Shown: positions 1 to 64,000 of the stretch, in pieces
Numbering within the stretch: position 1 is the first letter of the stretch
Layout: each line of letters starts with the position of its first letter
Source: Haloplanus salinus
GTDB taxonomy: Archaea; Halobacteriota; Halobacteria; Halobacteriales; Haloferacaceae
DNA length: 64,000 bases
Direction of reading: 5' to 3'
Assembly: GCF_003336245.1 (NCBI RefSeq)
Contig: NZ_QPHM01000001.1
Location: forward strand, 558,001-622,000
Made by a program: the position numbers and the translations under genes
Notes under the pieces: generated by a model
What the model saw: only the letters and a program-made list of their open reading frames with translations
The model's database searches: none
What the model was told of the DNA's origin: nothing

Positions 1-339
1 AACCTCCAGCAGTTCGTCTTCGAGATCAAGCGCCGAGAGACGGTGCCCGCGGGGGAGCGCGAACGGGTCGACCGCGCGAAGAAGAACCTCCGGCGCGAGC
101 GCCTCCAGCGCCTCCAGCGCATCGAGGACGACGAGGTGAGCTACGAGGAGGGCGAGCGGCTGGTCGAGAGCATCATCGGCATCGATCGGGCGCTCAACGC
201 CCTCGAACAGCTCGGCCCCGCGAACCTCGAAACCGAGGCGCAAGCACAGGAGGCGGCCGACCGCAAGCGCTGGATGTCCTTCCTGAAGAAGGCGTTGGGC
301 CACGAGGACACCAGCCACAACACGCGGGGGCGCCCGTGA
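1..339 (+). CDS. DUF5788-like protein, C-terminal part (truncated by window start)
   Basis: Open from base 1 in frame to TGA at 337-339, so the N-terminus lies outside the window. The visible 112 residues are charged and helical, with an Arg/Glu-rich stretch and a conserved-looking EEGERLVESIIGIDRALNAL segment. I recognise this as resembling the haloarchaeal DUF5788 family, which often sits before polX; the family function is unknown to me. Its stop codon overlaps the GTG start of polX (GTGA), so the two are almost certainly co-transcribed. Function is not assigned. Confidence 0.6.
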   Translation, partial: NLQQFVFEIKRRETVPAGERERVDRAKKNLRRERLQRLQRIEDDEVSYEEGERLVESIIGIDRALNALEQLGPANLETEAQAQEAADRKRWMSFLKKALGHEDTSHNTRGRP

Positions 340-2096
340 GCCGGAACGCCGACGTCGCCGCCCGGTTCGAGGAGATGGCCGACCTCCTCGAGGCACGAGA
401 CGTGGAGTTCAAACCCCGGAGCTACCGTCGCGCCGCCGAGAACGTCCGCGACTGTCCCGTGGCGGTCGCGGAACTGGTCGACGAGGGGAAAGACGCGGTG
501 ATGGACGTCGACGGCGTCGGCGACGCCCTCGCGGACAAGATCATCGAGTACGTCGAGACCGGAACGATCGAGGAGCTCGAGGAACTTCGCGAGCAGCTGC
601 CCGTCGACATGGCGGCGCTCACGAGCGTCGAAGGGGTCGGGCCGAAGACGGTCGGAACGCTCTACGAGGCGCTCGGGATCACGACGCTCGACGAGCTCGA
701 AGCCGCGGCACGCGACGGCGAGATCCGTGCGGTCTCGGGCTTCGGCGAGAAGACCGAGGGGAACATCTTAGAGAACATCCCCTTCGCCCGACAGGCCCAG
801 AAGCGGGAACTACTCGGGGACGCCCGCCCCATCGCGGAGGAGCTACTCGACGCCCTCCGCGACGCCGACCCCATCGACCGTGCCGAGGTCGCAGGGTCGC
901 TCCGACGGTGGCGCGAGACGATCGGTGACGTGGACCTTCTCGCCGCGAGCGCGGACGGCGAGGCGGCGGTCGAGGCTTTCCTCGGCTGGGACCCGGACGC
1001 CGAGGTGATCGAATCCGGGACCACCAAGGCGAGCGTCCGTGCCCGAGGCGTGCGGATCGACTTGCGGGTCGTCGTTCCCGCGGAGTTCGGGTCGGCGCTC
1101 CAGTATTTCACCGGGAGCAAGGATCACAACGTCCACCTGCGCAACCTCGCCATCGGCCGCGACCTGAAGATGAACGAGTACGGAATCTTCGACGTGAGCG
1201 AGGCGTCGGGGACGCCTCGGGAAGCCGGCGACGACCAACGCGCCGGGGAGCGCCTCGGCGGCGAGACGGAAGCGGAGATGTACGGCGCCCTCGATCTACC
1301 CGTGATCCCACCGGAGCTCCGCGAGGATCGGGGCGAGATCGAGGCCGCGCAAGCGGGCGAGCTACCCGACCTGGTGACCGACGCCGAGATTCGGGGTGAC
1401 CTCCACACCCACACCGACTGGTCGGACGGGTCGGAGTCGGTCGAAACGATGATCGCGGCGGCCGCGGAGCGTGGCGACGACTACCTCGCGATCACCGACC
1501 ACGCGACCGGGCCGGGCATGGTCGGGGGTGTCGGCCTCGATGACGACGAACTACGCGAGCAACGCGAGACCGTCGCCGCGGCCGCCGCGGACGCCGAGGT
1601 CGAGGTCCTCCACGGCGTCGAGGCCAACGTCGACGCCGACGGCGGCCTCTCGGTGGGCGAGGACGTCCTCGCCGACCTCGACATCGTGATCGCCTCACCC
1701 CACAGCGACCTCGGGATGGATCGGGCGGCGGCGACCGAGCGCCTCGTCCGCGCGGTCGAACACCCGGAGACGGACGTGCTCGGCCACCCGACCGGCCGCC
1801 TCATCAACGACCGATCGGGGCTCACGCTCGACGTGGAGCGCCTCGCGACGGCCGCGGCCGACGCCGGAACGGCGCTGGAAGTGAACGCCAACCCCCACCG
1901 CCTCGACCTGAACGACGCGGCGATCCGGACCGCCGTCGAGACGGGGGCGACGGTCGTCGTCGACACCGACGCCCACGGAACCGGCGAACTCGACTTTCGA
2001 CGGTACGGCGTCCATACGGCACGGCGGGGGTGGGCGGAGACGGCCGACGTGCTCAACACGCGGTCGGTCGCGGACCTGCGGTCGTGGCTCGGATGA
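336..2096 (+). CDS. polX: PolX: DNA polymerase beta-type / PHP phosphoesterase
   Basis: 586 residues, the usual PolX length. N-terminal helix-hairpin-helix segments (about residues 1-150, with VDGVGDALADKI and VEGVGPKTV), a nucleotidyltransferase palm near residue 186 (AGSLRRWRETIGDVDLL, the GS...GD.D signature), and a C-terminal PHP domain from about residue 355 (DLHTHTDWSDGSE, later ITDHA and HPTGR) with the metal-binding histidines of a 3'-5' exonuclease/AP-site nuclease. The family fills gaps and processes ends in base excision repair. GTG start at 336 overlaps the upstream stop; its own TGA overlaps the ATG of the next gene, so it is the middle gene of a translationally coupled operon. 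Confidence 0.95.
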   Translation: MSRNADVAARFEEMADLLEARDVEFKPRSYRRAAENVRDCPVAVAELVDEGKDAVMDVDGVGDALADKIIEYVETGTIEELEELREQLPVDMAALTSVEGVGPKTVGTLYEALGITTLDELEAAARDGEIRAVSGFGEKTEGNILENIPFARQAQKRELLGDARPIAEELLDALRDADPIDRAEVAGSLRRWRETIGDVDLLAASADGEAAVEAFLGWDPDAEVIESGTTKASVRARGVRIDLRVVVPAEFGSALQYFTGSKDHNVHLRNLAIGRDLKMNEYGIFDVSEASGTPREAGDDQRAGERLGGETEAEMYGALDLPVIPPELREDRGEIEAAQAGELPDLVTDAEIRGDLHTHTDWSDGSESVETMIAAAAERGDDYLAITDHATGPGMVGGVGLDDDELREQRETVAAAAADAEVEVLHGVEANVDADGGLSVGEDVLADLDIVIASPHSDLGMDRAAATERLVRAVEHPETDVLGHPTGRLINDRSGLTLDVERLATAAADAGTALEVNANPHRLDLNDAAIRTAVETGATVVVDTDAHGTGELDFRRYGVHTARRGWAETADVLNTRSVADLRSWLG

Positions 2097-2533
2097 CCCG
2101 CTTTCTCTGTGACGCGATGCTCGGCAAACTGGCGCGCTACCTGCGGATGTGTGGCTACGATACGGCGTACGCGCTCGACCGGGGGGTCGAGGCGGACGCC
2201 GCGGTCGGTGACCTGACGCGCCGAGAGGGCCGGACGCTCCTCACCCGGGACGCCGACCTCGCGGCGCGGACGGCGGGCGCCGTCCTGCTCACGGAACGGG
2301 ACGTCGAGGCACAGCTACGCGAACTCCGAGATGTGGGCGTGTCGCTGTCGCTGCCGGAGACGCCGCGGCGATGTGGGCGGTGCAACGGGACGCTCGAACG
2401 GGTCGACGCGGACGGGGGGACGCCCGCCGACGCGCCGGACCCCGCGGGGACGCCCGTCTGGCGGTGTGTGGAGTGCGGACAGCACTTCTGGAAGGGGAGC
2501 CACTGGGACGACGTTCGAAGCCGGCTGCCTTAG
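2093..2533 (+). CDS. Mut7-C RNase domain protein with zinc ribbon
   Basis: 146 residues from the ATG at 2093, which overlaps the polX stop (ATGA); a longer in-frame start at 2030 lies inside polX and was not chosen. The N-terminal PIN-like Mut7-C domain (DUF82) shows FLCDAMLGKLARYLRMCGYD and LLTRDADL with the expected acidic residues. The C-terminus is a zinc ribbon with CGRC and CVEC pairs followed by FWKGSHW. Family members are predicted ribonucleases; the substrate is unknown. Its TAG stop overlaps the stop of the convergent gene by 4 bases (TTAG, 2530-2533). Confidence 0.88.
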   Translation: MTRFLCDAMLGKLARYLRMCGYDTAYALDRGVEADAAVGDLTRREGRTLLTRDADLAARTAGAVLLTERDVEAQLRELRDVGVSLSLPETPRRCGRCNGTLERVDADGGTPADAPDPAGTPVWRCVECGQHFWKGSHWDDVRSRLP

Positions 2534-3411
2534 CGACCGCTCCAGTCCTCGCAGGCGTCCATGTCGGACATGACGCCGTCGTGGTAGCCACAGTAGGGCT
2601 GGATGCCGCGCTCGGTGCGGACGTACTCGAAGTGTTCGCAGTTGCCGCAGTAGCGATCGGCGGCGTCGGTGCTGGTGCCGGTCGCGGCCGAGGACTGCCA
2701 CACCTCGCCGCCGGACCCCGTAGCCGTGGCCGTGCCGCCACCCGTCGGCGCGGAGGAGGTGACGGACGCCACCTCGCGGATGTCGTCGTCGTCGCTTCCG
2801 CCGTCGCTCACTCCCGCGCCGACGCTGGCCGTCGGCGTGGAGCTGCTGCCGCCGAGGCCGACGCTTCCGTGTGAGGCCCTGCGGTCGACTTCGATCACCT
2901 TCGTCTCGCCCTGGCGCGTCACCTCCATCGTGACGGTGCCGCCGGGGTCGTTTCGCGTCTTGAAGTTGGCGATGCCGACGAACAGACACCAGAAGGTGGT
3001 GAGCGCGCCGAGGAAGTAGACGCCGACGGTGGGGAGCGTCAGGTCGACCATGCCGGGCGCGCAGTTGGCGCCGGACCACCGACAGGGGTAGGCGTGAGCG
3101 AAGAGCGCGACGCCGAGGACGGCGACGCTGGCGCCGATGCCCGCGGCGGCGCGGGTGGAGCGCTCCGCCGGCAGGACGGCCGAGATGCCGAGGAAGACGG
3201 CGGGGACGCCGAGGCCGGCGAGGATGCCGCCGTACTCCCGCACGTCGAAGAGGGTGGTGCCACCGCCCATCAGTACGTCGGTCGTGGCGACGACGATGCC
3301 CGCAACGACGAGGACGATGCCGACGACGAACAGACTCGCCCCCGCGTAGATCTGCCGGAGGCTGGGCCCGCTCCGGTCGTCCCCGTGGTAGACCTCCCCG
3401 AGACTGGTCAT
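2530..3411 (-). CDS. Four-helix membrane protein with cytoplasmic zinc-binding tail
   Basis: 293 residues from the ATG at 3411 (MTSLGEVYHG). Four hydrophobic segments lie in the first half (YAGASLFVVGIVLVVAGIVV, a second near GILAGLGVPAVFL, a third near GIGASVAVLGVALF and a fourth near GVYFLGALTTFWCLFV). A Ser/Gly/Asp-rich linker follows, then a C-terminal Cys/His cluster (YCGNCEHF and PYCGYH...ACEDW) that looks like a small metal-binding module. I believe it belongs to a haloarchaeal DUF family of unknown function (possibly DUF7139). Convergent with the Mut7-C gene. Confidence 0.75.
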   Translation of the reverse strand: MTSLGEVYHGDDRSGPSLRQIYAGASLFVVGIVLVVAGIVVATTDVLMGGGTTLFDVREYGGILAGLGVPAVFLGISAVLPAERSTRAAAGIGASVAVLGVALFAHAYPCRWSGANCAPGMVDLTLPTVGVYFLGALTTFWCLFVGIANFKTRNDPGGTVTMEVTRQGETKVIEVDRRASHGSVGLGGSSSTPTASVGAGVSDGGSDDDDIREVASVTSSAPTGGGTATATGSGGEVWQSSAATGTSTDAADRYCGNCEHFEYVRTERGIQPYCGYHDGVMSDMDACEDWSGR

Positions 3412-3577
3412 ACGCTGGCTACAGCCGCCTCCCACAAAACCCTACGTCAGACGGGCGTGTGACGACGATCCGGCGCCGTCGGCGGGAGTTCCGCCGGGAC
3501 GGAGGTGGTGATGCGGCGGGGTGTCGAACTCACGGCCCGGACGACGCCAACAGTCTCAGGTTTCTTATCGGCGGGTT

Positions 3578-3724
3578 GTGAGTCGGTTGTATGGGGATAG
3601 TTGGCAGGAGACGACGAGTGGGACGGGCAGCAACGGGCTGAAGTTCGGCGCGCTGAAGCTCGGCGTCGACCTGCTCTCGGTCGCGGGTGACGTCGACCGG
3701 GCGATATGGCGGGTGCTACCGTAG
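3578..3724 (+). CDS. Possible small protein (48 aa)
   Basis: Within the 446-base gap 3412-3857, a GTG at 3578 opens a 48-residue frame ending WRVLP at 3724. The second half (GLKFGALKLGVDLLSVAGDVD) reads like an amphipathic protein segment rather than a shadow frame. No family is recognised and the start is uncertain (TTG at 3587 is an alternative; the frame stays open back to an ATG at 3521). A TATA-like TTTCTTATC lies at 3561-3569. The remainder of the gap is GC-rich with a GGCGGGGCCGGCGA-type repeated stretch at about 3761-3808. Confidence 0.25.
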   Translation: MSRLYGDSWQETTSGTGSNGLKFGALKLGVDLLSVAGDVDRAIWRVLP

Positions 3725-3826
3725 CCTCCGTCACGTCCCCGGCGTCGGGAGGGTGTCGTGTGGCGGGGTCGGCGGGGCCGGCGAGGCCGGCGGGGCCGGG
3801 ATCGGCCGAGTCACGCGGTCCGAAGG

Positions 3827-3833
3827 GGTTAAC
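3827..3833 (+). promoter_or_regulatory. TATA-like box of the DUF5789 gene
   Basis: GGTTAAC centred about 28 bases before the ATG at 3858, in otherwise GC-rich sequence. This spacing predicts a leaderless or nearly leaderless transcript, as is usual in haloarchaea. Confidence 0.5.
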
Positions 3834-3857
3834 TCACGGGGGGCAGTACCGCGAGCC

Positions 3858-4148
3858 ATGAGCGACGACACGGACGAGGAGGAAGCGCCGGCGGTCGAAC
3901 TCGGCGAGGGCGACCCGGTCGAGGGGGCGCCGCTCGCACGAGTGGCCTCGCGACTCACCTGGCCGCAGGAAGCGAGCAGGGTGCGCGAGAAGGAAGGCGG
4001 GGCGACGATCCGGACGCCGGACGGCCCTCGGACCCTCGATTCGATTCTCGACGCCGTCGACGAGACGTACTTCGACACCCGACAGACGTTCCTCGACGCC
4101 GTCCAGTCGGAGATCGGAACGGGTCCGGTCCCCACGGCGGGGGAGTGA
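3858..4148 (+). CDS. DUF5789 family protein
   Basis: 96 residues from ATG 3858, selected over the longer frame because of the TATA-like box 28 bases upstream and the typical acidic N-terminus (MSDDTDEEEAP). The core shows EKEGGATIRTPDGPRTL and a helical tail ILDAVDETYFDTRQTFLDAV, the pattern I associate with DUF5789. No catalytic motif is visible. It is a small, soluble, acidic protein of unknown function, followed after 48 bases by the CPBP protease gene. Confidence 0.75.
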   Translation: MSDDTDEEEAPAVELGEGDPVEGAPLARVASRLTWPQEASRVREKEGGATIRTPDGPRTLDSILDAVDETYFDTRQTFLDAVQSEIGTGPVPTAGE

Positions 4149-4196
4149 GCGCCCCGCCGGCGAGGAACTATCCCCCTCCACGACGAACTGCGGGCG

Positions 4197-4856
4197 ATGC
4201 GCTCCCGACTCTCCTGGGTACAGACGTCGCTGCTCGCCGGCCTCGCCCTCGCCGTGCTGTGGTCGCTCTGGAGCGTTCCGTCGACCAGTCTCGACGCCCG
4301 TCTCGTCCGCGACGTGACCCTGTTCGTCGGCCTGCCCGGGGCGCTCGCGCTGGCACGGGGTCGTGACCTCGGCTGGCGCGTCGACCGCCGTGCCCTCCGC
4401 AACACCGTCCTGCTCGCCGCCTTCGTCACGCCGTTTTACGTCGTCGGCTCGTCGCTGCCGACGATCCGGGCGTACTACCCGATGTGGGAGACCAGTACCG
4501 CGGTCGTCGACTTCGTCCCCCACGCCATCGCGCAGTTCGCCGTCGCCGCGGCCGCGGAGACGTACTACCGCGGGTTGCTCTGTGTCGGCGTCCGCGAACT
4601 CGGGTTCAAGAGCGTCTTCATCAGCCCCGTCGTTTACGCCGTCCACCACGTCCACAAGCCGCCGATCGAACTGCTCCTCTCAGCGCCGACGGACGTGCTC
4701 TTCGGCGCCGTCGACTATAGGAGCGAGTCCATCCTCCCGTCCGTGGTCGCCCACGGGTTCGGCCTGGCGCTTCTGGACTGGCTGGTCCTTCACCCGCCGG
4801 TCGTTCCGACGGCGACCGTCGTTCGGGTCCTCTCGTGGCTTCCCGTGCCCCTGTGA
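4197..4856 (+). CDS. CPBP-family intramembrane metalloprotease-like protein
   Basis: 219 residues with about six membrane helices. The three CPBP (Abi/CAAX protease-like) motifs are recognisable: AAAETYYRG in place of the usual EExxxR (the first Glu is Ala here), VVYAVHHVHKP supplying the FxxxH-type histidine, and VVAHGFGLALLD supplying the last HxxxN/D pair. Family members are glutamic-type intramembrane proteases that process prenylated or other membrane proteins; the haloarchaeal substrate is unknown. Loss of the first Glu could weaken or change activity. Lies between DUF5789 and the universal stress protein gene. Confidence 0.82.
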   Translation: MRSRLSWVQTSLLAGLALAVLWSLWSVPSTSLDARLVRDVTLFVGLPGALALARGRDLGWRVDRRALRNTVLLAAFVTPFYVVGSSLPTIRAYYPMWETSTAVVDFVPHAIAQFAVAAAAETYYRGLLCVGVRELGFKSVFISPVVYAVHHVHKPPIELLLSAPTDVLFGAVDYRSESILPSVVAHGFGLALLDWLVLHPPVVPTATVVRVLSWLPVPL

Positions 4857-4866
4857 TCCCGGGGTG

Positions 4867-4875
4867 GCTTTATAC
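4867..4875 (+). promoter_or_regulatory. TATA-like box of the UspA gene
   Basis: GCTTTATAC centred about 27 bases before ATG 4899, fitting a leaderless transcript. Confidence 0.6.
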
Positions 4876-4898
4876 CGACGCCGCCCGTCGTCCCACAT

Positions 4899-5324
4899 AT
4901 GGCAGTGATCGAACACGTAGTCGTCCCGACGGACGGGAGCAAGGCGTCGAAACGCGCGGCCGAACACGCCATCGACCTCGTTGACGCCGACGGTCGAATC
5001 ACGGCCCTCTACGTCATCGACATGGGTGACGCGGACTACGTAGCCGTCCCGAGCGACATCGCGGAGACCAAAGAGCGCATCCGCACGAAAGGGCAAACTC
5101 TCGTCGACGACGTCCGCGAACTGGCCGTCGACGCCGGGATCGAGTGCGACACGGCGGTCGTGACGGGCATCGCCGACGAGGAGATCGTCGCCTACGCCGA
5201 AGCGAACGGCGCCGACCTGATAGCTCTCGGAAAGCACGGCAAGCGGGACCCGGACAAACCCTTGATCGGCAACACGGCCCGTCGGGTCGTCCAAGAGTCG
5301 TCGGTACCGGTGCATACGGTGTGA
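4899..5324 (+). CDS. Universal stress protein (UspA family)
   Basis: 141 residues, standard single-domain Usp. Begins with the typical beta-strand VIEHVVVPTDGSKASKRAAEHA, and carries the ATP-binding loop in the second half (LIALGKHGKRDPDKPLIGN, close to the G-2x-G-9x-G-S/T pattern) followed by ARRVVQESSVPVHTV. Usp proteins are soluble nucleotide-binding proteins linked to stress and signalling; the partner here is unknown. A TATA-like box upstream suggests its own leaderless promoter. Confidence 0.93.
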   Translation: MAVIEHVVVPTDGSKASKRAAEHAIDLVDADGRITALYVIDMGDADYVAVPSDIAETKERIRTKGQTLVDDVRELAVDAGIECDTAVVTGIADEEIVAYAEANGADLIALGKHGKRDPDKPLIGNTARRVVQESSVPVHTV

Positions 5325-5331
5325 TTTATCC
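5325..5331 (+). promoter_or_regulatory. TATA-like box of the DUF302 gene
   Basis: TTTATCC directly after the UspA stop, centred 27 bases before ATG 5355; predicts a separate leaderless transcript for the DUF302 gene despite the short gap. Confidence 0.55.
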
Positions 5332-5354
5332 CAGTCCCACTACTACCCACAGCC

Positions 5355-5795
5355 ATGACGTTCCCGATCGATCCGACCGTCGTCGATCCCGAAGATATCG
5401 GCGAGAAGCGCGCAACCCTCGAGATGGACCACGAAGAGGCGATCGAACACGTCCGCGAGACGTTCGAAGGGGCCGGCTTCGGCGTGCCCGTGGAGTTCTC
5501 CGTCTCCGGGATGCTCAACGAGAAGATCGACGCCGGGCGCGATCCCTACTACGTCCTCGGCGCGTGCAACCCCACGGTGGCGGACCGCGTCCTCGACGCC
5601 AGCGACGGCCGCGTGGGTGCGCTCATGCCGTGTAACGTCGTCGTCTGGCAGGAAGAGCCGGGCGTCCAGACCGTCTACCACGTCAGCATCATGCGGATCG
5701 GCCGACTGCTCGGCATGGCGCCGGACGACGAGGAGATGGCCGACATAATCGCCGAGACGGGCGAGATGGTCGAGGCGGCGTACGCGGCGCTGTAG
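5355..5795 (+). CDS. DUF302 domain protein
   Basis: 146 residues forming a single DUF302 domain: MDHEEAIEHVRETFEGAGFG near the start, then the family's core (YVLGACNPTVADRVLDAS, MPCNVVVWQEEPG) and a short helical tail. DUF302 proteins are small alpha/beta proteins often found near redox or metal functions; no reaction is established. It follows the UspA gene and may share a stress-related role, which is inference from position only. Confidence 0.9.
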   Translation: MTFPIDPTVVDPEDIGEKRATLEMDHEEAIEHVRETFEGAGFGVPVEFSVSGMLNEKIDAGRDPYYVLGACNPTVADRVLDASDGRVGALMPCNVVVWQEEPGVQTVYHVSIMRIGRLLGMAPDDEEMADIIAETGEMVEAAYAAL

Positions 5796-5875
5796 CGGCG
5801 GCCGAACGACCGCCCTTCGTACCGCCGTCGTGTCGAAACGATCAACTGTCCTCTGCCACCTGTTGTAGACGTTCG

Positions 5876-7423
5876 ATGGTCCGCGCGCAGACCGAGTACG
5901 TCGATTCGCGGGTGACGATCACCTACGTCGGGACCATCCTCAAGTTCATCGGCGTCGCGCCGTCGTTCCCGCTGGTCGTGGCGCTCTACTACGGCGAGGA
6001 CCCGCTCCCGTTCGCTGCGGCGATCGTCGTCATGATCGGTATCGGGGGTCTCCTAGAGCGGGTCGGCGGCGACGGCGAACTCGGCAATCGGGAGGCGTTC
6101 CTGCTGGTGAGCCTCGCGTGGGTGGCGGTCCCGCTCGTCGGAACGGTGCCGTACCTCGTCGCCGGGACGGGGACCGTCGCGGCCCCCGTCAACGCGCTGT
6201 TCGAGAGCATGAGCGGGTTCACGACGACCGGCGCGACCGTGCTCGGGGAGATTTCGGTCGAGCGCCACGGCCACGCGATGTTGCTGTGGCGACAGCTCAC
6301 GCAGTGGATCGGTGGGATGGGCATCCTCGTGTTGATGGTCGCCATCCTGCCCGAACTGTCGGTCGGCGGGGCACAGATCATCGATCAGGAGGCGCCGGGG
6401 CTCTCCTTGGAGAAACTGACGCCGCGCATCCAAGAGACCGCACGTGCGCTGTGGCGCATCTACGCGGGGTTCACGGTTCTCGCGGCGGCCGTCTACTACG
6501 GGCTGTATCTGGGTGGCGTCGCGCCGAACATGGATCTCTACAACGCGGTCGCACACGCGCTGACGACGATGCCGACGGGTGGATTCTCGCCCGAAGCCCG
6601 GAGCGTCGAAGCGTTCTCGCCCGCCGTCCAGTGGGCGGTGATGCCGTTCATGCTCGTCGCCGGGACGAACTTCGCCCTGTTCTGGTACGTCCTCGAGGGG
6701 GAGCCGCGCCGACTGATCGACAACGCCGAGTTCCGGTCGTACCTGCTCGCCGTCGTCGGCGTCGGGGCCGTCGTCTCGGCGACGCTCTACGCCGGCGTCG
6801 GCATCGCCGGGTCGACGCCGGCCGTCGGCGTGATTCCGGGGAACGTCGAGAACGCGCTGCGTCAGGGACTCTTCCAAGTGATCGCTATCGTGACCACGAC
6901 CGGGTACGCGAGCATGGACGTCAACGCGTGGGACGCCTCCGCACAGACGATCCTGCTGTTCGCGTACTTCCTCGGCGGGTCGGCGGGATCGGCCGCCGGG
7001 TCGATCAAAATCGTCCGCTGGGTGCTGATCGAGAAGTCGATCGGTCGGTCGCTGTTCACTTCGGTCCACCCGAAAGCGGTCAAGCCGGTGCGGCTGGGAA
7101 CGGAACCCGTCGACGACGGGACGATCCGGGACGTGTTCGTGTTCGTCCTGCTCTTTCTGGTGTTGTTCGTCCTCTCGACGGTCCTCCTCTATCTCGATAG
7201 CTTCCGGACCCCCGAGGTGTCGCTGTCCGGGCTGGATGCGATGAGCGTCGCCATCGCCACGCTGGGGAACGTCGGTCCCGGCTTCGGCGTCGTCGGCCCG
7301 ATGAACAGCTTCCTCCCCTTCTCGGACGTCGCGAAGCTCTACATGATCTTGCTGATGTGGATCGGCCGGCTGGAGGTGCTCTCGGTGCTCGTCATCTTCA
7401 CGCCGTCGTTCTGGCGGTGGTGA
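5876..7423 (+). CDS. trkH: TrkH-family potassium uptake channel subunit (1)
   Basis: 515 residues with the four MPM repeats of Trk/Ktr channel subunits. Selectivity-filter loops are visible in order: TTTGATV, MPTGGFS, TTTGYAS and NVGPGFG. The membrane protein conducts K+ inward and is normally gated by a cytoplasmic TrkA/KtrA RCK subunit, which is not encoded next to it. A second trkH lies at 27263. Begins at ATG 5876 with a hydrophilic VRAQTEYVDSR leader before the first helix. High intracellular K+ is the osmolyte strategy of haloarchaea, so the assignment is biologically consistent. Confidence 0.93.
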   Translation: MVRAQTEYVDSRVTITYVGTILKFIGVAPSFPLVVALYYGEDPLPFAAAIVVMIGIGGLLERVGGDGELGNREAFLLVSLAWVAVPLVGTVPYLVAGTGTVAAPVNALFESMSGFTTTGATVLGEISVERHGHAMLLWRQLTQWIGGMGILVLMVAILPELSVGGAQIIDQEAPGLSLEKLTPRIQETARALWRIYAGFTVLAAAVYYGLYLGGVAPNMDLYNAVAHALTTMPTGGFSPEARSVEAFSPAVQWAVMPFMLVAGTNFALFWYVLEGEPRRLIDNAEFRSYLLAVVGVGAVVSATLYAGVGIAGSTPAVGVIPGNVENALRQGLFQVIAIVTTTGYASMDVNAWDASAQTILLFAYFLGGSAGSAAGSIKIVRWVLIEKSIGRSLFTSVHPKAVKPVRLGTEPVDDGTIRDVFVFVLLFLVLFVLSTVLLYLDSFRTPEVSLSGLDAMSVAIATLGNVGPGFGVVGPMNSFLPFSDVAKLYMILLMWIGRLEVLSVLVIFTPSFWRW

Positions 7424-7452
7424 TGGCTGAGGCGGGGAACTCGGTTGGCGGG

Positions 7453-8703
7453 CTAGAACTGATCGAGCGTCGTCTGCAGTCCCGCGACCATCGTCGACTT
7501 CCGCCGGAGCGCCGCGAGCGACGTGGGGAGATAGTCGACGACGCCCCGCACCGCCTCCGCGAGCGTCTCGGCCGTCGCGTGGTCGCCATCGAAGGCGTGG
7601 CGCACCCCCTCACGGACCTGCCAGACGCCCGCTGGGCCCCAGTAGTCGTCGGAGACGTGCCGGAGGACGAGGCATTTCGCTTGCCGGGTCCGGTCGTCGA
7701 GATGTTCGAGGACGGCCAGCCGGGCGGCGTGATACGCGCCCGCCGTCTCCTCGACGTAGCCGGTGCGGCCCCCGTAGCCCTCGCGGTCGGCGGCGAGCCA
7801 CGTCCCCGCTTTGGGGTCGGGGTTCCAGACGCTCCCGGGCGCCTTCAGTTCGACGAGTTCGTACTCCCACCGTCCCGGCGCGAGAATCACCCAGTAGGCG
7901 TTGCCGAGAAAGTCGTTGCGGTGGATCTCTACCCCGTCGATGCTCCGCGCGTCCCGGAGCGACCCCCGCAGGAACCCGCCCACGGTGTCGTCGACGGCGG
8001 TGATCGACCACCGCGTCGGGACGAGCCGACGGTTCTCGCTCCGGCCGAGCGCCCCCGCCGAGAGGATGGTGTTCACCTCGTACACGTCGAAGCCGCGGCG
8101 ATAGAGGTAGTTGATCGCCCCCTCGGCGCGCCAGTCGTCGTCCTCCAGCGTCTTCTCCACCGGCCGGGGGACGTGTGGGTTCTCGCCCAACCGTGCCGAG
8201 CGGGCGCGGACGCTCGGTCCGGTCGGCGTCGAGACGCCGTCGGCGTCGAAGTCGACCGAGGGGTCGCCGTCGAGTCCGATCTCTACGTCGACCGGGCGGT
8301 CCGCGATGGCGACTTCGCGGCCGACGCCGAGGAAGCCGTCCCAGGCGTCGTGGGCGTCGACGACCGTCGACCGTCGGGAGTTGAGCAGTCCCGTTCGTCG
8401 ACGGAACACCTCGTCCAGGTCGACGCCTTCCTCGTACCACGCGCCGCTGGTGACGTAGCTGTCCGCCCGGCCTTCGTCGCCGACGGGTGAGAGGATGCCG
8501 GTGGAGACGTTCGGATAGTTCGACGCCCCGACGAAGATGGAGGGCGAGACGCTCCCGACGACGGCGTCGCCGGAGACGGACTGCTGGACGCGGTCGGCGA
8601 CCCCCTCGACGTGGTCGAGAATCTCGTAGGACTTCTCCTTCGCGAGGCGCCGTCGCTCGGCGCGTTCGTTCGCCTCGAGGTCCACGAACTCGTCGAGGCG
8701 CAT
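7453..8703 (-). CDS. nreA: NreA DNA repair protein (archaeal Nre family)
   Basis: 416 residues. Matches the archaeal Nre family, with the conserved GNAYWVILAPGRWEYELVEL and CLVLRHVSDDYWGPAGVWQ segments. The last seven residues QTTLDQF are a clear PCNA-interacting (PIP) box, a family hallmark that docks the protein on the sliding clamp. In Haloferax volcanii NreA is linked to repair of mitomycin C damage; the biochemical activity is not settled. Lies 38 bases downstream of the tfb gene on the same strand and may be co-transcribed. Confidence 0.92.
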   Translation of the reverse strand: MRLDEFVDLEANERAERRRLAKEKSYEILDHVEGVADRVQQSVSGDAVVGSVSPSIFVGASNYPNVSTGILSPVGDEGRADSYVTSGAWYEEGVDLDEVFRRRTGLLNSRRSTVVDAHDAWDGFLGVGREVAIADRPVDVEIGLDGDPSVDFDADGVSTPTGPSVRARSARLGENPHVPRPVEKTLEDDDWRAEGAINYLYRRGFDVYEVNTILSAGALGRSENRRLVPTRWSITAVDDTVGGFLRGSLRDARSIDGVEIHRNDFLGNAYWVILAPGRWEYELVELKAPGSVWNPDPKAGTWLAADREGYGGRTGYVEETAGAYHAARLAVLEHLDDRTRQAKCLVLRHVSDDYWGPAGVWQVREGVRHAFDGDHATAETLAEAVRGVVDYLPTSLAALRRKSTMVAGLQTTLDQF

Positions 8704-8741
8704 AGCGGCAGTTGTGCCGGCCGAGATTTGAAGCTGTCGCG

Positions 8742-9704
8742 CTAGCCGTGGATACCCATCGCTTCGATCTGTTCTTGATACCGGTTGCGGATGGTCACCT
8801 CGGTTACCTGGGCCACGTCGGCCACCTCGCGCTGGGTCTTCTTCTCGTTACAGAGCAGGGACGCGGCGTAGATGGCGGCGGCGGCGTAGCCAGTTGGCGA
8901 TTTCCCCGAGAGCAGGCCCTTCTCGGCGGTCTCCTCGATGATCTCGTTGGCTTTCACCTGCACTTCCTCGCTGAGGTCGAGTTCCGAGCAGAAACGGGGG
9001 ACGTACTTCTTCGGGTCGACGGGCTTCATCTCCAAGCCGAGTTCCTGAGAAATGTACCGATAGGTGCGGCCGATCTCCTTGCGCTCGACCCGCGAGACCT
9101 CCGAAATCTCCTCCAGCGAGCGGGGGATGCCCTCCTTCCGACAGGCGGCGTAGAGGGCGGCGGTGGCGACGCCCTCGATCGAGCGCCCCCGGATCAGATC
9201 CTCGTTGAGTGCGCGGCGGTAGATGACCGAAGCGACCTCCCGGACCGAACGGGGGACGCCGAGCGCGGAGGCCATCCGATCGACCTCCGAGAGCGCGAAC
9301 TGGAGGTTGCGCTCGCCCGCATCCTTCGTCCGGATGCGCTCCTGCCACTTTCGGAGGCGGTGCATCTGCGAGCGCTTCCGCGAGGAGATGGACCGTCCGT
9401 AGGCGTCCTTGTCCTTCCAGTCGATGGTCGTCGTCAACCCCTTGTCGTGCATCGTCTGGGTGGTCGGGGCGCCCACCCGCGATTTCTCCTGTCGTTCCTG
9501 ATGGTTGAACGCCCGCCACTCCGGGCCGGGATCGATCTGCTCCTCCTCGATAATCAACCCGGTCTCTTCGTGAATCAGTTCGCCATCGGCCGTCCTGACG
9601 AGGTCCTCGGGGTCGAGGTCGTCGAGGTCGACGTCCTCGTCGGCTTCCTCCTCCTCGCCCTGCCATCGCGTCCGGTCGTCCCGCTGGCGGGTGGGCCGTG
9701 TCAT
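8742..9704 (-). CDS. tfb: Transcription initiation factor B (TFB) lacking the zinc-ribbon cysteines
   Basis: 320 residues. The core is canonical [13 protein letters not shown] before the B-reader region, SRVGAPTT, then two cyclin-like repeats ([39 protein letters not shown]) and a C-terminal HTH ([11 protein letters not shown]). These bind TBP and the BRE and recruit RNA polymerase. The N-terminal zinc ribbon is degenerate: [21 protein letters not shown] keeps the spacing of the usual CPEC...CEDCG ribbon but has none of the four cysteines. Haloarchaea carry several TFB paralogues, so this may be a specialised one. No alternative start restores cysteines. Confidence 0.92.
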
Positions 9705-9708
9705 CGCG

Positions 9709-9738
9709 TTTATATACTCGTAGCTGGCGGTTACTTAA
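9709..9738 (-). promoter_or_regulatory. Promoter of tfb with two TATA-like boxes
   Basis: On the minus strand a TTAAGTAA box (9731-9738) lies about 30 bases before the ATG at 9704, as expected for a nearly leaderless start. A stronger TATATAAA (9709-9716) lies only 5-12 bases before the ATG, too close to drive this start. It may mark a second start site or an autoregulatory TBP/TFB site; this is inference. Confidence 0.45.
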
Positions 9739-9891
9739 CTCCTTGGCCGATTTCGACCCGCGCCGTGGAGGAAGGGGACGCGGGCAGCCGGTGGCGGCCA
9801 TCTGTGGCGATTCGTGGGCGGGGCCGAAACGTATCCTCGACGCGACCGACGGAACGAACGGCCTTTGAGTCGGTCGCGCCAAGCGCCGGCG

Positions 9892-10485
9892 ATGCCGACC
9901 ATCGACTGCGACCCCGAGGTGGCCCGACGGCGGCTGGCGGACGCCGACGTCGAGATCGAGCCGGGAAACACGGATCACGAGCGTTGGCGGGCCGAACGGG
10001 GCGACGCGGTCGCGGTCGCCTACGACGACTCGGTGGTCGTTCAGGGCGCGCGGCCGACGGACCTGACCGCCCTCCTGTCGGAGTCGGGGGGGCGCGCCCA
10101 CGTCTACTTCGACGGTGCGAGCCGTGGCAACCCCGGCCCGGGCGCGGTCGGGTGGGTACTCGTCACCGGCGACGGCATCGTCGACGAGGGAAGCGGGACC
10201 ATCGGGCGGACGACCAACAACCGCGCGGAGTACGAGGCGTTGATCCGGGCGCTGGAGATGGCCCGGGACCACGGCTTCGACGAGGTGGACGTGCGCGGCG
10301 ACGCGGAGTTGATCGTCAAGCAGGTGAAGGGGGCGTGGAACACGAACGATCCGGACCTGCGCGAGCGACGGGTGCGCGCCCGCGAGTTGCTCGACGGGTT
10401 CGACCGGTGGTCGCTCGAACACGTACCGCGGGAGATAAACGGCCGCGCCGACCAACTGGCGAACGAGGCGCTGGACGATGACTGA
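9892..10485 (+). CDS. rnhA: Ribonuclease HI, haloarchaeal type
   Basis: 197 residues from ATG 9892 (MPTIDCDPEV), chosen over upstream in-frame ATG 9814 because haloarchaeal homologues start this way. An N-terminal region of about 70 residues specific to halophilic RNases precedes the RNase H fold: YFDGASRGNPGPG (first catalytic Asp), NNRAEYEAL (Glu), RGDAELIVKQVKG (Asp) and GRADQLANEAL (last Asp). The enzyme cleaves RNA in RNA-DNA hybrids. Overlaps the next gene by 8 bases, so they form an operon. Confidence 0.95.
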   Translation: MPTIDCDPEVARRRLADADVEIEPGNTDHERWRAERGDAVAVAYDDSVVVQGARPTDLTALLSESGGRAHVYFDGASRGNPGPGAVGWVLVTGDGIVDEGSGTIGRTTNNRAEYEALIRALEMARDHGFDEVDVRGDAELIVKQVKGAWNTNDPDLRERRVRARELLDGFDRWSLEHVPREINGRADQLANEALDDD

Positions 10486-11056
10486 GCTACCACGGGAGGT
10501 CGTGGACACGGCGGAGCGGCTGACCCGACTCGCGCGTCGGGCGGTCGACGACGCCGAGGCGGCGGCCTACGAGCGCGACCGGGAGGAACGGCTCGCCGAA
10601 TACGGGTTCACGGCACGGGTCCGCGAGAGCGACGACACGCTCGTCTGTCACCCGGCCGAGTGGTTGGAGGGCGGGACGGTCCGGATGGATCGGATCGAGG
10701 ACACGGACCGCGCGGTCGAGGTGTCGCTCTCGGGGAGCGGCGATCCGGAGTCGTGGGACGCCGTCGAGGCGCACAACGCCGAGGTGGTCGAGGCGGTGGC
10801 CGAGCGGGCGGGCGCGGTCCACGCCGCGAACGCCCGCGCGTTCGCCGACTTCATGGGCAACCACTACGCGCGGCGGGTGGAGACGGCGACGGCAGCGGAG
10901 CTACGGGAGTTTCTGACGGAGTATTTCCCGCGGAACGCGTGGCCGAGCGAGGAACAGCGGGGCGCGGTAGAGCGGTCGCTCGAACACGTTTTTGCGGTGA
11001 CGGAGACGGACGATCAGTCCCGTCGTTCGGCCATCGTCGACCACGACCGGGACTGA
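10478..11056 (+). CDS. RnhA operon protein (DUF7108-like)
   Basis: 192 residues, starting at an ATG inside the 3' end of rnhA. Mostly helical and acidic, with FTARVRESDDTLVCHPAEWLEGG and a conserved-looking MGNHYARRVETATAAELREFL. I recognise it as the protein that regularly follows haloarchaeal rnhA and is annotated simply as the rnhA operon protein. No catalytic motif is seen. The strict pairing suggests a role with RNase HI in RNA-DNA hybrid metabolism, by inference. Convergent with the PadR gene. Confidence 0.82.
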   Translation: MTELPREVVDTAERLTRLARRAVDDAEAAAYERDREERLAEYGFTARVRESDDTLVCHPAEWLEGGTVRMDRIEDTDRAVEVSLSGSGDPESWDAVEAHNAEVVEAVAERAGAVHAANARAFADFMGNHYARRVETATAAELREFLTEYFPRNAWPSEEQRGAVERSLEHVFAVTETDDQSRRSAIVDHDRD

Positions 11057-11092
11057 CGGGCGACGGTTCGAACGAACCGTCGGCGTCCGAAT

Positions 11093-11452
11093 TCAGGCCT
11101 GCGCGTCGACGAGATCGCGGACGGACTCGGACCGTTCCTCGTCGGTGACGAACTTAGAGAGGACCCAGTTCATCCGGTTGAGGACCGCTTCGTGGCCGTC
11201 CTCGGTGAGTTCGTACTGATTCGTCCGTTTGTCGAGTTCGCTCTTCTCGACCAGCCCCATCTCGACGAGGTCGTCGAGGTTGGGGTACAGACGGCCGTGG
11301 TTGACTTCGGTGCCGTAGTACTCCTCGAGTTGGCGCTTGATCGCCAGTCCGTACATTGGTTCCTCGGAGAGGATCACGAGGATGTTGTGCTGGAACGCGG
11401 TGAGGTCGCGAACGATGCCGGGCTCACTGCTAACTGTTTGTGCCTCTGACAT
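11093..11452 (-). CDS. PadR-family transcriptional regulator
   Basis: 119 residues from ATG 11452 (MSEAQTVSSEPG). The winged-helix shows the PadR hallmarks: LTAFQHNILVILSEEPMYGL, AIKRQLEEYYGTEVNHGRLYP (NHGRLYPNLDDL recognition region) and the wing KRTNQYELTEDG. The short form without a large effector domain fits the haloarchaeal subfamily. It binds DNA, probably as a dimer; targets are unknown. The long upstream region shared with ppa has a TATA-like box for each gene. Confidence 0.9.
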   Translation of the reverse strand: MSEAQTVSSEPGIVRDLTAFQHNILVILSEEPMYGLAIKRQLEEYYGTEVNHGRLYPNLDDLVEMGLVEKSELDKRTNQYELTEDGHEAVLNRMNWVLSKFVTDEERSESVRDLVDAQA

Positions 11453-11473
11453 ACTTATCAAAATGTCACGGGG

Positions 11474-11482
11474 ATATTTAAC
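11474..11482 (-). promoter_or_regulatory. TATA-like box of the PadR gene
   Basis: ATATTTAAC on the plus strand reads GTTAAATAT on the minus strand, centred about 26 bases before the PadR ATG at 11452; predicts a leaderless transcript. Confidence 0.6.
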
Positions 11483-11747
11483 GCTTCTCAACTCGTCCGT
11501 CAACACGAACGAAATCGCTCGTGTCGCGGAAATTCGACATTACCAGTCGAAGACATATCGCTCATCGAACCAGTTTCACGTGGCGGTTCGTAGCGGCGAT
11601 TGCCCGACTGTCGCCGGCTGGCTCGACGCGTGCCCGGTTCTGGACGGCCAACCGGCGCGCCGGCCGACCGCTCGTAGTAGTCACGATACATCGGAACCGC
11701 CCGTTCATGTACTTTTTCATTCGTGTTTTCGCCCCGTCCCGAAAGGA

Positions 11748-11755
11748 CTATTTGG
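11748..11755 (+). promoter_or_regulatory. TATA-like box of ppa
   Basis: CTATTTGG centred about 26 bases before ATG 11777, in the 324-base gap between the PadR gene and ppa. The rest of the gap has no supported gene; it contains an AT-rich PadR promoter side and a GC-rich middle. Confidence 0.5.
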
Positions 11756-11776
11756 CGCTTCGGCAGTCGTATCAAC

Positions 11777-12310
11777 ATGGTGAACCTCTGGACAGAGCTC
11801 GAAGCCGGTCCGAATCCGCCCGAGACCATCCACGCCGTCGTCGAGTGCCTCAAAGGCGAGCGCAACAAGTACGAGTACGACAAGGACGTACCCGGCGTCG
11901 TCCTCGACCGCGTTCTCCACAGCAACGTCCACTACCCGTACGACTACGGCTTCATCCCACAGTCGTACTACGACGACGAGGACCCCTTCGACGTCCTCGT
12001 CCTCGTCGAGGACCAGACGTTCCCGGGCTGTATCGTCGAGGCCCGGCCTATCGCGCTCATGAAGATGGACGACGACGGCGAGCAGGACGACAAGGTCATC
12101 GCCGTCCCTACCGAGGACCCGCGGTTCGACCACTTGGAGGACTTGGACGACATCCCACAGCAGACCATCGACGAGATCGACGAGTTCTTCTCGACCTACA
12201 AGAACCTCGAAGAGGGCAAGGAAGTCGAGACGCTGGGCTGGGAGGACAAGGCGGCGGCGAAAGACGCGATCGAACACGCGCTCGACCTCTATCAGGGGAC
12301 GTTCGCGTAA
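11777..12310 (+). CDS. ppa: Inorganic pyrophosphatase (family I)
   Basis: 177 residues, normal length for a family I soluble pyrophosphatase. Shows the substrate-binding VVECLKGERNKYEYDKD, the signature region YPYDYGFIP, and the metal-binding DEDPFDVLVL segment (D-x-D-P-x-D-x-x-V). It hydrolyses pyrophosphate from biosynthetic reactions in the cytoplasm with Mg2+. ATG 11777 is selected over the in-frame ATG at 11723 because the TATA-like box at 11748-11755 gives a leaderless start here and homologues begin with MVNLW. Confidence 0.95.
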   Translation: MVNLWTELEAGPNPPETIHAVVECLKGERNKYEYDKDVPGVVLDRVLHSNVHYPYDYGFIPQSYYDDEDPFDVLVLVEDQTFPGCIVEARPIALMKMDDDGEQDDKVIAVPTEDPRFDHLEDLDDIPQQTIDEIDEFFSTYKNLEEGKEVETLGWEDKAAAKDAIEHALDLYQGTFA

Positions 12311-12400
12311 GGGCGCGATACCCCTCGGTTATGCCGCCGCCGCCCGGAATGTGTTATGCGCATGAGTAATCTTTTGAGTCGTGGCGCCGTACGTCCGGAT

Positions 12401-12523
12401 ATGAGCGACACCGAACCGGGCGCGCGCCTCGGCCTCCGTCACGTGACCGTCGTCCCGTCGAACTACGAGCGAAGCACCGAGGACGACGAACGGGTGGCGG
12501 CCGGCGACCGGGCCGGGAGCTAG
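12401..12523 (+). CDS. Small acidic protein (40 aa)
   Basis: ATG 12401 to TAG 12521-12523, 40 residues, in the 271-base gap between ppa and the AN1-rhomboid gene. Reads MSDTEPGARLGLRHVTVVPSN followed by an acidic, charged tail. An AT-rich AATCTTTTGA box at about 12368-12377 sits 26-30 bases before the ATG, which supports a leaderless small gene. No family is recognised with confidence. Confidence 0.45.
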   Translation: MSDTEPGARLGLRHVTVVPSNYERSTEDDERVAAGDRAGS

Positions 12524-12549
12524 ACGGCGCTGCCGTCGGTGAACGCACC

Positions 12550-12557
12550 CCTTTTAT
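12550..12557 (+). promoter_or_regulatory. TATA-like box of the AN1-rhomboid gene
   Basis: CTTTTATC centred 28 bases before ATG 12582; leaderless architecture. Confidence 0.55.
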
Positions 12558-12581
12558 CGGCGCCGCCGTTAGTGGTCTTCA

Positions 12582-13532
12582 ATGGCTCAGTGCGACGAGT
12601 GCGGCAGTCACGAGAACCTGCCGTACCAGTGTCGGCGCTGTGGCGGGACGTTCTGTGCCGAGCACCGGTTGCCCGAGAACCACGGCTGCCCCGGACTGAA
12701 CGAGTGGAACGATCCCGACGGCGTCTTCGACAGCGGCTTCGACGACAGCGTCCGCGACGAGGGTGGGACCCAGGGGCTGACGGACCGACTGCCCGGCCTC
12801 GGTTCGCTGACCGAGACCGGCGGCGTCCTCGGCTACTTCCGTGGCAACGTCGCGTACCTGTTTCTCGCGCTCATGTGGATCACCTTCGCGCTCCAGTTCC
12901 TGGTCGGCGGCCTGCTCGGGCGTGGCGCGATGGAGACCCTCTTCGTCCTCCGCTCGGAGCGCCTGCTCTACGTCTGGACGTGGATCACGTCCATCTTCGC
13001 CCACGGCGGCCTCTATCACATCGCCGGGAACAGCATCGTGCTGTACTTTTTCGGCCCGCTCGTCGAGCGCTACGTCGGGTCGAAGCGCTTCGCCGGTCTC
13101 TTCCTCCTCAGCGGCGTCCTCGCCGGCCTGGGATTCGTCGTCGCCAGCATCGCCCTCGGCACGGGCGGCGTCTCCGTCGTCGGCGCCAGCGGCGCCATCT
13201 TCGCCGTCCTCGGCGTGCTGACCGTCCTCAACCCCGGCCTGCGGATCTACCTCTACTTCGTCATCCCCATCCCGCTGTGGCTGTTCACTGGCGCCTTCGC
13301 CGTCATCTCGGTCCTCTTTTTCCTCCAGCCACAGTCGGCCGCATCGGTGGGCCAGGGCAACGTCGCCCACCTCGCCCACCTGATCGGCCTCGTCATCGGT
13401 TTGGGGTACGGGAAACGGGTCAAGCGGCCGCGACAGGTCCCCGATCAGCTGACGTTCGGCGGCGGTCGAGGGCCGGGCGGCCCCGGCGGCCCCGGCGGCC
13501 CGGGTGGCCCGGGCGGTCCGGGTCGACGGTGA
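12582..13532 (+). CDS. Rhomboid intramembrane serine protease with N-terminal AN1 zinc finger
   Basis: 316 residues. Residues 4-38 form a full AN1-type zinc finger (CDEC...CRRC...CAEH...HGC spacing). A linker leads to a six-helix rhomboid domain (about 90-285) with GLYHIAGNSIVLYFFG, the catalytic serine in GASGAIFAVLG and the catalytic histidine in HLAHLIGLVIGLGYG. The tail is a GlyGlyPro repeat rich in G+C. Rhomboids cut single-pass membrane proteins within the bilayer; the AN1 finger probably faces the cytoplasm and could recruit substrates or nucleic acid (inference). Endonuclease V starts 8 bases after its stop. Confidence 0.93.
   Translation: MAQCDECGSHENLPYQCRRCGGTFCAEHRLPENHGCPGLNEWNDPDGVFDSGFDDSVRDEGGTQGLTDRLPGLGSLTETGGVLGYFRGNVAYLFLALMWITFALQFLVGGLLGRGAMETLFVLRSERLLYVWTWITSIFAHGGLYHIAGNSIVLYFFGPLVERYVGSKRFAGLFLLSGVLAGLGFVVASIALGTGGVSVVGASGAIFAVLGVLTVLNPGLRIYLYFVIPIPLWLFTGAFAVISVLFFLQPQSAASVGQGNVAHLAHLIGLVIGLGYGKRVKRPRQVPDQLTFGGGRGPGGPGGPGGPGGPGGPGRR
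13471..13524 (+). repeat. G+C-rich coding repeat (GlyGlyPro)n
   Basis: About six near-copies of the 9-mer GGCGGCCCC/GGCGGCCCG encode the GlyGlyPro tail of the rhomboid protein. Tract length is likely to vary by slippage; a low-complexity region for alignment purposes. Confidence 0.75.
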
Positions 13533-13539
13533 GCCTCCC

Positions 13540-14301
13540 GTGACACCCGTCCGTCCCGAGTTCGTCCCCGAGCCGTCCCGGTCCCGCGCGGAGATGGAGG
13601 CGCTTCAGCGGCGGGTCGCCGACGCCGCCCGGTTCGACGACCACGTCGGTTTCGACCCCGCGGCGGTCGGGGTGACTGGCGACGCGTCGCTCGCCGGCGA
13701 CCGACCACTCGTCGCGGGCGTCGATCAGGCGTTTTTCGACGACCGGGCGGTCAGCGCCGTCGTCTGCCTGCGCGGGGACGAGGTGGTCGAACGCGCACAC
13801 GCCGTCACCGACCTCTCGGTCCCGTATATCCCCGGGCTCCTCTCATTTCGGGAGGGCGGGCCGATCCTCGCGGCGTTCGAGACGCTCGACTCGACGCCTG
13901 ACCTCGTCGTCTTCGACGGGAGCGGCCGCATCCACTTCCGGCAGGCCGGCCTCGCCACCCATCTCGGCGTCGTCCTCGACGTACCGAGCGTCGGCGTCGC
14001 CAAAACCCTCCTCTGTGGCCGGGTCGAGGCCGACGTCGACGGCCGGCCCGAAGGCTGGCGCGCCCCCGTCGTCGCCGACGGGACGGTCGACGCTCCTGCG
14101 GGGACCGTCCTCGGCTACGCCTACCAGTCCCGACAGTACGAGTCGAAACCGGTCATCAACCCGCTGTACGTCAGCCCCGGCCACCGGGTGAGCGCGGCGA
14201 CGGCCGTCGACCTGGTGGAACGACTGTGTGCCGGCTACAAGCTCCCGGAGCCGACGCGGCTGGCGGATCGGTACGCCGACGAGTGTAAAGGGCGGACGTA
14301 G
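13540..14301 (+). CDS. nfi: Endonuclease V
   Basis: 253 residues from GTG 13540, eight bases after the rhomboid stop; the in-frame GTG at 13504 would overlap the rhomboid tail. Family landmarks: VAGVDQAFF (catalytic Asp), VPYIPGLLSFREGGPIL (catalytic Glu) and DLVVFDGSGRIHFRQAGLATHLGV (catalytic Asp; the usual HPR is HFR). Ends with SRQYESKPVINPLYVSPGH. The enzyme nicks DNA one base 3' of deoxyinosine, initiating repair of deaminated adenine; it can also act on inosine in RNA. Coupling to a rhomboid gene is likely transcriptional only. Confidence 0.93.
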   Translation: MTPVRPEFVPEPSRSRAEMEALQRRVADAARFDDHVGFDPAAVGVTGDASLAGDRPLVAGVDQAFFDDRAVSAVVCLRGDEVVERAHAVTDLSVPYIPGLLSFREGGPILAAFETLDSTPDLVVFDGSGRIHFRQAGLATHLGVVLDVPSVGVAKTLLCGRVEADVDGRPEGWRAPVVADGTVDAPAGTVLGYAYQSRQYESKPVINPLYVSPGHRVSAATAVDLVERLCAGYKLPEPTRLADRYADECKGRT

Positions 14302-14314
14302 GGGGGCTTCGCAC

Positions 14315-14322
14315 GTTTTAAG
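14315..14322 (+). promoter_or_regulatory. TATA-like box of proS
   Basis: GTTTTAAG centred 28 bases before ATG 14347; leaderless architecture. Confidence 0.55.
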
Positions 14323-14346
14323 CCGTATCTCCCTCACCGTTCGGTA

Positions 14347-15840
14347 ATGACCGACGATCAGGAACTCGGTATCACCGAGTCGAAAGAACACAGCACGGGG
14401 GAGTGGTACGCCGAAGTCGTCCGGAAGGCCGGCCTCGCGAACTACGGCCCGGAGGGCATGAGCGGGTTCATCGTCACGCGCCCGCGAGGGTACGCACTCT
14501 GGGAGGCGATTCAGGACGAACTCGACGCCCGGTTCAAAGCGACTGGGGTTCAGAACGCCTACTTCCCGATGCTCATTCCGGAGTCGTATCTGGAACGCGA
14601 GAAGGACGTGGTCGAGGGGTTCGACCCGGAGGTGGCGTGGGTCACCCAGGGCGGCTACGAGGAACTGGAGGAACGCCTCGCGGTCCGGCCGACCAGCGAG
14701 AGCATCATCGCGCCCTACCTGAGCCGGTGGATTCGGAGCTACCGTGACCTCCCGATGCGCGTCAACCAGTGGTGTAGCGTGGTCCGCTGGGAGGCGACGG
14801 AGACGAAGCCGTTCTTCCGAACGAAGGAGTTCCTCTGGCAGGAGGGTCACACCGCACACGCGAGCGAGGCGGACGCGTGGTCGGAGACGACGACCCGCCT
14901 CGACCAGTACGAGGCGGTGTACGAGGACGTGCTCGCCATTCCCGTCCTGCGGGGTAAGAAGCCCGAACACGACAAGTTCCCCGGCGCGGACACGACGACG
15001 ACGGTGGAGGCGCTGATGCCCGACGGCAAGTCCGTCCAGGGCGCCACGAGCCACTACCTCGGGCAGAGCTTCGCGGAGGCGTTCGACATCACGTTCACCG
15101 ACGAGGACGAAGACGAACGCGTCGCCCACACCACGTCGTGGGGGATCTCGTGGCGTGCGCTCGGCGCGCTCATCATGACCCACAGCGACGATCAGGGGCT
15201 GGTCCTCCCGCCGGCGGTCGCTCCCGAACAGGTCGTGATCGTCCCCATCTGGCAGGACGAGACCAAAACGGAAGTGCTGGAGTACGCCGAGGGCATCGCC
15301 GCCGACCTCCGCGAGGCGGGCGTGCGCGTCGAACTCGACGACCGCGACGAGCGCAACCCGGGCTTCAAATTCAACGAGTGGGAGCTAAACGGCGTCCCCG
15401 TGCGGATCGAAGTCGGCCCCAACGAGGTCGACGAGGGGTCGGTGACGCTCGTCCACCGGCCGGACGGCGAGTCGGCGGGAGAGGACCGCGACGGCATCGT
15501 CGACGCCGTCGAGGAGCACTTGGAGACGGTGTACGCCAAGCTCTACGCCGCCGCGGAGGAGAACCTGATCGGAAACGTCCGCGAGGCGTCGGACCGTGCG
15601 GAGCTATTGGGCACCATCGGCCGACACGGCGGCTACGTGCAGGCGCCGTGGTGCGGCGACGAGGCGTGTGAGGCGGAGGTCAAAGAACAGATCGCGGCCG
15701 AAATCGTCCTCGTCCCCTTCGAGGAGGGAGAGGACCCCCGCTCTTCGGGGGGCGACACCGAACCGATCCACGAGGGCGAGACGTGTGCCCTGTGCGACGA
15801 CGACGCCGTCGAGACGGCGTATTTCGCCAAGTCGTACTGA
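14347..15840 (+). CDS. proS: Prolyl-tRNA synthetase, archaeal/eukaryal type
   Basis: 497 residues, the usual size of the archaeal-type enzyme. Class II motifs are present: motif 1 around YFPMLIPESYLEREKD, motif 2 FFRTKEFLWQEGHTAH with RWEATETKPFF, and motif 3 in SWRALGALIMTHSDDQG, followed by the anticodon-binding domain (VVIVPIW...) and a C-terminal zinc-binding-like region (CGDEACE and CALCDDD) ending in Tyr, as typical of this subclass. It charges tRNA-Pro with proline in the cytoplasm. Stands alone with its own promoter. Confidence 0.97.
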   Translation: MTDDQELGITESKEHSTGEWYAEVVRKAGLANYGPEGMSGFIVTRPRGYALWEAIQDELDARFKATGVQNAYFPMLIPESYLEREKDVVEGFDPEVAWVTQGGYEELEERLAVRPTSESIIAPYLSRWIRSYRDLPMRVNQWCSVVRWEATETKPFFRTKEFLWQEGHTAHASEADAWSETTTRLDQYEAVYEDVLAIPVLRGKKPEHDKFPGADTTTTVEALMPDGKSVQGATSHYLGQSFAEAFDITFTDEDEDERVAHTTSWGISWRALGALIMTHSDDQGLVLPPAVAPEQVVIVPIWQDETKTEVLEYAEGIAADLREAGVRVELDDRDERNPGFKFNEWELNGVPVRIEVGPNEVDEGSVTLVHRPDGESAGEDRDGIVDAVEEHLETVYAKLYAAAEENLIGNVREASDRAELLGTIGRHGGYVQAPWCGDEACEAEVKEQIAAEIVLVPFEEGEDPRSSGGDTEPIHEGETCALCDDDAVETAYFAKSY

Positions 15841-16012
15841 CCGAAAATCGCTCGCTAGCGGGGGCGTTCCGGGCGGTATCGTCGTCCATTTCCATCGATC
15901 ATTATACAAATTCGCTAAGGAATTCGGGGTTCTTAATATGATATATATTACCTTGTATGTGGCTAATGAAGCCTTACGGTAACAGGGACAGGCTGATAAG
16001 GAGGAACACAGA
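15841..16012 (+). promoter_or_regulatory. gltB upstream region: AT-rich promoter and Shine-Dalgarno site
   Basis: 172-base gap, markedly AT-rich at 15900-15965 (several TATA-like runs such as ATATATATT near 15942). A Shine-Dalgarno TAAGGAGG at 15997-16004 lies 8 bases before ATG 16013. Most neighbours look leaderless, so gltB appears to have a leadered transcript whose start is decided by this site. Confidence 0.65.
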
Positions 16013-19000
16013 ATGAGAAATATGACCAAGCCACGGAGAGACGCCCACGCCGCTCAGGAGGGACTGGCTGACCCCACCGACGAGCGATCGAACTGTGGCG
16101 TCGGCGTCGTTCTCGACCTCGACGGCGACGACTCGCACGAGACTGTCGCCGACGGCATCGACCTGCTGATCAACCTCGAACACCGCGGAACCACGGGGGC
16201 CGAGGAGGCGACCGGCGACGGCGCCGGCATCATGCTCCAGCGACCGGACGACTTCTTCGACGCCGTCGTCGACGCCGACCTCCCCGACACGTACGCGGTC
16301 GGGTCGGTGTTCATGCCCCGTGACGGCGCTGCCCGGCAGGGCCTCATGACGATCTTCGAGCGGACGCTCGCCGAACACGGACTCGACGTGTTCCACTGGC
16401 GGGACGTTCCGACGGACAACACCGACCTCGGGCAGACCGCCCTCGACTCCGAACCCGACGTATACCAGCCGTTCGTTCGACCCACCGAAGGGATGGACGA
16501 CGACGGCTTCGACCGCGCGCTCTACGTCGCTCGCCGCGCCGTCGAGAACGCCGTCGAGGAACTCGACTCGGCCGGCGCCGATCGGTTCTACATCTGTTCG
16601 CTCGACCGAAAGACCCTGGTCTACAAGGGCCTGCTCAAGGCGACGCAGCTACCGACCTACTACCCCGACCTCGTCGACGAACGCGTCAAGTCGACGCTCG
16701 TGCTCGTTCACGCCCGGTTCTCGACGAACACGCTCGGTGCGTGGCATCTCGCACATCCCTACCGCAACATCATCCACAACGGCGAGTTCAACACCATTCG
16801 CGGCAACATCAACTGGATGCGGGCCCGCGAGACGGATCTCGAACAGCCGGACTTCGGCGACGACGTCGACACGCTGAAGCCAATCATCAACGACCCGAAC
16901 CAGAGCGACACGGCGTCGGTCGACAACGCCCTCGAACTGCTCGTACAGGGTGGGCGTGACCTCCCGCACGCGCTCCGGATGCTCATCCCCGAGGCGTTCC
17001 GCAAGAACGACGAGATGAGCCAGGAGCGCACGGACTTCTACGACTACCACGCGAGCCTCGTCGAACCGTGGGACGGGCCGGCGCTCGTCGTCGGCACGGA
17101 CGGCGACCAGATCGCCGCGGCGCTCGACCGCAACGGGCTTCGTCCCTGCCGGTACGACGTGACGGAGGACAACCGACTCGTCATGGCCAGCGAGGCGGGC
17201 GCCCTCGACGTCGATCCCGCGGACATCGAGGAACGCCACCGCCTCCAGCCCGGCCAACTACTCGTCGCCGACCCCGAACGGGGCCGGGTCGTCCCCGACG
17301 ACGAGGTGTTCGCCGACCTCACCGACGAGAAGTACGGCGAGTGGATCGACCGCGAACAGCGCCGCCTCAGCGACGGCGCGGACACCGACTACGAGCCCCG
17401 CGGCGGCGTCGACTCCCTACGCGCCCAACAGGCCGCCTTCGGTTACACGCACGACCAACTCGACCACCTCGTCGAGCCGATGGCCAAGGAGGGGAAAGAC
17501 CCCGTCGGCTCGATGGGTGACGACACGCCGCTGTCGGTGCTCTCCGATTTCAACCGGCCGCTGTTCACGTACTTCAAACAGCTGTTCGCGCAGGTGTCGA
17601 ACCCGCCCATCGACTACATCCGCGAGGAGTTGGTGACGAGCCTCGAATCCCGGCTCGGCCCCCAGCGCAACCTCCTCGACGAGACGCCGGAACACGCCCG
17701 CCAACTCGTCGTCGATTCGCCGGTCCTGACCGACGGTCAGGCGGCCGAAATCAAGTCCCTCGACGGCGAGTTCACCTCGGCCGTCGTCGACATGACCTAC
17801 GAGAGCGGCGGCAACCTCGAGGCTGCCGTCGAACGCCTTCGGCGCGCGGCCCGCGAGGCCATCGAGGCCGGCGCGGACATCGTCGTCCTCTCCGACCGGA
17901 ATACGGGTCCGGATCGGGTCCCGATCCCGAGTCTGCTCGCCACCGGCGGCGTCCACCACGCGCTCGTCCGCAACGGCCTCCGCAACCACGCCGGCCTCGT
18001 CGTCGAGTCCGGCGACCCGCGCGAAGTCCACCACCTCGCGACCCTCGTCGGGTACGGCGCCGACGCGGTCAACCCGTACCTCGCCTACCAGAGTATCTCC
18101 GACATCGTCGCCGGTCCGGACGGCGCAGACGAGGCCGAGGCCATCGCGAACTACAAACGGGCCCTCGAGGACGGTCTCCTGAAGACGATGGCGAAGATGG
18201 GCATCTCGACGGTTGAGAGCTACCAGGGCGCCCAGATCTTCGAGGCGGTCGGTCTCTCGTCCGATTTCGTCCGCGAGTACTTCGAGGGGACCGAAATCCG
18301 GACCGAGGGTATCGGCATCGCGGAACTCGAAGACGACCTCTTGACGCGACACGCCGTCGCCTACGGCGCCGATCCGGACCTCGAACGACAGGGCGAGTAC
18401 GAACACCGCTCGAACGGCATCCACCACCAGTGGAACCCGAAGACGGTCGGGACGCTCCAGCAGGCGGTCCGGTCGGGCAGTTACGATAAGTACCAGGAGT
18501 TCGCCGAGCTCATCAACGAACAGCAGGAGAACCTCCAGACGCTGCGCGGACTCTTGGAGTTCGATAGCGACCGCGAGTCCGTCCCGATCGACGAGGTGGA
18601 GCCGGTTCACGAAATCGTCACGCGGTTTGCGACTGCGTCGATGTCGCTCGGATCGCTCTCGCCCGAAGCCCACGAGACCAACTCCATCGCGATGAACCGT
18701 ATCGGCGGGAAGTCGGGGAGCGGCGAGGGCGGCGAACCGCCCGAGCGGTTCGGTACCGAGAAGGAGTGTAACATCAAGCAGGTCGCCTCCGGACGCTTCG
18801 GCGTCACGTCGAACTACCTCTCGTCGGCCGAGGAGATCCAGATCAAGATGGCCCAGGGCTCGAAGCCCGGGGAGGGGGGCCACCTGCCGGGGAAGAAGGT
18901 CAACGAGATGATCGCTCACGTCCGGTACTCCACGCCCGGCGTTGGCCTCATCTCGCCGCCGCCGCTGCACGACATCTACTCCATCGAGGACCTCAAGCAG

Positions 19001-20554
19001 CTGATCCACGACCTGAAGACGGCCAATCCCGAGGCCGACATCAACGTGAAACTCGTCGCCGAGGCAGGGATCGGCACCATCGCCGCCGGCGTCGCGAAGG
19101 CCAACGCCGACGTGGTCCACATCTCCGGTCACTCCGGCGGGACGGGCGCGTCGCCGAAGACGTCGATCAAGAACGCGGGGCTGCCGTGGGAACTCGGCGT
19201 TGCCGAGGCCAACCAGATGCTCCGCGCGACGGGGCTGCGCGACCGTATCCGTATCTCCGCCGACGGCGGGATGATGACCGGCCGCGACGTGGCCGTCGCC
19301 GCGCTGCTGGGCGCCGAGGAGTACGTCTTCGGCACCTCCAGTCTCGTCACCTCCGGCTGTGTAATGGCGCGCATCTGTCACACCAACAACTGTCCGACGG
19401 GCGTCGCTACGCAGGACGAGGACCTGCGCGACCGCTTCACCGGCCAGCCGGACCACGTGATCAACTACATGGTGTTCCTCGCCGAAGAGCTACGGGAGAT
19501 CATGGCCGAACTCGGCTTCCGGTCGGTCGAGGAGATGATCGGTCGACCCGGCCTCTTGACACAGGCCGAAACCGACCACCCGAAGGCCAAGCATCTCGAC
19601 CTCTCGGCCATCATCGCCGAACCCGAGGGCGGCGAGCGCCACAAGATCCGCGAGCAGAAACACGCGGACATCGAGACCCACATCGATCACGACCTGATCG
19701 GCGAGGCGTCCGACGCCATCGAGGAGGGCGAACCGATCCACATCCGCGACGACATCTCGAACGGGGACCGCGCCGTGGGAGCCATGCTCTCGAACCGCAT
19801 CTCGCGGCGCTACGGCGAGAGCGGACTCCCCGAGGACACCATCTCCTGTACCTTCGACGGTGTCGCCGGCCAGAGCTTTGGCGCCTTCCTCGCCAACGGC
19901 GTGACGATGGAACTCGTCGGCGCCGCCAACGACTACGTCGGCAAGGGACTCTCCGGCGGTAAGGTGATCGTTCGGACGCCCGGGACGGCCGCCTACGACC
20001 CCGCGGAGAACATCCTCGTCGGCAACGTCTGTCTCTACGGCGCGACGCAGGGCGAGCTCTACGTCAACGGTCTCGCCGGCGAGCGTTTCGCCGTCCGCAA
20101 CAGCGGCGTGAAGGCCGTCGTCGAAGGCGTGGGCGACCACGGCTGCGAGTACATGACCGGCGGCGTCGTGGCCGTCCTCGGCGAGACGGGGCGGAACTTC
20201 GCGGCCGGCATGTCCGGCGGCATCGCCTACGTCTACGACCCCGACGGGGACTTCGAGGACCGCGCCAACGAGGGGATGGTGACGATCCACCACGACCTCG
20301 AGGAGTCGGACGAGGCCATGCTCCGGCGGATGGTCGAGAACCACGCGGCGTACACCGACAGCGACCGCGCGGCGGCGCTCCTCGACGACTGGGGCAACGA
20401 GGTGCTGAACTTCACGAAAGTGATGCCCGACGCCTACGCCGAGGTCATCGCGGAGGAGAGCCGCGAGGACGTGCGTACCGACCTTCCCGAACCGGCGTCG
20501 AAGGCCGGTAGCACCGAAATCGGAACGGGAACGGTTCAGACCGGCGACGACTGA
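16013..20554 (+). CDS. gltB: Glutamate synthase, large subunit
   Basis: 1513 residues with the complete large-subunit order: class II glutamine amidotransferase (about 28-430; candidate N-terminal nucleophile Cys28 in SNCGVGV, implying removal of a propeptide), central domain, FMN-binding synthase domain (about 840-1210, with GEGGHLPGKKV and ISGHSGGTGASPKTS), a 3Fe-4S site CVMARICHTNNC, and the C-terminal GXGXG domain (about 1290-1490). It makes glutamate from glutamine and 2-oxoglutarate. No small (NADPH) subunit is adjacent, so the electron donor, ferredoxin or NAD(P)H, is open. ATG 16013 is favoured over 16022 by the Shine-Dalgarno spacing. Confidence 0.96.
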   Translation: MRNMTKPRRDAHAAQEGLADPTDERSNCGVGVVLDLDGDDSHETVADGIDLLINLEHRGTTGAEEATGDGAGIMLQRPDDFFDAVVDADLPDTYAVGSVFMPRDGAARQGLMTIFERTLAEHGLDVFHWRDVPTDNTDLGQTALDSEPDVYQPFVRPTEGMDDDGFDRALYVARRAVENAVEELDSAGADRFYICSLDRKTLVYKGLLKATQLPTYYPDLVDERVKSTLVLVHARFSTNTLGAWHLAHPYRNIIHNGEFNTIRGNINWMRARETDLEQPDFGDDVDTLKPIINDPNQSDTASVDNALELLVQGGRDLPHALRMLIPEAFRKNDEMSQERTDFYDYHASLVEPWDGPALVVGTDGDQIAAALDRNGLRPCRYDVTEDNRLVMASEAGALDVDPADIEERHRLQPGQLLVADPERGRVVPDDEVFADLTDEKYGEWIDREQRRLSDGADTDYEPRGGVDSLRAQQAAFGYTHDQLDHLVEPMAKEGKDPVGSMGDDTPLSVLSDFNRPLFTYFKQLFAQVSNPPIDYIREELVTSLESRLGPQRNLLDETPEHARQLVVDSPVLTDGQAAEIKSLDGEFTSAVVDMTYESGGNLEAAVERLRRAAREAIEAGADIVVLSDRNTGPDRVPIPSLLATGGVHHALVRNGLRNHAGLVVESGDPREVHHLATLVGYGADAVNPYLAYQSISDIVAGPDGADEAEAIANYKRALEDGLLKTMAKMGISTVESYQGAQIFEAVGLSSDFVREYFEGTEIRTEGIGIAELEDDLLTRHAVAYGADPDLERQGEYEHRSNGIHHQWNPKTVGTLQQAVRSGSYDKYQEFAELINEQQENLQTLRGLLEFDSDRESVPIDEVEPVHEIVTRFATASMSLGSLSPEAHETNSIAMNRIGGKSGSGEGGEPPERFGTEKECNIKQVASGRFGVTSNYLSSAEEIQIKMAQGSKPGEGGHLPGKKVNEMIAHVRYSTPGVGLISPPPLHDIYSIEDLKQLIHDLKTANPEADINVKLVAEAGIGTIAAGVAKANADVVHISGHSGGTGASPKTSIKNAGLPWELGVAEANQMLRATGLRDRIRISADGGMMTGRDVAVAALLGAEEYVFGTSSLVTSGCVMARICHTNNCPTGVATQDEDLRDRFTGQPDHVINYMVFLAEELREIMAELGFRSVEEMIGRPGLLTQAETDHPKAKHLDLSAIIAEPEGGERHKIREQKHADIETHIDHDLIGEASDAIEEGEPIHIRDDISNGDRAVGAMLSNRISRRYGESGLPEDTISCTFDGVAGQSFGAFLANGVTMELVGAANDYVGKGLSGGKVIVRTPGTAAYDPAENILVGNVCLYGATQGELYVNGLAGERFAVRNSGVKAVVEGVGDHGCEYMTGGVVAVLGETGRNFAAGMSGGIAYVYDPDGDFEDRANEGMVTIHHDLEESDEAMLRRMVENHAAYTDSDRAAALLDDWGNEVLNFTKVMPDAYAEVIAEESREDVRTDLPEPASKAGSTEIGTGTVQTGDD

Positions 20555-20599
20555 CGGCGCTCCGTCTCGAACCGCCACAGAAGTCGGCCGACGCTGGCG

Positions 20600-21295
20600 C
20601 TACGAGTTCGTGTCCGCGTCCCGTTCCTCGATACCCGGCACTTCTTTTTCGAGCCACTCGCGGAACCACGTCACGCGCTTGAGCCGCTGGTGAGCGACGC
20701 TCTCGGCCGCGTCGCTCTCGACCCGGTCGGCGGCGTCGTGACCGCGTTCGAGGACCCGGTCGATCATCTCGCCCGCGTCCATGTGGGTGCGCGATTCGTA
20801 CCCCATCCGCAGGAGCATCAACACGGCGCCGTTTGCGCCGATCTTGTCGAGGATGTCGGCCTCGATCAGACACTGCGTCTCCAGCGAAACGTCGTCGAGG
20901 GAGCCCTGGTAGGAGTGGTCGCGGACGGACTGCGTCACCTGATCGACGAACGACTGTGGGTAGTCACCACGCGTCGTGAGGTACTCACGGGCGACGCGCG
21001 CGCCCTCGTCGGCGTGGCGTTCCTGCTCGGCTTCGAGTTTCGCGATGTCGTGAAACAGCGCCGCCACGCGAACCACGTCGACGTCGGCGCCTTCGCGACG
21101 GGCGATGTCGGCGGCCAGATCGACGACGTTCAGCGTATGGTTGAATCGGTACTCGGCGCTGTGCCACGGATACCACCGCATCCGTCCGCCGTCGTCCTCG
21201 TTCTCGACGCTCGCGGCGAGATAATCCGAGACGAACCCTTTCATCTCCTCGAACGCCGCATCCGAGACGGCGGACTCCTTTATTTCAATGCCCAC
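20600..21295 (-). CDS. HD-domain phosphohydrolase
   Basis: 231 residues from GTG 21295, which has GGAGGTG (21301-21307) five bases upstream on the minus strand. HD-domain landmarks: YRFNHTLNVVDLAADIAR (first His), AALFHDIAKLE (the HD pair) and IEADILDKIG (last Asp), the metal-binding set of this hydrolase superfamily. The family hydrolyses phosphomonoesters or nucleotides; the substrate is unknown. Convergent with gltB with a 45-base gap and followed upstream by the exported-protein locus. Confidence 0.88.
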   Translation of the reverse strand: MGIEIKESAVSDAAFEEMKGFVSDYLAASVENEDDGGRMRWYPWHSAEYRFNHTLNVVDLAADIARREGADVDVVRVAALFHDIAKLEAEQERHADEGARVAREYLTTRGDYPQSFVDQVTQSVRDHSYQGSLDDVSLETQCLIEADILDKIGANGAVLMLLRMGYESRTHMDAGEMIDRVLERGHDAADRVESDAAESVAHQRLKRVTWFREWLEKEVPGIEERDADTNS

Positions 21296-21370
21296 GGTTC
21301 CACCTCCGTTGCGTTCGTGTCGCTCTCATTATCCAAAAAAGGGGTGTTCGACTATTAGTCGTTACGACAG

Positions 21371-21589
21371 TCAGACGGACCCGACCGACACCAGAACGAG
21401 CACCGCGTAGAGGTAGATCAGTGCCAGAATGACGTTTCGCTTCGGTGCGTGCGAGCGCATCCCCGAGCGCCTGAGGAGCCACGAGCCAGTGCCGACGAAG
21501 GGACCGACCCATCGACGGGTCGACTGGTTGCTGATCGCGCGCCGAAACCGACAGGCCGCTCGGAACAGTTCGACAACATCGAGCGTCAT
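21371..21589 (-). CDS. Small membrane protein at the end of the SD-repeat operon
   Basis: 72 residues; its ATG overlaps the stop of the Ser-Asp repeat gene (ATGA), so it is translationally coupled. The N-terminal half is basic (FRAACRFRRAISNQSTRR) and the C-terminus is one hydrophobic helix, NVILALIYLYAVLVLVSVGSV. No family is recognised. The position suggests a membrane partner for the repeat protein, which itself lacks a C-terminal anchor; this is inference. Confidence 0.65.
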   Translation of the reverse strand: MTLDVVELFRAACRFRRAISNQSTRRWVGPFVGTGSWLLRRSGMRSHAPKRNVILALIYLYAVLVLVSVGSV

Positions 21590-23610
21590 TGTGAGTCGTC
21601 GCCGGAGGTGCCTCCATCCGATCCACCGTCACTCGATCCCCCATCGTCCGATCCGTCGGTCGAGTCACTGTCGTCCGATCCGTCGGTCGAGTCACTGTCG
21701 TCCGATCCGTCGTCCGAATCACCACCGTCCGACCCGCCATCGTCCGAATCACTATCGTCCGACCCGCCATCGTCCGAATCACTATCGTCCGACCCGCCAT
21801 CGTCCGAATCACTATCGTCCGACCCACCGTCACTCGATTCCCCATCGTCCGACCCACCGTCACTCGATTCCCCATCGTCCGACCCACCGTCACTCGATTC
21901 CCCATCGTCCGACCCACCGTCACTCGATTCCCCATCGTCCGACCCGCTATCGCCCGAGCCGTCGGTCGAGTCACCGTCGTCCGATCCGTCGTCCGATCCG
22001 TCGTCCGAACCGCCAGCACCCGATTTGCCGTCGTCCGAGTCACCGCCGTCCGATCCATCGTCCGATCCGTCGTCCGAACCGCCAGCACCCGATTTGCCGC
22101 CGTCCGAGTCACCGTCGGTCGATCCGTCGTCTGAATCGCCACCGTCCGATCCGCTGTCGTCCGCTCCGCCGTCCGAACCACCAGCGGCCGACTCATCGTC
22201 GCTCGACTCGCCGTCGTCCGAGCCCCCGTCACTCGATTCGTCGTCCGTCCCATCGTCCGACTCGCCGTCGTCCGTCCCATCGTCCGACTCGCCGTCGTCC
22301 GTCCCATCGTCCGACTCGCCATCGTCCGACTCGCCGTCGTCCATCCCATCGTCCGACTCGCCATCGTCCGTCCCATCGTCCGACTCGCCGCCACTCGATT
22401 CGTCGTCGGTCGACCCACCGTCTGAATCTCCATCGTCCGAACCGCTGTCGTCCGTCCCATCGTCCGAGCCGCCGTCGTCCGACCCACCGTCGCTCGACTC
22501 GCCGTCGTCCGACCCACCGTCGCTCGATTCGTCGCCGTCCGTCCCACCGTCGCTCGACTGCTCGTCGTCCGACCCACCGTCGCTCGACTGCTCGTCGTCC
22601 GTCCCATCGTCCGACTCGCCGTCGTCCGACCCACCGTCGCTCGACTGCTCGTCGTCCGACCCACCGTCGCTCGACTGCTCGTCGTCCGACCCACCGTCGC
22701 CCGACTCACCGTCACTCGATTTGCCGTCGTCCGACCCACCGTCGTCCGAGCGCTCCTCGCCTGACGATTCTTCCGAACCATCGTCGCCGGGCGATTCCCC
22801 GTCCGAACTGCCGTCACCCGACGAATCCTCCGAACCATCGTCGGTCGAGTCCCCGCCGTCGGTCGAGTCGTCGGACGGGCCGTTCGCGTCGTCCGTCGGC
22901 TCGTCGGGCGACGTATCGGAGTCCGCTCCGGATGCACCGCCGCGCGGACGTGAGTCGTCGTCGGTGTCTTGCTCTTCCGTTGGCGTGGGCGTCGCCGTCG
23001 GCTCGGGCGTGGCCGTCGGCGTCGGCGTCGGCGTGGCCGTCGGCGTCGGCGTTGCCGTCGGTGTCGTCCCGTTGCTCGACGTGGTGTTCACCCCGACGGC
23101 GGACCCGTTGAGTTGCGTGGGCTGTGATTCGTTGGGGACGAACACCGCGAACGGGCTGAAGCTTTCCGTGTACGCCGAGAGGTGGATCATCCAGCCCTCG
23201 GTCTGCCACTCAACCGACGTATTGAGATGCTTCCACTCCCCGTCGTGCCGGTGAGCAATGGTGGCGTCTTTCGGCGACGAGCCGTCGAAGGCGGACGGGC
23301 GGAGCCAAACCGAAACCTTGGCACACCCGTCGCGTTCCGGAACTTCGAAGTCCCGAATGCTCCTCATCTCGTCCGCATCGGGTGAAGTTTCGACGACGTT
23401 GTTCCCGTCGACCGCGTCACAGGAAACGTTGTACACCTGATACTGGTTGTTCTGGACGACCTGTTCGACCGAGAGAGTTCCGGTGGTGTTCTCGACGTCG
23501 GAGAGGACGGCGTACGTCCCGCCGCCGGCGCCGGACACGACGACGGCAAAGACCACGAGGAGCGTGATCACGGCCGTCCAGTCGAACCCGGGGTCGTCGA
23601 GCCGCGACAT
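21586..23610 (-). CDS. Ser-Asp repeat surface protein with SipW-type N-terminus
   Basis: 674 residues. Residues 1-55 carry a membrane helix (VITLLVVFAVVVSGAGGG) followed by TYAVLSDVENTTGTL, the pattern of SipW-dependent substrates. Residues 60-185 are globular and resemble the PGF-pre-PGF type domain (KHLNTSVEWQTEGW, SFSPFAVF). Then a Thr-Pro stalk (about 190-215) and roughly 430 residues of SDDGGSDDGES-type repeats to the end. No C-terminal anchor or sorting motif is seen. Probably exported and cell-surface or extracellular, with the repeat as an extremely acidic stalk. Second substrate-like gene of the operon; overlaps both neighbours. The repeat region keeps long open frames on the opposite strand, which are shadows. 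Confidence 0.85.
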   Translation of the reverse strand: MSRLDDPGFDWTAVITLLVVFAVVVSGAGGGTYAVLSDVENTTGTLSVEQVVQNNQYQVYNVSCDAVDGNNVVETSPDADEMRSIRDFEVPERDGCAKVSVWLRPSAFDGSSPKDATIAHRHDGEWKHLNTSVEWQTEGWMIHLSAYTESFSPFAVFVPNESQPTQLNGSAVGVNTTSSNGTTPTATPTPTATPTPTPTATPEPTATPTPTEEQDTDDDSRPRGGASGADSDTSPDEPTDDANGPSDDSTDGGDSTDDGSEDSSGDGSSDGESPGDDGSEESSGEERSDDGGSDDGKSSDGESGDGGSDDEQSSDGGSDDEQSSDGGSDDGESDDGTDDEQSSDGGSDDEQSSDGGTDGDESSDGGSDDGESSDGGSDDGGSDDGTDDSGSDDGDSDGGSTDDESSGGESDDGTDDGESDDGMDDGESDDGESDDGTDDGESDDGTDDGESDDGTDDESSDGGSDDGESSDDESAAGGSDGGADDSGSDGGDSDDGSTDGDSDGGKSGAGGSDDGSDDGSDGGDSDDGKSGAGGSDDGSDDGSDDGDSTDGSGDSGSDDGESSDGGSDDGESSDGGSDDGESSDGGSDDGESSDGGSDDSDSDDGGSDDSDSDDGGSDDSDSDDGGSDGGDSDDGSDDSDSTDGSDDSDSTDGSDDGGSSDGGSDGGTSGDDSQ
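21610..22890 (-). repeat. Low-complexity Ser/Asp/Gly codon repeat
   Basis: Tandem degenerate copies of units such as GGTGGGTCGGACGAC and GGCGAGTCGGACGAT (minus strand), mostly multiples of 3 between 9 and 33 bases, with near-identical blocks (for example a 33-base unit repeated four times near 21820-21945). Encodes the Ser-Asp stalk. It is not a CRISPR array: there are no unique spacers and the phase is coding. Confidence 0.9.
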
Positions 23611-24596
23611 CAGGGCTCACCCCCGTCGGTGCATTCCCACCCACCGTCGTCGAACTCGTACTTACAGCCGTCCTCGCCGTTACAGAAGTTCGAACTACTG
23701 CGAGAGGTGTTCGCGTACCTGTTACCACGTCCGTCCAGTTTCGGGTACGTGGTCCCGTCGTTGACGCCGACCGTGAGCGAGTCCTGACTCACGTAAGTGA
23801 AGACCTCGATGGTCCGTCCGTACTTGATCGCGATCGTTTCGACCGTGTCGGGGGTCGTGTACGCGTCGGTGTCGAGCAGGAGCGTCCGACCCTCGTCGGT
23901 CAACTGCGGTGTGAAATCGGTGTCGAGCGCCGGACTACCACAGAACGCCACCCAACTTATCGCGGACACGACGCCGTTCCCGCCCGAAGGATCACCCGTC
24001 GGATCGCCACAGTCCACACAGGACCACGGTGGCTCGATATCGCTCGGGTCGGAGACGTGTCGGGTTTGTGTCGCGTAGAAGTCGAACGAGAGCGACACGT
24101 CGGTATCCTCAACCCATTCCCGAAGCTCCCACTCGGCGACGAGCAGCCACTCCGCGTCGGGATCGAGCGTGCCGACGAACTGACCCGTCCCGAAACGGTC
24201 GCGTGCCTCACGGAGGGGAATATATCCGTCCGTGATCGGCGTGTCTATCTCCCCGTCTCCGCTGGTGTCGACACCGTATCGAACGTACAGCGCCTCTTCG
24301 ATGTCCAGACACTGTGTACACTCCGTCCGGAACCAGACGTAGGACGGGTTGTCGACGAGGGTGAGTCGGACCTCACGGCTTCCACTCTCGCCCGTCGATA
24401 TCGTCCCGAGCGAGTCCTCGTTCCCCCACGACGGCTCGGCCTCTAAGTCGACCACGCCGGCCGACACCGTCGACTCGCCGAACGACTCCGAGTCGTGAAA
24501 CAGTGCGGCTGCTCCGCCCCCGGTCGACGCCGCAGCTCCCACGGTGGTCAGCGCCCACAGGAGCTTCCGACGCGACAGGGAGCGGGAGTCGGTCAC
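23610..24596 (-). CDS. Exported TasA/CalY-like protein with SipW-type signal
   Basis: 328 residues. The N-terminus LSRRKLLWALTTVGAAAS combines a twin-arginine-like motif with AALFHDSESFGESTVSAG, the hallmark of SipW-cognate signals (TasA, CalY/camelysin). The mature part is a beta-rich domain (VDLEAEPSW..., SREVRLTLVDNPSYVW) with paired cysteines (CTQC, CVDC), followed by a second Cys-containing domain ending CNGEDGCKYEFDD. Likely extracellular, perhaps fibre- or biofilm-forming as TasA is, but that is by family analogy. Its ATG overlaps the stop of the signal peptidase gene, so enzyme and substrate are coupled. Confidence 0.8.
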   Translation of the reverse strand: MTDSRSLSRRKLLWALTTVGAAASTGGGAAALFHDSESFGESTVSAGVVDLEAEPSWGNEDSLGTISTGESGSREVRLTLVDNPSYVWFRTECTQCLDIEEALYVRYGVDTSGDGEIDTPITDGYIPLREARDRFGTGQFVGTLDPDAEWLLVAEWELREWVEDTDVSLSFDFYATQTRHVSDPSDIEPPWSCVDCGDPTGDPSGGNGVVSAISWVAFCGSPALDTDFTPQLTDEGRTLLLDTDAYTTPDTVETIAIKYGRTIEVFTYVSQDSLTVGVNDGTTYPKLDGRGNRYANTSRSSSNFCNGEDGCKYEFDDGGWECTDGGEP

Positions 24597-25690
24597 GTCC
24601 CATCACCGTCCGTTGTCGAAGGGTCGCCGTCCGCCGATTCGGCTGCGTCGTCCCCCTCGACGGCCGTCCCGCCGTCCGTTTCGGGAGCGGTGCGGTGCAG
24701 ATACAGGGCGTCGTCCCGGGTCATGTAGTACGTATCCTGCTCCTCGTCGTAGATGACCCAGTCGTCGCGGTCCAGCGCCATCTGAACCAGCGACTCGACC
24801 GATTCCAGCGGGATAGTGGTTCGATCACTGATCCCCGCCGGAAGCTTGCCACGCCGAACGACGCCGTCCACGGAACGGGTCGCCCCGGTACTTCCACCCG
24901 AACCACGGCTGGCCACGTAGAGCACGAGACAGAACAGGAAGCCGATACCCGTCCCGGTCGCGACGGCGATGGACCACGCCTCCCGGGTGGTGTACGCGAC
25001 GTACCCGCTGTACGGGACGTACAGTCCGAACAGAAGCAGGACCAACTGGAGGCTCGAACGGGTGAGGGTGAACCCGTCGGAGCCGGAGCCGGAGTCGGTC
25101 TCGGCCTCGGTCTCGCCGGTCGTCGTCACCGTCGTCGCCTCGTCCGCGGCGGTCGAGTCGGCCTCGACCTCCGGTTCGCGAACCGATTTCACCAGTTCCC
25201 AGAGCTCCGAGAGGACGAACAGCGCCATCGGCGTGAGCACGAGCACGAGGAAGCCAAGCTGCGTGTTTGCGAACTGGACCACGTGGCCGATGAACGGGAT
25301 CACGAAGATGACCTCACCGACCACCCGGTCGTGTGAAACTGTACCACGGTCACGCTCCTCGTTGGCGTCGCCTTTCGTGACGTACGCGACGCCGTCGTCC
25401 GTCGACTGCTTCTCGATCACGCGGTGGGTCGTCGGCGTGTCACTTCCCTGCCGCTGGTACGTGATGATATCCCGCTGCTCGACCTTGGAGGCCGACACCT
25501 CCCGGACGATGACGGCGTCACCCGGACTCATCCGCGGCTCCATGCTGCCGGAGAGGACGACGAGTCCGTGATCCGCCCCGACGACGGCCGGAACCGCGTA
25601 CACGACGAAGGGTGCGACGACGGCGACGATTACGAGCACCGCCAAGACGTTCACCGCCAGCCGCGGCACTCCACGGTCGCCGAGATTCAC
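24593..25690 (-). CDS. Signal peptidase I, SipW/archaeal type
   Basis: 365 residues from GTG 25690, chosen because GGAGGTG (minus strand, 25697-25703) sits six bases upstream; GTG 25699 overlaps that site. An N-terminal helix leads to the catalytic serine in VLSGSMEPRMSPGD, and PTTHRVIEK supplies the His that replaces Lys in the SipW/Sec11 class. Further helices lie near residues 135-160 and 220-270, and an acidic tail ends the protein. It removes signal peptides at the outer face of the membrane; the coupled downstream genes are its likely dedicated substrates. Confidence 0.88.
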   Translation of the reverse strand: MNLGDRGVPRLAVNVLAVLVIVAVVAPFVVYAVPAVVGADHGLVVLSGSMEPRMSPGDAVIVREVSASKVEQRDIITYQRQGSDTPTTHRVIEKQSTDDGVAYVTKGDANEERDRGTVSHDRVVGEVIFVIPFIGHVVQFANTQLGFLVLVLTPMALFVLSELWELVKSVREPEVEADSTAADEATTVTTTGETEAETDSGSGSDGFTLTRSSLQLVLLLFGLYVPYSGYVAYTTREAWSIAVATGTGIGFLFCLVLYVASRGSGGSTGATRSVDGVVRRGKLPAGISDRTTIPLESVESLVQMALDRDDWVIYDEEQDTYYMTRDDALYLHRTAPETDGGTAVEGDDAAESADGDPSTTDGDGT

Positions 25691-25696
25691 ACTCGA

Positions 25697-25703
25697 CACC
25701 TCC
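25697..25703 (-). promoter_or_regulatory. Shine-Dalgarno site of the signal peptidase gene
   Basis: GGAGGTG on the minus strand, six bases before GTG 25690. Perfect anti-SD match; fixes the start and implies a leadered transcript, unlike most genes around it. Confidence 0.7.
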
Positions 25704-26012
25704 AGCTCGGCGGAGGAACGTCCGTCCGACGAGAATCGGCTGCCGTCACGGCCAGTCCCCCGCGTGACTCGGCCACTCGTCGATCTCCCCCGTTGCGTTC
25801 ATCACTACTAACGAGCCTTCTAACGGCCTTAGTTATCCGTCGCTTTGACACGACGTGACGGAAGGTAAGGCGATCCTGAAGCCGGTGGATACCGGGGGCC
25901 GTCACTGCTCCGATCGCCGACCGGCTGGTCGCCCGATATCGGCCTCCTAAACCGGGTTTTGTAGCCGTCGATCGGGTTCCTAACGTCCCGTTAAGCACCC
26001 GTTTATGCATGG
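25704..26012. other. Intergenic leader region of the exported-protein operon
   Basis: About 310 bases with no supported gene. Minus-strand AT-rich boxes at about 25829-25836 (TAACTAAG) and around 25810-25820 could be the promoter, giving a 5' leader of roughly 100 bases before the Shine-Dalgarno site. No clear terminator for the upstream fusion gene was seen. Confidence 0.4.
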
Positions 26013-26633
26013 TCATCCCTCCGTACACGGCCGCGGATCGAAGGCGACTTGGAAGGTGGCCGAATCGCTCTGGATGATGTTGCCGACCGTCTCCGGGATC
26101 CGCCACTCGAAGGCGACGTACACCTCGTCGCCCGGCGAGAAACAGTCGGTACCGTCGACCCTGATCCGGTACTCGCCGTCGCCAGTCGCTTCCGGATCCT
26201 GATCCGCGACCTCCGCGAGAGTTCCCTCCGCGACCGTGTCGTCCCCGATGACCGGTAGCTCCTCCAGTTCGCCGTTTCCGGTGAAGATTCCCTCGTCGAT
26301 CCAGACCGAAATCTCCGTGTGGTCCTGCAGCTCCCCGCCGTCCTCCCCCGGGTTGTCGCCGGACGGCCACTCGGCCACGTCCGGGATCTGTTCGCCAAGA
26401 CGGTCCAGAATGTGCGGTTCGAGCTCCGCGGCGATGGTCTCGAACGTGTTCAACCACGCCTGCTGGGGGTACCACTCGTCGGCGGAGGGGTCGTCGATGC
26501 CGTTGTCCGCGAGGGCGTCGAACGCCGTCTCCCGATAGGCGTCGGAGAATCGGGCCAGCGCGTCGTCGGCGACGGCGATGATCGTCCGGCCGTGGACTTC
26601 AACGTCATCGTCGAACGCCTCGTAGGGAGCCAT
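26013..26633 (-). CDS. Apparent fusion: unknown helical N-terminus joined to a TasA/CalY-like C-terminal fragment
   Basis: 206 residues from ATG 26633 (MAPYEAFDDD). Residues 1-90 are a soluble helical segment (VHGRTIIAVADDALARFSDA, WYPQQAWLNTFETIAAELEP, ILDRLGEQIPDVAEWP) like the beginning of a cytoplasmic haloarchaeal domain I cannot name. From SGDNPGEDGGELQDHTEISVW onward it reads like the C-terminal half of SipW-cognate TasA/CalY-like proteins (GTLAEVAD, VYVAFEWRIPETVGN, IIQSDSATFQVAF). No signal peptide precedes it, so as it stands the secreted-type domain would stay inside the cell. Either a recombination product or decaying gene. A TATA-like box at 26661-26667 supports expression from this start. 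Confidence 0.65.
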   Translation of the reverse strand: MAPYEAFDDDVEVHGRTIIAVADDALARFSDAYRETAFDALADNGIDDPSADEWYPQQAWLNTFETIAAELEPHILDRLGEQIPDVAEWPSGDNPGEDGGELQDHTEISVWIDEGIFTGNGELEELPVIGDDTVAEGTLAEVADQDPEATGDGEYRIRVDGTDCFSPGDEVYVAFEWRIPETVGNIIQSDSATFQVAFDPRPCTEG

Positions 26634-26660
26634 CCGTACGGACGACACGAGCCGACGGAC

Positions 26661-26667
26661 ATATAGG
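26661..26667 (-). promoter_or_regulatory. TATA-like box of the fusion gene
   Basis: ATATAGG on the plus strand (CCTATAT on the minus strand), centred about 30 bases before ATG 26633; supports leaderless transcription of the fused frame. Confidence 0.5.
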
Positions 26668-26680
26668 TTGGTGGGACGGC

Positions 26681-27133
26681 TCAGCCGAGCGGCGGGCGGA
26701 GCGCGTCGACCCGTCGACACCGGTAGAACCGCACGCGCCGCACGAGCAGTTTCCAGCCGGTCACCGCGACGGCCGCGCCGCCGGCGTTGACGAGGATGTC
26801 CCCTCCGTCGGAGGTCCGGTAGGCGAGCGTCGACTGGAGCAACTCGATGCCGGCGCCGTACGCCGTCGCGAACGCGAACACGACACAGAGGACCTGCCAG
26901 TCCGGCCGCGGACTGGTCTGGAGCGCGTACGCCAACACGAACGCCAGCCCGGCGTAGCCGATGGCGTGGAGCCACGCGGTCAGTGGGACCACGCCGAGCG
27001 GACCGAGCGTGCGGCCCGTCGTTCCCGGCGGGCGAACGACCGAGAGGACGAGGAGCGTCGCGAGCGTCACGACGACCAGCGACCAGCGGAGCCACCGTGG
27101 GACGAGCGGCAGTCGGAGTCGGAAACCAGTCAC
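26681..27133 (-). CDS. VanZ-like membrane protein
   Basis: 150 residues from GTG 27133 (VTGFRLRLPLVPRWLRW), which has CGTTTTTCGG-type AT-rich bases 21-30 upstream on the minus strand; ATG 27223 is an in-frame alternative. Four hydrophobic helices, with WLHAIGYAGLAFVLAYAL, GAGIELLQSTLAYRTSD and DILVNAGGAAVAV as in VanZ-family proteins (conserved E-x-x-Q and D-x-x-x-N). The family is linked to glycopeptide resistance in bacteria, but in haloarchaea its role is unknown. Divergent from the second trkH. Confidence 0.85.
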   Translation of the reverse strand: MTGFRLRLPLVPRWLRWSLVVVTLATLLVLSVVRPPGTTGRTLGPLGVVPLTAWLHAIGYAGLAFVLAYALQTSPRPDWQVLCVVFAFATAYGAGIELLQSTLAYRTSDGGDILVNAGGAAVAVTGWKLLVRRVRFYRCRRVDALRPPLG

Positions 27134-27262
27134 GGGCGTCCTACGTGGCCGAACCGAAAAACGTCCGGTGGTCCCGCGAGCGCCCGAATGTCGAGTCGCT
27201 TGCGGGGGACCACTTAACCCCATCGGCGTCCACGACCCGGTGAAGATGGCCGGTGTGCCACG

Positions 27263-28753
27263 ATGATCCGCGTCGACTGGCGGGTGAGTTGTCGGCTCGT
27301 CGGGACGGTCCTGAAGTGGCTTTGGGTGCCGCTCGCGTTCCCGCTCTGTGTCGCGCTCGTCGACGGGAGCGCTCGCCTCCCCTTCGTGGTCCCGATGGCC
27401 GGCACCGCCGCTCTCGGCGTCGGTCTCGAGCGGCTGACCGGACGGAGCGACCTGCGGGCCCGCGAGGCCTTTCTCATGGTGTCGCTCACCTGGCTCGGCG
27501 TCGCCGTCGTCGGCGCCGCCCCCTTCGTCATCGCCGGGCAGGGAACGCTCGCCGCCCCGGTGAACGCCCTGTTCGAGAGCATGAGCGGTATCACCACGAC
27601 GGGGGCGACCGTCGTCGTGGACTTCGACCGCCACTCGCGGGCGATACTCCTGTGGCGGGCGCTGCTTCAGTGGCTCGGCGGCCTCGGAATCCTCGTTTTG
27701 GCGACGGCCATCTTCTCGCAGCTCTCCGTCGGCGGCGCACAGTTGATGGAGACGGAGAGTCAGACGGGGGACAGTAGCCGTCTCACGCCGCGCATCTCCG
27801 AGACGGCGACGCTTCTCGGGAAACTGTATCTCGGCCTGACCGGCCTCCAGGTGACCGTCCTCTACGGGCTCCACCTCGTCGGTCTCGCCCCCGAGATGAC
27901 GCTCTACGACGCCGTCGCCCACGCGTTTACCACCATCTCGACGGCCGGATTCTCGCCACGCGCCGACAGCATCGCCGCCTTCTCGCCCACCGTCCAATGG
28001 GCGATCATCCCCTTCATGATCCTCGGCGCGACGAGTTTCGTCCTCATCTACTTCGCGCTTCGGGGGAACGTCGACCGCCTCCGCGAGAGCGACGAGTTCC
28101 GGTTCTACGTCGGCGTCCTCGCGTTCTTCGCCGTCGTCGTCGCGGCCGTCGAGACGGCCGACGCGACGTACGGGAGCGTCGAGGCCGTCGCCCGTCACTC
28201 GCTGTTTCAGGTCGTCTCCATCGTCACGACCACCGGCTACGCGAGCACCGATTTCAACCTCTGGTCGTCGTCCGCCAAACATCTCCTCTTCGTCTGTATG
28301 TTCATCGGCGGCATGGCCGGGAGCACGACGTGTTCGATCAAGACGTTGCGCTGGCTGATCGTCCTCAAGGCGTTTCGCCGGGACCTGTTCGTCGCCGCCC
28401 AGCCCAGCGCCGTCCGGCCGGTTCGGCTGAGCGGCGACGTCGTCGACGAGGAGACCGTCCGGGACGTCTACGCGTACACGCTCGTGAGCATCGTCATCTT
28501 CATCCTCGCGACGATGCTCGTCGTCGTCGACGCCTCGCGCGTCGGCCTTGACATCACCGAGTTCGAGGCGATGGGCGCCGCGGCCTCCACCTTCTTCAAC
28601 GTCGGTCCGGCGTTCGGCATCGCCGGCCCGTTCGCGAGCTACGCGCCCTTCCCGCGGTCGACCAAACTCGCGATGACCTTCCTCATGTGGATCGGTCGCA
28701 TCGAGATCATCCCCGTGTTCGTGCTGTTGACGCCGTCGTACTGGCGTGCGTGA
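27263..28753 (+). CDS. trkH: TrkH-family potassium uptake channel subunit (2)
   Basis: 496 residues, a paralogue of the protein at 5876 with the same four-repeat channel fold. Filter loops: TTTGATV, ISTAGFS, TTTGYAS and NVGPAFG. The second loop is STAGFS here versus PTGGFS in the first copy, so the two may differ in conductance or selectivity. Membrane-located K+ (or Na+) uptake subunit; no TrkA/KtrA gene is adjacent. A paired hairpin terminator follows the stop. Confidence 0.92.
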   Translation: MIRVDWRVSCRLVGTVLKWLWVPLAFPLCVALVDGSARLPFVVPMAGTAALGVGLERLTGRSDLRAREAFLMVSLTWLGVAVVGAAPFVIAGQGTLAAPVNALFESMSGITTTGATVVVDFDRHSRAILLWRALLQWLGGLGILVLATAIFSQLSVGGAQLMETESQTGDSSRLTPRISETATLLGKLYLGLTGLQVTVLYGLHLVGLAPEMTLYDAVAHAFTTISTAGFSPRADSIAAFSPTVQWAIIPFMILGATSFVLIYFALRGNVDRLRESDEFRFYVGVLAFFAVVVAAVETADATYGSVEAVARHSLFQVVSIVTTTGYASTDFNLWSSSAKHLLFVCMFIGGMAGSTTCSIKTLRWLIVLKAFRRDLFVAAQPSAVRPVRLSGDVVDEETVRDVYAYTLVSIVIFILATMLVVVDASRVGLDITEFEAMGAAASTFFNVGPAFGIAGPFASYAPFPRSTKLAMTFLMWIGRIEIIPVFVLLTPSYWRA

Positions 28754-28759
28754 ACTACC

Positions 28760-28802
28760 CCACCCTGCCCGCTCGGGTGGTCCGCGGAACGCCGTTCCGC
28801 GG
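28760..28802. terminator. Two hairpins between trkH and the Bat-type regulator
   Basis: CCACCC-9-GGGTGG (28760-28780) is followed at once by CCGCGGAAC-GCC-GTTCCGCGG (28782-28802), a perfect 9-bp stem with a 3-base loop. Located between convergent genes, so it may terminate or stabilise both transcripts. A close relative of the second hairpin occurs at 31212-31230. Confidence 0.55.
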
Positions 28803-28844
28803 TATCGCCGTTCGCTTCCTCGAGGTCGGCGGCTCCACTTCACA

Positions 28845-29501
28845 TCACGCCGACGGGGACAGCAGCGCCTTTCGCAACACCTTGTTGGCACCGCGTCGGA
28901 GGTTCTCCGAAACCGACTGTTCGGTGACGCCGAGTTTCCCGCCGACCGCGCCGAGGGTCGTCCGCCGCGGGACCTCGAAGTAGCCGTCCCGGACCGCGGT
29001 GACGAGTGCGCTTCGCTGGGCGTCCGTCAGGTCGAACGCGTACCCGCCGTCCTGATCCTCGGCTACCGTGTAGACGCGGTCCAGTTGGAACCGGATGTCG
29101 TGACTCGTACAGTAGTTGTGGAAGTTCGTCAGTCCGGAGTGGTCGTCGAACCGGATGCGGAAGTGCCACTGATCGTCGCCGGCTGCCTCTAGGATCGTCG
29201 CGTTCGTCTCGGCCAGCCCGTAAATGAGGCTCTCGATCTGTTCGCCCCACTCGACGCGGTAGAGGGCGCCGTCCTCGATAACGTCGAGTGCCGCGAGGGC
29301 CCGGACGGACTCGCTACCGCGAACGGCCGTTTCGAACCCGTCCGGATTGCGTCTCTGCACCCAAACGTAAGACATCACGCCGCCCGAGGTGGGGACGGGG
29401 ACGACGCGCTCCATCTCGACGTGGGCGTCCGGATCGAGTGCGAGCACTCGCCCGAGGACGAACTGATCGGAGTCGATAGTGAACTCGACGATGACCGACA
29501 T
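28845..29501 (-). CDS. Bat-type HTH_10 transcriptional regulator
   Basis: 218 residues from ATG 29501 (MSVIVEFTIDSDQFVLG), the typical N-terminus of the bacterio-opsin-activator associated GAF/HTH-associated domain. The C-terminus is an HTH_10 domain: DLTDAQRSALVTAVRDGYFEV, TTLGAVGGKLGVTEQSVSEN and LRRGANKVL. It lacks the PAS/GAF sensor of full Bat proteins. Regulator with unknown signal; a TATA-like box lies at about 29520-29528. Divergent from mtnA, 88 bases apart, so it could act on that promoter (inference). Confidence 0.9.
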   Translation of the reverse strand: MSVIVEFTIDSDQFVLGRVLALDPDAHVEMERVVPVPTSGGVMSYVWVQRRNPDGFETAVRGSESVRALAALDVIEDGALYRVEWGEQIESLIYGLAETNATILEAAGDDQWHFRIRFDDHSGLTNFHNYCTSHDIRFQLDRVYTVAEDQDGGYAFDLTDAQRSALVTAVRDGYFEVPRRTTLGAVGGKLGVTEQSVSENLRRGANKVLRKALLSPSA

Positions 29502-29558
29502 AGCTATCGGTCGTGGTCTTGGTATGTAGAGCCAACGGGCACGCTCGCCGGGCGAGCG

Positions 29559-29566
29559 GGTTAAGA
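29559..29566 (+). promoter_or_regulatory. TATA-like box of mtnA
   Basis: GGGTTAAG centred about 27 bases before ATG 29590; supports that start over the in-frame ATG at 29566. Confidence 0.5.
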
Positions 29567-29589
29567 TGCGTGCCACGCTACCAGTAGTC

Positions 29590-30657
29590 ATGAGAACGAT
29601 CGAGTGGGACGACGGCCGCGACTGCATCGTGATGGTCGACCAGACGAAGCTCCCGGCCGAGTACACGACCTACCACGCCGAGACGGTGCCCGAACTGATC
29701 GAGAGCATCGAGCAGTTACGCATTCGTGGGGCGTCGGGACTGGGGGCGGCCGGCGCCTACGGCGTCGCCCTCGCGGCGCGGCGAAACGACGCCGACGACG
29801 TCGACGCGTTCGTCGACGCCGTCGCCGCGGACGCCGAGGCCATCGCCACCGCGCGCCCGACGGCGGTGAACCTCTCACGCGAGGTGGACTCGCTGCTCGG
29901 CATCCTCCGGAACTGTACGTCGATCCCCGAGGCGCGGGAGCGGACGCTCGCGGCGGCCGAGGAACTCGCCGACCTGGACGTGGCACGGAACGAGCGGATC
30001 GGGGACCACGGCGCCGAACTCCTCGCTGACGGCGACACGGTGATGACCCACTGTAACGCCGGCGCCCTCGCGACCGTCGACTGGGGGACAGCGCTCGGGG
30101 TCGTCTACTCCGCGCAGGAGGCGGGCAAGCGGGTCGACGTGATCGCCAACGAGACGCGCCCCCTGAATCAGGGATCACGGATCACGACCGTCGAACTGGA
30201 GGAACGCGGCGTCGAGACGACGCTCATCCCCGACAACGCGAGCGGCTTGTGTCTACAACGGGGGATGGTCGACACGGTGATCGTCGGCGCCGACCGGGTC
30301 GTCCTCGACGGCGGCGAGGAGTTCGGGGCGCAGGGGGTCGTCTTCAACAAGATCGGCACGTACAAACACGCCGTCATCGCGGACCGCCACGACGTGCCGT
30401 TCGTCGTCGCGGCGCCGCACGCGACGATAGACACCGAGCGCAGCGCCGACGAGGTGGAGATCGAGCAGCGCGACGGCGACGAACTCCGGGAAATCTACGG
30501 GACACGGAACGCGCCGCCGGAGACGGCCGTCTACAACCCCGCCTTCGACGCGACGCCGACGGAACTCGTCGACTACCTCGTCACGGAGACGGGGGTGTAC
30601 GAACCGCCACTCGACCGCGCGGCCTTCGAGACCGAGGCGGATCGGGTGACCCCGTGA
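29590..30657 (+). CDS. mtnA: Methylthioribose-1-phosphate isomerase family (MtnA)
   Basis: 355 residues, normal for MtnA. Landmarks: QLRIRGASGLGAAGAYGVAL (phosphate-binding RGA), the catalytic Cys in MTHCNAGALAT, ANETRPLNQGSRITTVEL, and the catalytic Asp in VIVGADRV, then NKIGTYKHAV. The enzyme isomerises 5-methylthioribose-1-phosphate to the ribulose form; homologues also take 5-deoxyribose-1-phosphate. The class II aldolase at 33202 and the deaminase at 34581 could supply neighbouring steps. Archaeal eIF2B-like or ribose-1,5-bisphosphate isomerases are related, but the Cys/Asp pair favours MtnA. Confidence 0.88.
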   Translation: MRTIEWDDGRDCIVMVDQTKLPAEYTTYHAETVPELIESIEQLRIRGASGLGAAGAYGVALAARRNDADDVDAFVDAVAADAEAIATARPTAVNLSREVDSLLGILRNCTSIPEARERTLAAAEELADLDVARNERIGDHGAELLADGDTVMTHCNAGALATVDWGTALGVVYSAQEAGKRVDVIANETRPLNQGSRITTVELEERGVETTLIPDNASGLCLQRGMVDTVIVGADRVVLDGGEEFGAQGVVFNKIGTYKHAVIADRHDVPFVVAAPHATIDTERSADEVEIEQRDGDELREIYGTRNAPPETAVYNPAFDATPTELVDYLVTETGVYEPPLDRAAFETEADRVTP

Positions 30658-30663
30658 GCGGCG

Positions 30664-31101
30664 TCACTCGATTTCGATTTCGACGCCGGCGTCCCGCGTC
30701 GGCGTCGGGTCGCCGCGAGCGAGGTCCGCGAGCGCGAGGGAGACGTTGCGCGTGTTGGCCTTCCACGCGGCGTCGAAGAGGTCGCCGACGACGGGGATCG
30801 ATCCGCCGGCTACGTCGATACCGATGTGGGTGAGCATCCGGGCGAGGGCCCGGTAGGAGACGCCGAGACGGGCCGACTCGGCGACGATGTACAGCGAGAG
30901 CACGCCGCTCACGGCGTCGCCCACGACGGGGAGGAGGCCGAGTAACGGATCGAGGCCGATCCGCACGCCGGTTCCCGGGATCCGGACGCTGTCGTCAAGG
31001 ACGCGCGCTACGAACCGCATCCGTCCGACGGCCGCCCGGTCGACCGATGGGGGCAGGTCGTCGATCCGTTCGTCGAACGCGGACGCGAGGTCGTTGCTCA
31101 T
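30664..31101 (-). CDS. DUF4112 membrane protein
   Basis: 145 residues matching DUF4112: IPGTGVRIGLDPLLGLLPVVG followed by a hydrophobic helix (GVLSLYIVAESARL), ALARMLTHIGIDVAGGSIP, and VVGDLFDAAWKANTRN. The repeated P-V-V/I-G-D motif is the family signature. Short membrane-associated protein with no known function. Convergent with mtnA, 6 bases apart. Confidence 0.9.
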   Translation of the reverse strand: MSNDLASAFDERIDDLPPSVDRAAVGRMRFVARVLDDSVRIPGTGVRIGLDPLLGLLPVVGDAVSGVLSLYIVAESARLGVSYRALARMLTHIGIDVAGGSIPVVGDLFDAAWKANTRNVSLALADLARGDPTPTRDAGVEIEIE

Positions 31102-31440
31102 ACCCCTGTCTCGGACGCGAGCGGCATAACCCCTTCACCGCTCCGGCACGAGGCCGGTGTCGCAGCCCTGTCAGTGGGGCCTTCCTCCCCGCAATCTGCG
31201 GGCGCCAACGGCGTGGAACGACGTTCCACGAGCAGTCGGGCGTAGCCCGATGACGACGGCGGGTTCTTCGTCCCGCGAGGTAGCACGGTTCGGCCCGCCC
31301 GGAGGCTACGGAACTCTCCGATTTCCGTGCGCCCGCAAGCGCGGAGCGTTTTCGAGGACGTTAGCCCGGGCATGATTCACCCTTCCGTTGTGCGACGTTC
31401 TCCGAAGCGTTCGGCGTTTGCCGGTCGTGGCGCGACGGGA
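31102..31440. other. Non-coding region with a tandem array of small hairpins
   Basis: 339 bases without a supported gene. Five perfect stem-loops follow one another: CCCGCA-ATC-TGCGGG (31188-31202), CGCC-AAC-GGCG (31203-31213), CGTGGAAC-GAC-GTTCCACG (31212-31230), TCGGGC-GTA-GCCCGA (31236-31250) and GCGGG-8-CCCGC (31259-31276). Weaker pairs lie at about 31310-31350. This could be a structured RNA, or the remnant end of a transposon; no transposase-like protein segment is convincing. Confidence 0.6.
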
Positions 31441-32313
31441 TCACGACTCCCCCACGAACCGGCGCGTCGTCACGGTGACGAACGGAACCAGGAATCCGAG
31501 CGCGTAGCCCAGGAGGTGACTGTAGAGGTTCAGGACGCTGGCCCCCTGTCCCGGCGACGCCGGGAACGCGACGAACGGCACCGCGAACACGAGCGCGACG
31601 GCGACGGCGGTCAGTTCGGCCGCACCGGGCGTCCCGAGGAGGGTCCGACAGCGCGCCCGGAGGGCGGCCCCCTCCGCCACGACGAGCGCGTACCGAAGCG
31701 CGCCGAGCGCCGCCGCGAGCGCTAGAAGCGCGGCGCGGCCGCCAACGAGGTCGAACGCCGACCGGACGCTCAACACCGAGACGAGACCCAAGGTCGACAG
31801 AAAGAGCGCGGGGGCGAGCTGGGTCGCGGGACCGATGCCGAAGCGCGTCTCCAAGTAGTCCGCGAGCGCGAGCGGGAGATACCCGGCGAAGGCCATCGCC
31901 ACCCCCGAGAAGCCGAACGTCGTCGCCGATCGCGGAATCGCGAGGTTCAGATACGACAGGACGCCCGGGAACGCGAGGACGAACGTCAGAAAGACGGTGT
32001 AGAAGCGGCGCCGACGTCCGCTCGCGACGCCGAGGGCGAGCGCCGTGGCGGCGAGGAGTCCGTACAGCACGACGTTGGTCGCCAGGTGGACGGGGTCGAA
32101 GTGGACGAACGCCGAGACGACGGCCGTCGGCGCCGTCGGTGACGCGTAGTCGAAGGCGAGCGACCGACGCGTCGCCGCGGGCAACGAGAAGACCAGGCCG
32201 AGTACCGCCGGGACCGAGCCGAGGAGCGCGAGGTCGGCGACTCGAACCCGCTTCCGGAGCGCCACGTCGGGTGCGGACACGCGGCGGGGCGTGGCGTCCG
32301 ATTCGGTTGCCAT
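31441..32313 (-). CDS. Rhomboid-like membrane protein
   Basis: 290 residues with about seven hydrophobic segments. Rhomboid landmarks are visible: SAFVHFDPVHLATNVVLYG (loop with H and N), FGFSGVAMAFAGYLPLAL (G-x-S-G serine) and YSHLLGYALGFLVPF (late helix with His). Longer than a minimal rhomboid because of extra segments between the Ser and His helices. Probably an intramembrane serine protease or a close inactive relative; substrate unknown. Lies next to the hairpin array at its 3' side. Confidence 0.72.
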   Translation of the reverse strand: MATESDATPRRVSAPDVALRKRVRVADLALLGSVPAVLGLVFSLPAATRRSLAFDYASPTAPTAVVSAFVHFDPVHLATNVVLYGLLAATALALGVASGRRRRFYTVFLTFVLAFPGVLSYLNLAIPRSATTFGFSGVAMAFAGYLPLALADYLETRFGIGPATQLAPALFLSTLGLVSVLSVRSAFDLVGGRAALLALAAALGALRYALVVAEGAALRARCRTLLGTPGAAELTAVAVALVFAVPFVAFPASPGQGASVLNLYSHLLGYALGFLVPFVTVTTRRFVGES

Positions 32314-32454
32314 CTCCGTGTCGGGACGAAGGAGCGACCCACGTATAACGGTGCTGTCGCCAGTGTCAGAATCGATATCCGGACGCGTCGCGCTAGAACA
32401 CCTCTAGGATCATCTGTGGACACTACTATACGGAGGGAAGCAGAACGAAGTGGC

Positions 32455-32922
32455 ATGGTAGCACAGGACACGACGTACGTCCAGAAGGCGTGTGCCTACG
32501 TCACCCGCGGTGGGTCGGAGGTGCTGGTGTTCGAGGGGCCGAGCCACGACGGCTTGCAGATACCGAAAGGAACCGTCGAATCGTGGGAGACACCGCGGGA
32601 GGCCCTGTACCGCGAAGTCGTCGAAGAGAGCGGCCTCGCGACGTTCGGGGACGTCGAACGCCTCGTCACCGACGTGTGGACGCGTCGCGAGTCGCCGCCG
32701 AAGCGGTACGTCCGCCACTTCTACCACGTACGGGTGCACGAACCGCGGGACGCGTGGACCCACACCGTCACCGGAACGGGTCCCGAACGCGGGGCGGAGT
32801 TCGCCTTCTCCTGGCTCGACCTCGGGACGGACGCCCGTTTCGCCCTCGACCTCGACGACTACCTCGGGAGGCTAACCGACGTGGACGCCGGGGGCGTGGG
32901 ACCGAGCGTTGCCGCCGACTGA
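32455..32922 (+). CDS. Nudix hydrolase
   Basis: 155 residues from ATG 32455; a TATA-like CTACTATAC at about 32422-32430 supports this start over ATG 32416. The Nudix box is perfect: GTVESWETPREALYREVVEE (G-x5-E-x7-R-E-V-x-E-E, then SGL). Preceded by KACAYVTRGGSEVLVFEGP and the IPKG typical of the fold. Hydrolyses nucleoside diphosphates linked to another moiety; substrate unknown. Single gene. Confidence 0.92.
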   Translation: MVAQDTTYVQKACAYVTRGGSEVLVFEGPSHDGLQIPKGTVESWETPREALYREVVEESGLATFGDVERLVTDVWTRRESPPKRYVRHFYHVRVHEPRDAWTHTVTGTGPERGAEFAFSWLDLGTDARFALDLDDYLGRLTDVDAGGVGPSVAAD

Positions 32923-33201
32923 CCATCACGTAGCCGACGGACCCCGTGCCGGTCGGCCGATCGTTCCAGTTCACGGACGGACGCCGAAGGGAGGCGTCGT
33001 GTTACCGACTCGCCGGTAAGGTCGAGGGGGACAGTTCCCGTGGCCGGATCGGCGGTGTCCGCGGGCGGACCCGAAGAACCGCAGTCGGGCGCCGTCCGGA
33101 GCGGACGCCCCGGAACTGTGGCCACAGAAAAGGCACGGACCGAGACCGTCGGAGTACGAGACGGTGTTGGCGGCTGTGATGGGGCTGCTCCGAGCCCCAC
33201 C
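32923..33201. other. Intergenic region between Nudix and aldolase genes
   Basis: 279 bases between convergent genes. GC-rich; no ORF, strong hairpin or AT-rich promoter that I can support. Confidence 0.4.
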
Positions 33202-33858
33202 TCAGCGCTGACCGTAGCCTTCGAACATCGAGCGGAGGTGGGCGACCTCCTCGTCGGGGAGGACGATCGGTTCGCCGACGCTGATGGCCTGGTAGTGGAT
33301 GCGCGCGCAGTACTCGACCATCGACGCCACTTCGAGCGCCGCTTCGGCCGTCTCGCCGACGGCGAGCGTCCCGTGGTTCTGGAGGAGGCAGGCGTCGTAG
33401 TCGGCTCCCATCGTCTCGGCCGCGAGTTCGGCCAGTTCCTCGCTCCCGGGGCGTGCGTACCCCGCGACCGGGACCTCGTCGCCGGCGACGGCGATCAGGT
33501 AGTGCGACGCCGGGATAGACTCGCCGAGCGTGGCGAACGTGCTCGCATACGGGGAGTGGGTGTGGACGACCCCGCCGACGTCGTCCCGCCGGCGGTAGAG
33601 CGCCGTATGTATCGGCGTCTCGCTGGAGGCGTCGAGGCCGCCCGTCACTTGCTCGCCGTCGAGGGTGACGAGGGGGACACGCTCCGGAGTCACGTCGCCG
33701 TAGGGGACCCCCGACGGCGAGACGGCGACCGTCTCACCGTCGGCACACCGGTGACTCACGTTCCCGCCGGTGCCCGTGGTCAGTTCCCGTTCGAGCAGCT
33801 CGCGTCCGACGTCGCCGACCGTCGTCCGTGCCGTGCCGTGTGGCAAGTCGTCCGTCAT
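33202..33858 (-). CDS. Class II aldolase (fuculose-1-phosphate aldolase type)
   Basis: 218 residues from ATG 33858 (MTDDLPHGTART). Class II aldolase/adducin fold: LTTGTGGNVSHR, the acidic catalytic residue region SSETPIHTALYRR, zinc ligands in VVHTHSPYAS, and LLQNHGTLAVG (third His). Substrate is a sugar-1-phosphate cleaved to dihydroxyacetone phosphate and an aldehyde. With MtnA (29590) and the deaminase (34581) nearby, 5-deoxyribulose-1-phosphate or methylthioribulose-1-phosphate are good candidates; fuculose-1-phosphate is the alternative. Confidence 0.88.
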   Translation of the reverse strand: MTDDLPHGTARTTVGDVGRELLERELTTGTGGNVSHRCADGETVAVSPSGVPYGDVTPERVPLVTLDGEQVTGGLDASSETPIHTALYRRRDDVGGVVHTHSPYASTFATLGESIPASHYLIAVAGDEVPVAGYARPGSEELAELAAETMGADYDACLLQNHGTLAVGETAEAALEVASMVEYCARIHYQAISVGEPIVLPDEEVAHLRSMFEGYGQR

Positions 33859-34580
33859 GATGCGTGGTCGACCGAAGCGACCGTTGGTGAAACCGTTGAT
33901 TCGCCTCCCTCCTGAATCCTTCCACGGACGATCGATCGACGAGCCGCACCGCAGCGACACGCCGAGCGTTCGGTCGGGGGCGCCCAAACAGGTACGAAAT
34001 CCGTTATAGTAAAAAATCGGGAATGACGGCGGCGGCACGCGACGCGGTCGGACCCGAGCCACGCCGACCGTGTTACGTGTTCAAACGCACCCAAATACGC
34101 TCTGCCGCGTTTCGCGCCGTTTCGACCACGTCCAGCCGTGATACTGCGTCGCCGCGTGAGGCGGACGGTCGTCGGGAGATGATCGGCTTTAGGTCCGCTG
34201 ATTGACGTCGTGTGCTACCCGCGTCCGGGTCGTCGGCGCGTTCGGCGGCCCGAAATATCAGGTTTACTCAACGTCGCGCAAACGATATTATTTTTGATTG
34301 GTTACCGTCGGCGGCCGAGGCGAACGCGCGGATGCGTGAGGAAGGGGAGGCGTCGGGACGATCGAACACGGAGGAAGGGACGGCGTCCGAATAACGGCGG
34401 TGCTACCGGTATCCGACGGGTGACACGTCCTGCGAGCGTGGCGTCGGTCGCGTTCGTGACCTCGTCGGACGGGCGACTCGTCGTTTGTAAAGTACGGATC
34501 GTGGCGTCGGCCGTTACGATCGATTCGGCGGCGCGCCGTCCGATCGAACGCGTGTCGTGGCGCCGACACTCGCGGCGAGA
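33859..34580. other. Gene-poor region with AT-rich promoter-like segments
   Basis: 722 bases between two minus-strand genes. AT-rich islands occur at 34001-34020 (TTATAGTAAAAAATCGG) and 34280-34310 (ATATTATTTTTGATTGG). A possible 20-residue ORF MREEGEASGRSNTEEGTASE starts at ATG 34332, about 30-40 bases after the second island; too short to call. Otherwise no protein-like frame is convincing. The size and the promoter-like islands leave room for a non-coding RNA. Confidence 0.4.
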
Positions 34581-35915
34581 TCAGGGTTTGTGTCGCCATG
34601 CGGACCGGCGTTCCGCCGTCAGATCCATGCCGAGGCCGACTTCGGACGCCTTCCGCCGGACCGCCTCGGCGTCGATGGCTGTCACCTCGCCGCCCTCCTG
34701 CAGGACGGTGCCGTCGACCATCGTAAAGCGCACGTCGTCGCCGTGGGCGGCGAAGACCAGATGCGAGAGGACGTCGTGGAGCGGAGTCGCCCGGCTGAGG
34801 TCCGTGCTGAGGCCGACGATGTCGGCGCGCCAGCCCTCCCGGATCGCGCCGAGGTCGTCGAACCCGGCGGCGCGCGCGCCGTTGATCGTCGCCATCTCGA
34901 AGACGTCGCCCGCCGGCGTCGCCGTCGGGTCCAGCCGATCCACCTTCCCCAAGAGGCTGGCCTGGCGCATCTCCGTGAACGCGTCGAGCGTGTTGTTACA
35001 CGGCGGGCCGTCGTTGCCGAGGGCGACGTTGACCCCGCGGTCGAGGTAGTCCCGGACCGGCGCGATGCCGCTCGCGAGTTTCATGTTCGAGGACGGGCAG
35101 TGCGTGACGTGCGTGCCCGTCTCCGCGAGCACCTCGCGCTCGCTCTCGTCGGTCCAGACGCAGTGTGCCAACACGACGTCCTCGCCGGTGAGACCGACCT
35201 CGTCGAGCCAGTGGATGTTGCGCATCCCGGTGTCCTCTTTCACCGTCTCGATTTCGCTCCGGTTCTCGCTGGCGTGGGTGTGGATGCGGACGCCGTCGTA
35301 CGCGTCCGCCAGTTCGCGCGCGCCGCGGAGGCACTCCTCGGAACAGGAGACGGCGAAGCGCGGCGTCACGGCGTAGCGAACCCGGTCGTCGAACGAGCCG
35401 TGGTACCGCCGGATGAGTCGTTCGGACTCGTCGAGGGCCGCTTGAGTGTCTTCGAGGAGGCCGTCGGGCGACCGCTGGTCCATCAGGACCTTGCCGAGGA
35501 CGCCGCGAATGCCGATCTCGCCCGCGGCTTCGAAGGCTTCGTCCGCGTGGGCGACCGAGAGGTGGTCGACACAGGTCGTCGTTCCGCTCTCGATCATCTC
35601 CAGATAGCCCAGCTTCGCCGCGACCGCCATCTCCTCGGCGGAGAGCGAGGCCTCCATGGGGAGGATGTAGTCGAACAGCCAGTCCAACAGTTCGGTGTCG
35701 TCGGCGATGCCGCGCCCGAGGCTCTGGACGGAGTGGACGTGGCCGCCGACCAGCCCCGGCAACAGCACGTCGTAGGACTGGTGCTCGTGGTCGGCGTACC
35801 CCGGGGCGACCGCGGATCGCTCCCCCACCGCCTCGATCCGCGATCCCGAGACGACGACCGCCCCGTCGGGGATCACCGTCTCCGAGTCCGCGACGACGGT
35901 TCCGGTCAGTAACAT
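34581..35915 (-). CDS. Amidohydrolase of the MTA/SAH/5'-deoxyadenosine deaminase group
   Basis: 444 residues from ATG 35915 (MLLTGTVVADSE); a minus-strand TATA-like GTTTTTG at about 35941-35947 supports it. Metal site of the TRZ/ATZ (mtaD/dadD) amidohydrolases: GGHVHSVQSLGRGIADD (HxH), IHTHASENRSE, VLAHCVWTDE and ALGNDGPPCNN (Asp). These enzymes deaminate adenosine analogues such as S-adenosylhomocysteine, methylthioadenosine or 5'-deoxyadenosine. Context with MtnA and a class II aldolase points to salvage of SAM by-products; the exact substrate is inference. Confidence 0.87.
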   Translation of the reverse strand: MLLTGTVVADSETVIPDGAVVVSGSRIEAVGERSAVAPGYADHEHQSYDVLLPGLVGGHVHSVQSLGRGIADDTELLDWLFDYILPMEASLSAEEMAVAAKLGYLEMIESGTTTCVDHLSVAHADEAFEAAGEIGIRGVLGKVLMDQRSPDGLLEDTQAALDESERLIRRYHGSFDDRVRYAVTPRFAVSCSEECLRGARELADAYDGVRIHTHASENRSEIETVKEDTGMRNIHWLDEVGLTGEDVVLAHCVWTDESEREVLAETGTHVTHCPSSNMKLASGIAPVRDYLDRGVNVALGNDGPPCNNTLDAFTEMRQASLLGKVDRLDPTATPAGDVFEMATINGARAAGFDDLGAIREGWRADIVGLSTDLSRATPLHDVLSHLVFAAHGDDVRFTMVDGTVLQEGGEVTAIDAEAVRRKASEVGLGMDLTAERRSAWRHKP

Positions 35916-36219
35916 ACACCGGACGAACACGGTCGCGGGGCAAAAACGTTGCTCCCCCAGAGGGCCGATTCGGGGACGGAAACGACCGAAATCGCGAGGG
36001 CGTCCGTCCACGGCGGTGTGCCACGCCCGTGACCGGTGGATGGCCGAGGCGTCCGACGGCCCGTCCGCTCGCCGTGCGCCGCTCCCCGTCCCGGACCACT
36101 CACACGATGTGCGCGAGCGTTGTCGAGACGACCCCGATGGAGTCGGGTGGCCCCGCCGATTCCGTAACACCCGTACTCCTGTTACAGCGCGGCGGAGTCG
36201 GAGCGCCCACGGCAACGTT

Positions 36220-36228
36220 TTTATCATC
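36220..36228 (+). promoter_or_regulatory. TATA-like box of the sph-type gene
   Basis: GTTTTTATC centred 27 bases before ATG 36251; leaderless architecture and the reason for choosing that ATG. Confidence 0.6.
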
Positions 36229-36250
36229 CGCGGCTCGATGCGCGTACGTT

Positions 36251-38185
36251 ATGCATACGGAACTGCTCGGAGACCGAGCTAGTCTCGACGTACGGAACGT
36301 CGGCGGCATCGACGAGACGGCCGTCACGTTCGAGCCCGGGATCACGATCCTAACTGGGCGAAACGCGACGAACCGAACGTCGTTGCTTCGCTCGATCATG
36401 GCGGTCGTGGGCAGCGACGACGCCTCGCTCAAGGCGGGTGCGGACGAGGGCCACGTCGAACTCACGGTCGGAAACGAACGGTACGTACGAACGTTCACGC
36501 GGTCGAACGGAACCGTGACGACCGGCGGCAACCCGTTTCTGGACGATCCGGAGCTCGCCGACCTCTTCGCGTTTCTGCTGGAGTCGAACGAGGCCAGGCG
36601 GTCGGTCGCGATGAGCGAGGACCTGCGCGAACTCATCATGCGGCCGGTCGACACCGACGCCATTCACGCCGAGATTCGGGAGCTCGAACGCGAGAAGTCC
36701 CGGATCGACGACGAACTCGACGGTCTGGAGGAGCTGAAAGGCGACCTGCCGGCGCTCGAACGGAAGCGGAGTCGGCTCGAGGGCGACATCGAGGCGAAAC
36801 GCGAGGAGCTGGCGGCGAAGGAGGAAGACATCGAGGCACGGGACGCCGGCGTCGACGAGACGCGTGCGGAGAAACGGGAGCTCGAATCGCGGCTCGACGA
36901 CCTGCGTGAGAAGCGGTCGGCGCTGGAGCGGGTCCGCTCCGACATCGACCTCCAGCAGGACAGCATCGAGTCGCTCACGGTCGAGCGTCGGGAACTGGAG
37001 GCGGAACGCGAAGAGCTCCCCGGCGCCCCGACGGGCAAGCACGCCGAACTCGGCGACGAGATCGAGCAGCTTCGTGGGCGGATCGACACGCTGGAACGCG
37101 AAGTGAGCAACCTCCAGGACGTGATCGGGTTCAACGAGGATCAGCTCGACGAGACGGCGGCGATCACGACACACCTGGACGGGGACGACGGGGGGTCGGT
37201 GACGGACACCCTCGTCGACGACTCGGTGGTGTGCTGGACCTGTGGCTCCGCCGTCGACTCGGAGCGAATCACGAGGACGCTGGATCAGTTGCGTGCGGTC
37301 CGCCAGGAGAAGTTGGAGACGATGCGGACGCTCGAATCGGAGCTGAGCGAACTGAAGGAGCAGCGACGGGCGTACCGCGAGCAACGGCAACGCCGGGAGT
37401 CGATCGACCGCAAGCTCGACGACATCGCGGCCGAACTCGAGGACCGCGAGACGCAACTCGAGAGCCTCCGCGAGGAGCGCGAGTCGCTCAACGACGACAT
37501 CGAGGCGCTCGAAGCGGAGATCGGGACCTTGGAGGCCGACGACTTCGGCGACGTACTCGACCTCCACAAGGAGGCGAACCAACTGGAGTTCGAACTCGGC
37601 CGCCTCGAATCCGACCTCGACGACGTGGCCGACCGGATCGGGTCGATAGAGGAGCGCCTGACCGAGGAAGAGCAGCTCCGCTCCCAGCGCGAGGAGGTCG
37701 ACGCGGAACTGCGGAACCTCCGGACGCGAATTAGCCGGATCGAGGAGAACGCCGTCGAGCAGTTCAACGAGCACATGGCGGCCGTCCTCGACATCCTCGG
37801 CTACGACAACCTCGAACGGGTCTGGATCGAGCGGGTCGAGCGCACCGTCCGGGAGGGGCGACGGAACGTCGAAAAGACGCTGTTCGAACTCCACATCGTC
37901 CGCAGCACCGAGAGCGGGGCCACGTTCGAGGACACCATCGACCACCTCTCGGAGAGCGAGCGCGAGGTGACCGGTCTCGTGTTCGCGCTCGCGGGCTATC
38001 TCGTCCACGAGGTGTACGAGACGGTGCCGTTCGTGTTGCTCGACTCGCTGGAGGCCATCGACTCCGAACGCATCGCCGCGCTGATCGAGTACGTCGCCGA
38101 CTACGCCGAGTTCCTCGTCGCCGCCCTCCTGCCCGAGGACGCACAGGCGCTCGACGACGACTACCCCCGCGTGACGGAGATTTAG
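36251..38185 (+). CDS. Archaea-specific SMC-related protein (Sph/Rad50-like)
   Basis: 644 residues. N-terminal ATPase half with a variant Walker A GRNATNRTS (residues 36-44, no GK[S/T] lysine), long coiled coils (about 155-320 and 345-540) separated by a Rad50-like zinc hook CWTC (Cys328, Cys331), then the C-terminal half with signature-like HLSESEREVTGLVFALAG and Walker B VPFVLLDSLEAID (about 590-603). Such proteins are thought to act on DNA or cell architecture. It is convergent with rdfA, sharing a 4-base TTAG overlap at the stops, an arrangement I associate with the Haloferax sph3-rdfA pair. Start at ATG 36251; longer frame upstream rejected. Confidence 0.9.
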   Translation: MHTELLGDRASLDVRNVGGIDETAVTFEPGITILTGRNATNRTSLLRSIMAVVGSDDASLKAGADEGHVELTVGNERYVRTFTRSNGTVTTGGNPFLDDPELADLFAFLLESNEARRSVAMSEDLRELIMRPVDTDAIHAEIRELEREKSRIDDELDGLEELKGDLPALERKRSRLEGDIEAKREELAAKEEDIEARDAGVDETRAEKRELESRLDDLREKRSALERVRSDIDLQQDSIESLTVERRELEAEREELPGAPTGKHAELGDEIEQLRGRIDTLEREVSNLQDVIGFNEDQLDETAAITTHLDGDDGGSVTDTLVDDSVVCWTCGSAVDSERITRTLDQLRAVRQEKLETMRTLESELSELKEQRRAYREQRQRRESIDRKLDDIAAELEDRETQLESLREERESLNDDIEALEAEIGTLEADDFGDVLDLHKEANQLEFELGRLESDLDDVADRIGSIEERLTEEEQLRSQREEVDAELRNLRTRISRIEENAVEQFNEHMAAVLDILGYDNLERVWIERVERTVREGRRNVEKTLFELHIVRSTESGATFEDTIDHLSESEREVTGLVFALAGYLVHEVYETVPFVLLDSLEAIDSERIAALIEYVADYAEFLVAALLPEDAQALDDDYPRVTEI

Positions 38186-38808
38186 TCGTCCTCGCAGTCG
38201 CACCCGCCCCGTTCGAGCAGTTCGGCGACGCCGTACTGGGCGCCACAGTCCTCACAGAGTACGTCGACGTCGACGAACAGACGGAACGTGCCGAGGGTGA
38301 GTCTGTCGGTCGACCGCAGACGGTCCAGGCTCCCCTCCGTGATCGAACGCAGGCGGGAGCGGAGGCGCTGGATGGTTTCGAGGACGCTCTCGACCCGTTC
38401 GGCCGCGGACGGCTCCTCGTACTCGGCGTCGCGGTACTCGGTCAGATACGAGCGGATGGCTTGGTACGTGACGAAGTCGCGTTCGAGGCCGTCGACGTCG
38501 ACGCCGTCGCGTTCGAGGCGCGCCCGTGCCTCCGTCCGCATCCCGCTGCTCACGTCGTCGGCCGTGAGGAGCCGATAGAGGTTCGCCACCTCGCCGCTGA
38601 CCGTCGACGTTCCGGCGGCGGTCAGCACGCTCTCGAGGAGCCGCCGGTTGAAGCGGTCGGCGAGGTCACGGAGGCTCTCCCGCTCGTCGCCGTCTGCCGT
38701 CCAGCGGCGTTCGAGTTCGTCGCCGTACGCCACGCCGAGGTCGTACTCGTCGATCAGTCGGGCCACCTTGCTGGATGGTCGGCCGCCGCCGTCGCGGTTG
38801 TCGGACAT
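38182..38808 (-). CDS. rdfA: RdfA: rod-determining factor
   Basis: 208 residues from ATG 38808, with a strong minus-strand TATATAAA-type box at 38834-38842 (leaderless). Matches the haloarchaeal RdfA family: KVARLIDEYDLGV, ERESLRDLADRFNRRLLE, LLTADDVSSGMRTEAR, ERDFVTYQAIRSYLTEYR and the C-terminal zinc-ribbon-like CEDCGAQYG...GGCDC. In Haloferax volcanii RdfA is needed for rod-shaped cells in the rod-disk transition. The adjacent SMC-related protein is likely its functional partner (inference from the conserved pairing). Confidence 0.88.
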   Translation of the reverse strand: MSDNRDGGGRPSSKVARLIDEYDLGVAYGDELERRWTADGDERESLRDLADRFNRRLLESVLTAAGTSTVSGEVANLYRLLTADDVSSGMRTEARARLERDGVDVDGLERDFVTYQAIRSYLTEYRDAEYEEPSAAERVESVLETIQRLRSRLRSITEGSLDRLRSTDRLTLGTFRLFVDVDVLCEDCGAQYGVAELLERGGCDCEDD

Positions 38809-38833
38809 ACTGTCGTGAACGATACGATGCCGC

Positions 38834-38842
38834 GTATATAAA
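38834..38842 (-). promoter_or_regulatory. TATA box of rdfA
   Basis: GTATATAAA on the plus strand (TTTATATAC on the minus strand), centred about 30 bases before ATG 38808. One of the best TATA matches in the window. Confidence 0.65.
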
Positions 38843-40101
38843 AGACGCGCCGCGCCCGCCGCCGCGGGGCGCGGAGGCGGTTACCCGGCGCCGACCGTCG
38901 GCTCGGGCCTCGGAGTCGGCGGCGCCGACGAGACGTCCGGGGCGGTCGTTCGTTACTGATTTCGTATGATTGCAATTACGTATCAATTTTTGCATCATCA
39001 GTTGGTCGGCCGTCCTCCACGGGAACTCGGGATGCCCGCATGTGGGCAGAATTTTGTCATTTGCCTCTTTTCGTCCAACTTTTTTGTCAATATAACGGCC
39101 GTATTACAAACTTCGAACTCGTTGCTACCGGAACCTCTGTCGGCGCTGTCGATTCCTCTTCGATTCGTGCCGTTTCCGTTACGTTTCGATATAATGTATT
39201 TTCTTTTGATACTTCTGATCGACGACGCGGTTCCCGAACCGGCGGTCGTCGCGGAACGATGGGGCCTCCGACGACAGTCCCGCTCCCCACAAGCCAAGTG
39301 GCCTAAAACGTCCACCCATCCGCTACGTCCCCTGCACCTCGCCGTTCACGACCCAGGCGCGAACGACGACGACGGCGGGTCAGTCCGGTCGTCCCGGGGG
39401 CGGGATAGCCGCGACGCCAGATAGTCGTGGCGCCGGCGAAGCCGACGACCAGCCCGGTACCGGGGCTGAGGACTGGGAGGGGACCGACCGCGAATCCGGG
39501 TCGTCCGATGGTGACCCCGCTACACGGGAGCAGCGGTTCGGCCCGGTGTACGCGGGCTCACGGAAGCGGTGGGCGAGTGGGTGTACTGCCGTGCACATCG
39601 TCTGGGGATCGCACCTAAACCGTTGTCGAGGTGTCCGTAGGGAGGTTCGCGCTCTACTAGCCTCAACGTATCCGTATTAGTTATAAATACCACACCGAGC
39701 CACAGATGTCCAGACGGTCCCGTTCCCTACTCACGTCCACCGTTCGTGCGACGGCCGTTGCGGGGCCAACGGCGGCCCATCGCGTAACTGTAATGATCGA
39801 ACCGGTGCCCGAGTTGCATGCGCCCGCCGAGTCGGGATTGGTCACGCCATCAAGCGGAAGCCGACGTCGAATCGCGGGGACACGTGCCCGGCTTTGACCG
39901 CTGCGTCCACCCTCCGTATCGGTCGCGTCACTACTGACGGGGGTCGGGCAGTTCGTTGAAGCGTCGCGAGAGACAGGGCGCATAGTCAGCACGTCACCCA
40001 TCGAGGACCACAGTCTCCGATTCGGTCAGTGCAAACGTCGAAATCACCGCCGAGTTGGTGTACAAAAACGTTTTGGGGAAAATAGAGTTTTGGGCATGGT
40101 A

Positions 40102-40113
40102 AATATAGTTTAC
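40102..40113 (+). promoter_or_regulatory. AT-rich promoter of the small acidic protein gene
   Basis: AAATATAGTTTA lies 29-40 bases before ATG 40142; predicts a short 5' leader of about 8 bases. Confidence 0.5.
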
Positions 40114-40141
40114 ATCAGGCCAACTCGAACTAGGAGTTGCG

Positions 40142-40372
40142 ATGGCTGTTGAAACAGCGGACCTCCAATCGGAGCTCGAAGAGAAGGGTGAACTGATGCT
40201 TGCAGTCTCGGAGTTCGACGAACCGCTGGAGATGCATCTCCACGACACGGACATCGAGGATGGCATCATAAGGATTCATCTGACCGATGGTGTCCTCACG
40301 TTCGACGTCGATGAAGTGGTGGCCGTGTGGCACCACACACACTCGCTCGCGGACTTTGGGCTCGAGGACTGA
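40142..40372 (+). CDS. Small acidic protein, unknown function
   Basis: 76 residues (MAVETADLQSELEEKGELML...). An N-terminal helix is followed by alternating beta-type segments: EPLEMHLHDTDIEDGIIRIHL and TDGVLTFDVDEVVAVWHHTH. The pattern suggests a small compact domain with several His near the end, but no family is recognised. It has its own AT-rich promoter and is isolated between gene-poor stretches; less G+C-rich codon use than its neighbours. Confidence 0.7.
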   Translation: MAVETADLQSELEEKGELMLAVSEFDEPLEMHLHDTDIEDGIIRIHLTDGVLTFDVDEVVAVWHHTHSLADFGLED

Positions 40373-40425
40373 ATCCAGCCGAAAGGGCATAGGTTCGACT
40401 TCGGGTCTACGGGAAGCGTGAGTGT

Positions 40426-40491
40426 CGGCTGTACCTGTTTCAAGATACTCGCCACCCCGGAGTGGCGGACGACTTAATTGACGTACAGCCG
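40426..40491. other. Inverted repeat enclosing a hairpin
   Basis: CGGCTGTAC (40426-40434) and GTACAGCCG (40483-40491) are perfect 9-base inverted arms. Between them lies CGCCAC-CCCGGA-GTGGCG (40450-40467) and then TTAATT. It may be a terminator for the gene at 40142 or a small structured RNA or element end. Confidence 0.5.
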
Positions 40492-40617
40492 GCGGTATGA
40501 CTCGTCACCTTCGTGTGGTGTTTCGGGGCGTGACTCCGGTCGAACCCGAGGCGTCGACGCCGACGACGCCGTTGGTCGGGAGGAGTGGAGTCGGGAGGTT
40601 GAGCGGAACGCGCCCGG

Positions 40618-40931
40618 TCAGGGCGCCGCCTCCTCGAACGCCACCGCGAGGGCGCCCGCCAGCAGCGCCACGACGAGCCAGCGGGCCGCCCCGCGGGCGT
40701 CACGGCGCCGGACGCTGACGAGCGTCGCCGTGGTGAATCCGCCGGTACAGGCGCCGGCGAGGTACGCGACCGTTCGACGGGGATGTAATGACACGGGCGT
40801 GTCTCGTCGGCCGAGACAGTTAGCCACACCGGTTGCACAGGCCACGACACGGGCGGGACGGTGGCGAGGGTCACGAGCGTTGCCGCCCCGTAAGCGACCG
40901 CACCGAGCGGCGCCGGAACCGGCACGCTCAC
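40618..40931 (-). pseudogene. Probable frameshifted small membrane protein
   Basis: On the minus strand a GTG at 40931 begins MSVPVPAPLGAVAYGAATLV and then runs into unlikely sequence. A second frame, open from about 40850 to TGA 40618, continues with VANCLGRRDTPV, TVAYLAGACTGGFTTATLVSV and ARWLVVALLAGALAVAFEEA. Joined by one frameshift near 40840-40855, they would give a protein of about 100 residues with three hydrophobic helices. Either a pseudogene or a sequencing frameshift; no family is recognised. Confidence 0.35.
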
Positions 40932-41049
40932 CGCCGGTCCGTCGCGTTTCGTCCGGGCGCTCGCGCCCGGGTCGTCGACCCCTCCACCGTGTCGCCGAGC
41001 GGATCGCCGTCGACGAACGTCGCCGTCACGCGGCGGGACATCGACCCGG

Positions 41050-41829
41050 CTATCGGTCGCGTGGTCGCTCCGCGACGGCGACGAACGCCCGTCCGTCCTC
41101 GCCGTCGCCGGCGACGAACTCCCGGGGGGTGGTCCGCACCGGGCGGAGATCCGCGGTCTCGAACAGGCCGGTAAGTTCCTCCGGGGTGAACGAACGGAGC
41201 CGGGTGGTCGTCGTCGTCTCGGCCGTCCGGCCGGAGTCGAGGTCGGTCATCTCGAAGGAGACCTGCCAGTCGAAGGTGCCGTCGGCGGCCGGCCGCTGAA
41301 CGTCGTACTGGTGGATTCGAAAGCCGTCGACGGTCGTCGTGAGACGACGCCGTCGAGGCTCGGACAGCCCTCGACGGTCGTGGACGCTACAGACGAACCG
41401 GCCACCGGGAGCGAGTGCGTCCCGAACGTGTGTGAGCGTCGTCTTCCGTTCGGCTGCCGGCTGAATGTGACCCAGCACGGCTCCCATCGCGACGCCGAGG
41501 TCGAACGTCGAGGGGGCGAGGGCGCTGGCGCTGGCCCGACACGTCGGCCCGTGTGCTGCTGCAACGTGGCACATCTCGGCGCTCGTATCGAGGCCGACCA
41601 CCCGCGGGTAGCGTTCGTCGAGCGCCGCGACGAGGTCGCCGGTCCCGCACCCCAGTTCGAAGACGTTCGTGACGTGGGGCGGGGCGTGCTCGCTTGCGAC
41701 CGCGAGCTGGCCCTCGATGCGGCCGCGGGCCGCGTAGGTAGCCCGGTAGAGCGGGGCCAGCGTGGTGTAGATGCCGTCGACGTCCCCGTCCGAGCGGAGG
41801 TGGGCGAACACGTCCTGGAGCGAGTTCAT
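41050..41829 (-). CDS. SAM-dependent methyltransferase, class I
   Basis: 259 residues. Rossmann-fold motif I VFELGCGTGDLVAALDE, motif II region RVVGLDTSAEMCHVAA, motif IV DLGVAMGAVLGHI and LRDALAPGGRFVCSVHD-like post-region (VRDALAPGGRF). N-terminal YTTLAPLYRATYAARGRIEG is common in small-molecule methyltransferases. The acceptor is unknown. Its start lies 44 bases from the stop of the M29-like gene on the same strand, so they could be in one transcript. Confidence 0.9.
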   Translation of the reverse strand: MNSLQDVFAHLRSDGDVDGIYTTLAPLYRATYAARGRIEGQLAVASEHAPPHVTNVFELGCGTGDLVAALDERYPRVVGLDTSAEMCHVAAAHGPTCRASASALAPSTFDLGVAMGAVLGHIQPAAERKTTLTHVRDALAPGGRFVCSVHDRRGLSEPRRRRLTTTVDGFRIHQYDVQRPAADGTFDWQVSFEMTDLDSGRTAETTTTTRLRSFTPEELTGLFETADLRPVRTTPREFVAGDGEDGRAFVAVAERPRDR

Positions 41830-41872
41830 GGTGGATCACACCGCCGCGACGGTATGAGGATGACGCACCCCC

Positions 41873-43306
41873 TCAAGGTCGGTAGTCCGTCGTCGAGAGG
41901 TACGCCGCCGGCGCCTCGGCGTACGTCTCGTAGCTCCCTTCGACGTTGACGCCGGGCAGCGGCGGCACCCACGCTTCCCGGAGGAGTTCGTCGGGGTCGC
42001 CGTACTCCGCAGCGGCGTCACGAACCGCCGGGTCGTCGAGCACCGTCAGGCGGCCGTCCTCGACGACCGTGACCGGCCCGTCGTCGGTCAGTATCTCGTA
42101 GGTCGGGAAGTTCATGTGATGATCGACGTGGCCGTATATCTCCCCGTGCTCGCGAGCCCAGTCACGCGAGCGTGTCAGCGAGAGCGTCCCGACGCCGATG
42201 TGGATCACTCCGGACCGGAGCCGTTCGGTCAGCGTCCCCGACTCCGAGAGCTTGGTGAACGAGGACGGGCGGAAGGCCTTCGGGTTCGTCCCGATCGAAC
42301 ACTCCCACACCCACAACAGCCCGTCCCCGGGGAAGTCGGGATACGTCACGTCTCGGGTCCGCTCGTGGATCTCGCGCAGCCTGTCGCCACGGTCGCCCCC
42401 GCCACGGATCTCGGTCACCCGTCCGTCCTCGACGTCGAGTTCGATCCGTGGGTACGGCTTGCTGTGGTGACCGAGCGTCGAGGCGATCACCCCGCTGGCG
42501 TTCTCCCGGTCGATCAACGGCGGCCACGGCTTTCCGGCCACGTGGTTGTCCGGATAGGTGAACTCCCGGCGTGGCCAGTCGTACTCGTCGTAGTACTCTT
42601 CCCACACGTCGGGGTCGATATCGGTCCCGGCGGGGTCGTTTCGGAAGTACTCCTCGTGGAGGGTGAACCGAAGGTCCGTCCCCTCGGGGTCCGTAATCCG
42701 AACGTCGGCGCCGACGCCGTGCTCGTAGATCAACTCCCTCGTCTTGCGGGTGATCAGCCGCAGGAGGTCGGCGGGAAAGTGTGCCGCCGGCGAGGCCATC
42801 GTCTCCGGGGACTGCCACGGGATCCGCTCGACGTAGTACGGGTCACCGGTCTTGTGTGCCTCCCACGGGATCGGACCGGCAGTCGTCTCGATCAGGAGGT
42901 CGTACCCCTGCTCGGCGGCGACGGTCTCGAGCCACGGGGCACGCCCCAGAAACTCGTTGTAAGCGTCCTCCTCCGCGGGGTTCTCCGTGATCGCGAGGTC
43001 GACGTCGAGGGTCGTCGTTCGCTCCCCGTCCGGGCCGATGTCGATGTCGAAGCGGTCGACGGTCACGCCCCGCTCTCGAAGCGCCGTGATCACCGCTTCG
43101 ACGACCATGTCGTCGTGCAGGGACCGGACGACGACGAGGGCGTCGTCGCCGTCACCGACCATTCCGTACCCGGTCGTGAGGAAGTTGTTCTCACCGCCCG
43201 GGCGGGCGGCGATGTCGCGCGCGTACGGTAGGAGCGATTCGAGGTCGGTCGGTGCGTCTATCGACGGTCGACACGGCTCCGGAAACCTGTCGTCGTCAGC
43301 GGCCAT
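41873..43306 (-). CDS. M29 aminopeptidase T / NicX-like metalloenzyme
   Basis: 477 residues from ATG 43306 (MAADDDRFPEP); the longer frame to 43510 crosses the promoter and was rejected. The C-terminal half follows the M29/NicX pattern: WECSIGTNPKAF (E...G-x-N-P), SGVIHIGVGTLS (His) and YGHVDHHMNFPTYEI (H-x-D type metal ligands). Superfamily members are metallo-aminopeptidases or Fe(II) ring-cleaving dioxygenases (2,5-dihydroxypyridine). The N-terminal half (about 1-200) is the usual alpha/beta domain. Divergent from a symporter pair, so it likely processes the imported compound. Leaderless start, TATA-like TTTATTACT at about 43329-43339. Confidence 0.6.
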   Translation of the reverse strand: MAADDDRFPEPCRPSIDAPTDLESLLPYARDIAARPGGENNFLTTGYGMVGDGDDALVVVRSLHDDMVVEAVITALRERGVTVDRFDIDIGPDGERTTTLDVDLAITENPAEEDAYNEFLGRAPWLETVAAEQGYDLLIETTAGPIPWEAHKTGDPYYVERIPWQSPETMASPAAHFPADLLRLITRKTRELIYEHGVGADVRITDPEGTDLRFTLHEEYFRNDPAGTDIDPDVWEEYYDEYDWPRREFTYPDNHVAGKPWPPLIDRENASGVIASTLGHHSKPYPRIELDVEDGRVTEIRGGGDRGDRLREIHERTRDVTYPDFPGDGLLWVWECSIGTNPKAFRPSSFTKLSESGTLTERLRSGVIHIGVGTLSLTRSRDWAREHGEIYGHVDHHMNFPTYEILTDDGPVTVVEDGRLTVLDDPAVRDAAAEYGDPDELLREAWVPPLPGVNVEGSYETYAEAPAAYLSTTDYRP

Positions 43307-43318
43307 ATACGATCGTAT
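43307..43318. promoter_or_regulatory. Palindromic operator candidate in the divergent promoter region
   Basis: ATACGATCGTAT is a perfect 12-base palindrome directly before the M29-like ATG. It is followed by a second inverted repeat TATCG-6-CGATA (43316-43331) that overlaps the TATA-like box. A plausible site for a regulator controlling the divergent enzyme and symporter genes. Confidence 0.45.
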
Positions 43319-43438
43319 CGATCGAACGATAAGTAATAAACGGACTTCGATAATGAGAACTGAAGACCGAGCGACTAGCCACCGACGAACATATACTGTT
43401 CGAGTCGTACTGAGTGATGTAAAATTGCGTTCAAAGTC

Positions 43439-43669
43439 ATGGTTCGAAATAGAATTACGCTTCACCACGTCGCAATCCTGCTCGGAATGGTCACGCTGTT
43501 CGTGGGACACGCCTTCGTCGTCGGGACCTCCGCCTCGTACATCCTCGGCCTCCCCCAGTGGTACTGGGCCGTGACCGGCGTCTCGGCCCTGCTCTATCTC
43601 GGCGTGGTCGCGCTGATTAGGGACCTCGCGGTCGACGACGCGCCGGCTACGGGGGTGACCGACGGATGA
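43439..43669 (+). CDS. Small symporter-associated membrane protein (DUF3311-like)
   Basis: 76 residues with two hydrophobic helices (VAILLGMVTLFVGHAFVVG and WYWAVTGVSALLYLGVVAL), the second after GLPQWYW, as in the small subunit found before sodium:solute symporters (DUF3311/DUF997, compare YhdT-PanF). Its TGA overlaps the ATG of the symporter gene (ATGA), so the two proteins are made together. Probably an accessory or assembly subunit. Confidence 0.75.
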   Translation: MVRNRITLHHVAILLGMVTLFVGHAFVVGTSASYILGLPQWYWAVTGVSALLYLGVVALIRDLAVDDAPATGVTDG

Positions 43670-45105
43670 CGGCGACCATCGTCGTCGCTCTGTACTTCCT
43701 CGGGATGCTGGGGGTCGGCGCGTACGCCGCGAGCCGCACGGAGTACAATCCCGCCGACTACTACATCGCCGACCGAAAGCTGGGAACGCTGGTGTTGACG
43801 TTCACGCTCGTCGCAACCGTCTTTTCCGCGTGGACGTTCTTCGGCGTCGGGGCCGCAGCGCGCGGGAGCGGAGCGGGCGTGTTCGGGTTCGTCGCGCTGA
43901 CCGCGCCGCTGTACGCGCTCTTTTTCGCGGTCGTCGGGACGCGCGTGAATCGACTCGGTCGTGATTTGGACGTCCTGACGCCGGTGGAGTACCTGGAGAA
44001 ACGGTACCAGTCGTCGATGGTCGGCACGGTGTATCTGCTCGTCTCGCTGATCTTTCTCACCGCCTTCGTCGCGACACAGGTGATCGGGGGGGCGATCGCG
44101 CTCGACCTCCTGTTGGACGTGCCCTACGAGGTGGCCGTCCTGCTTATCGGCGCGTTCATGCTCGTGTACATCCACATCGCCGGGATGCGCGGCGTCGCGT
44201 GGTCGGACCTGGTTCAGGGAACGGTGATGTTCGTCACGCTCGCCGGCGCGTTCGGCGTCGTCTTGGCGACGGTCGGCGGCGACGGGATCGTCTCGCGGGT
44301 GACGACGGCCGCCTCACCGGCGGTCTTTGCGCTTCCGGGGCCGACCGGCACCTGGACGCCGGCGTTCCTGCTTTCCTTCGCCGCATTCTTCATTCTCGGC
44401 GTGCCGGCGTACCCGCAGGTGTATCAACGCTATCTCGGCGCGAAGAGCACGAAGATCCTCAAGAAGTCCGCGTATCTGTTTCCCGCCATCGCGCTCCCGG
44501 TCTACTTCCTGGCCGCCGCGCTGGGTGTCTGGTCGCTCGGCGTCGTCGGAAACCCGCCGAACGCGGACTACGCCATCCCGCTTATGATTCAGGAGTTGAC
44601 CTCCCCGGTCGTGTTCGGCGTCGCCCTCGCGGCCGGCGTTGCTGCGTTGATGTCGACGGCCGACTCGGTGCTGTTGTCGCTCTCCTCGATGGTCTCTCGG
44701 GACTTCTACTGTCGACACGTCGATCCGGACGCCAGCGAGGCGCGTGAGGTGCGGGTCTCACAGGTTGCGCTCGTTGCGCTCCTCGCGGTGTCGCTCGGGG
44801 TGGCATACGTCCAGCCCGCGGGCGTCTTCACCCTCGGGTCGTTTGCCGTCGCCGGGTTCGCCGCCTGTGCGCCGGCGCTCTTCCTCGGACTCGTGTGGCC
44901 CAAGGCGACGAGCGAAGCAGCCGCGCTCTCGATGCTGCTTGGGGTCACCGTCATGACGCTCTTCGTCGCCGGCGTCGTCGACGGCGCCATCACCGGGGGA
45001 CTGCACTACGGCTTCGTCGGATCCGTCGTCAGCCTCCTGTCGTTCGTCCTGATTTCGGTCGTCACCGACTCGCCGTCCGATATTACCTACGTGTTTGCCG
45101 ACTGA
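43666..45105 (+). CDS. Sodium:solute symporter (SSS family)
   Basis: 479 residues, about 13 helices. SSS landmarks: NPADYYIADRKLGTLVLTFT near the start, GVGAAARGSGAGVFGF, PVEYLEKRYQSS, ALMSTADSVLLSLSSMVSRD (Na+-site serines) and AALSMLLGV. Imports a solute with Na+. The nearest characterised architecture, small subunit plus SSS, is the pantothenate/carboxylate type, but the substrate here is unknown. The divergent M29/NicX-like gene suggests a carboxylate, peptide or aromatic ring compound. Confidence 0.92.
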   Translation: MTATIVVALYFLGMLGVGAYAASRTEYNPADYYIADRKLGTLVLTFTLVATVFSAWTFFGVGAAARGSGAGVFGFVALTAPLYALFFAVVGTRVNRLGRDLDVLTPVEYLEKRYQSSMVGTVYLLVSLIFLTAFVATQVIGGAIALDLLLDVPYEVAVLLIGAFMLVYIHIAGMRGVAWSDLVQGTVMFVTLAGAFGVVLATVGGDGIVSRVTTAASPAVFALPGPTGTWTPAFLLSFAAFFILGVPAYPQVYQRYLGAKSTKILKKSAYLFPAIALPVYFLAAALGVWSLGVVGNPPNADYAIPLMIQELTSPVVFGVALAAGVAALMSTADSVLLSLSSMVSRDFYCRHVDPDASEAREVRVSQVALVALLAVSLGVAYVQPAGVFTLGSFAVAGFAACAPALFLGLVWPKATSEAAALSMLLGVTVMTLFVAGVVDGAITGGLHYGFVGSVVSLLSFVLISVVTDSPSDITYVFAD

Positions 45106-45154
45106 CCGGGCGGCCCGCCCGTGAGCGACGCTGGAGAACGACCGCCGCCGCGGC

Positions 45155-45316
45155 TTACGCGCCGCCCCCGTCCGGCACGTCGAGTTCCTGCATCCGCTCG
45201 ATCCGCTCCGCTTCGGTCATCGCGGCCCGCGTCGCGATATCTTCCAGCGTGCGGGTACGGGCGACACGGACGCCGCTCTCGGGGTCGCACACCCCGACGC
45301 ACGGGCTGCTAGTCAT
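45155..45316 (-). CDS. DUF1289-like small protein with lost second cysteine pair
   Basis: 53 residues from ATG 45316 (MTSSPCVGVC). The start, and TRTLEDIATRAAMTEAERIE further on, follow the DUF1289 family. The usual second pair of cysteines (C-x-G-C-G-R-T) is replaced by VRVARTRT, leaving only Cys6 and Cys10. In bacteria the family binds a small metal or cluster, so this copy has probably lost that site or uses it as a dimer. Function unknown. Confidence 0.6.
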   Translation of the reverse strand: MTSSPCVGVCDPESGVRVARTRTLEDIATRAAMTEAERIERMQELDVPDGGGA

Positions 45317-45595
45317 GTACTCGTCGGACACATGCGGGGGATGGGCACGCACCGGTGGTCGGGTGGCGGTCAGTGGGCGGACGTGTCCGCCGAAATCACG
45401 TCGGCGCAACGCCGGTCACGACGGCCTCGGCGCGGTTTCGGGGGACCCGCTCGTGGCGTGGCGTCCGCGTCGAGGCCGTCCAGTACTGAACATGGGCAGC
45501 CCCAAGCGCGCGTTCGACGGGCCGACACCTGTCGGCGCTGTCGTTCCCCGGTCGACGGGGCGAGCACTCATAGGCGTCCATGCCGACCATACGGT

Positions 45596-46267
45596 ATGCG
45601 CGAGTCACGAGACGGAGCGTGGGACGCCACCTCGGCCGCCGACGCCGAGTCCAGCGGGGTTGTCCCGCGGACGACGGCGCTCGGCGAGCGCAGTCCGACC
45701 GTCGAGACGGCGCTCGTCGCCACGGCCGTCTTTGTACTCCAGTATCCGCTCGCCCTGCTCGGACTCGTCGGTTCCCTCGCGCTCGATCCGGGCTTCCTCC
45801 GTGACCCTTGGACGCTCCTCACGAGCGTGTACGCCCACGCGGGTCCCGGCCACCTCCTCGGCAACCTGCTCGGCCTCGCCCTGTTCGGCGGCCTCGTCGA
45901 ACGGGCGAGCTCCCGCGCCCGGTTCCACGCGTTCGTCGTCCTGACCGGCGCGCTGTCGGGCCTCGCCGAGGTGACGCTCGGGGGGCTCGGGACGCTCGCT
46001 CCCAGGGCGGTGGTGGGCATCTCCGGCGCCGTGTTCGCGCTGCTCGGCTACGCGATTACGGTCAACGGCCTCGCCGACCGACTGCTGCGGGCGCTGGATC
46101 GGGCGACCGAACGGCGGGGCGCCGTCACGGTCGGGCTGGTGGGGCTGGCCGTCGTGGTGGCCATCGTCACCGCAGGACCCCGGACCGCCGTCGTCGGCCA
46201 CGCGACCGGGCTGGCGATCGGTCTCTTCGCCGGGCGAGCTCGGCTGCTCCACGTTCGGCCGCGGTGA
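45596..46267 (+). CDS. Rhomboid intramembrane serine protease
   Basis: 223 residues from ATG 45596, with about six helices. Rhomboid motifs: SVYAHAGPGHLLGNLLGLALF (H and N of the oxyanion loop), AVVGISGAVFALLGY (catalytic Ser) and VVGHATGLAIGLFAG (catalytic His). Minimal rhomboid without extra domains. Third rhomboid-type gene in this window (see 12582 and 31441). Confidence 0.9.
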   Translation: MRESRDGAWDATSAADAESSGVVPRTTALGERSPTVETALVATAVFVLQYPLALLGLVGSLALDPGFLRDPWTLLTSVYAHAGPGHLLGNLLGLALFGGLVERASSRARFHAFVVLTGALSGLAEVTLGGLGTLAPRAVVGISGAVFALLGYAITVNGLADRLLRALDRATERRGAVTVGLVGLAVVVAIVTAGPRTAVVGHATGLAIGLFAGRARLLHVRPR

Positions 46268-46321
46268 AGACACGGCGGCCGAACCGCGCCGATTTTCCGA
46301 CACGCTCGCGTTCGATACGTC

Positions 46322-46654
46322 GTGAACCACGTCCCGGACGCGGCGCTCGACGCCATCGACGACTTCGGCGAGGGGTTGCTCACCGGTACCCCGTCGGCGT
46401 TCGCCGTGCGACTCCGATCGGACCTCCGCCTCCGCGTTCGCCCACGGGACGACGGGACCGCCCGCTGTCGGTACGAGACGGCGCACACGCGGGCGCCGCC
46501 GACGCTCCGTGGTCGAGGATCGTTCGTGACCACCGTCGTCGACGGCATCGACGACCGGTTCCGGGAGTGGGGGGTCGAACCGCCCGAGAGCTACGCGTAC
46601 GTCGAAACGGTCGACGGTCGCCACCACTACGAGGGGGCGCTCCGCGTTCCCTGA
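46322..46654 (+). CDS. Small protein, unknown
   Basis: 110 residues from GTG 46322, 54 bases after the rhomboid. Contains AIDDFGEGLLTGTPSAFAVRL, then a beta-type region and VDGIDDRFREWGVEPPESYAY ending in a short charged tail. Acidic and soluble. No family recognised; the sequence looks genuinely coding. Could be co-transcribed with the rhomboid gene. Confidence 0.55.
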   Translation: MNHVPDAALDAIDDFGEGLLTGTPSAFAVRLRSDLRLRVRPRDDGTARCRYETAHTRAPPTLRGRGSFVTTVVDGIDDRFREWGVEPPESYAYVETVDGRHHYEGALRVP

Positions 46655-46696
46655 CCGGCGTCCGGAGGCCGGCCGCCGGGTAGCCGGGCGCGTCGC

Positions 46697-46996
46697 TCAC
46701 CCGTCACAACAAACCGTATACCGGACGGTGGCGTTCTGCAGGGTCGCGACCCGCTCGACCAACGCGACGACGGACTCGAACGGCCCGAACTTGCTCACCG
46801 TCGCGCCGTCGGCACGGAGCGTCAGACTCCAGCGACGCCCCCCTTCGGGGCCATCCCGACGCTCGACGATCAGCGTTCGATCCGGGAGACCGACCCGCAG
46901 AGCCGCCGTCGTCCCGTCGTCGAGCGTCCACTCGTCGCCGTCGAGAGCCGCCACCACCCGGGACCGGAGCGACTCCGTGGACATCTCCGATTCCAT
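46697..46996 (-). CDS. Small protein, unknown
   Basis: 99 residues from ATG 46996. Begins MESEMSTESLRSRVVAAL, continues TTAALRVGLPDRTLIVERRD, GRRWSLTLRADGATVSKFGP and LVERVATLQNATVRYTVCC: an alpha/beta protein ending in a Cys-Cys pair. No family recognised. Convergent with the 110-residue gene. Confidence 0.6.
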   Translation of the reverse strand: MESEMSTESLRSRVVAALDGDEWTLDDGTTAALRVGLPDRTLIVERRDGPEGGRRWSLTLRADGATVSKFGPFESVVALVERVATLQNATVRYTVCCDG

Positions 46997-47217
46997 GGGC
47001 GTGTTTCGTCGGCCACGGGTTAATACGCGTCGCCGTGTCGCGCCGCGTTCGCGGGGAGCGCCCCCGGCACAGTCACGGCGACGTCGAGTCACTCCCGTCC
47101 GCGGCCGAGCCGGCGTACCCGGAGTCAACCGGCGTTCGGGAGGCTACGACGCCACGACCCGCTCGCCACCCAATAAACCATAATTAGTTAATTTCAATAG
47201 TCTTTTCTTCCGGAACG

Positions 47218-47225
47218 TTTTATTG
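47218..47225 (+). promoter_or_regulatory. TATA-like box of the membrane zinc-ribbon gene
   Basis: GTTTTATT, centred about 28 bases before ATG 47250, at the end of an AT-rich stretch from 47173; supports this ATG over the one at 47223. Confidence 0.6.
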
Positions 47226-47249
47226 TTTGGCTATCTAAACAGATTTTGT

Positions 47250-47555
47250 ATGCCTGTAGAGCCAATAATTGGAATTATTTTGTTGGCAGCTATCGGCTTC
47301 GTTGGAACGTGGATCGACGTACGACGGCGGGCGTCGACGGTCGAACGACGGCGCCACCTGTTCGAAACCGACGCCGGAGAGCGCGCGAGACCGTTCGGGG
47401 ACACCGCGGGCGGAGTGGCGGACGGGACCACGACGTGTCGAGGGTGCGGACGGCGTCTCGGGGGCGAACGGTATCGCTACTGCACCGTCTGTCCCTCACG
47501 CCGTCGCTCCCGTGGGTCGGACGCCACACGACGGCCGCGGACGAGGGGCGATTAA
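47250..47555 (+). CDS. Membrane-anchored zinc-ribbon protein
   Basis: 101 residues. One N-terminal membrane helix (PIIGIILLAAIGFVGTWID), a basic juxtamembrane region (VRRRASTVERRR) and a C-terminal zinc ribbon TTCRGCGRRLGG...YCTVC, followed by an Arg-rich tail. No family recognised; the fold suggests a membrane-tethered nucleic-acid or protein binding finger. Leaderless promoter. Confidence 0.7.
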   Translation: MPVEPIIGIILLAAIGFVGTWIDVRRRASTVERRRHLFETDAGERARPFGDTAGGVADGTTTCRGCGRRLGGERYRYCTVCPSRRRSRGSDATRRPRTRGD

Positions 47556-47883
47556 CGCCGGCGGCCGGCGCATCCGGACGGTGATCGAGTGACGCCCCGG
47601 GCGACGCTCACCGACGACGATCGGCCGGTCGTGGCGTCCGTCCGACGCACCGGCTCGGGCTGTACGCTCTCACGGGTGGGGGCGTCGCTGGCGACGGAGC
47701 GGTTCGTCGGGGCGCCCGGCGACGAGGGTTCGAGTGGGACCGGGAGACCATCGGGGTTCCCGTCGGGGGAGGTCGCCGACCACGGGGGTGTCGTCGGTGA
47801 CGAGGCCGACTCGGCGCGAGGCCCCCGACGGCCGTTCGGGGGCGCCGTCCCGCACCCACTGCCGCCGGCCGGCGTGAGCCGGG
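47556..47883. other. Intergenic region before the histidine kinase stop
   Basis: 328 bases, very GC-rich. A plus-strand GTG frame from 47589 stays open but reads as Arg/Pro/Gly-rich non-protein sequence and the minus strand gives similar shadows. Nothing supportable. Confidence 0.4.
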
Positions 47884-49332
47884 TCAGTCCGAGGCCGCCG
47901 AGCGGGTAGTTCGGTCGGCGTCGACCGACTCGGTGCCGACGAACTCGAACCGGGCCCCGCCGTCGGCGCTCTCGGTGAGGGCGACGTCCCAGCCGTGGGC
48001 GTCGGCGATCCGGTCGACGATAGCCAGCCCGAAGCCGGTCCCGTCGGTCGACATCGAGACGCCGGGTTCGAACACCGTGTCGCGGTGCTCCGGATCGATA
48101 CCGGGGCCGTCATCGGCGACGTAGAACCCGTGGGCGTCACTTTCGGCGGCCCCGACGGTCACGGTGGCGCGTGAACCCCCGTGGGCGACGGCGTTGGCGA
48201 AGAGGTTCTGGAAGAGACGCTGCAGCCGATCGGGGTCGGCCATGACCGTCCGGTCGGTGTCGACCACGAGCGTCGCTCGGTCGGGATTGACCGTCTCCCA
48301 CGCCGCTCGGGCAGCGGTCGGGAGGGTAACCGCCTCCGTCGTCGTGGTTCGCTCGTCGGTTCGGGCCAACGTGAGCAACTCGTCGAGCATGCTCTCCAGT
48401 CGCTCGTGAGCCCGCGTGAGCGCGTCGAAGTGTTCGGCGTCGCCGGTCTCCGCGGCGAGGTCCGCCGCGCCCCGTGCGGCCGACAGCGGCGTTCGGAGAT
48501 CGTGAGAGATGACCGAGACGAGTTCCTCGAGGCGCTCGTTCTTTCGCTGGAGCGCCCGTTTGCGCGCCCGCTGATCGGAGAGGTCCCGGAGGATCCCGGC
48601 ACAGCCGCGGAACTCGTCGTCGAAGGGGAGGGCGGCGATGTGGTCCTTACACGTGATGACCGTCCCGTCGTTTCGCCGGATCTCGACCTCGACGTGCTCG
48701 ATGTCCGGCCCCGAACTGGAGACGACCGTCCGGAGCGACTCGTTGATCTCGGCGACGCTTTCGTCAGTCTTGATCAGGTCCGGTTCGGCGCCGACGAGTT
48801 CGGACTGCTCGTAGCCGACCAGATCCACGAACGCGTCGTTCACGTAGCTGAATTGACCGTCCGCGTCGACGACGTAGACGGGGTAGCCGAGCGCTTCGAG
48901 CACGGTCGAATACCGCTGTGATTCGATCTGCGCTCGGTACTCCCTGACCGCGTGGTCGACACGGTTCACCAGCCGGCGGTGTTGCTCCGCCCCGCCCTTC
49001 TGGAGATAGCCCGTCACGCCGGCGTTGATCGCCTCGCTCGCGATCTCTTCGCTTCCCTTCCCCGTGTAGAGAATGAACGGGAGGTTCGGGTACGTCTCGC
49101 GCACCGTGTTGAGGAACTCGAGGCCCGTCGACCCGGGCATGTCGTAGTCGCTGACGATGCAGCCGACCGGTTCGGTGTCGAGTACCGACAGTGCCTGCTC
49201 GACGTCGGTAACCGAGTGGACGTCGAGGTCCGACTGCGCCCGCGTCAGGAATTCGGCGGTCAGTTCGAGTAGCGCCGGGTCGTCGTCGACGTGCAGGACG
49301 CTCGACGCGCTGGTGAGGGGATGTTGACTCAT
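47884..49332 (-). CDS. Hybrid sensor: receiver - PAS - histidine kinase
   Basis: 482 residues. Receiver domain about 11-125 with phosphoacceptor Asp62 in VSDYDMPGS and VTGYLQKGG; PAS domain about 135-255 (ALGYPVYVVDADGQFSYVND); HisKA with the H-box LVSVISHDLRTPLSAARGA at about 273; HATPase with N-box LFANAVAH, DDGPGIDPEHRD and GTGFGLAIVDRI. Receiver-first architecture is common in haloarchaea: a second kinase may phosphorylate Asp62, and this protein passes the signal on. No membrane helices, so cytoplasmic. No adjacent output regulator. Confidence 0.93.
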   Translation of the reverse strand: MSQHPLTSASSVLHVDDDPALLELTAEFLTRAQSDLDVHSVTDVEQALSVLDTEPVGCIVSDYDMPGSTGLEFLNTVRETYPNLPFILYTGKGSEEIASEAINAGVTGYLQKGGAEQHRRLVNRVDHAVREYRAQIESQRYSTVLEALGYPVYVVDADGQFSYVNDAFVDLVGYEQSELVGAEPDLIKTDESVAEINESLRTVVSSSGPDIEHVEVEIRRNDGTVITCKDHIAALPFDDEFRGCAGILRDLSDQRARKRALQRKNERLEELVSVISHDLRTPLSAARGAADLAAETGDAEHFDALTRAHERLESMLDELLTLARTDERTTTTEAVTLPTAARAAWETVNPDRATLVVDTDRTVMADPDRLQRLFQNLFANAVAHGGSRATVTVGAAESDAHGFYVADDGPGIDPEHRDTVFEPGVSMSTDGTGFGLAIVDRIADAHGWDVALTESADGGARFEFVGTESVDADRTTRSAASD

Positions 49333-49531
49333 AGGCAGCAGTTACCGATAATATGGGTTTGATCGACATGAACGCACGCATTCGTGACAGAGGTTTTCAC
49401 ACCCCAGGGTGGCCGATGACGAGCGATTTCGGCCGATCGAGCGCCGTCGGTCGGAGTCAGCGCGGTGGTTCACGCGCGCCCACCGCTGCGACGCGCAGCG
49501 ACCGGTCGGGCGAGGGTCGTCGGCGGGGGCG

Positions 49532-49708
49532 TCACTTCGCGAAGTAGCTGGTGAAAAAGCCCGAGAGGAACGCCGAGAGGCCGACCGCGAGGGCCATCTC
49601 CGAGAGCCCCCACGGGCCGTCGTCGGCGTCGGCGAGGCCGACGGTGAAGCCGACGCTGATCACGAGCGAGACGATGCCGTTGACGAGGTGTTTGCCGAGC
49701 GTGGGCAT
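49532..49708 (-). CDS. Small two-helix membrane protein
   Basis: 58 residues from ATG 49708 (MPTLGKHLVNG). Two hydrophobic segments: GIVSLVISVGFTVGLADAD and MALAVGLSAFLSGFFTSYF. No family recognised with certainty. Lies between the flippase and the histidine kinase on the same strand. Confidence 0.6.
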   Translation of the reverse strand: MPTLGKHLVNGIVSLVISVGFTVGLADADDGPWGLSEMALAVGLSAFLSGFFTSYFAK

Positions 49709-49813
49709 ACGTGCGGTTCGGGTCGGAGCGACATACCGTTTCGGGGCGTTACGGCCGGTCATCGTCGCGGGCAATTTCCGTCGTGGATCCGGGCGGCGCG
49801 TCGGAGCGTCGGA

Positions 49814-51289
49814 TCACGGGGTTCTGCCGCCCCGCCCCCACACCATCGCCACGACGCGGTGGGCGGCCACGCGGGTGGGCGGCGAGACGGCGAGCAGGAC
49901 GGCACTGAATCCGCCGAGTCCTGCCACGGCGGCAGCGGCCGCCACCCCGGGCGTCGGCAGCGGGGTTCCAGTGGCCACGGCGACGACGCTAGCCGTCAGC
50001 GACGCCGCGACGAGGCCCCCGAGGGTGAGGTGGGCGACCGTTTCCGCGTCGACCGGCACGTACCCGAACACGTCGCGGGCGTAGTGACAGACGGCACCGA
50101 ACACGACGAGGTTCATCACCCCGTAGCCGACCGCGCCGGCGACCGCCCCGAACTCCGCGCCGAACAGCGCCGTGATCGGCACGCTCGCGACCAGCCCGTA
50201 GAGTTTCGTCCGGAAACTCACGCTCGGCTTGCCGAGTCCCTCCATCGCGTGGGAGGTCAGCGTCCAGAAGCCACGCAGGACGTTCACCCCGCCGACCAGA
50301 AGCACCGTCGTCGAGAACGCCCACCGCGCGTCGGCGAACGCGATCCGGGCGACGACGTCGTGAGCCCCGATCAGATATCCGAAGACGACGAACGTCGCTC
50401 CCGTCCCGCCGGTGACGGCGCCGCGGAGATAGGTGTCGTACCCGTTCCCCGCGGCGACGTCGCCACTGACCTTCGTGAGCAGGGGCGAGGAGAGTCGCCA
50501 GGAGATGGTCGCCCCGAAGTCCGCGAACCGGTCCGCGGCCTCGTAGATGCCGACCGCTGCCGGCGTACCGACGACGCCCAAGACGAACACCGGCATGTTG
50601 TAGGAGAAGCGGTCCAGAATTTGGTCCGGGACGCTCCACCTGGCGAACGTCCAGGCCCGATCGACCGCGTGGCGGTCCGGGACCCGCGGCACGACGCCGA
50701 GGGCGACGCCCACCGGGACGAACAACGCGAATCGAACGCCGGCGCTCACGAGGAGTAACGCCGCCGCGGAGGTCACGACGGCGTCGAACGTCACGACGAG
50801 CAGCAGCTGCGCGCCGAGCATCGCGCCGCCGAGCCACGTCTGTGCGCTCGGATAGCCGATGGCGCCGACCAGGCTCGAAACGACGATCGAGACCGAGAGC
50901 GACGCGGCGTACAGGCCGGCCGGAACCAGGAGTTCGGCGGTGAACACCGTCCGGCGGGCGAGCACGTCCGTGATCAGTAGCGCGCCGGCACCACCGGCCA
51001 GCAGATAGCCCGCGGTGGCCAGCAGCGCGACGCCGAGATACGAGCCGACACGTTCCCCCGGCTCGCTCCCGAGTTTTTGTAGCGCCTGGCTGACGCCTCG
51101 GACCGGCCGAAGCCCCAGTGCGATCGCGATCGAGACGAAAAAGAACGTGCCGGCGGCCGCCGGCGAGATCACGGCGGCGTAGACGAGCCCACTGAGTACG
51201 TACAGTGGCGTGGAGACGAGCGCCCCGCCGGCCGTCCGGATCGACGAATCTAATAGACCGACCTCGTCGCCGTTCCGCTGCTGGACCAT
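49814..51289 (-). CDS. Polysaccharide/lipid-oligosaccharide flippase-like membrane protein
   Basis: 491 residues from ATG 51289 (MVQQRNGDEVG), or 500 from ATG 51316. About 12-14 hydrophobic helices; RTAGGALVSTPLYVLSGLVY and SRFSYNMPVFVLGVVGTPAA-like (DRFSYNMPVFVLG) fit the MATE/Wzx (MOP) fold of oligosaccharide flippases. Such proteins move lipid-linked sugars across the membrane, for example for protein glycosylation. No glycosyltransferase is adjacent. The overlap of the upstream gene (stop 51250) with its 5' end is unresolved. Confidence 0.8.
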   Translation of the reverse strand: MVQQRNGDEVGLLDSSIRTAGGALVSTPLYVLSGLVYAAVISPAAAGTFFFVSIAIALGLRPVRGVSQALQKLGSEPGERVGSYLGVALLATAGYLLAGGAGALLITDVLARRTVFTAELLVPAGLYAASLSVSIVVSSLVGAIGYPSAQTWLGGAMLGAQLLLVVTFDAVVTSAAALLLVSAGVRFALFVPVGVALGVVPRVPDRHAVDRAWTFARWSVPDQILDRFSYNMPVFVLGVVGTPAAVGIYEAADRFADFGATISWRLSSPLLTKVSGDVAAGNGYDTYLRGAVTGGTGATFVVFGYLIGAHDVVARIAFADARWAFSTTVLLVGGVNVLRGFWTLTSHAMEGLGKPSVSFRTKLYGLVASVPITALFGAEFGAVAGAVGYGVMNLVVFGAVCHYARDVFGYVPVDAETVAHLTLGGLVAASLTASVVAVATGTPLPTPGVAAAAAVAGLGGFSAVLLAVSPPTRVAAHRVVAMVWGRGGRTP

Positions 51290-51606
51290 CGTGTTCGGTT
51301 GTGTCGTGACGGGCAAAACGCTGGCGCGTTCGATCGGCGGGGCGTCCGCGTGGCGTCACCGACCCCAGTCCGTCGCCCGCACGGGCCGACGGTGACGGCG
51401 ATCACCGTCACGGCGGACAGCCCCCGCCGAGTGCGACGCCGTACCCGTCCGCGGGCGGGGATCACCGGGAGCGTCCGGTACTCGCCCGTTTCGGTGTGTT
51501 GTTCCAGGACCACCCGCTCGGTTTCCGCGGGTGTCGCGAGGGTCGGCCCCGGGATCTTCGTCCGCTCGACGATTTCGCAGAACCGCCGGTAGCCCGAGTC
51601 AGCCAT
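51250..51606 (-). CDS. Uncertain hypothetical protein
   Basis: 118 residues from ATG 51606. The first 50 residues (MADSGYRRFCEIVERTKIPG, then AETERVVLEQHTETGEYRTL) look like real protein. The rest becomes Arg-rich and overlaps the 5' end of the flippase gene by 40-67 bases, so the gene may be frameshifted or shorter in reality. Its ATG overlaps the stop of the open frame at 51602-51856. No family recognised. Confidence 0.4.
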   Translation of the reverse strand: MADSGYRRFCEIVERTKIPGPTLATPAETERVVLEQHTETGEYRTLPVIPARGRVRRRTRRGLSAVTVIAVTVGPCGRRTGVGDATRTPRRSNAPAFCPSRHNRTRWSSSGTATRSVY

Positions 51607-51856
51607 CGCTACCCTCCTGGCGTCGCCCGTCGATCCGCTGGCGGTTCGCGTGGGCGACGGTCTCGGGGTGGCTCGTTTCGACGTGGTCGCGCGTGAGGGG
51701 GGACAGCAGATCCCAGTAGTTCCCGGTGACGGACGTATGACTCTCGGCGTCCCGGCCGCCCCCGACCCGTGGGTCCCGAGGGGGCCGGGCGAAGGTGAGC
51801 GGCGACGCGGTCGCGGCGACCCCGGGTGACCCGCGTTCCGATGGCCCCGACGTCCC
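51602..51856 (-). pseudogene. Start-less open frame in phase with the upstream zinc-ribbon gene
   Basis: On the minus strand the frame of the zinc-ribbon gene stays open after its TGA for 84 codons and ends at TGA 51602-51604. Its second half looks coding: GNYWDLLSPLTRDHVETSHP, ETVAHANRQRIDGRRQEG. There is no ATG, GTG or TTG in this frame. Either a decayed gene or an artefact from a point change; stop-codon readthrough is a more speculative reading. Confidence 0.3.
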
Positions 51857-52006
51857 TCACGCGAGTTCGTAGACGGCGACCCCGCCACCACAGTGCGGAC
51901 AGTCCTCGGCGTCGGGCGCGAGGTTCGCGCCACACTCCCGGCACTCGACGTGTCGCGTGTGATCTGCCCGGCGCACGATGCTTGGCAAGACGTCACGAAC
52001 GCCCAT
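51857..52006 (-). CDS. Small zinc-ribbon protein (49 aa)
   Basis: ATG 52006 to TGA 51857-51859. MGVRDVLPSIVRRADHTRHV is followed by two Cys pairs, CREC and CPHC, spaced 16 residues apart, and GGGVAVYELA. A typical haloarchaeal mini zinc ribbon of unknown role. A minus-strand TATA-like CTTTATT at 52035-52041, about 30 bases upstream, supports expression. Confidence 0.75.
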   Translation of the reverse strand: MGVRDVLPSIVRRADHTRHVECRECGANLAPDAEDCPHCGGGVAVYELA

Positions 52007-52034
52007 GAGTGTTAGTATGATACAGAGAGACATG

Positions 52035-52041
52035 AATAAAG
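52035..52041 (-). promoter_or_regulatory. TATA-like box of the mini zinc-ribbon gene
   Basis: AATAAAG on the plus strand (CTTTATT on the minus strand), about 30 bases before ATG 52006; leaderless or short-leader start. Confidence 0.5.
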
Positions 52042-52117
52042 ATGTCGGCGGCGTGTCGTATCGGCCGGGGCCACAGCACCGGCAGCGAACTGACGCTCGC
52101 GGCCGCGAACACGGCCG

Positions 52118-52561
52118 TCAGCCGGTGAGCCGGTCACATTCGGCGCGGTCACTCGCCTCGCACCGATCGGTACACGGCCGGGTCAGGCGCTCGTCGAGTC
52201 GGGAGAGCGTGTCCGCGGACACCGCTCTGCCGATCCGGTAGGCCGTCGTGGGGTCCAGCGAGACACCGGCAGTCGCCTCGAAGAAGGCCTGGACGACACA
52301 GCGACGCCAGAGCAGTCGGCGGGCGACTGCCTCGCCCCGAGGGGTCAGTTCCGCGCCGACGTAGGGCTCGTACGACACGAGCCCCTCGTCGTCGAACCGC
52401 TTGACCGTCTCCGTGACCGTCGCGCCGCTCAGGGCGAGACGCTCCGCGAGCGCCCCGGTGCCGACCGGCGTGCCGTCGGTGAGCGCCAATACGAGCAAGC
52501 CACAGAGCTGACGGCCCTCGGCCCGACTCACCGGGAGGCTGGGGCCGGTTGGCTCCGTCAT
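52118..52561 (-). CDS. DtxR/SirR-like metalloregulator with altered metal site
   Basis: 147 residues, last gene of the feo operon (ATG overlaps the previous stop). Winged helix: AERLALSGATVTETVKRFDD, EGLVSYEPYVGAELTPRGEA. The dimer/metal region RRLLWRRCVVQAFFEATAGV corresponds to the RRHRLLE... helix of DtxR/MntR, but the usual His is Cys and the EAxxxEH motif reads TAYRIGRAV, so the classical primary metal ligands are missing. The tail is Cys-rich (CTDRCEASDRAEC). It probably represses the feo operon through the TTAGG-N4-CCTAA box; how it senses iron is open. Confidence 0.82.
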   Translation of the reverse strand: MTEPTGPSLPVSRAEGRQLCGLLVLALTDGTPVGTGALAERLALSGATVTETVKRFDDEGLVSYEPYVGAELTPRGEAVARRLLWRRCVVQAFFEATAGVSLDPTTAYRIGRAVSADTLSRLDERLTRPCTDRCEASDRAECDRLTG

Positions 52562-52782
52562 GGGTCACCCCCGTGTGACGGGTCGTCGTTGCGGCGGCGC
52601 TCTCGCCATCGGCCACCGGACGCGTCGTCTTCACCCGTATTACCGGTGGTCGACGGTACGTCCGGGTAGTCCGGTCGTTCGTCCCGATCCGGAAACCGGC
52701 CGGCCAGCACCACGCCGACGGGCGGCCGCGGCCGGCACGCACGGGGAGTTCGGTCGTGGGAGTACACGCCGTCGGCCATCAT
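52558..52782 (-). CDS. Small hydrophilic protein of the feo operon
   Basis: 74 residues; start ATG 52782 overlaps the preceding zinc-ribbon stop and its stop overlaps the regulator's ATG, so it is embedded in a chain of overlapping genes. Sequence is Arg/Asp/Pro-rich (for example GRFPDRDERPDYPDVPSTTG) and probably disordered. No family. The coupling is the main argument that it is translated. Confidence 0.45.
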   Translation of the reverse strand: MMADGVYSHDRTPRACRPRPPVGVVLAGRFPDRDERPDYPDVPSTTGNTGEDDASGGRWRERRRNDDPSHGGDP

Positions 52783-52994
52783 TCGCCCCGCTCGTCGTGG
52801 TCGGGGTCGCCGTCGTCGTTGGCCCCGTCCCGGTGGAGCCGGTCGGCGACCGTGCGCCGAAGTCGCTCGACGGGACTCGCACAGCCGTCACACCGTGCAC
52901 AGACCGCTCCCGAGCAGGAGATCCGTTCGCCACACCGGGGACACTGCGGCCCGCCGACCGGGTCGAACTCGTACTCGCAGGTCGGGCAGATCAC
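52779..52994 (-). CDS. Zinc-ribbon protein of the feo operon
   Basis: 71 residues from GTG 52994, which overlaps the feoB stop (GTGA). Starts MICPTCEYEFDPVGGPQCPR and carries three or four Cys pairs (CPTC, CPRC, CARC, plus SCSGAVC), a rubredoxin/zinc-ribbon-like array, then an Asp/Arg-rich tail. Position after FeoB is that of FeoC or other small accessory proteins in bacteria; a metal-binding accessory role is inferred. Confidence 0.7.
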   Translation of the reverse strand: MICPTCEYEFDPVGGPQCPRCGERISCSGAVCARCDGCASPVERLRRTVADRLHRDGANDDGDPDHDERGE

Positions 52995-54877
52995 GCGACC
53001 ACCCCCAAGAGGGCTGCGACGCCGCCGCCGACGCCGAACGCCACGACCCAGGAGCCCAGCCACATCAGGAGCGCGCTCCGCACGTCGCGCTCCTCGAGTA
53101 TCGTCGCCATCGTGAGGATACAGGGAACGAACAGCGTGACGACGACCAGCCCAACGAACGTCTCCGACGCCGACAGCGCCAGATCGGTCATGCCGGCCGC
53201 GGCGAAGTCACGCCGGATCAGCCCCAACACCAGCACCCGGCCGAACGACGCCGGCAAGCCGAGCGCCGCGGTCACCGGCCGGAGTGCGTCGACGATCACG
53301 TCGAGCGCGCCGACGTATTCGAGCGCCGACACCGCGAGCGCAGTGCCCGCGAACAGCGGTCCCGCCTCGCGCAGGAACGCGGCCATCCGGGTCCGGGTCT
53401 TCCGGGCGACGTTGTGGGGACGCGGGACGCGCAGGCGCGGGAGTTGTTCGACGAGCGCGTCTCGGTCGCCGGGGAGGGTCCGGTCGAGGACGGCGCCGGC
53501 GGCGCCGAGTACCACGAGTAAGACCAGGAGGTAGCCCGCCCACCAGACGAGTCCGAGACCCGCGAGGAGGCCCATGATGACGCCGATCTGTGCCGAACAG
53601 GGGACCGCGAGGCCGAGCAACGCCGTCGCGATGAGCCGCTCCCGGCGCGACTCGATCGTCCGGGTCGTGATGACCGCCATCGTCACGCAGCCGGTGCCGA
53701 TGACCAGCGGGACGACCGCGCGACCGTTGAGTCCGATCCTGTTGAGCCCCCTGTCAAGCACCACGGCGAGCCGGGGCAGGACGCCCGCGTCTTCGAGCGT
53801 GCCGATCACGAGGGAGAAGGCCGCGACGAGCGGCACCAGGACGCCGACGACGTACTGCGGCATGATCGTCAACAGCCCCAACACGTCGTTGATCAGCAGG
53901 AACTCGACGGGGGCTGCCCAGTCGGCCGCCGGCAGGAGCCGCTCCACGGCGGCTTCGACCGTGGGGTTGTAGTACCGCCCGAAGAGCACGCCCTCGGTGT
54001 AGCCGACGAGCGTCTGTGCGACCACCACCCCGACGAGATAGAAAATCGCCCCCACCAGCGCGAGTGCGATCGGAATACCCGTCAGCGGTCGCAACAGCAG
54101 GTCGCCGACGCGGTCCCCGACGGATCGTCCGGCGTCGGTTGCGTGTACGACGTCGTCGACGAGCGACCGGACGCGTGCGCGTCGCTCGGCGTACAGCTGT
54201 TCCCGTCGGTCGAGGTCGGCGGCCAGCGACTCCCCGCCGTCGGCCACGAGAGCGTCGACGCGGCGGGCGGTCGGGTCGTCGCCTTCGAGAAGCAGCGTGC
54301 GTTCCGCTCGGGTCGCCTCGATCCGGTCCGGGAGCGCGTCGTAGTGGTCGGCGACGGGCGTCGACGGTGGTGCCATCGCGTCGGGAAGGCGCTCGGACAG
54401 GTCGTCGACCCCCTTCTCCGTGACGGCGACGGTCGGAACGACGGGAGCACCGATCGCCGTCGCCAGCGCGTCGACGTCGATGTCGACGCCGTCGGCCGCG
54501 GCTTCGTCCATCATGTTGAGCGCGACGACGGTCGGGATGCCCATGTCCAGTAGCTGCAGGGTGACGAACAGGTCCCGGTCGAGCCGCGTGGCGTCGACGA
54601 CGTTGATGACCGCGTCCGCATCGAGGACGACCGCACGCGTGACGCGCTCCGCTTCCGAAAACGACGAAATGCCGTAGACGCCGGGGGTATCGATCAGGGT
54701 CCCCGAGTCGGTCGTCGCGGCGGTCGTCTCGACGGTCGTGCCGGGGTAGTTCGAGACGTCGACGTACTGCTCCGCGAGCGCCCCGAAGAGCACGCTCTTG
54801 CCGACGTTGGGTGCACCGACCAGCGCCACCGTCCGTCCGGCGTCGTCCGACCCGCAAGGCTCCTCGCATCCCGTCAT
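52991..54877 (-). CDS. feoB: FeoB ferrous iron transporter
   Basis: 628 residues from ATG 54877, overlapping the feoA stop (ATGA). N-terminal G domain: GAPNVGKSVLFGAL (G1), YPGTTVE (G2), LIDTPGVYG (G3), NMMD (G4). A helical region follows, then the membrane domain with two Gate segments: LGLLTIMPQYVVGVLVPLVA, VPLVIGTGCVTMAV...PCSAQIGVIMGLL, and GLIRRDFAAAG. Cysteines in GCV and PCSAQ are the conserved pore residues. Imports Fe2+ driven by GTP binding/hydrolysis or by the gradient. ORF could extend upstream but would cover feoA. Confidence 0.96.
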   Translation of the reverse strand: MTGCEEPCGSDDAGRTVALVGAPNVGKSVLFGALAEQYVDVSNYPGTTVETTAATTDSGTLIDTPGVYGISSFSEAERVTRAVVLDADAVINVVDATRLDRDLFVTLQLLDMGIPTVVALNMMDEAAADGVDIDVDALATAIGAPVVPTVAVTEKGVDDLSERLPDAMAPPSTPVADHYDALPDRIEATRAERTLLLEGDDPTARRVDALVADGGESLAADLDRREQLYAERRARVRSLVDDVVHATDAGRSVGDRVGDLLLRPLTGIPIALALVGAIFYLVGVVVAQTLVGYTEGVLFGRYYNPTVEAAVERLLPAADWAAPVEFLLINDVLGLLTIMPQYVVGVLVPLVAAFSLVIGTLEDAGVLPRLAVVLDRGLNRIGLNGRAVVPLVIGTGCVTMAVITTRTIESRRERLIATALLGLAVPCSAQIGVIMGLLAGLGLVWWAGYLLVLLVVLGAAGAVLDRTLPGDRDALVEQLPRLRVPRPHNVARKTRTRMAAFLREAGPLFAGTALAVSALEYVGALDVIVDALRPVTAALGLPASFGRVLVLGLIRRDFAAAGMTDLALSASETFVGLVVVTLFVPCILTMATILEERDVRSALLMWLGSWVVAFGVGGGVAALLGVVA

Positions 54878-55116
54878 GACCGTGTGTCGGTCCGTTCGGA
54901 ACGCTCGACGCCGATCGTTCGGGCGAGCGTCCGTCCGAGTGCGACCTCCGTCCCGCGACGCCTGAGCACGACCGGCCCGTTCCGGATCCGCCGGCGACAC
55001 TCGACGTCGCCGTCGAGAAGTCCGAGCCGCAGTAGCCGAGCGCGAGTCTCGTCGTCCGGGACGTGCGTCAACGTCACCCGTTCGGGCGGTGGAACGTCGG
55101 ATAGCGATGTCGTCAT
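54874..55116 (-). CDS. feoA: FeoA
   Basis: 80 residues, an SH3-like FeoA: LTHVPDDETRARLLRLGLLD (the LxxLGLxxG motif), GDVECRRRIRNGPVVLRRRG and EVALGRTLARTIGV. Soluble regulator of FeoB. First gene of the operon; the palindromic iron box touches its start codon. Confidence 0.9.
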   Translation of the reverse strand: MTTSLSDVPPPERVTLTHVPDDETRARLLRLGLLDGDVECRRRIRNGPVVLRRRGTEVALGRTLARTIGVERSERTDTRS

Positions 55117-55130
55117 TTAGGTCCGCCTAA
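55117..55130. promoter_or_regulatory. TTAGG-TCCG-CCTAA operator at the feoA start
   Basis: Perfect inverted repeat TTAGG-N4-CCTAA immediately upstream of feoA ATG 55116, so it overlaps the predicted leaderless transcription start. It matches the consensus style of DtxR/IdeR-family metal boxes. The obvious ligand is the DtxR-like protein encoded at the end of the same operon (autoregulation), or a second Idr/SirR elsewhere. Confidence 0.7.
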
Positions 55131-55252
55131 TTTTTTCGAGCGGAAACGGTTGTGACGTTGGCCCCACTATGACGGCTCTTCATGAACGGGCGACGGCCGT
55201 CGGCGACTCGGGACACCCACGGGCATATCCCCGTCCGTGACGTACAGGTAGT

Positions 55253-55684
55253 ATGCCCGTCACCGTCGAGGGGTCGTACGTCGAATCGGTCGAGCGCGTC
55301 CAGCCGAGTCAGGCGAACAACTACGGCAACGCCCACGGCGGCGAAGTAGTCAAGCTCATGGACGAACTCGCCGCCATCGCGGCGATGGGGGTAGCCGGGG
55401 AGACGTGCGTGACCGCACACATCGGCAGCGCCGACTTTCGGTCGCCCATCGCCGTCGGCGACGTCATCGAACTGTCGGCGTACGTCTACGAAACCGGCGA
55501 GAGCAGCCTGCAAGTGCGCGTCGACGCCGAGGCCCGCGACCCCCGGGCCACCGACTTGCGGCGCACCACCGCGGCGTGTTTCACCATGGTCGCCGTCGAC
55601 GACGACGGCGATCCGGTGCCGGTGCCGTCGGTGACCGCCGACACCGAGCGTGGGCGCGAACTGGTCGCGAGCGCGCCCTGTTAG
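55253..55684 (+). CDS. Acyl-CoA thioesterase (hotdog fold)
   Basis: 143 residues, single hotdog domain of the YciA/acyl-CoA hydrolase type: VQPSQANNYGNAHGGEVVKLMDE-like start (PSQANNYGNAHGGEVVKLMD) with N-x-x-G-x-x-H-G-G, then AHIGSADFRSPIAVGDVIEL, and ARDPRATDLRRTTAACFTMV. Cleaves acyl-CoA to free acid and CoA; chain length unknown. TATA-like GCATATCC at 55222-55229 gives a leaderless start. Divergent from feoA. Confidence 0.92.
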   Translation: MPVTVEGSYVESVERVQPSQANNYGNAHGGEVVKLMDELAAIAAMGVAGETCVTAHIGSADFRSPIAVGDVIELSAYVYETGESSLQVRVDAEARDPRATDLRRTTAACFTMVAVDDDGDPVPVPSVTADTERGRELVASAPC

Positions 55685-55859
55685 TTGAGTGTGAACCGCC
55701 TCACGGTCGGGCCCCGAGGCACTCGCCCTGCGTATCCGTAGACGAACCTTGCGTCCACGAGGGTGTCGAAAGCCGAGGGCCGAGCAGCGCGGTAGGGAGG
55801 ACGACGCCACGGTCGGGGTGGTGGACGACCCGCCACACCGACCTGTGGATACCGCGCCG

Positions 55860-56297
55860 CTACAGGACGTCGGGCCGGTCGGAGGTGTCGAGCGTCGTCG
55901 TGAGTCGCTGCTGGGTTTCGAGCCCGGTCCGGAACCGGGCGAGCAGTTCGGACTGATGTTCGGGGCAGGCGTGTACGGCGACGGCGCCGTCCGCAACCGG
56001 AATGATCGGCTGGCGTGGCGTATACCCTGCTAACTGACAGCTCGGGCACCGGATGCCGCCGGCCGGCCGGTGCTCGACGAGTTTGGCAGCGTCGTCGGTG
56101 GTGTACCCGCAGGTAGAGGCGAACTGCGCTACGTGCTCCTCGCACCCGACGATCGGCGTCGTGAGGTGATCGAGCAACAGAAACGAGTACCGACTCCGTT
56201 CGGGCGATCGGAGCGCAGCCGCACAGTTCTCGCAAGGAACCGGCGGGCTGTCGGGGTCGGTAACCGACTGACGCTGCTGAGACTCTTCGGAATCCAT
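55860..56297 (-). CDS. Zinc-binding protein of unknown function
   Basis: 145 residues from ATG 56297. Four Cys/His pairs are spread through the chain: CENCAA, GCEEHVAQFAS, IRCPSCQLAG and VHACPEHQ, suggesting two zinc sites. The segment SRYSFLLLDHLTTPI has an amphipathic character. No family recognised. Divergent from the pseudokinase gene. Confidence 0.65.
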   Translation of the reverse strand: MDSEESQQRQSVTDPDSPPVPCENCAAALRSPERSRYSFLLLDHLTTPIVGCEEHVAQFASTCGYTTDDAAKLVEHRPAGGIRCPSCQLAGYTPRQPIIPVADGAVAVHACPEHQSELLARFRTGLETQQRLTTTLDTSDRPDVL

Positions 56298-56525
56298 CGT
56301 CAACCGTATCTAGATGGTCGGTTGCCAGATGGGTAAATGGTCGGTCCGAGGGTCGTGTGGGTGGACGCTGGCGTTCCGAACGGGTCTCGCACCGCCAACG
56401 GAGAACGCACGTTCGAGCGGCTCGGATCGGTCGCTCCCGCGTGGAACCGGCTTCCCCCTCGTCGGGGTCGGGAAAAAGTGAACCCGGCATCCCGCGGAGT
56501 GTGCTACGACGATCCCATGCCTAGG

Positions 56526-56530
56526 TTTTA
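56526..56530 (+). promoter_or_regulatory. TATA-like box of the pseudokinase gene
   Basis: TTTTA within CTAGGTTTTACC, centred about 29 bases before ATG 56557; leaderless start. Confidence 0.45.
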
Positions 56531-56556
56531 CCAACGGGCGGACCATCGATCCGCCG

Positions 56557-58038
56557 ATGGGGGAGCGTGGAGCGGACGACATCCCGTTCGGGACCGTCGA
56601 GCCGCCGCCGTGTCGCCAGCCGCTCGAAGTGATCGAACGCGACGGCGAGTGGGTCGTTCGCGAGTACTACCCGACGGAGGACGCTGTCGAAGGGCAGATT
56701 CGCACGTTCGGCACGCACGCGGATCGGATCGATGCGATGCGGCAGGCCCGGACCGCGATGGAGCGCGGACAGTACCCGTGCGTGGTCCGGTGGGACACAC
56801 ACGATAGCGTCGGCGGGTTGTACTGGAATCCACCCTTCGAGACGCTCGTCGTCGAGTACAGCGACCTGCTCAGGGAGTGGGTCGTCGTACCGAAAGGTGA
56901 CCACTTCGTGTTCCAGACTGCGGGGTCGACGAGTACCGCCTTCCAGCTCGGGAAACTGGTGCTCGAACGCTTCGATTTCAAAACCGTCGAATTCTACGCG
57001 CGCGACGGGACCCTCGAAGCGGAGCGTGACCACCGTTTCCTCCGGCACGAGATCGCCCAGTCGGGCGTCCGGTTCAATCGCGGGTCGCTCCCCGAGAGCG
57101 TCGAACACCCGGCACCGGCGTCGGCGACCGCGGCGGTGGACGACGCGGACGGCGACGGGGACCGCTCCGCATCCGAGGACGGCTCCATGACCGCGATCAG
57201 TTCGATCGCGCCAGTCGTCCCCGACATCACGCGGCTGAAAGCCATCGACACCGAGAGCGTCCTCCACCAGTACGAGACCCCTTGGGAGGGTGCTACTGCC
57301 CGGATCTGGATCCTAGATCCCGACTTCGACGATCACCGAACTGCCATCCACGCGTTCGGGGCCGCCGTCGACGACTGGGCCGCCCTCGCGAGTCACGACG
57401 GGGTCGCCTCGATCCACGAACGGGACGCCGATCCGTCGGCGTGGGTGGTCTACGACGACGCCGGCACGCCGCTGTCGACGTGCCGAGAGAAGCTATCGAC
57501 TGCGGAACGACTCCGGATACTCACGCAACTGGCGGACGTAACGCAGGAGGCTCAGCGGCGGGGCATCTACCGGACGACGCTCGCGCCGTCGCGCGTCCGG
57601 ATCAGCAGGGTCAAGTCGACGCGGGACCGCTCGTACGTTGACACCGGACTGAACCGGCAGGAGGCGGAGCACTCGGTCTCGGCCCGGGTGACGAGTCCCG
57701 GTATCGAACGGCGCGTCCGCGACAGACTCGGCCGGCGGACCGGGAGTCGATACATGGCACCGGAACAGCTCCGGAACGACGTTACGCCCACTACCCCCGT
57801 CTATCGACTGGGTGCGGTCACCTACTGGTTGCTCACCGGGTCCGAACCGTTCCACGACCGGCAGGCGTACACGAACGCACTCGCGGCCGGCGGGATGACG
57901 TCGCCACAGGAAGTCGCGGAGCTCCCCGACGGCGTCGGTGACTGTATCCAGCGGGCGATGCGGACCGATCCGGACGACCGATTCCGGACGGCCAACCGGT
58001 TCGCCGAGCGACTCGTCGAGCGGTTCGGTCGCCCGTGA
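56557..58038 (+). CDS. Pseudokinase: unknown N-terminal domain plus degenerate Ser/Thr kinase fold
   Basis: 493 residues. Residues 1-185 form an alpha/beta region with no family I can name (EVIERDGEWVVREYYPTEDA, VVVPKGDHFVFQTAGSTSTA). After a linker, residues 225-493 follow a eukaryotic-like kinase. The C-lobe is clear: SRYMAPEQLRN (APE motif), VYRLGAVTYWLLTGSEPFHD, CIQRAMRTDPDDRFRTANRF. But the catalytic loop expected as HRDLKPxN reads GIYRTTLAPSRVRIS, no DFG is seen, and no glycine-rich loop. So it is probably catalytically dead and acts as a scaffold or sensor. Stand-alone gene. Confidence 0.8.
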   Translation: MGERGADDIPFGTVEPPPCRQPLEVIERDGEWVVREYYPTEDAVEGQIRTFGTHADRIDAMRQARTAMERGQYPCVVRWDTHDSVGGLYWNPPFETLVVEYSDLLREWVVVPKGDHFVFQTAGSTSTAFQLGKLVLERFDFKTVEFYARDGTLEAERDHRFLRHEIAQSGVRFNRGSLPESVEHPAPASATAAVDDADGDGDRSASEDGSMTAISSIAPVVPDITRLKAIDTESVLHQYETPWEGATARIWILDPDFDDHRTAIHAFGAAVDDWAALASHDGVASIHERDADPSAWVVYDDAGTPLSTCREKLSTAERLRILTQLADVTQEAQRRGIYRTTLAPSRVRISRVKSTRDRSYVDTGLNRQEAEHSVSARVTSPGIERRVRDRLGRRTGSRYMAPEQLRNDVTPTTPVYRLGAVTYWLLTGSEPFHDRQAYTNALAAGGMTSPQEVAELPDGVGDCIQRAMRTDPDDRFRTANRFAERLVERFGRP

Positions 58039-58248
58039 GGCTCACGTCCGCGGGATGGAGGAGGATAGCTGTACGGTTGTACTCCGGTTCGAACGGATCC
58101 CGGTGGGGAACGTCCCGCGCCGGCGGCCGCTGTGGTCTTCGGCCACCTTTCGATCGGGCGGAGTCGCTACCCCCCGTCCGCGGTCGTTCCAGAGGAGTGG
58201 GAACGCTGCGCGGGATTAATTACTTGGACGAGCGACATGACTAGCGCT

Positions 58249-58413
58249 ATGAGCGAGTCCGACAGCGTCGACGAGGCGGTGCAGCGAGTCAGGGAGGCCT
58301 TCGAGAACGTGGTCAACGAAACCGAAGAGATGAGCGAACAGGCGAAAGAGAGCGTCGAGGAGGCCGTCGACGACCTCGAACAGCGAATCGAGTCTCTCAA
58401 AGACGGCGAGTAA
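58249..58413 (+). CDS. Small acidic coiled-coil protein
   Basis: 54 residues from ATG 58249 (MSESDSVDEAVQRVREAFEN); ATG 58237 is an in-frame alternative. Almost entirely one acidic amphipathic helix with heptad character (VVNETEEMSEQAKESVEEAV). An AT-rich TTAATTACTT at 58216-58225 lies about 27-30 bases upstream. Function unknown. Confidence 0.65.
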   Translation: MSESDSVDEAVQRVREAFENVVNETEEMSEQAKESVEEAVDDLEQRIESLKDGE

Positions 58414-58556
58414 GCACACCGACCCCAAACGGCTGTGACGGGGGGTCTCGAAACCGAGTCGCGATGGCGTGAACGACGGAACGTGAGGGGGTGTTCGGTT
58501 CGGAATGACGATGCGGAGCGTCGCTCGACGGCAGAGCTCGAAGACGGACCGTACGT

Positions 58557-58799
58557 TCAGGATCGTGCTCGCGTCACACCACCCGCGGTGATCGGCTCAC
58601 GGTGTTCGTACCGGTCCTCGGACAGTTCCACTCCCGCGTCGGCGGTTTCGGCGTCGACCATCTCGCGGACGCCGTGAGACCCGTCGAAGTGTCGTCGCAC
58701 GTCGCCGCGACCCTCGTCCAGTCCGACCCGAGCGTCGGCCGGCTCGGTCCGGGCCGGAAACGTGTGGCCGCAGGCCCACCGGTCGGAAGCCCCACCCAC
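58557..58799 (-). CDS. Possible small protein downstream of the TRAM gene
   Basis: 80 residues from GTG 58799, 35 bases after the TRAM gene on the same strand. The C-terminal half (GVREMVDAETADAGVELSED) has halophile-like composition, and Cys/His occur near the start (DRWACGHTF). No family. May be co-transcribed with the TRAM gene. Confidence 0.35.
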   Translation of the reverse strand: MGGASDRWACGHTFPARTEPADARVGLDEGRGDVRRHFDGSHGVREMVDAETADAGVELSEDRYEHREPITAGGVTRARS

Positions 58800-58833
58800 A
58801 AGCGCGAGCCGTCGGGTGGGCGGTGGCGGTAGG

Positions 58834-59256
58834 TCACTCGTAGTAGCTCAACCGCTCGACGACTTCCGCGAAGGCAACGTTCCGTCTCACGTCGGTAATC
58901 TCGATCTTGACTCGCTCGGTCTCGTCAGTGTCGGGGACGATCACGACGAAGCCACGTTCGACCCGGGCGATACCGTCGCCCTGTTCGCCGATGTCCTCGA
59001 TCTCGACGTCCCGAACCTCGCCCTCCTCGACCGGTGGTTCCGGCGCGTCGCGTTCCTGCTGTGAGTCCGTTTTACCCTGCTCGACGGGTCCTGGCCCGCT
59101 CCGAGCCGGTGAAGACACGAGCGCGACACGATACGTGTCCCCCTCCCGTAGATCGCCTACATGCAGTTCGCGTTCGGGAACGTCGATCACATACGAGCCG
59201 TCCCGTTCCTCGATGGAAGCCGAGAACAGGCATTCGAGTTCTTCAGAGATCTCCAT
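58834..59256 (-). CDS. TRAM-domain RNA-binding protein
   Basis: 140 residues from ATG 59256 (MEISEELECLFSASIEERDG). The C-terminal 60 residues are a TRAM domain: PPVEEGEVRDVEIEDIGEQG, DGIARVERGFVVIVPDTDET, VRRNVAFAEVVER. The N-terminus YVIDVPERELHVGDLREGDT is a second small beta region typical of haloarchaeal TRAM proteins. Binds RNA, perhaps as a cold-shock-like chaperone (family analogy). Confidence 0.88.
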   Translation of the reverse strand: MEISEELECLFSASIEERDGSYVIDVPERELHVGDLREGDTYRVALVSSPARSGPGPVEQGKTDSQQERDAPEPPVEEGEVRDVEIEDIGEQGDGIARVERGFVVIVPDTDETERVKIEITDVRRNVAFAEVVERLSYYE

Positions 59257-59587
59257 TAGTTGGCCTCCCGGCTGAATAGCGGGGCCGACCACTTGATTCT
59301 GCGGTCGCGCCGTCACCCCGGATGCACTCGGGACTCGCGACGTCGTCACGGCCCGGACGTGCCACCCAAATGTCGGTCGTCCCGTTGTCCCGCTCGTATT
59401 CGACCAGGGTGTGTGCGGTGGAACTGTCGGCATCACACTCGGGACTCGCCCGTCGTCCGGAGTCCTGCAGGTCGTCGGGGGAGGGGAGGAAGCGTGTGAC
59501 AGGTCCCTTCCAGCCGTCCGTAGGACGACGCTCCGGTGTGGCCGTCGATCGATTCGGCGAGTTTGCCGACGGAGCCGTGTTCGTCAC
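59243..59587 (-). CDS. Possible protein upstream of the TRAM gene
   Basis: 114-residue frame that ends inside the first codons of the TRAM gene (14-base overlap). The stretch SSTAHTLVEYERDNGTTDIW and VARPGRDDVASPECIRGDG reads like real protein; the N-terminal third is Pro/Thr/Arg-rich and less convincing, so the real start may be further in. No family recognised. Confidence 0.35.
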   Translation of the reverse strand: MTNTAPSANSPNRSTATPERRPTDGWKGPVTRFLPSPDDLQDSGRRASPECDADSSTAHTLVEYERDNGTTDIWVARPGRDDVASPECIRGDGATAESSGRPRYSAGRPTNGDL

Positions 59588-59740
59588 ACCCGCCGTTTCC
59601 CGATCCGATGGCTCGAGTCAGCCCGCGGACACGCCGGACTCGCACGCTGTATCCGGCACGACGGCCGAAAGATATCGGCTACGGGGGGCCCCTGTATCAC
59701 CGCCACCGGACGTAGCCTGGCCGCCTTCACCCCTCGGCCA

Positions 59741-59748
59741 GTTATATC
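59741..59748 (+). promoter_or_regulatory. TATA-like box upstream of the amphi-Trp gene
   Basis: GTTATATC centred 25 bases before the in-frame ATG 59769 and 73 bases before ATG 59817; it either supports the longer start or gives a leader of about 48 bases. Confidence 0.5.
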
Positions 59749-59816
59749 TTCGAGGCTGTTCCCGAGGGATGAGAGTTGTCGATCGATTGAACAAGTCGCC
59801 CGTTCTACACGACGAC

Positions 59817-60107
59817 ATGGGAGAACTCGAAACGGAAGCGCAGAAGACGCGGGGTGAAGTTGCCACGTATCTCCGGGGACTGGCCGATCAACTCGACGAA
59901 GGTGGCGCCGTGACGCTCGAACTCGGGAACCGACGCGTCGAGCTTGATCCCGTCGATCCGGTCACGTTCAAACTCGAGGGCGAGTCGGACTGGACCGAGG
60001 GCGACACCGAAGCCAAACAGAGCATCGAATTCGAGTTGGTGTGGCGGCAGGACGCACGGACCGCCGAGGAGGGATCACTGAACGTCGAACGGACGGAGCC
60101 CGAGTAG
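59817..60107 (+). CDS. Amphi-Trp domain protein
   Basis: 96 residues from ATG 59817; in-frame ATG 59769 (16 residues longer) is equally possible given the TATA-like box. Shows the amphi-Trp pattern: a helix (KTRGEVATYLRGLADQLDEG) and beta strands (AVTLELGNRRVELDPVDPVT, then IEFELVWRQD with the conserved Trp). A small domain found in halophiles and some bacteria, of unknown function. The 500-base gap upstream (59257-59740) has no other supported gene apart from the doubtful frame on the minus strand. Confidence 0.78.
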   Translation: MGELETEAQKTRGEVATYLRGLADQLDEGGAVTLELGNRRVELDPVDPVTFKLEGESDWTEGDTEAKQSIEFELVWRQDARTAEEGSLNVERTEPE

Positions 60108-60430
60108 CCCGGTGACGATTTTGGGGGAGTTGGCACCACTACACTGTCGTGATCGAACCCCGGGTGAGGACAGCCGGAGACGTACGACTACACACTCGTT
60201 CCGACCGACGGTCGAACGCGGAACCCCCCACGAGGAGAGTCGACCCCATCGGCCGGGACCACGACGCCGGTGCCGACGGTAGCCCCGGCCACGTCCGTGG
60301 CACCGACAGCCCGGTCGTCGGGCGCGGGGAGTCGAGCGAGCGCTTCCGGGCCGTCCTCACGGTCGGTCGCCGAACTCGACTGAGCCCGGCGGTCGGCGTC
60401 TTTTTGTCGCAGCCCGGACGAAACGAGGGT

Positions 60431-61342
60431 ATGCCAGCAGCGCCGGAGCCGGGGACCGCCGATCCACTCGCCCTTCGAGGCGTCGTGCCACCGACCGTGA
60501 CGGCCTTCGACGCGGACGGGGCCGTCGACCACGAGGCGACCGCCGCCCACGCGCAGTTCGTCGTCGACGGCGGGGCAAACGGCGTCTTCCCACTCGGAAC
60601 GAACGGGGAGTTCCCGCTGTTGACCGGCGCGGAGCGTCGGAAGGTCGTCGAGACGGTGACCGACGCCGTCGACGCCCCGGTCATCGCGGGCGTGGGAGCG
60701 CCGAGTACGCGGGAGACGGTCGACAACGCCACCCACGCTGCCTCGACCGGCGCGGACGGCGTCGTCGTCGTCACGCCGTACTACTACCCGTTGGATGCCG
60801 AGGCCGCGGTCCGTCACTACCGGGCGGTCGCCGAGGCGGTCGACGTTCCGGTGTACGTCTACCACATCCCGAGCAAGACGGGCAACGAGCTGTCGCTGTC
60901 GACGCTCGACCGCCTCGCCGCCATCGAGGGCGTCGTCGGCGTAAAGGACTCGTCGAAGGACGTCCCGTGGCTCGCACAGGCCATCGATGCCCACCCCGAA
61001 CTGACCTTCCTCGCGGGATCCGACTCGCTGTTGTTCCCGGGTCTAGAAATCGGGTGTTCGGGGGTGGTTAGCGCCGTCGCCAACGTCTTCCCCGAACTCG
61101 TCGTCGACCTGTACGACGCCTACGACGCCGGCGACGAAGCCGAGGCGAGGCGCCTCCAGTCGACGGTGTTCGAGGTACGGTCGGCGCTGAAACGTGGGCC
61201 GTACATGGCGGGGGTGAAGACCGCGCTGTCGCTGCGTGACCTGAACTTCGACGCCGGCGGGCTTCGGGCGCCGCTTCGGACGATGGACGACGAGGGGCGG
61301 GCGGCGCTCCGGACCGACCTGCAAGGTCTCGGTCTCCTGTGA
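60431..61342 (+). CDS. kdgA: 2-keto-3-deoxy-(6-phospho)gluconate aldolase, DHDPS superfamily
   Basis: 303 residues from ATG 60431; CTTTTTG at 60399-60405 is the TATA-like box. DHDPS-superfamily landmarks: GGANGVFPLGTNGEFPLLT, VTPYYYPLDAEAAVRHYRAV, the catalytic Tyr in VYVYHIPSKTGNELS and the Schiff-base Lys in VVGVKDSSKD. Next to KDG kinase, so it most likely cleaves KDPG (and KDG) to pyruvate and glyceraldehyde (3-phosphate) in the semi-phosphorylative Entner-Doudoroff pathway. A true dihydrodipicolinate synthase is less likely in this context. Confidence 0.85.
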   Translation: MPAAPEPGTADPLALRGVVPPTVTAFDADGAVDHEATAAHAQFVVDGGANGVFPLGTNGEFPLLTGAERRKVVETVTDAVDAPVIAGVGAPSTRETVDNATHAASTGADGVVVVTPYYYPLDAEAAVRHYRAVAEAVDVPVYVYHIPSKTGNELSLSTLDRLAAIEGVVGVKDSSKDVPWLAQAIDAHPELTFLAGSDSLLFPGLEIGCSGVVSAVANVFPELVVDLYDAYDAGDEAEARRLQSTVFEVRSALKRGPYMAGVKTALSLRDLNFDAGGLRAPLRTMDDEGRAALRTDLQGLGLL

Positions 61343-61380
61343 CGCCTCGGAGATACCGCCGGACGGAACGGAACCACCGG

Positions 61381-61387
61381 TATTAAC
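61381..61387 (+). promoter_or_regulatory. TATA-like box of kdgK
   Basis: TATTAAC centred 28 bases before ATG 61412; kdgK seems to have its own leaderless start besides any read-through from kdgA. Confidence 0.55.
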
Positions 61388-61411
61388 CTCCGTAGGGCAC
61401 TCGAAGCGAGC

Positions 61412-62368
61412 ATGTCGGAACTCGTCACTTTCGGGGAAACGATGTTGCGTCTCACGCCGCCGCGAGGCCACCGGCTCTCGCGGGTCGACCGACTCGACGT
61501 CCACGTCGGCGGCGCCGAGAGCAACGTCGCGGTGGGCGCCGCCAACCTCGGCGTCGACGCGGCGTGGCTGTCGGTGCTGCCTGACTCCGAACTCGGTGAA
61601 CGGATCGCGTACGCCCTCCGCGGCGAAGGCGTCGAACCGCTCGTCACGTGGACGGACGACGGCCGCGTCGGCACCTACTACTTCGAGCGCGGCGGGATGC
61701 CGCGTGGGCGCGACGTCGTCTACGACCGCGAAGGGGCCCCGATCCGGGCGGCGAGGCCCGAGCAGGTGGCCGTAGACCGGGTCCGCGATGCCGACGTGTT
61801 CTTCACCACCGGAATCACGCCGGCGCTGTCCGACCGCCTGGTCGAGACGACCGGGTCCCTGCTCCGGACGGCCAGCGACGCCGGCGCACGGACGGCGTTC
61901 GACGTGAACTACCGGGAGAAACTGTGGACGCCCGCCGAGGCCCGGGAGACGCTCGCGGACCTGTTCCCGGCAGTCGACGTCCTGTTCGCCGCCGAACGCG
62001 ACGCCCGCACGGTACTCGGGTTCGACGGCGACGCCGAGGCGATGGCCAGCGGTCTCGCCGCCGAATTCGACTTCGAGACGGTCGTCATCACGCGCGGCGA
62101 GAAGGGCGCACTGGCCCGACACGGCGGGACGACGACCGAGCAGGGGACGTTCCCGGCCGACACCGTCGATCCGCTCGGGTCCGGCGACGCCTTCGCCAGC
62201 GGCTTTCTCGCCGAGCGCCTGGACGGGGCGTCGATCGACGAGGCGCTGGCCTACGGCGCTGCGACGGCCGCGCTGAAACGGACCATCGAGGGCGACATGG
62301 CCCGCGTCTCGGCCGACGAGGTGCGGGCCATCGTGGAGGACGGCGGCGGCGTGGATATCGAACGGTGA
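61412..62368 (+). CDS. kdgK: 2-keto-3-deoxygluconate kinase (PfkB family)
   Basis: 318 residues. PfkB/ribokinase fold: VTFGETMLRLTPPRG at the N-terminus (typical KdgK), VHVGGAESNVAVGAANLG (substrate-binding GG), VITRGEKGAL and the catalytic DTVDPLGSGDAFASGF (G-x-G-D with the base Asp). Phosphorylates KDG to KDPG using ATP. With kdgA directly upstream this gives the lower part of the haloarchaeal glucose degradation route. Confidence 0.92.
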   Translation: MSELVTFGETMLRLTPPRGHRLSRVDRLDVHVGGAESNVAVGAANLGVDAAWLSVLPDSELGERIAYALRGEGVEPLVTWTDDGRVGTYYFERGGMPRGRDVVYDREGAPIRAARPEQVAVDRVRDADVFFTTGITPALSDRLVETTGSLLRTASDAGARTAFDVNYREKLWTPAEARETLADLFPAVDVLFAAERDARTVLGFDGDAEAMASGLAAEFDFETVVITRGEKGALARHGGTTTEQGTFPADTVDPLGSGDAFASGFLAERLDGASIDEALAYGAATAALKRTIEGDMARVSADEVRAIVEDGGGVDIER

Positions 62369-62420
62369 TAGACGTCCACAGCCTACACACTTTTGCCCGA
62401 CGACGCTAGAGACTGTAGCA

Positions 62421-64000
62421 ATGAATCACGTAAGGGGGACACTGCTCAGCATCGACGTGAGCGAGCGGGAGACAACCACGGAGGGAGTGGCGGACGAACG
62501 GGCGTCGTTCGTCGGCGGCCGCGGCCTCTGTACGAAGCTCGCTCACGACCGCATTCCGTTCGACGCCGACCCGTTCGGCCCGGAGAATCGCATCTACTTC
62601 TCGACGGGGCCGCTCCAGCAGTCGGAGATGTCGTTCACCGGCCGGATGAGCTGTACGGGACTCTCGCCGCTGACCGACGGGCTGCTCTCGACGAACGCCG
62701 GCGGCTACCTCTCCCGAAACTTCGTCGGGACGGGCCACTCGGCGGTCGAAATCGTCGGCGAAGCCGACGAGTTGCTGGTCGTTCACGTCACCGACGAGGG
62801 CGTCGAGTTCGTCGAGGCGCCGGAACTGTCGGGGGCGACGGTGCCCGAAGTGACCGGGTACGTGAACCGCGAGCGCGATTTGGACGCCGAGCACGTCCTT
62901 TGCATCGGCCCCGCAGGCGAGAATCTCGTCCGCTTCGCCTGCGTGATGACCTACGAGAGTCGGGCCTTCGGTCGGGGTGGAATGGGGGCCGTCCTCGGCT
63001 CGAAAAACGTGAAGGCCGTCACGTTCGAGGGCGACGCCGCCCCGGAGGTTGACCTCCCCGAAGGCGTCCAGCGGGAGGTGCACAGCGCCGCCGCCACCTC
63101 CGACGACCTGATGCGTCGGCAGGGGACCACCGGCGGGACGGAGATGATCAACGACAACTTCTCGCTGCCGACCCGCTATTTCGAGAAGTACCATTTCGAG
63201 GACGCGGATAAGATCGGCGGCAACGCCGTCGAGGAAAAGAAGTACAAGAAGGGGTCGTGTTCGATGTGCGCGTTCGCCTGCAAACTCCCGACGCGCGACG
63301 AGGAGACGGGTCTGGAGACGGAGGGACCCGAGTTCGAGACGGTGTTTTCCTTCGGGAGCAACTGCGAAGTCGGCGACATCGTCGACGTGATGAAGTCGAA
63401 CGAGCTCTGTGATATCTACGGCATGGATACCATCTCTTGTGGCAACGCCGTCGCCGCCTATCTGGCCGCCGAGGACGAGTTCGGCAACGCCGATCTGGTC
63501 CACGAGACGGTGGAGAAAATCGCGACTCGCGAGGGGATCGGCGACCTCCTCGCCGAGGGCGTCTCCCGCGCTGCCGCCGATCTGGGCGTCCGGAACTACA
63601 CGGTCAAGAACATGGAGTTCGCGGCCCACGACGGGCGCGTCCTCCACGGCCAAGGGCTCAGTTACGCCGTCGCGAACCGCGGCGGCGACCACATGTACTC
63701 CACGACGCTCCGCGTGGAGTACAACGGTGAGGTCGACCCCGAGACGCTGGAGGGGAAGCCGGAGATCGTGGTGCGCCGCGAGAACCACGCCGCGTTCCGG
63801 GACTCCGGCATCGTCTGTGCGTTCGCCGGCGGAACGGGTCACGTGACCGAAGAGACCCTGGAACGGCTCTTCGAGTGTGACTACGCCGACCTCCAAGACG
63901 TCGGCGCGCGGACGGTCGAACTCGAACGCCACTTCAACAACAAGCGTGGGATGGACCGCGAGGCGGACACCCTCCCCTACGACCTCCCCGGCATCGAGGC
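62421..64000 (+). CDS. aor: Aldehyde ferredoxin oxidoreductase (truncated by window end)
   Basis: 526 residues visible from ATG 62421; the 3' end is outside the window. N-terminal AOR domain (about 1-205): FVGGRGLCTKLAHD, STGPLQQSEMSFTGR, RGGMGAVLGSKNVKAVTFEG. The [4Fe-4S] motif KKGSCSMCAFACKL (C-x2-C-x3-C) follows at about residue 280. The tungsten-pterin enzyme oxidises aldehydes to acids with ferredoxin as acceptor. It follows kdgK by 52 bases; an aldehyde product of sugar breakdown is a sensible substrate, but this is inference. Confidence 0.93.
   Translation, partial: MNHVRGTLLSIDVSERETTTEGVADERASFVGGRGLCTKLAHDRIPFDADPFGPENRIYFSTGPLQQSEMSFTGRMSCTGLSPLTDGLLSTNAGGYLSRNFVGTGHSAVEIVGEADELLVVHVTDEGVEFVEAPELSGATVPEVTGYVNRERDLDAEHVLCIGPAGENLVRFACVMTYESRAFGRGGMGAVLGSKNVKAVTFEGDAAPEVDLPEGVQREVHSAAATSDDLMRRQGTTGGTEMINDNFSLPTRYFEKYHFEDADKIGGNAVEEKKYKKGSCSMCAFACKLPTRDEETGLETEGPEFETVFSFGSNCEVGDIVDVMKSNELCDIYGMDTISCGNAVAAYLAAEDEFGNADLVHETVEKIATREGIGDLLAEGVSRAAADLGVRNYTVKNMEFAAHDGRVLHGQGLSYAVANRGGDHMYSTTLRVEYNGEVDPETLEGKPEIVVRRENHAAFRDSGIVCAFAGGTGHVTEETLERLFECDYADLQDVGARTVELERHFNNKRGMDREADTLPYDLPGIE

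Follow-up and report, generated by a model that had tools for sequence, protein, structure and literature searches.

A SipW signal peptidase operon in Haloplanus salinus is probably the remnant of a larger haloarchaeal TasA-type locus

The window analyzed here, a stretch of 64,000 nucleotides from Haloplanus salinus, carries four overlapping genes for a SipW-type signal peptidase, a TasA-like protein, an acidic repeat protein and a small membrane protein, which raises the question of whether these genes form a complete secretion system or only a part of one. In the initial annotation the genes were taken for a dedicated SipW secretion and surface-fibre system. This view is well supported, as the genes occur together in five congeners and also in Halobellus and Haloferacaceae archaeon XH8, but the truncation of the locus was missed. 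The locus is a real, conserved system of a known type with several unusual parts, and it is truncated in the window genome. We consider it likely that a haloarchaeal SipW-TasA locus for surface fibres was cut short here by a deletion of about 13 kb, and that the window contains its downstream half, left intact as a remnant. The features of this remnant are the following:

24593..25699, minus strand: N, SipW/Sec11-type signal peptidase with a DUF5305-like C-terminal part (TIGR02228, 1.8e-30; PF17231, 8.8e-8)
23610..24596, minus strand: O, TasA-like SipW substrate with a twin-arginine (SRRKLLW) signal (profile-profile match to the TasA-like K family)
21586..23610, minus strand: P, 674-aa repeat protein with a SipW-type signal, a PGF-pre-PGF-like beta head, a Thr-Pro stalk and an acidic tail
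23116..23610, minus strand: signal and head of P, residues 1-165 (alignment and predicted structure)
21589..22956, minus strand: acidic Ser-Asp-Gly low-complexity tail of P (tandem repeats; composition in orthologues)
21371..21589, minus strand: Q, small basic membrane protein of 72 aa (conserved in seven of seven clusters; hydropathy, charge)
25770..25880, minus strand: conserved upstream block TTCAGG-N5-CTTACC ... TGTCAAAG-N4-GGATAACTAAGG (six congeneric genomes and XH8)

The four genes were confirmed at these coordinates on the minus strand, in the operon arrangement that had been claimed for them, and are joined by stop-start overlaps (GTGA between N and O, TGATG between O and P, ATGA between P and Q). 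The upstream block occurs in one copy per locus in seven genomes (six congeneric ones and XH8), is retained in the window and is probably the promoter region of the SipW operon. Between this block and SipW lies a short open reading frame, MNATGEIDEWPSHAGDWP, of 18 codons plus stop (window 25746-25802, minus strand), and a similar one is found at the same position in the congeners G002, G009, G003, and G006; it might encode a leader peptide or merely be conserved 5' sequence.

The description of N as a SipW/Sec11-type peptidase proved correct, as N scores 105.9 bits against the NCBIfam model TIGR02228 (cut-off 51.85) and its profile matches SEC11A and SEC11C sequences in the PDB at about 1e-15. 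Ser52 (SGSMEP), His92 (THRV), and Asp111 are invariant in six orthologues (alignment A1), an alignment in which a Ser-His active site takes the place of Ser-Lys. Because of these invariant residues and the SEC11C and SEC11A matches, N can be classed by sequence as an ER-type, Ser-His peptidase. Against the model for the Bacillus SipW equivalog (NF046067) it reaches 103.4 bits, under the cut-off of 190, and it is best described as a relative of Bacillus SipW and not as its equivalog.

A further open reading frame, within the annotated coordinates but left without explanation in the initial annotation, lies upstream of the operon. It was considered as an ordinary gene and rejected as such, as its two halves belong to two genes:

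26013..26633, minus strand: chimeric open reading frame of 206 aa, scar of a deletion of about 13 kb (both halves aligned to the two parent genes)
26357..26362, minus strand: deletion junction, at about CCGGCG, a short microhomology (DNA alignments; exact endpoint deduced from relatives)

Residues 1 to about 91-95 of the chimera match a protein of 183 aa, here called B, and the remainder matches the C-terminal part of a TasA-like protein, M; the sequence is B-like up to ...GAGTGGCCGTCCGGCG and M-like beyond, and both parts are joined in frame. In five congeners (G002, G003, G006, G007, and G009) the counterparts of the two halves share a strand but are separated by 12.5-13.7 kb, and in G002 short sequences similar to CCGGCG stand at the corresponding points of both parents. 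The deletion probably arose through short microhomology. Adjoining the scar, at window positions 26681-27133, is a gene for a membrane protein of about 150 aa, VanZ-like in appearance, which is found in the same place in several congeners.

The same five congeners have an intact cluster between the same flanks, in the order B; C (MarR-type, minus strand); D (UppP/BacA; PF02673, 2e-44); E (polyprenyl glycosylphosphotransferase; PF02397, 8e-63); F (epimerase, in three of the five); G (AglB/STT3-type oligosaccharyltransferase; PF02516, AglB_L1); H (a protein of about 275 aa); I; J (DUF7344); K and L (TasA-like, both with a twin-arginine signal, and in L also a VWA domain; one of them is missing from G007); M; N, O, P, and Q; and an HD gene. 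The block of 12.5–13.7 kb directly upstream of SipW holds the TasA-like subunits, the regulators and the UppP, sugar-transferase and AglB/STT3 genes, and a comparable set is present in XH8, where D and E lie on the same chromosome, further upstream. Each of the 12 congeneric genomes encodes one canonical AglB; the AglB of the cluster is an extra copy and is absent from the window genome. The deletion has removed the main TasA-like subunits, the regulators and the dedicated N-glycosylation genes from the window locus. In congeners lacking the cluster (G001, G004, G008, G010, and G011) the whole of B, the MarR-type C and the HD gene are close together, and because these genomes keep both B and C near the HD gene, the window genome alone has lost C and the end of B. 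A lone H gene at the otherwise empty site of G001 (2513-3337) is probably a trace of a lost cluster. Genes, gene order, conservation and deletion are all read directly from the genomes compared.

That the deletion is found in only one of the 12 congeneric genomes, and in one assembly, would suit an assembly error in a genome that really has an intact cluster. This is very improbable considering that the assembly is 99.93 % complete in 4 contigs, that the missing genes are on no contig and that no long repeat capable of misleading the assembly was seen around the junction. A move of these genes to another place in the window genome was likewise considered and rejected: when the 13 kb from G002 were searched across this genome, no orthologue was found, only scattered fragments of TasA-like and other paralogues.

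If the deletion is real, the remnant might be a decaying pseudo-operon, with SipW, O, P, and Q unused and on their way out. Decay would suit the loss of the main subunits, the DUF7344 regulator and the glycosylation genes, and a second, complete SipW cluster of this genome could stand in for every function. We nevertheless regard decay as somewhat unlikely, since the four reading frames are unbroken in the window genome, including the 2 kb of the repeat protein, the conserved upstream block is retained, and dN/dS against G002 is well below 1 (N 0.17, O 0.18, P head 0.13, Q 0.23; 0.07-0.08 for the parts of the chimera), although these values average over a divergence most of which may be older than the deletion. 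The second cluster (G000:C1:154000-173500) encodes a DUF7344 regulator, a TasA-VWA protein, two more TasA-like proteins, an M-like and an O-like protein, SipW, and a 325-aa Ser/Gly/Asp-rich SipW-type protein, and several orphan TasA-like genes are found elsewhere in the window genome. Because of this second cluster and the orphan genes, the remnant SipW could still have substrates, and the reading as a truncated locus with an intact downstream half is the one that we follow below.

For O, the claim of a TasA/CalY-like protein stands through a family relationship and not through a direct Pfam match. The profile of O matches that of the TasA-like K family (hhalign profile-profile, 98.4 %, E 4.8e-15) over the signal and most of the first 180 residues, and all eight members of the K alignment, from intact clusters and paralogues, match PF12389 (TasA/camelysin), whereas a Pfam search with O itself gave no match, PF12389 included. 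The match of the K representative to PF12389 (26.2 bits, cut-off 22.5) is confined to residues 23-56, mainly the signal and the first strand, and the K gene itself is deleted from the window genome. Orthologues of O match the TAT_signal model (TIGR01409), to which the match of K is below the cut-off. No solved TasA structure was found by sequence with the profiles of the O and K families, and the predicted structure of O is poor (pLDDT 55); the label ‘TasA-like’ for O and the deleted genes rests on family membership and gene neighbourhood rather than on structure.

The repeat protein P shows the SipW-type signal, the Thr-Pro stalk and the long Ser-Asp tail that had been attributed to it. It scores 19.9 bits against the model for SipW-dependent signals (TIGR04088, cut-off 19), which four of seven orthologous heads match at E <= 0.1. 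The head had further been called PGF-pre-PGF-like, and all seven orthologous heads match TIGR04213 at E <= 0.1; the G006 orthologue passes the cut-off of 28 with 34.2 bits, while P of the window stays below it (16.3-19.5 bits). Cys 64 and Cys 96 of the head are invariant among seven orthologues (alignment A3). The head model is beta-rich, with pLDDT 70-89 over most of residues 50-160; this moderate model (pLDDT 68) gave no significant match in the PDB, and TapA was not among the 50 matches listed. In the window the tail comprises about 450 residues with 35, 25, and 25 % Asp, Ser, and Gly and a net charge of -179; across the orthologous proteins the tails span 308-515 aa, with net charges of -65 to -247. 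The acidic low-complexity character of the tail is kept in six orthologues and its sequence is not conserved, G009 being rich in Asp/Glu/Ser/Pro and G003 in Gly/Glu/Thr/Lys. N-X-S/T sequons, seven of them in P of the window, cluster at head and stalk, which fits the linked glycosylation module without proving glycosylation. A twin-arginine motif is absent from P, and the protein is probably Sec-exported.

How P is held at the cell is a separate matter. P of the window has no match to PGF-CTERM or other C-terminal anchor and ends ...GGTSGDDSQ without a hydrophobic segment, and the LPXTG sortase signal is absent from the translated protein, in agreement with the earlier statement that neither a sortase or archaeosortase motif nor a C-terminal anchor is present. 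Sdr-type sortase anchoring was rejected, as its motif was not found. Staphylococcal Sdr proteins have a long Ser-Asp-rich stalk and a sortase signal. The likeness that had been drawn between the tail of P and these stalks holds for the Ser-Asp composition, but P has a different head, no sortase signal and a tail that is not conserved and varies in composition among orthologues. The similar paralogue P' of the second cluster also weakens it, being shorter than P, with a SipW-like signal and a Ser/Gly/Asp tail and without a PGF-pre-PGF head.

The small protein Q, of 69-72 aa, follows P in seven of seven clusters (six of the genus and XH8), with a 4-base overlap in six of them and a start 2 bases after P in one. 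It has a net charge of +4 to +10, one clear hydrophobic span, C-terminal, at residues ~53-69, and a motif PGM-x-P-x-APKRN (SGMRSHAPKRN in the window), of which APKRN is invariant in the seven clusters. No Pfam or NCBIfam model matches Q. The idea that Q is a lineage-specific oddity was rejected, as an order-wide search finds relatives: Q-like sequences occur in 32 of 293 genomes of the order, the motif taking the wider haloarchaeal form PGM-x-P-x-AP(K/R)RN. Outside the window genome, about eleven of 35 Q-like matches have a listed SipW gene no more than ~4 kb away (positions compared by eye), with a chance expectation estimated at well below one, and Q stands directly after an acidic low-complexity protein in G033, G031, G229, G237, G145, and G034. 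The pair of P and Q is not a lineage oddity, as an acidic SipW-type protein and Q follow SipW in several haloarchaeal families. On gene order, Q can be regarded as a genuine partner of P; that it anchors P is a guess. In G087 and G116 a DUF7344 gene, and not P, precedes the Q-like protein, which has an APRRN motif and is encoded on the other strand than a nearby SipW. Halobellus has, after P, a protein of about 400 aa with an M-like C-terminal domain instead of Q, and in Halobellus sp. Atlit-31R P two clusters with this protein are arranged in tandem.

A search for the gene order in other haloarchaea, suggested in the initial annotation, yields the gene set in the five congeners, XH8 and Halobellus, and a broader version of it across the order. 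A SipW of the N type (E <= 1e-40) is present in 95 of 293 genomes and 47 of 87 genera. The usual order in 12 inspected loci is DUF7344, TasA-like genes, M, O, SipW, a low-complexity protein and Q, with losses and rearrangements in some of them; the set of UppP, sugar transferase and AglB was seen, among the loci inspected, only in the genus of the window and XH8. These data also bear on the possibility that P is an adhesin stalk comparable to Sdr, anchored by Q and independent of TasA-type fibres, for which the Ser-Asp composition, the strong coupling of the P and Q genes and the lack of any other anchor in P could be cited. We think it unlikely: most of the clusters examined have P and Q in the company of SipW and TasA-like genes, the full length of a P-like protein can be as little as 144-186 aa, and the sortase signal of Sdr proteins and, in the paralogous P', the PGF-pre-PGF head are missing.

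Taking the locus as half of a SipW-TasA system, we infer its export route, cleavage, fibre assembly and glycosylation, and the roles of P and Q, as follows. The twin-arginine signals of O and the TasA-like proteins suggest Tat export, and to judge from the bacterial systems, the subsequent cleavage of these proteins and of P is most likely the work of SipW. The cluster-specific set of AglB, UppP and sugar transferase probably N-glycosylates the TasA-like subunits, which would be assembled outside the cell into surface fibres. P would be a polyanion that is secreted, has a small beta head and occupies the place of an accessory or matrix protein, and Q, translated with P, is probably needed for its export or retention. 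In the window genome the deletion took away subunits, regulators and the genes for glycosylation and joined the two genes at its flanks into one; SipW, O, P, and Q stayed intact behind a conserved upstream region of their own and could serve TasA-like proteins from other loci. This natural deletion offers a ready comparison between a strain without the subunits at the locus and congeners that have them.

Our literature search, with subscription journals mostly outside its coverage, found no paper on SipW or TasA in haloarchaea and no experiment on members of a haloarchaeal SipW-TasA system, to which the SipW-TasA matrix system would hereby extend. In bacteria, TasA and BsaA are established as dependent on SipW (PMC10151520, PMC7395162); the peptidase cleaves TasA and TapA, and BsaA requires it in order to be secreted and to polymerise (PMC9674648, PMC7395162). 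Like tapA-sipW-tasA of Bacillus subtilis, the haloarchaeal locus combines an ER-type SipW with its putative substrates in an operon, a TasA-like protein and an accessory protein that is disordered over a long stretch (PMC10151520, PMC9674648). It differs in the twin-arginine motif of the TasA-like signals, in a P that is far more acidic and whose head is PGF-pre-PGF-like and not detectably TapA-like, and in the extra small membrane protein Q. The loci sipW-calY1-bc_1280-calY2 of Bacillus cereus and sipW-bsaA of Clostridium perfringens likewise join SipW to several secreted matrix proteins, and the accessible parts of their descriptions mention no Ser-Asp polyanion, Q-like protein or glycosylation genes (PMC10151520, PMC7395162). 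Within the same accessible text, the pair of P and Q is not seen in bacterial SipW systems, and the twin-arginine signals, the linked N-glycosylation set and the pair of polyanion and small membrane protein are not described for the bacterial systems compared. Among archaea, the bundling pili of Pyrobaculum calidifontis are a TasA-related filament, as far as the passages citing them tell (cited in PMC9674648, PMC10151520). The surface proteins of the archaeosortase A system (PGF-pre-PGF/PGF-CTERM) resemble P through the weak TIGR04213 match of its head, found in seven of seven orthologues, and differ from it, as P lacks PGF-CTERM and has an N-terminal SipW-type signal. As a tentative proposal, haloarchaeal TasA-type fibres could form a distinct class, which would be Tat-exported, cleaved by SipW, glycosylated in one lineage by a cluster-encoded OST, and dependent for assembly or retention on P and the APKRN-motif protein Q.
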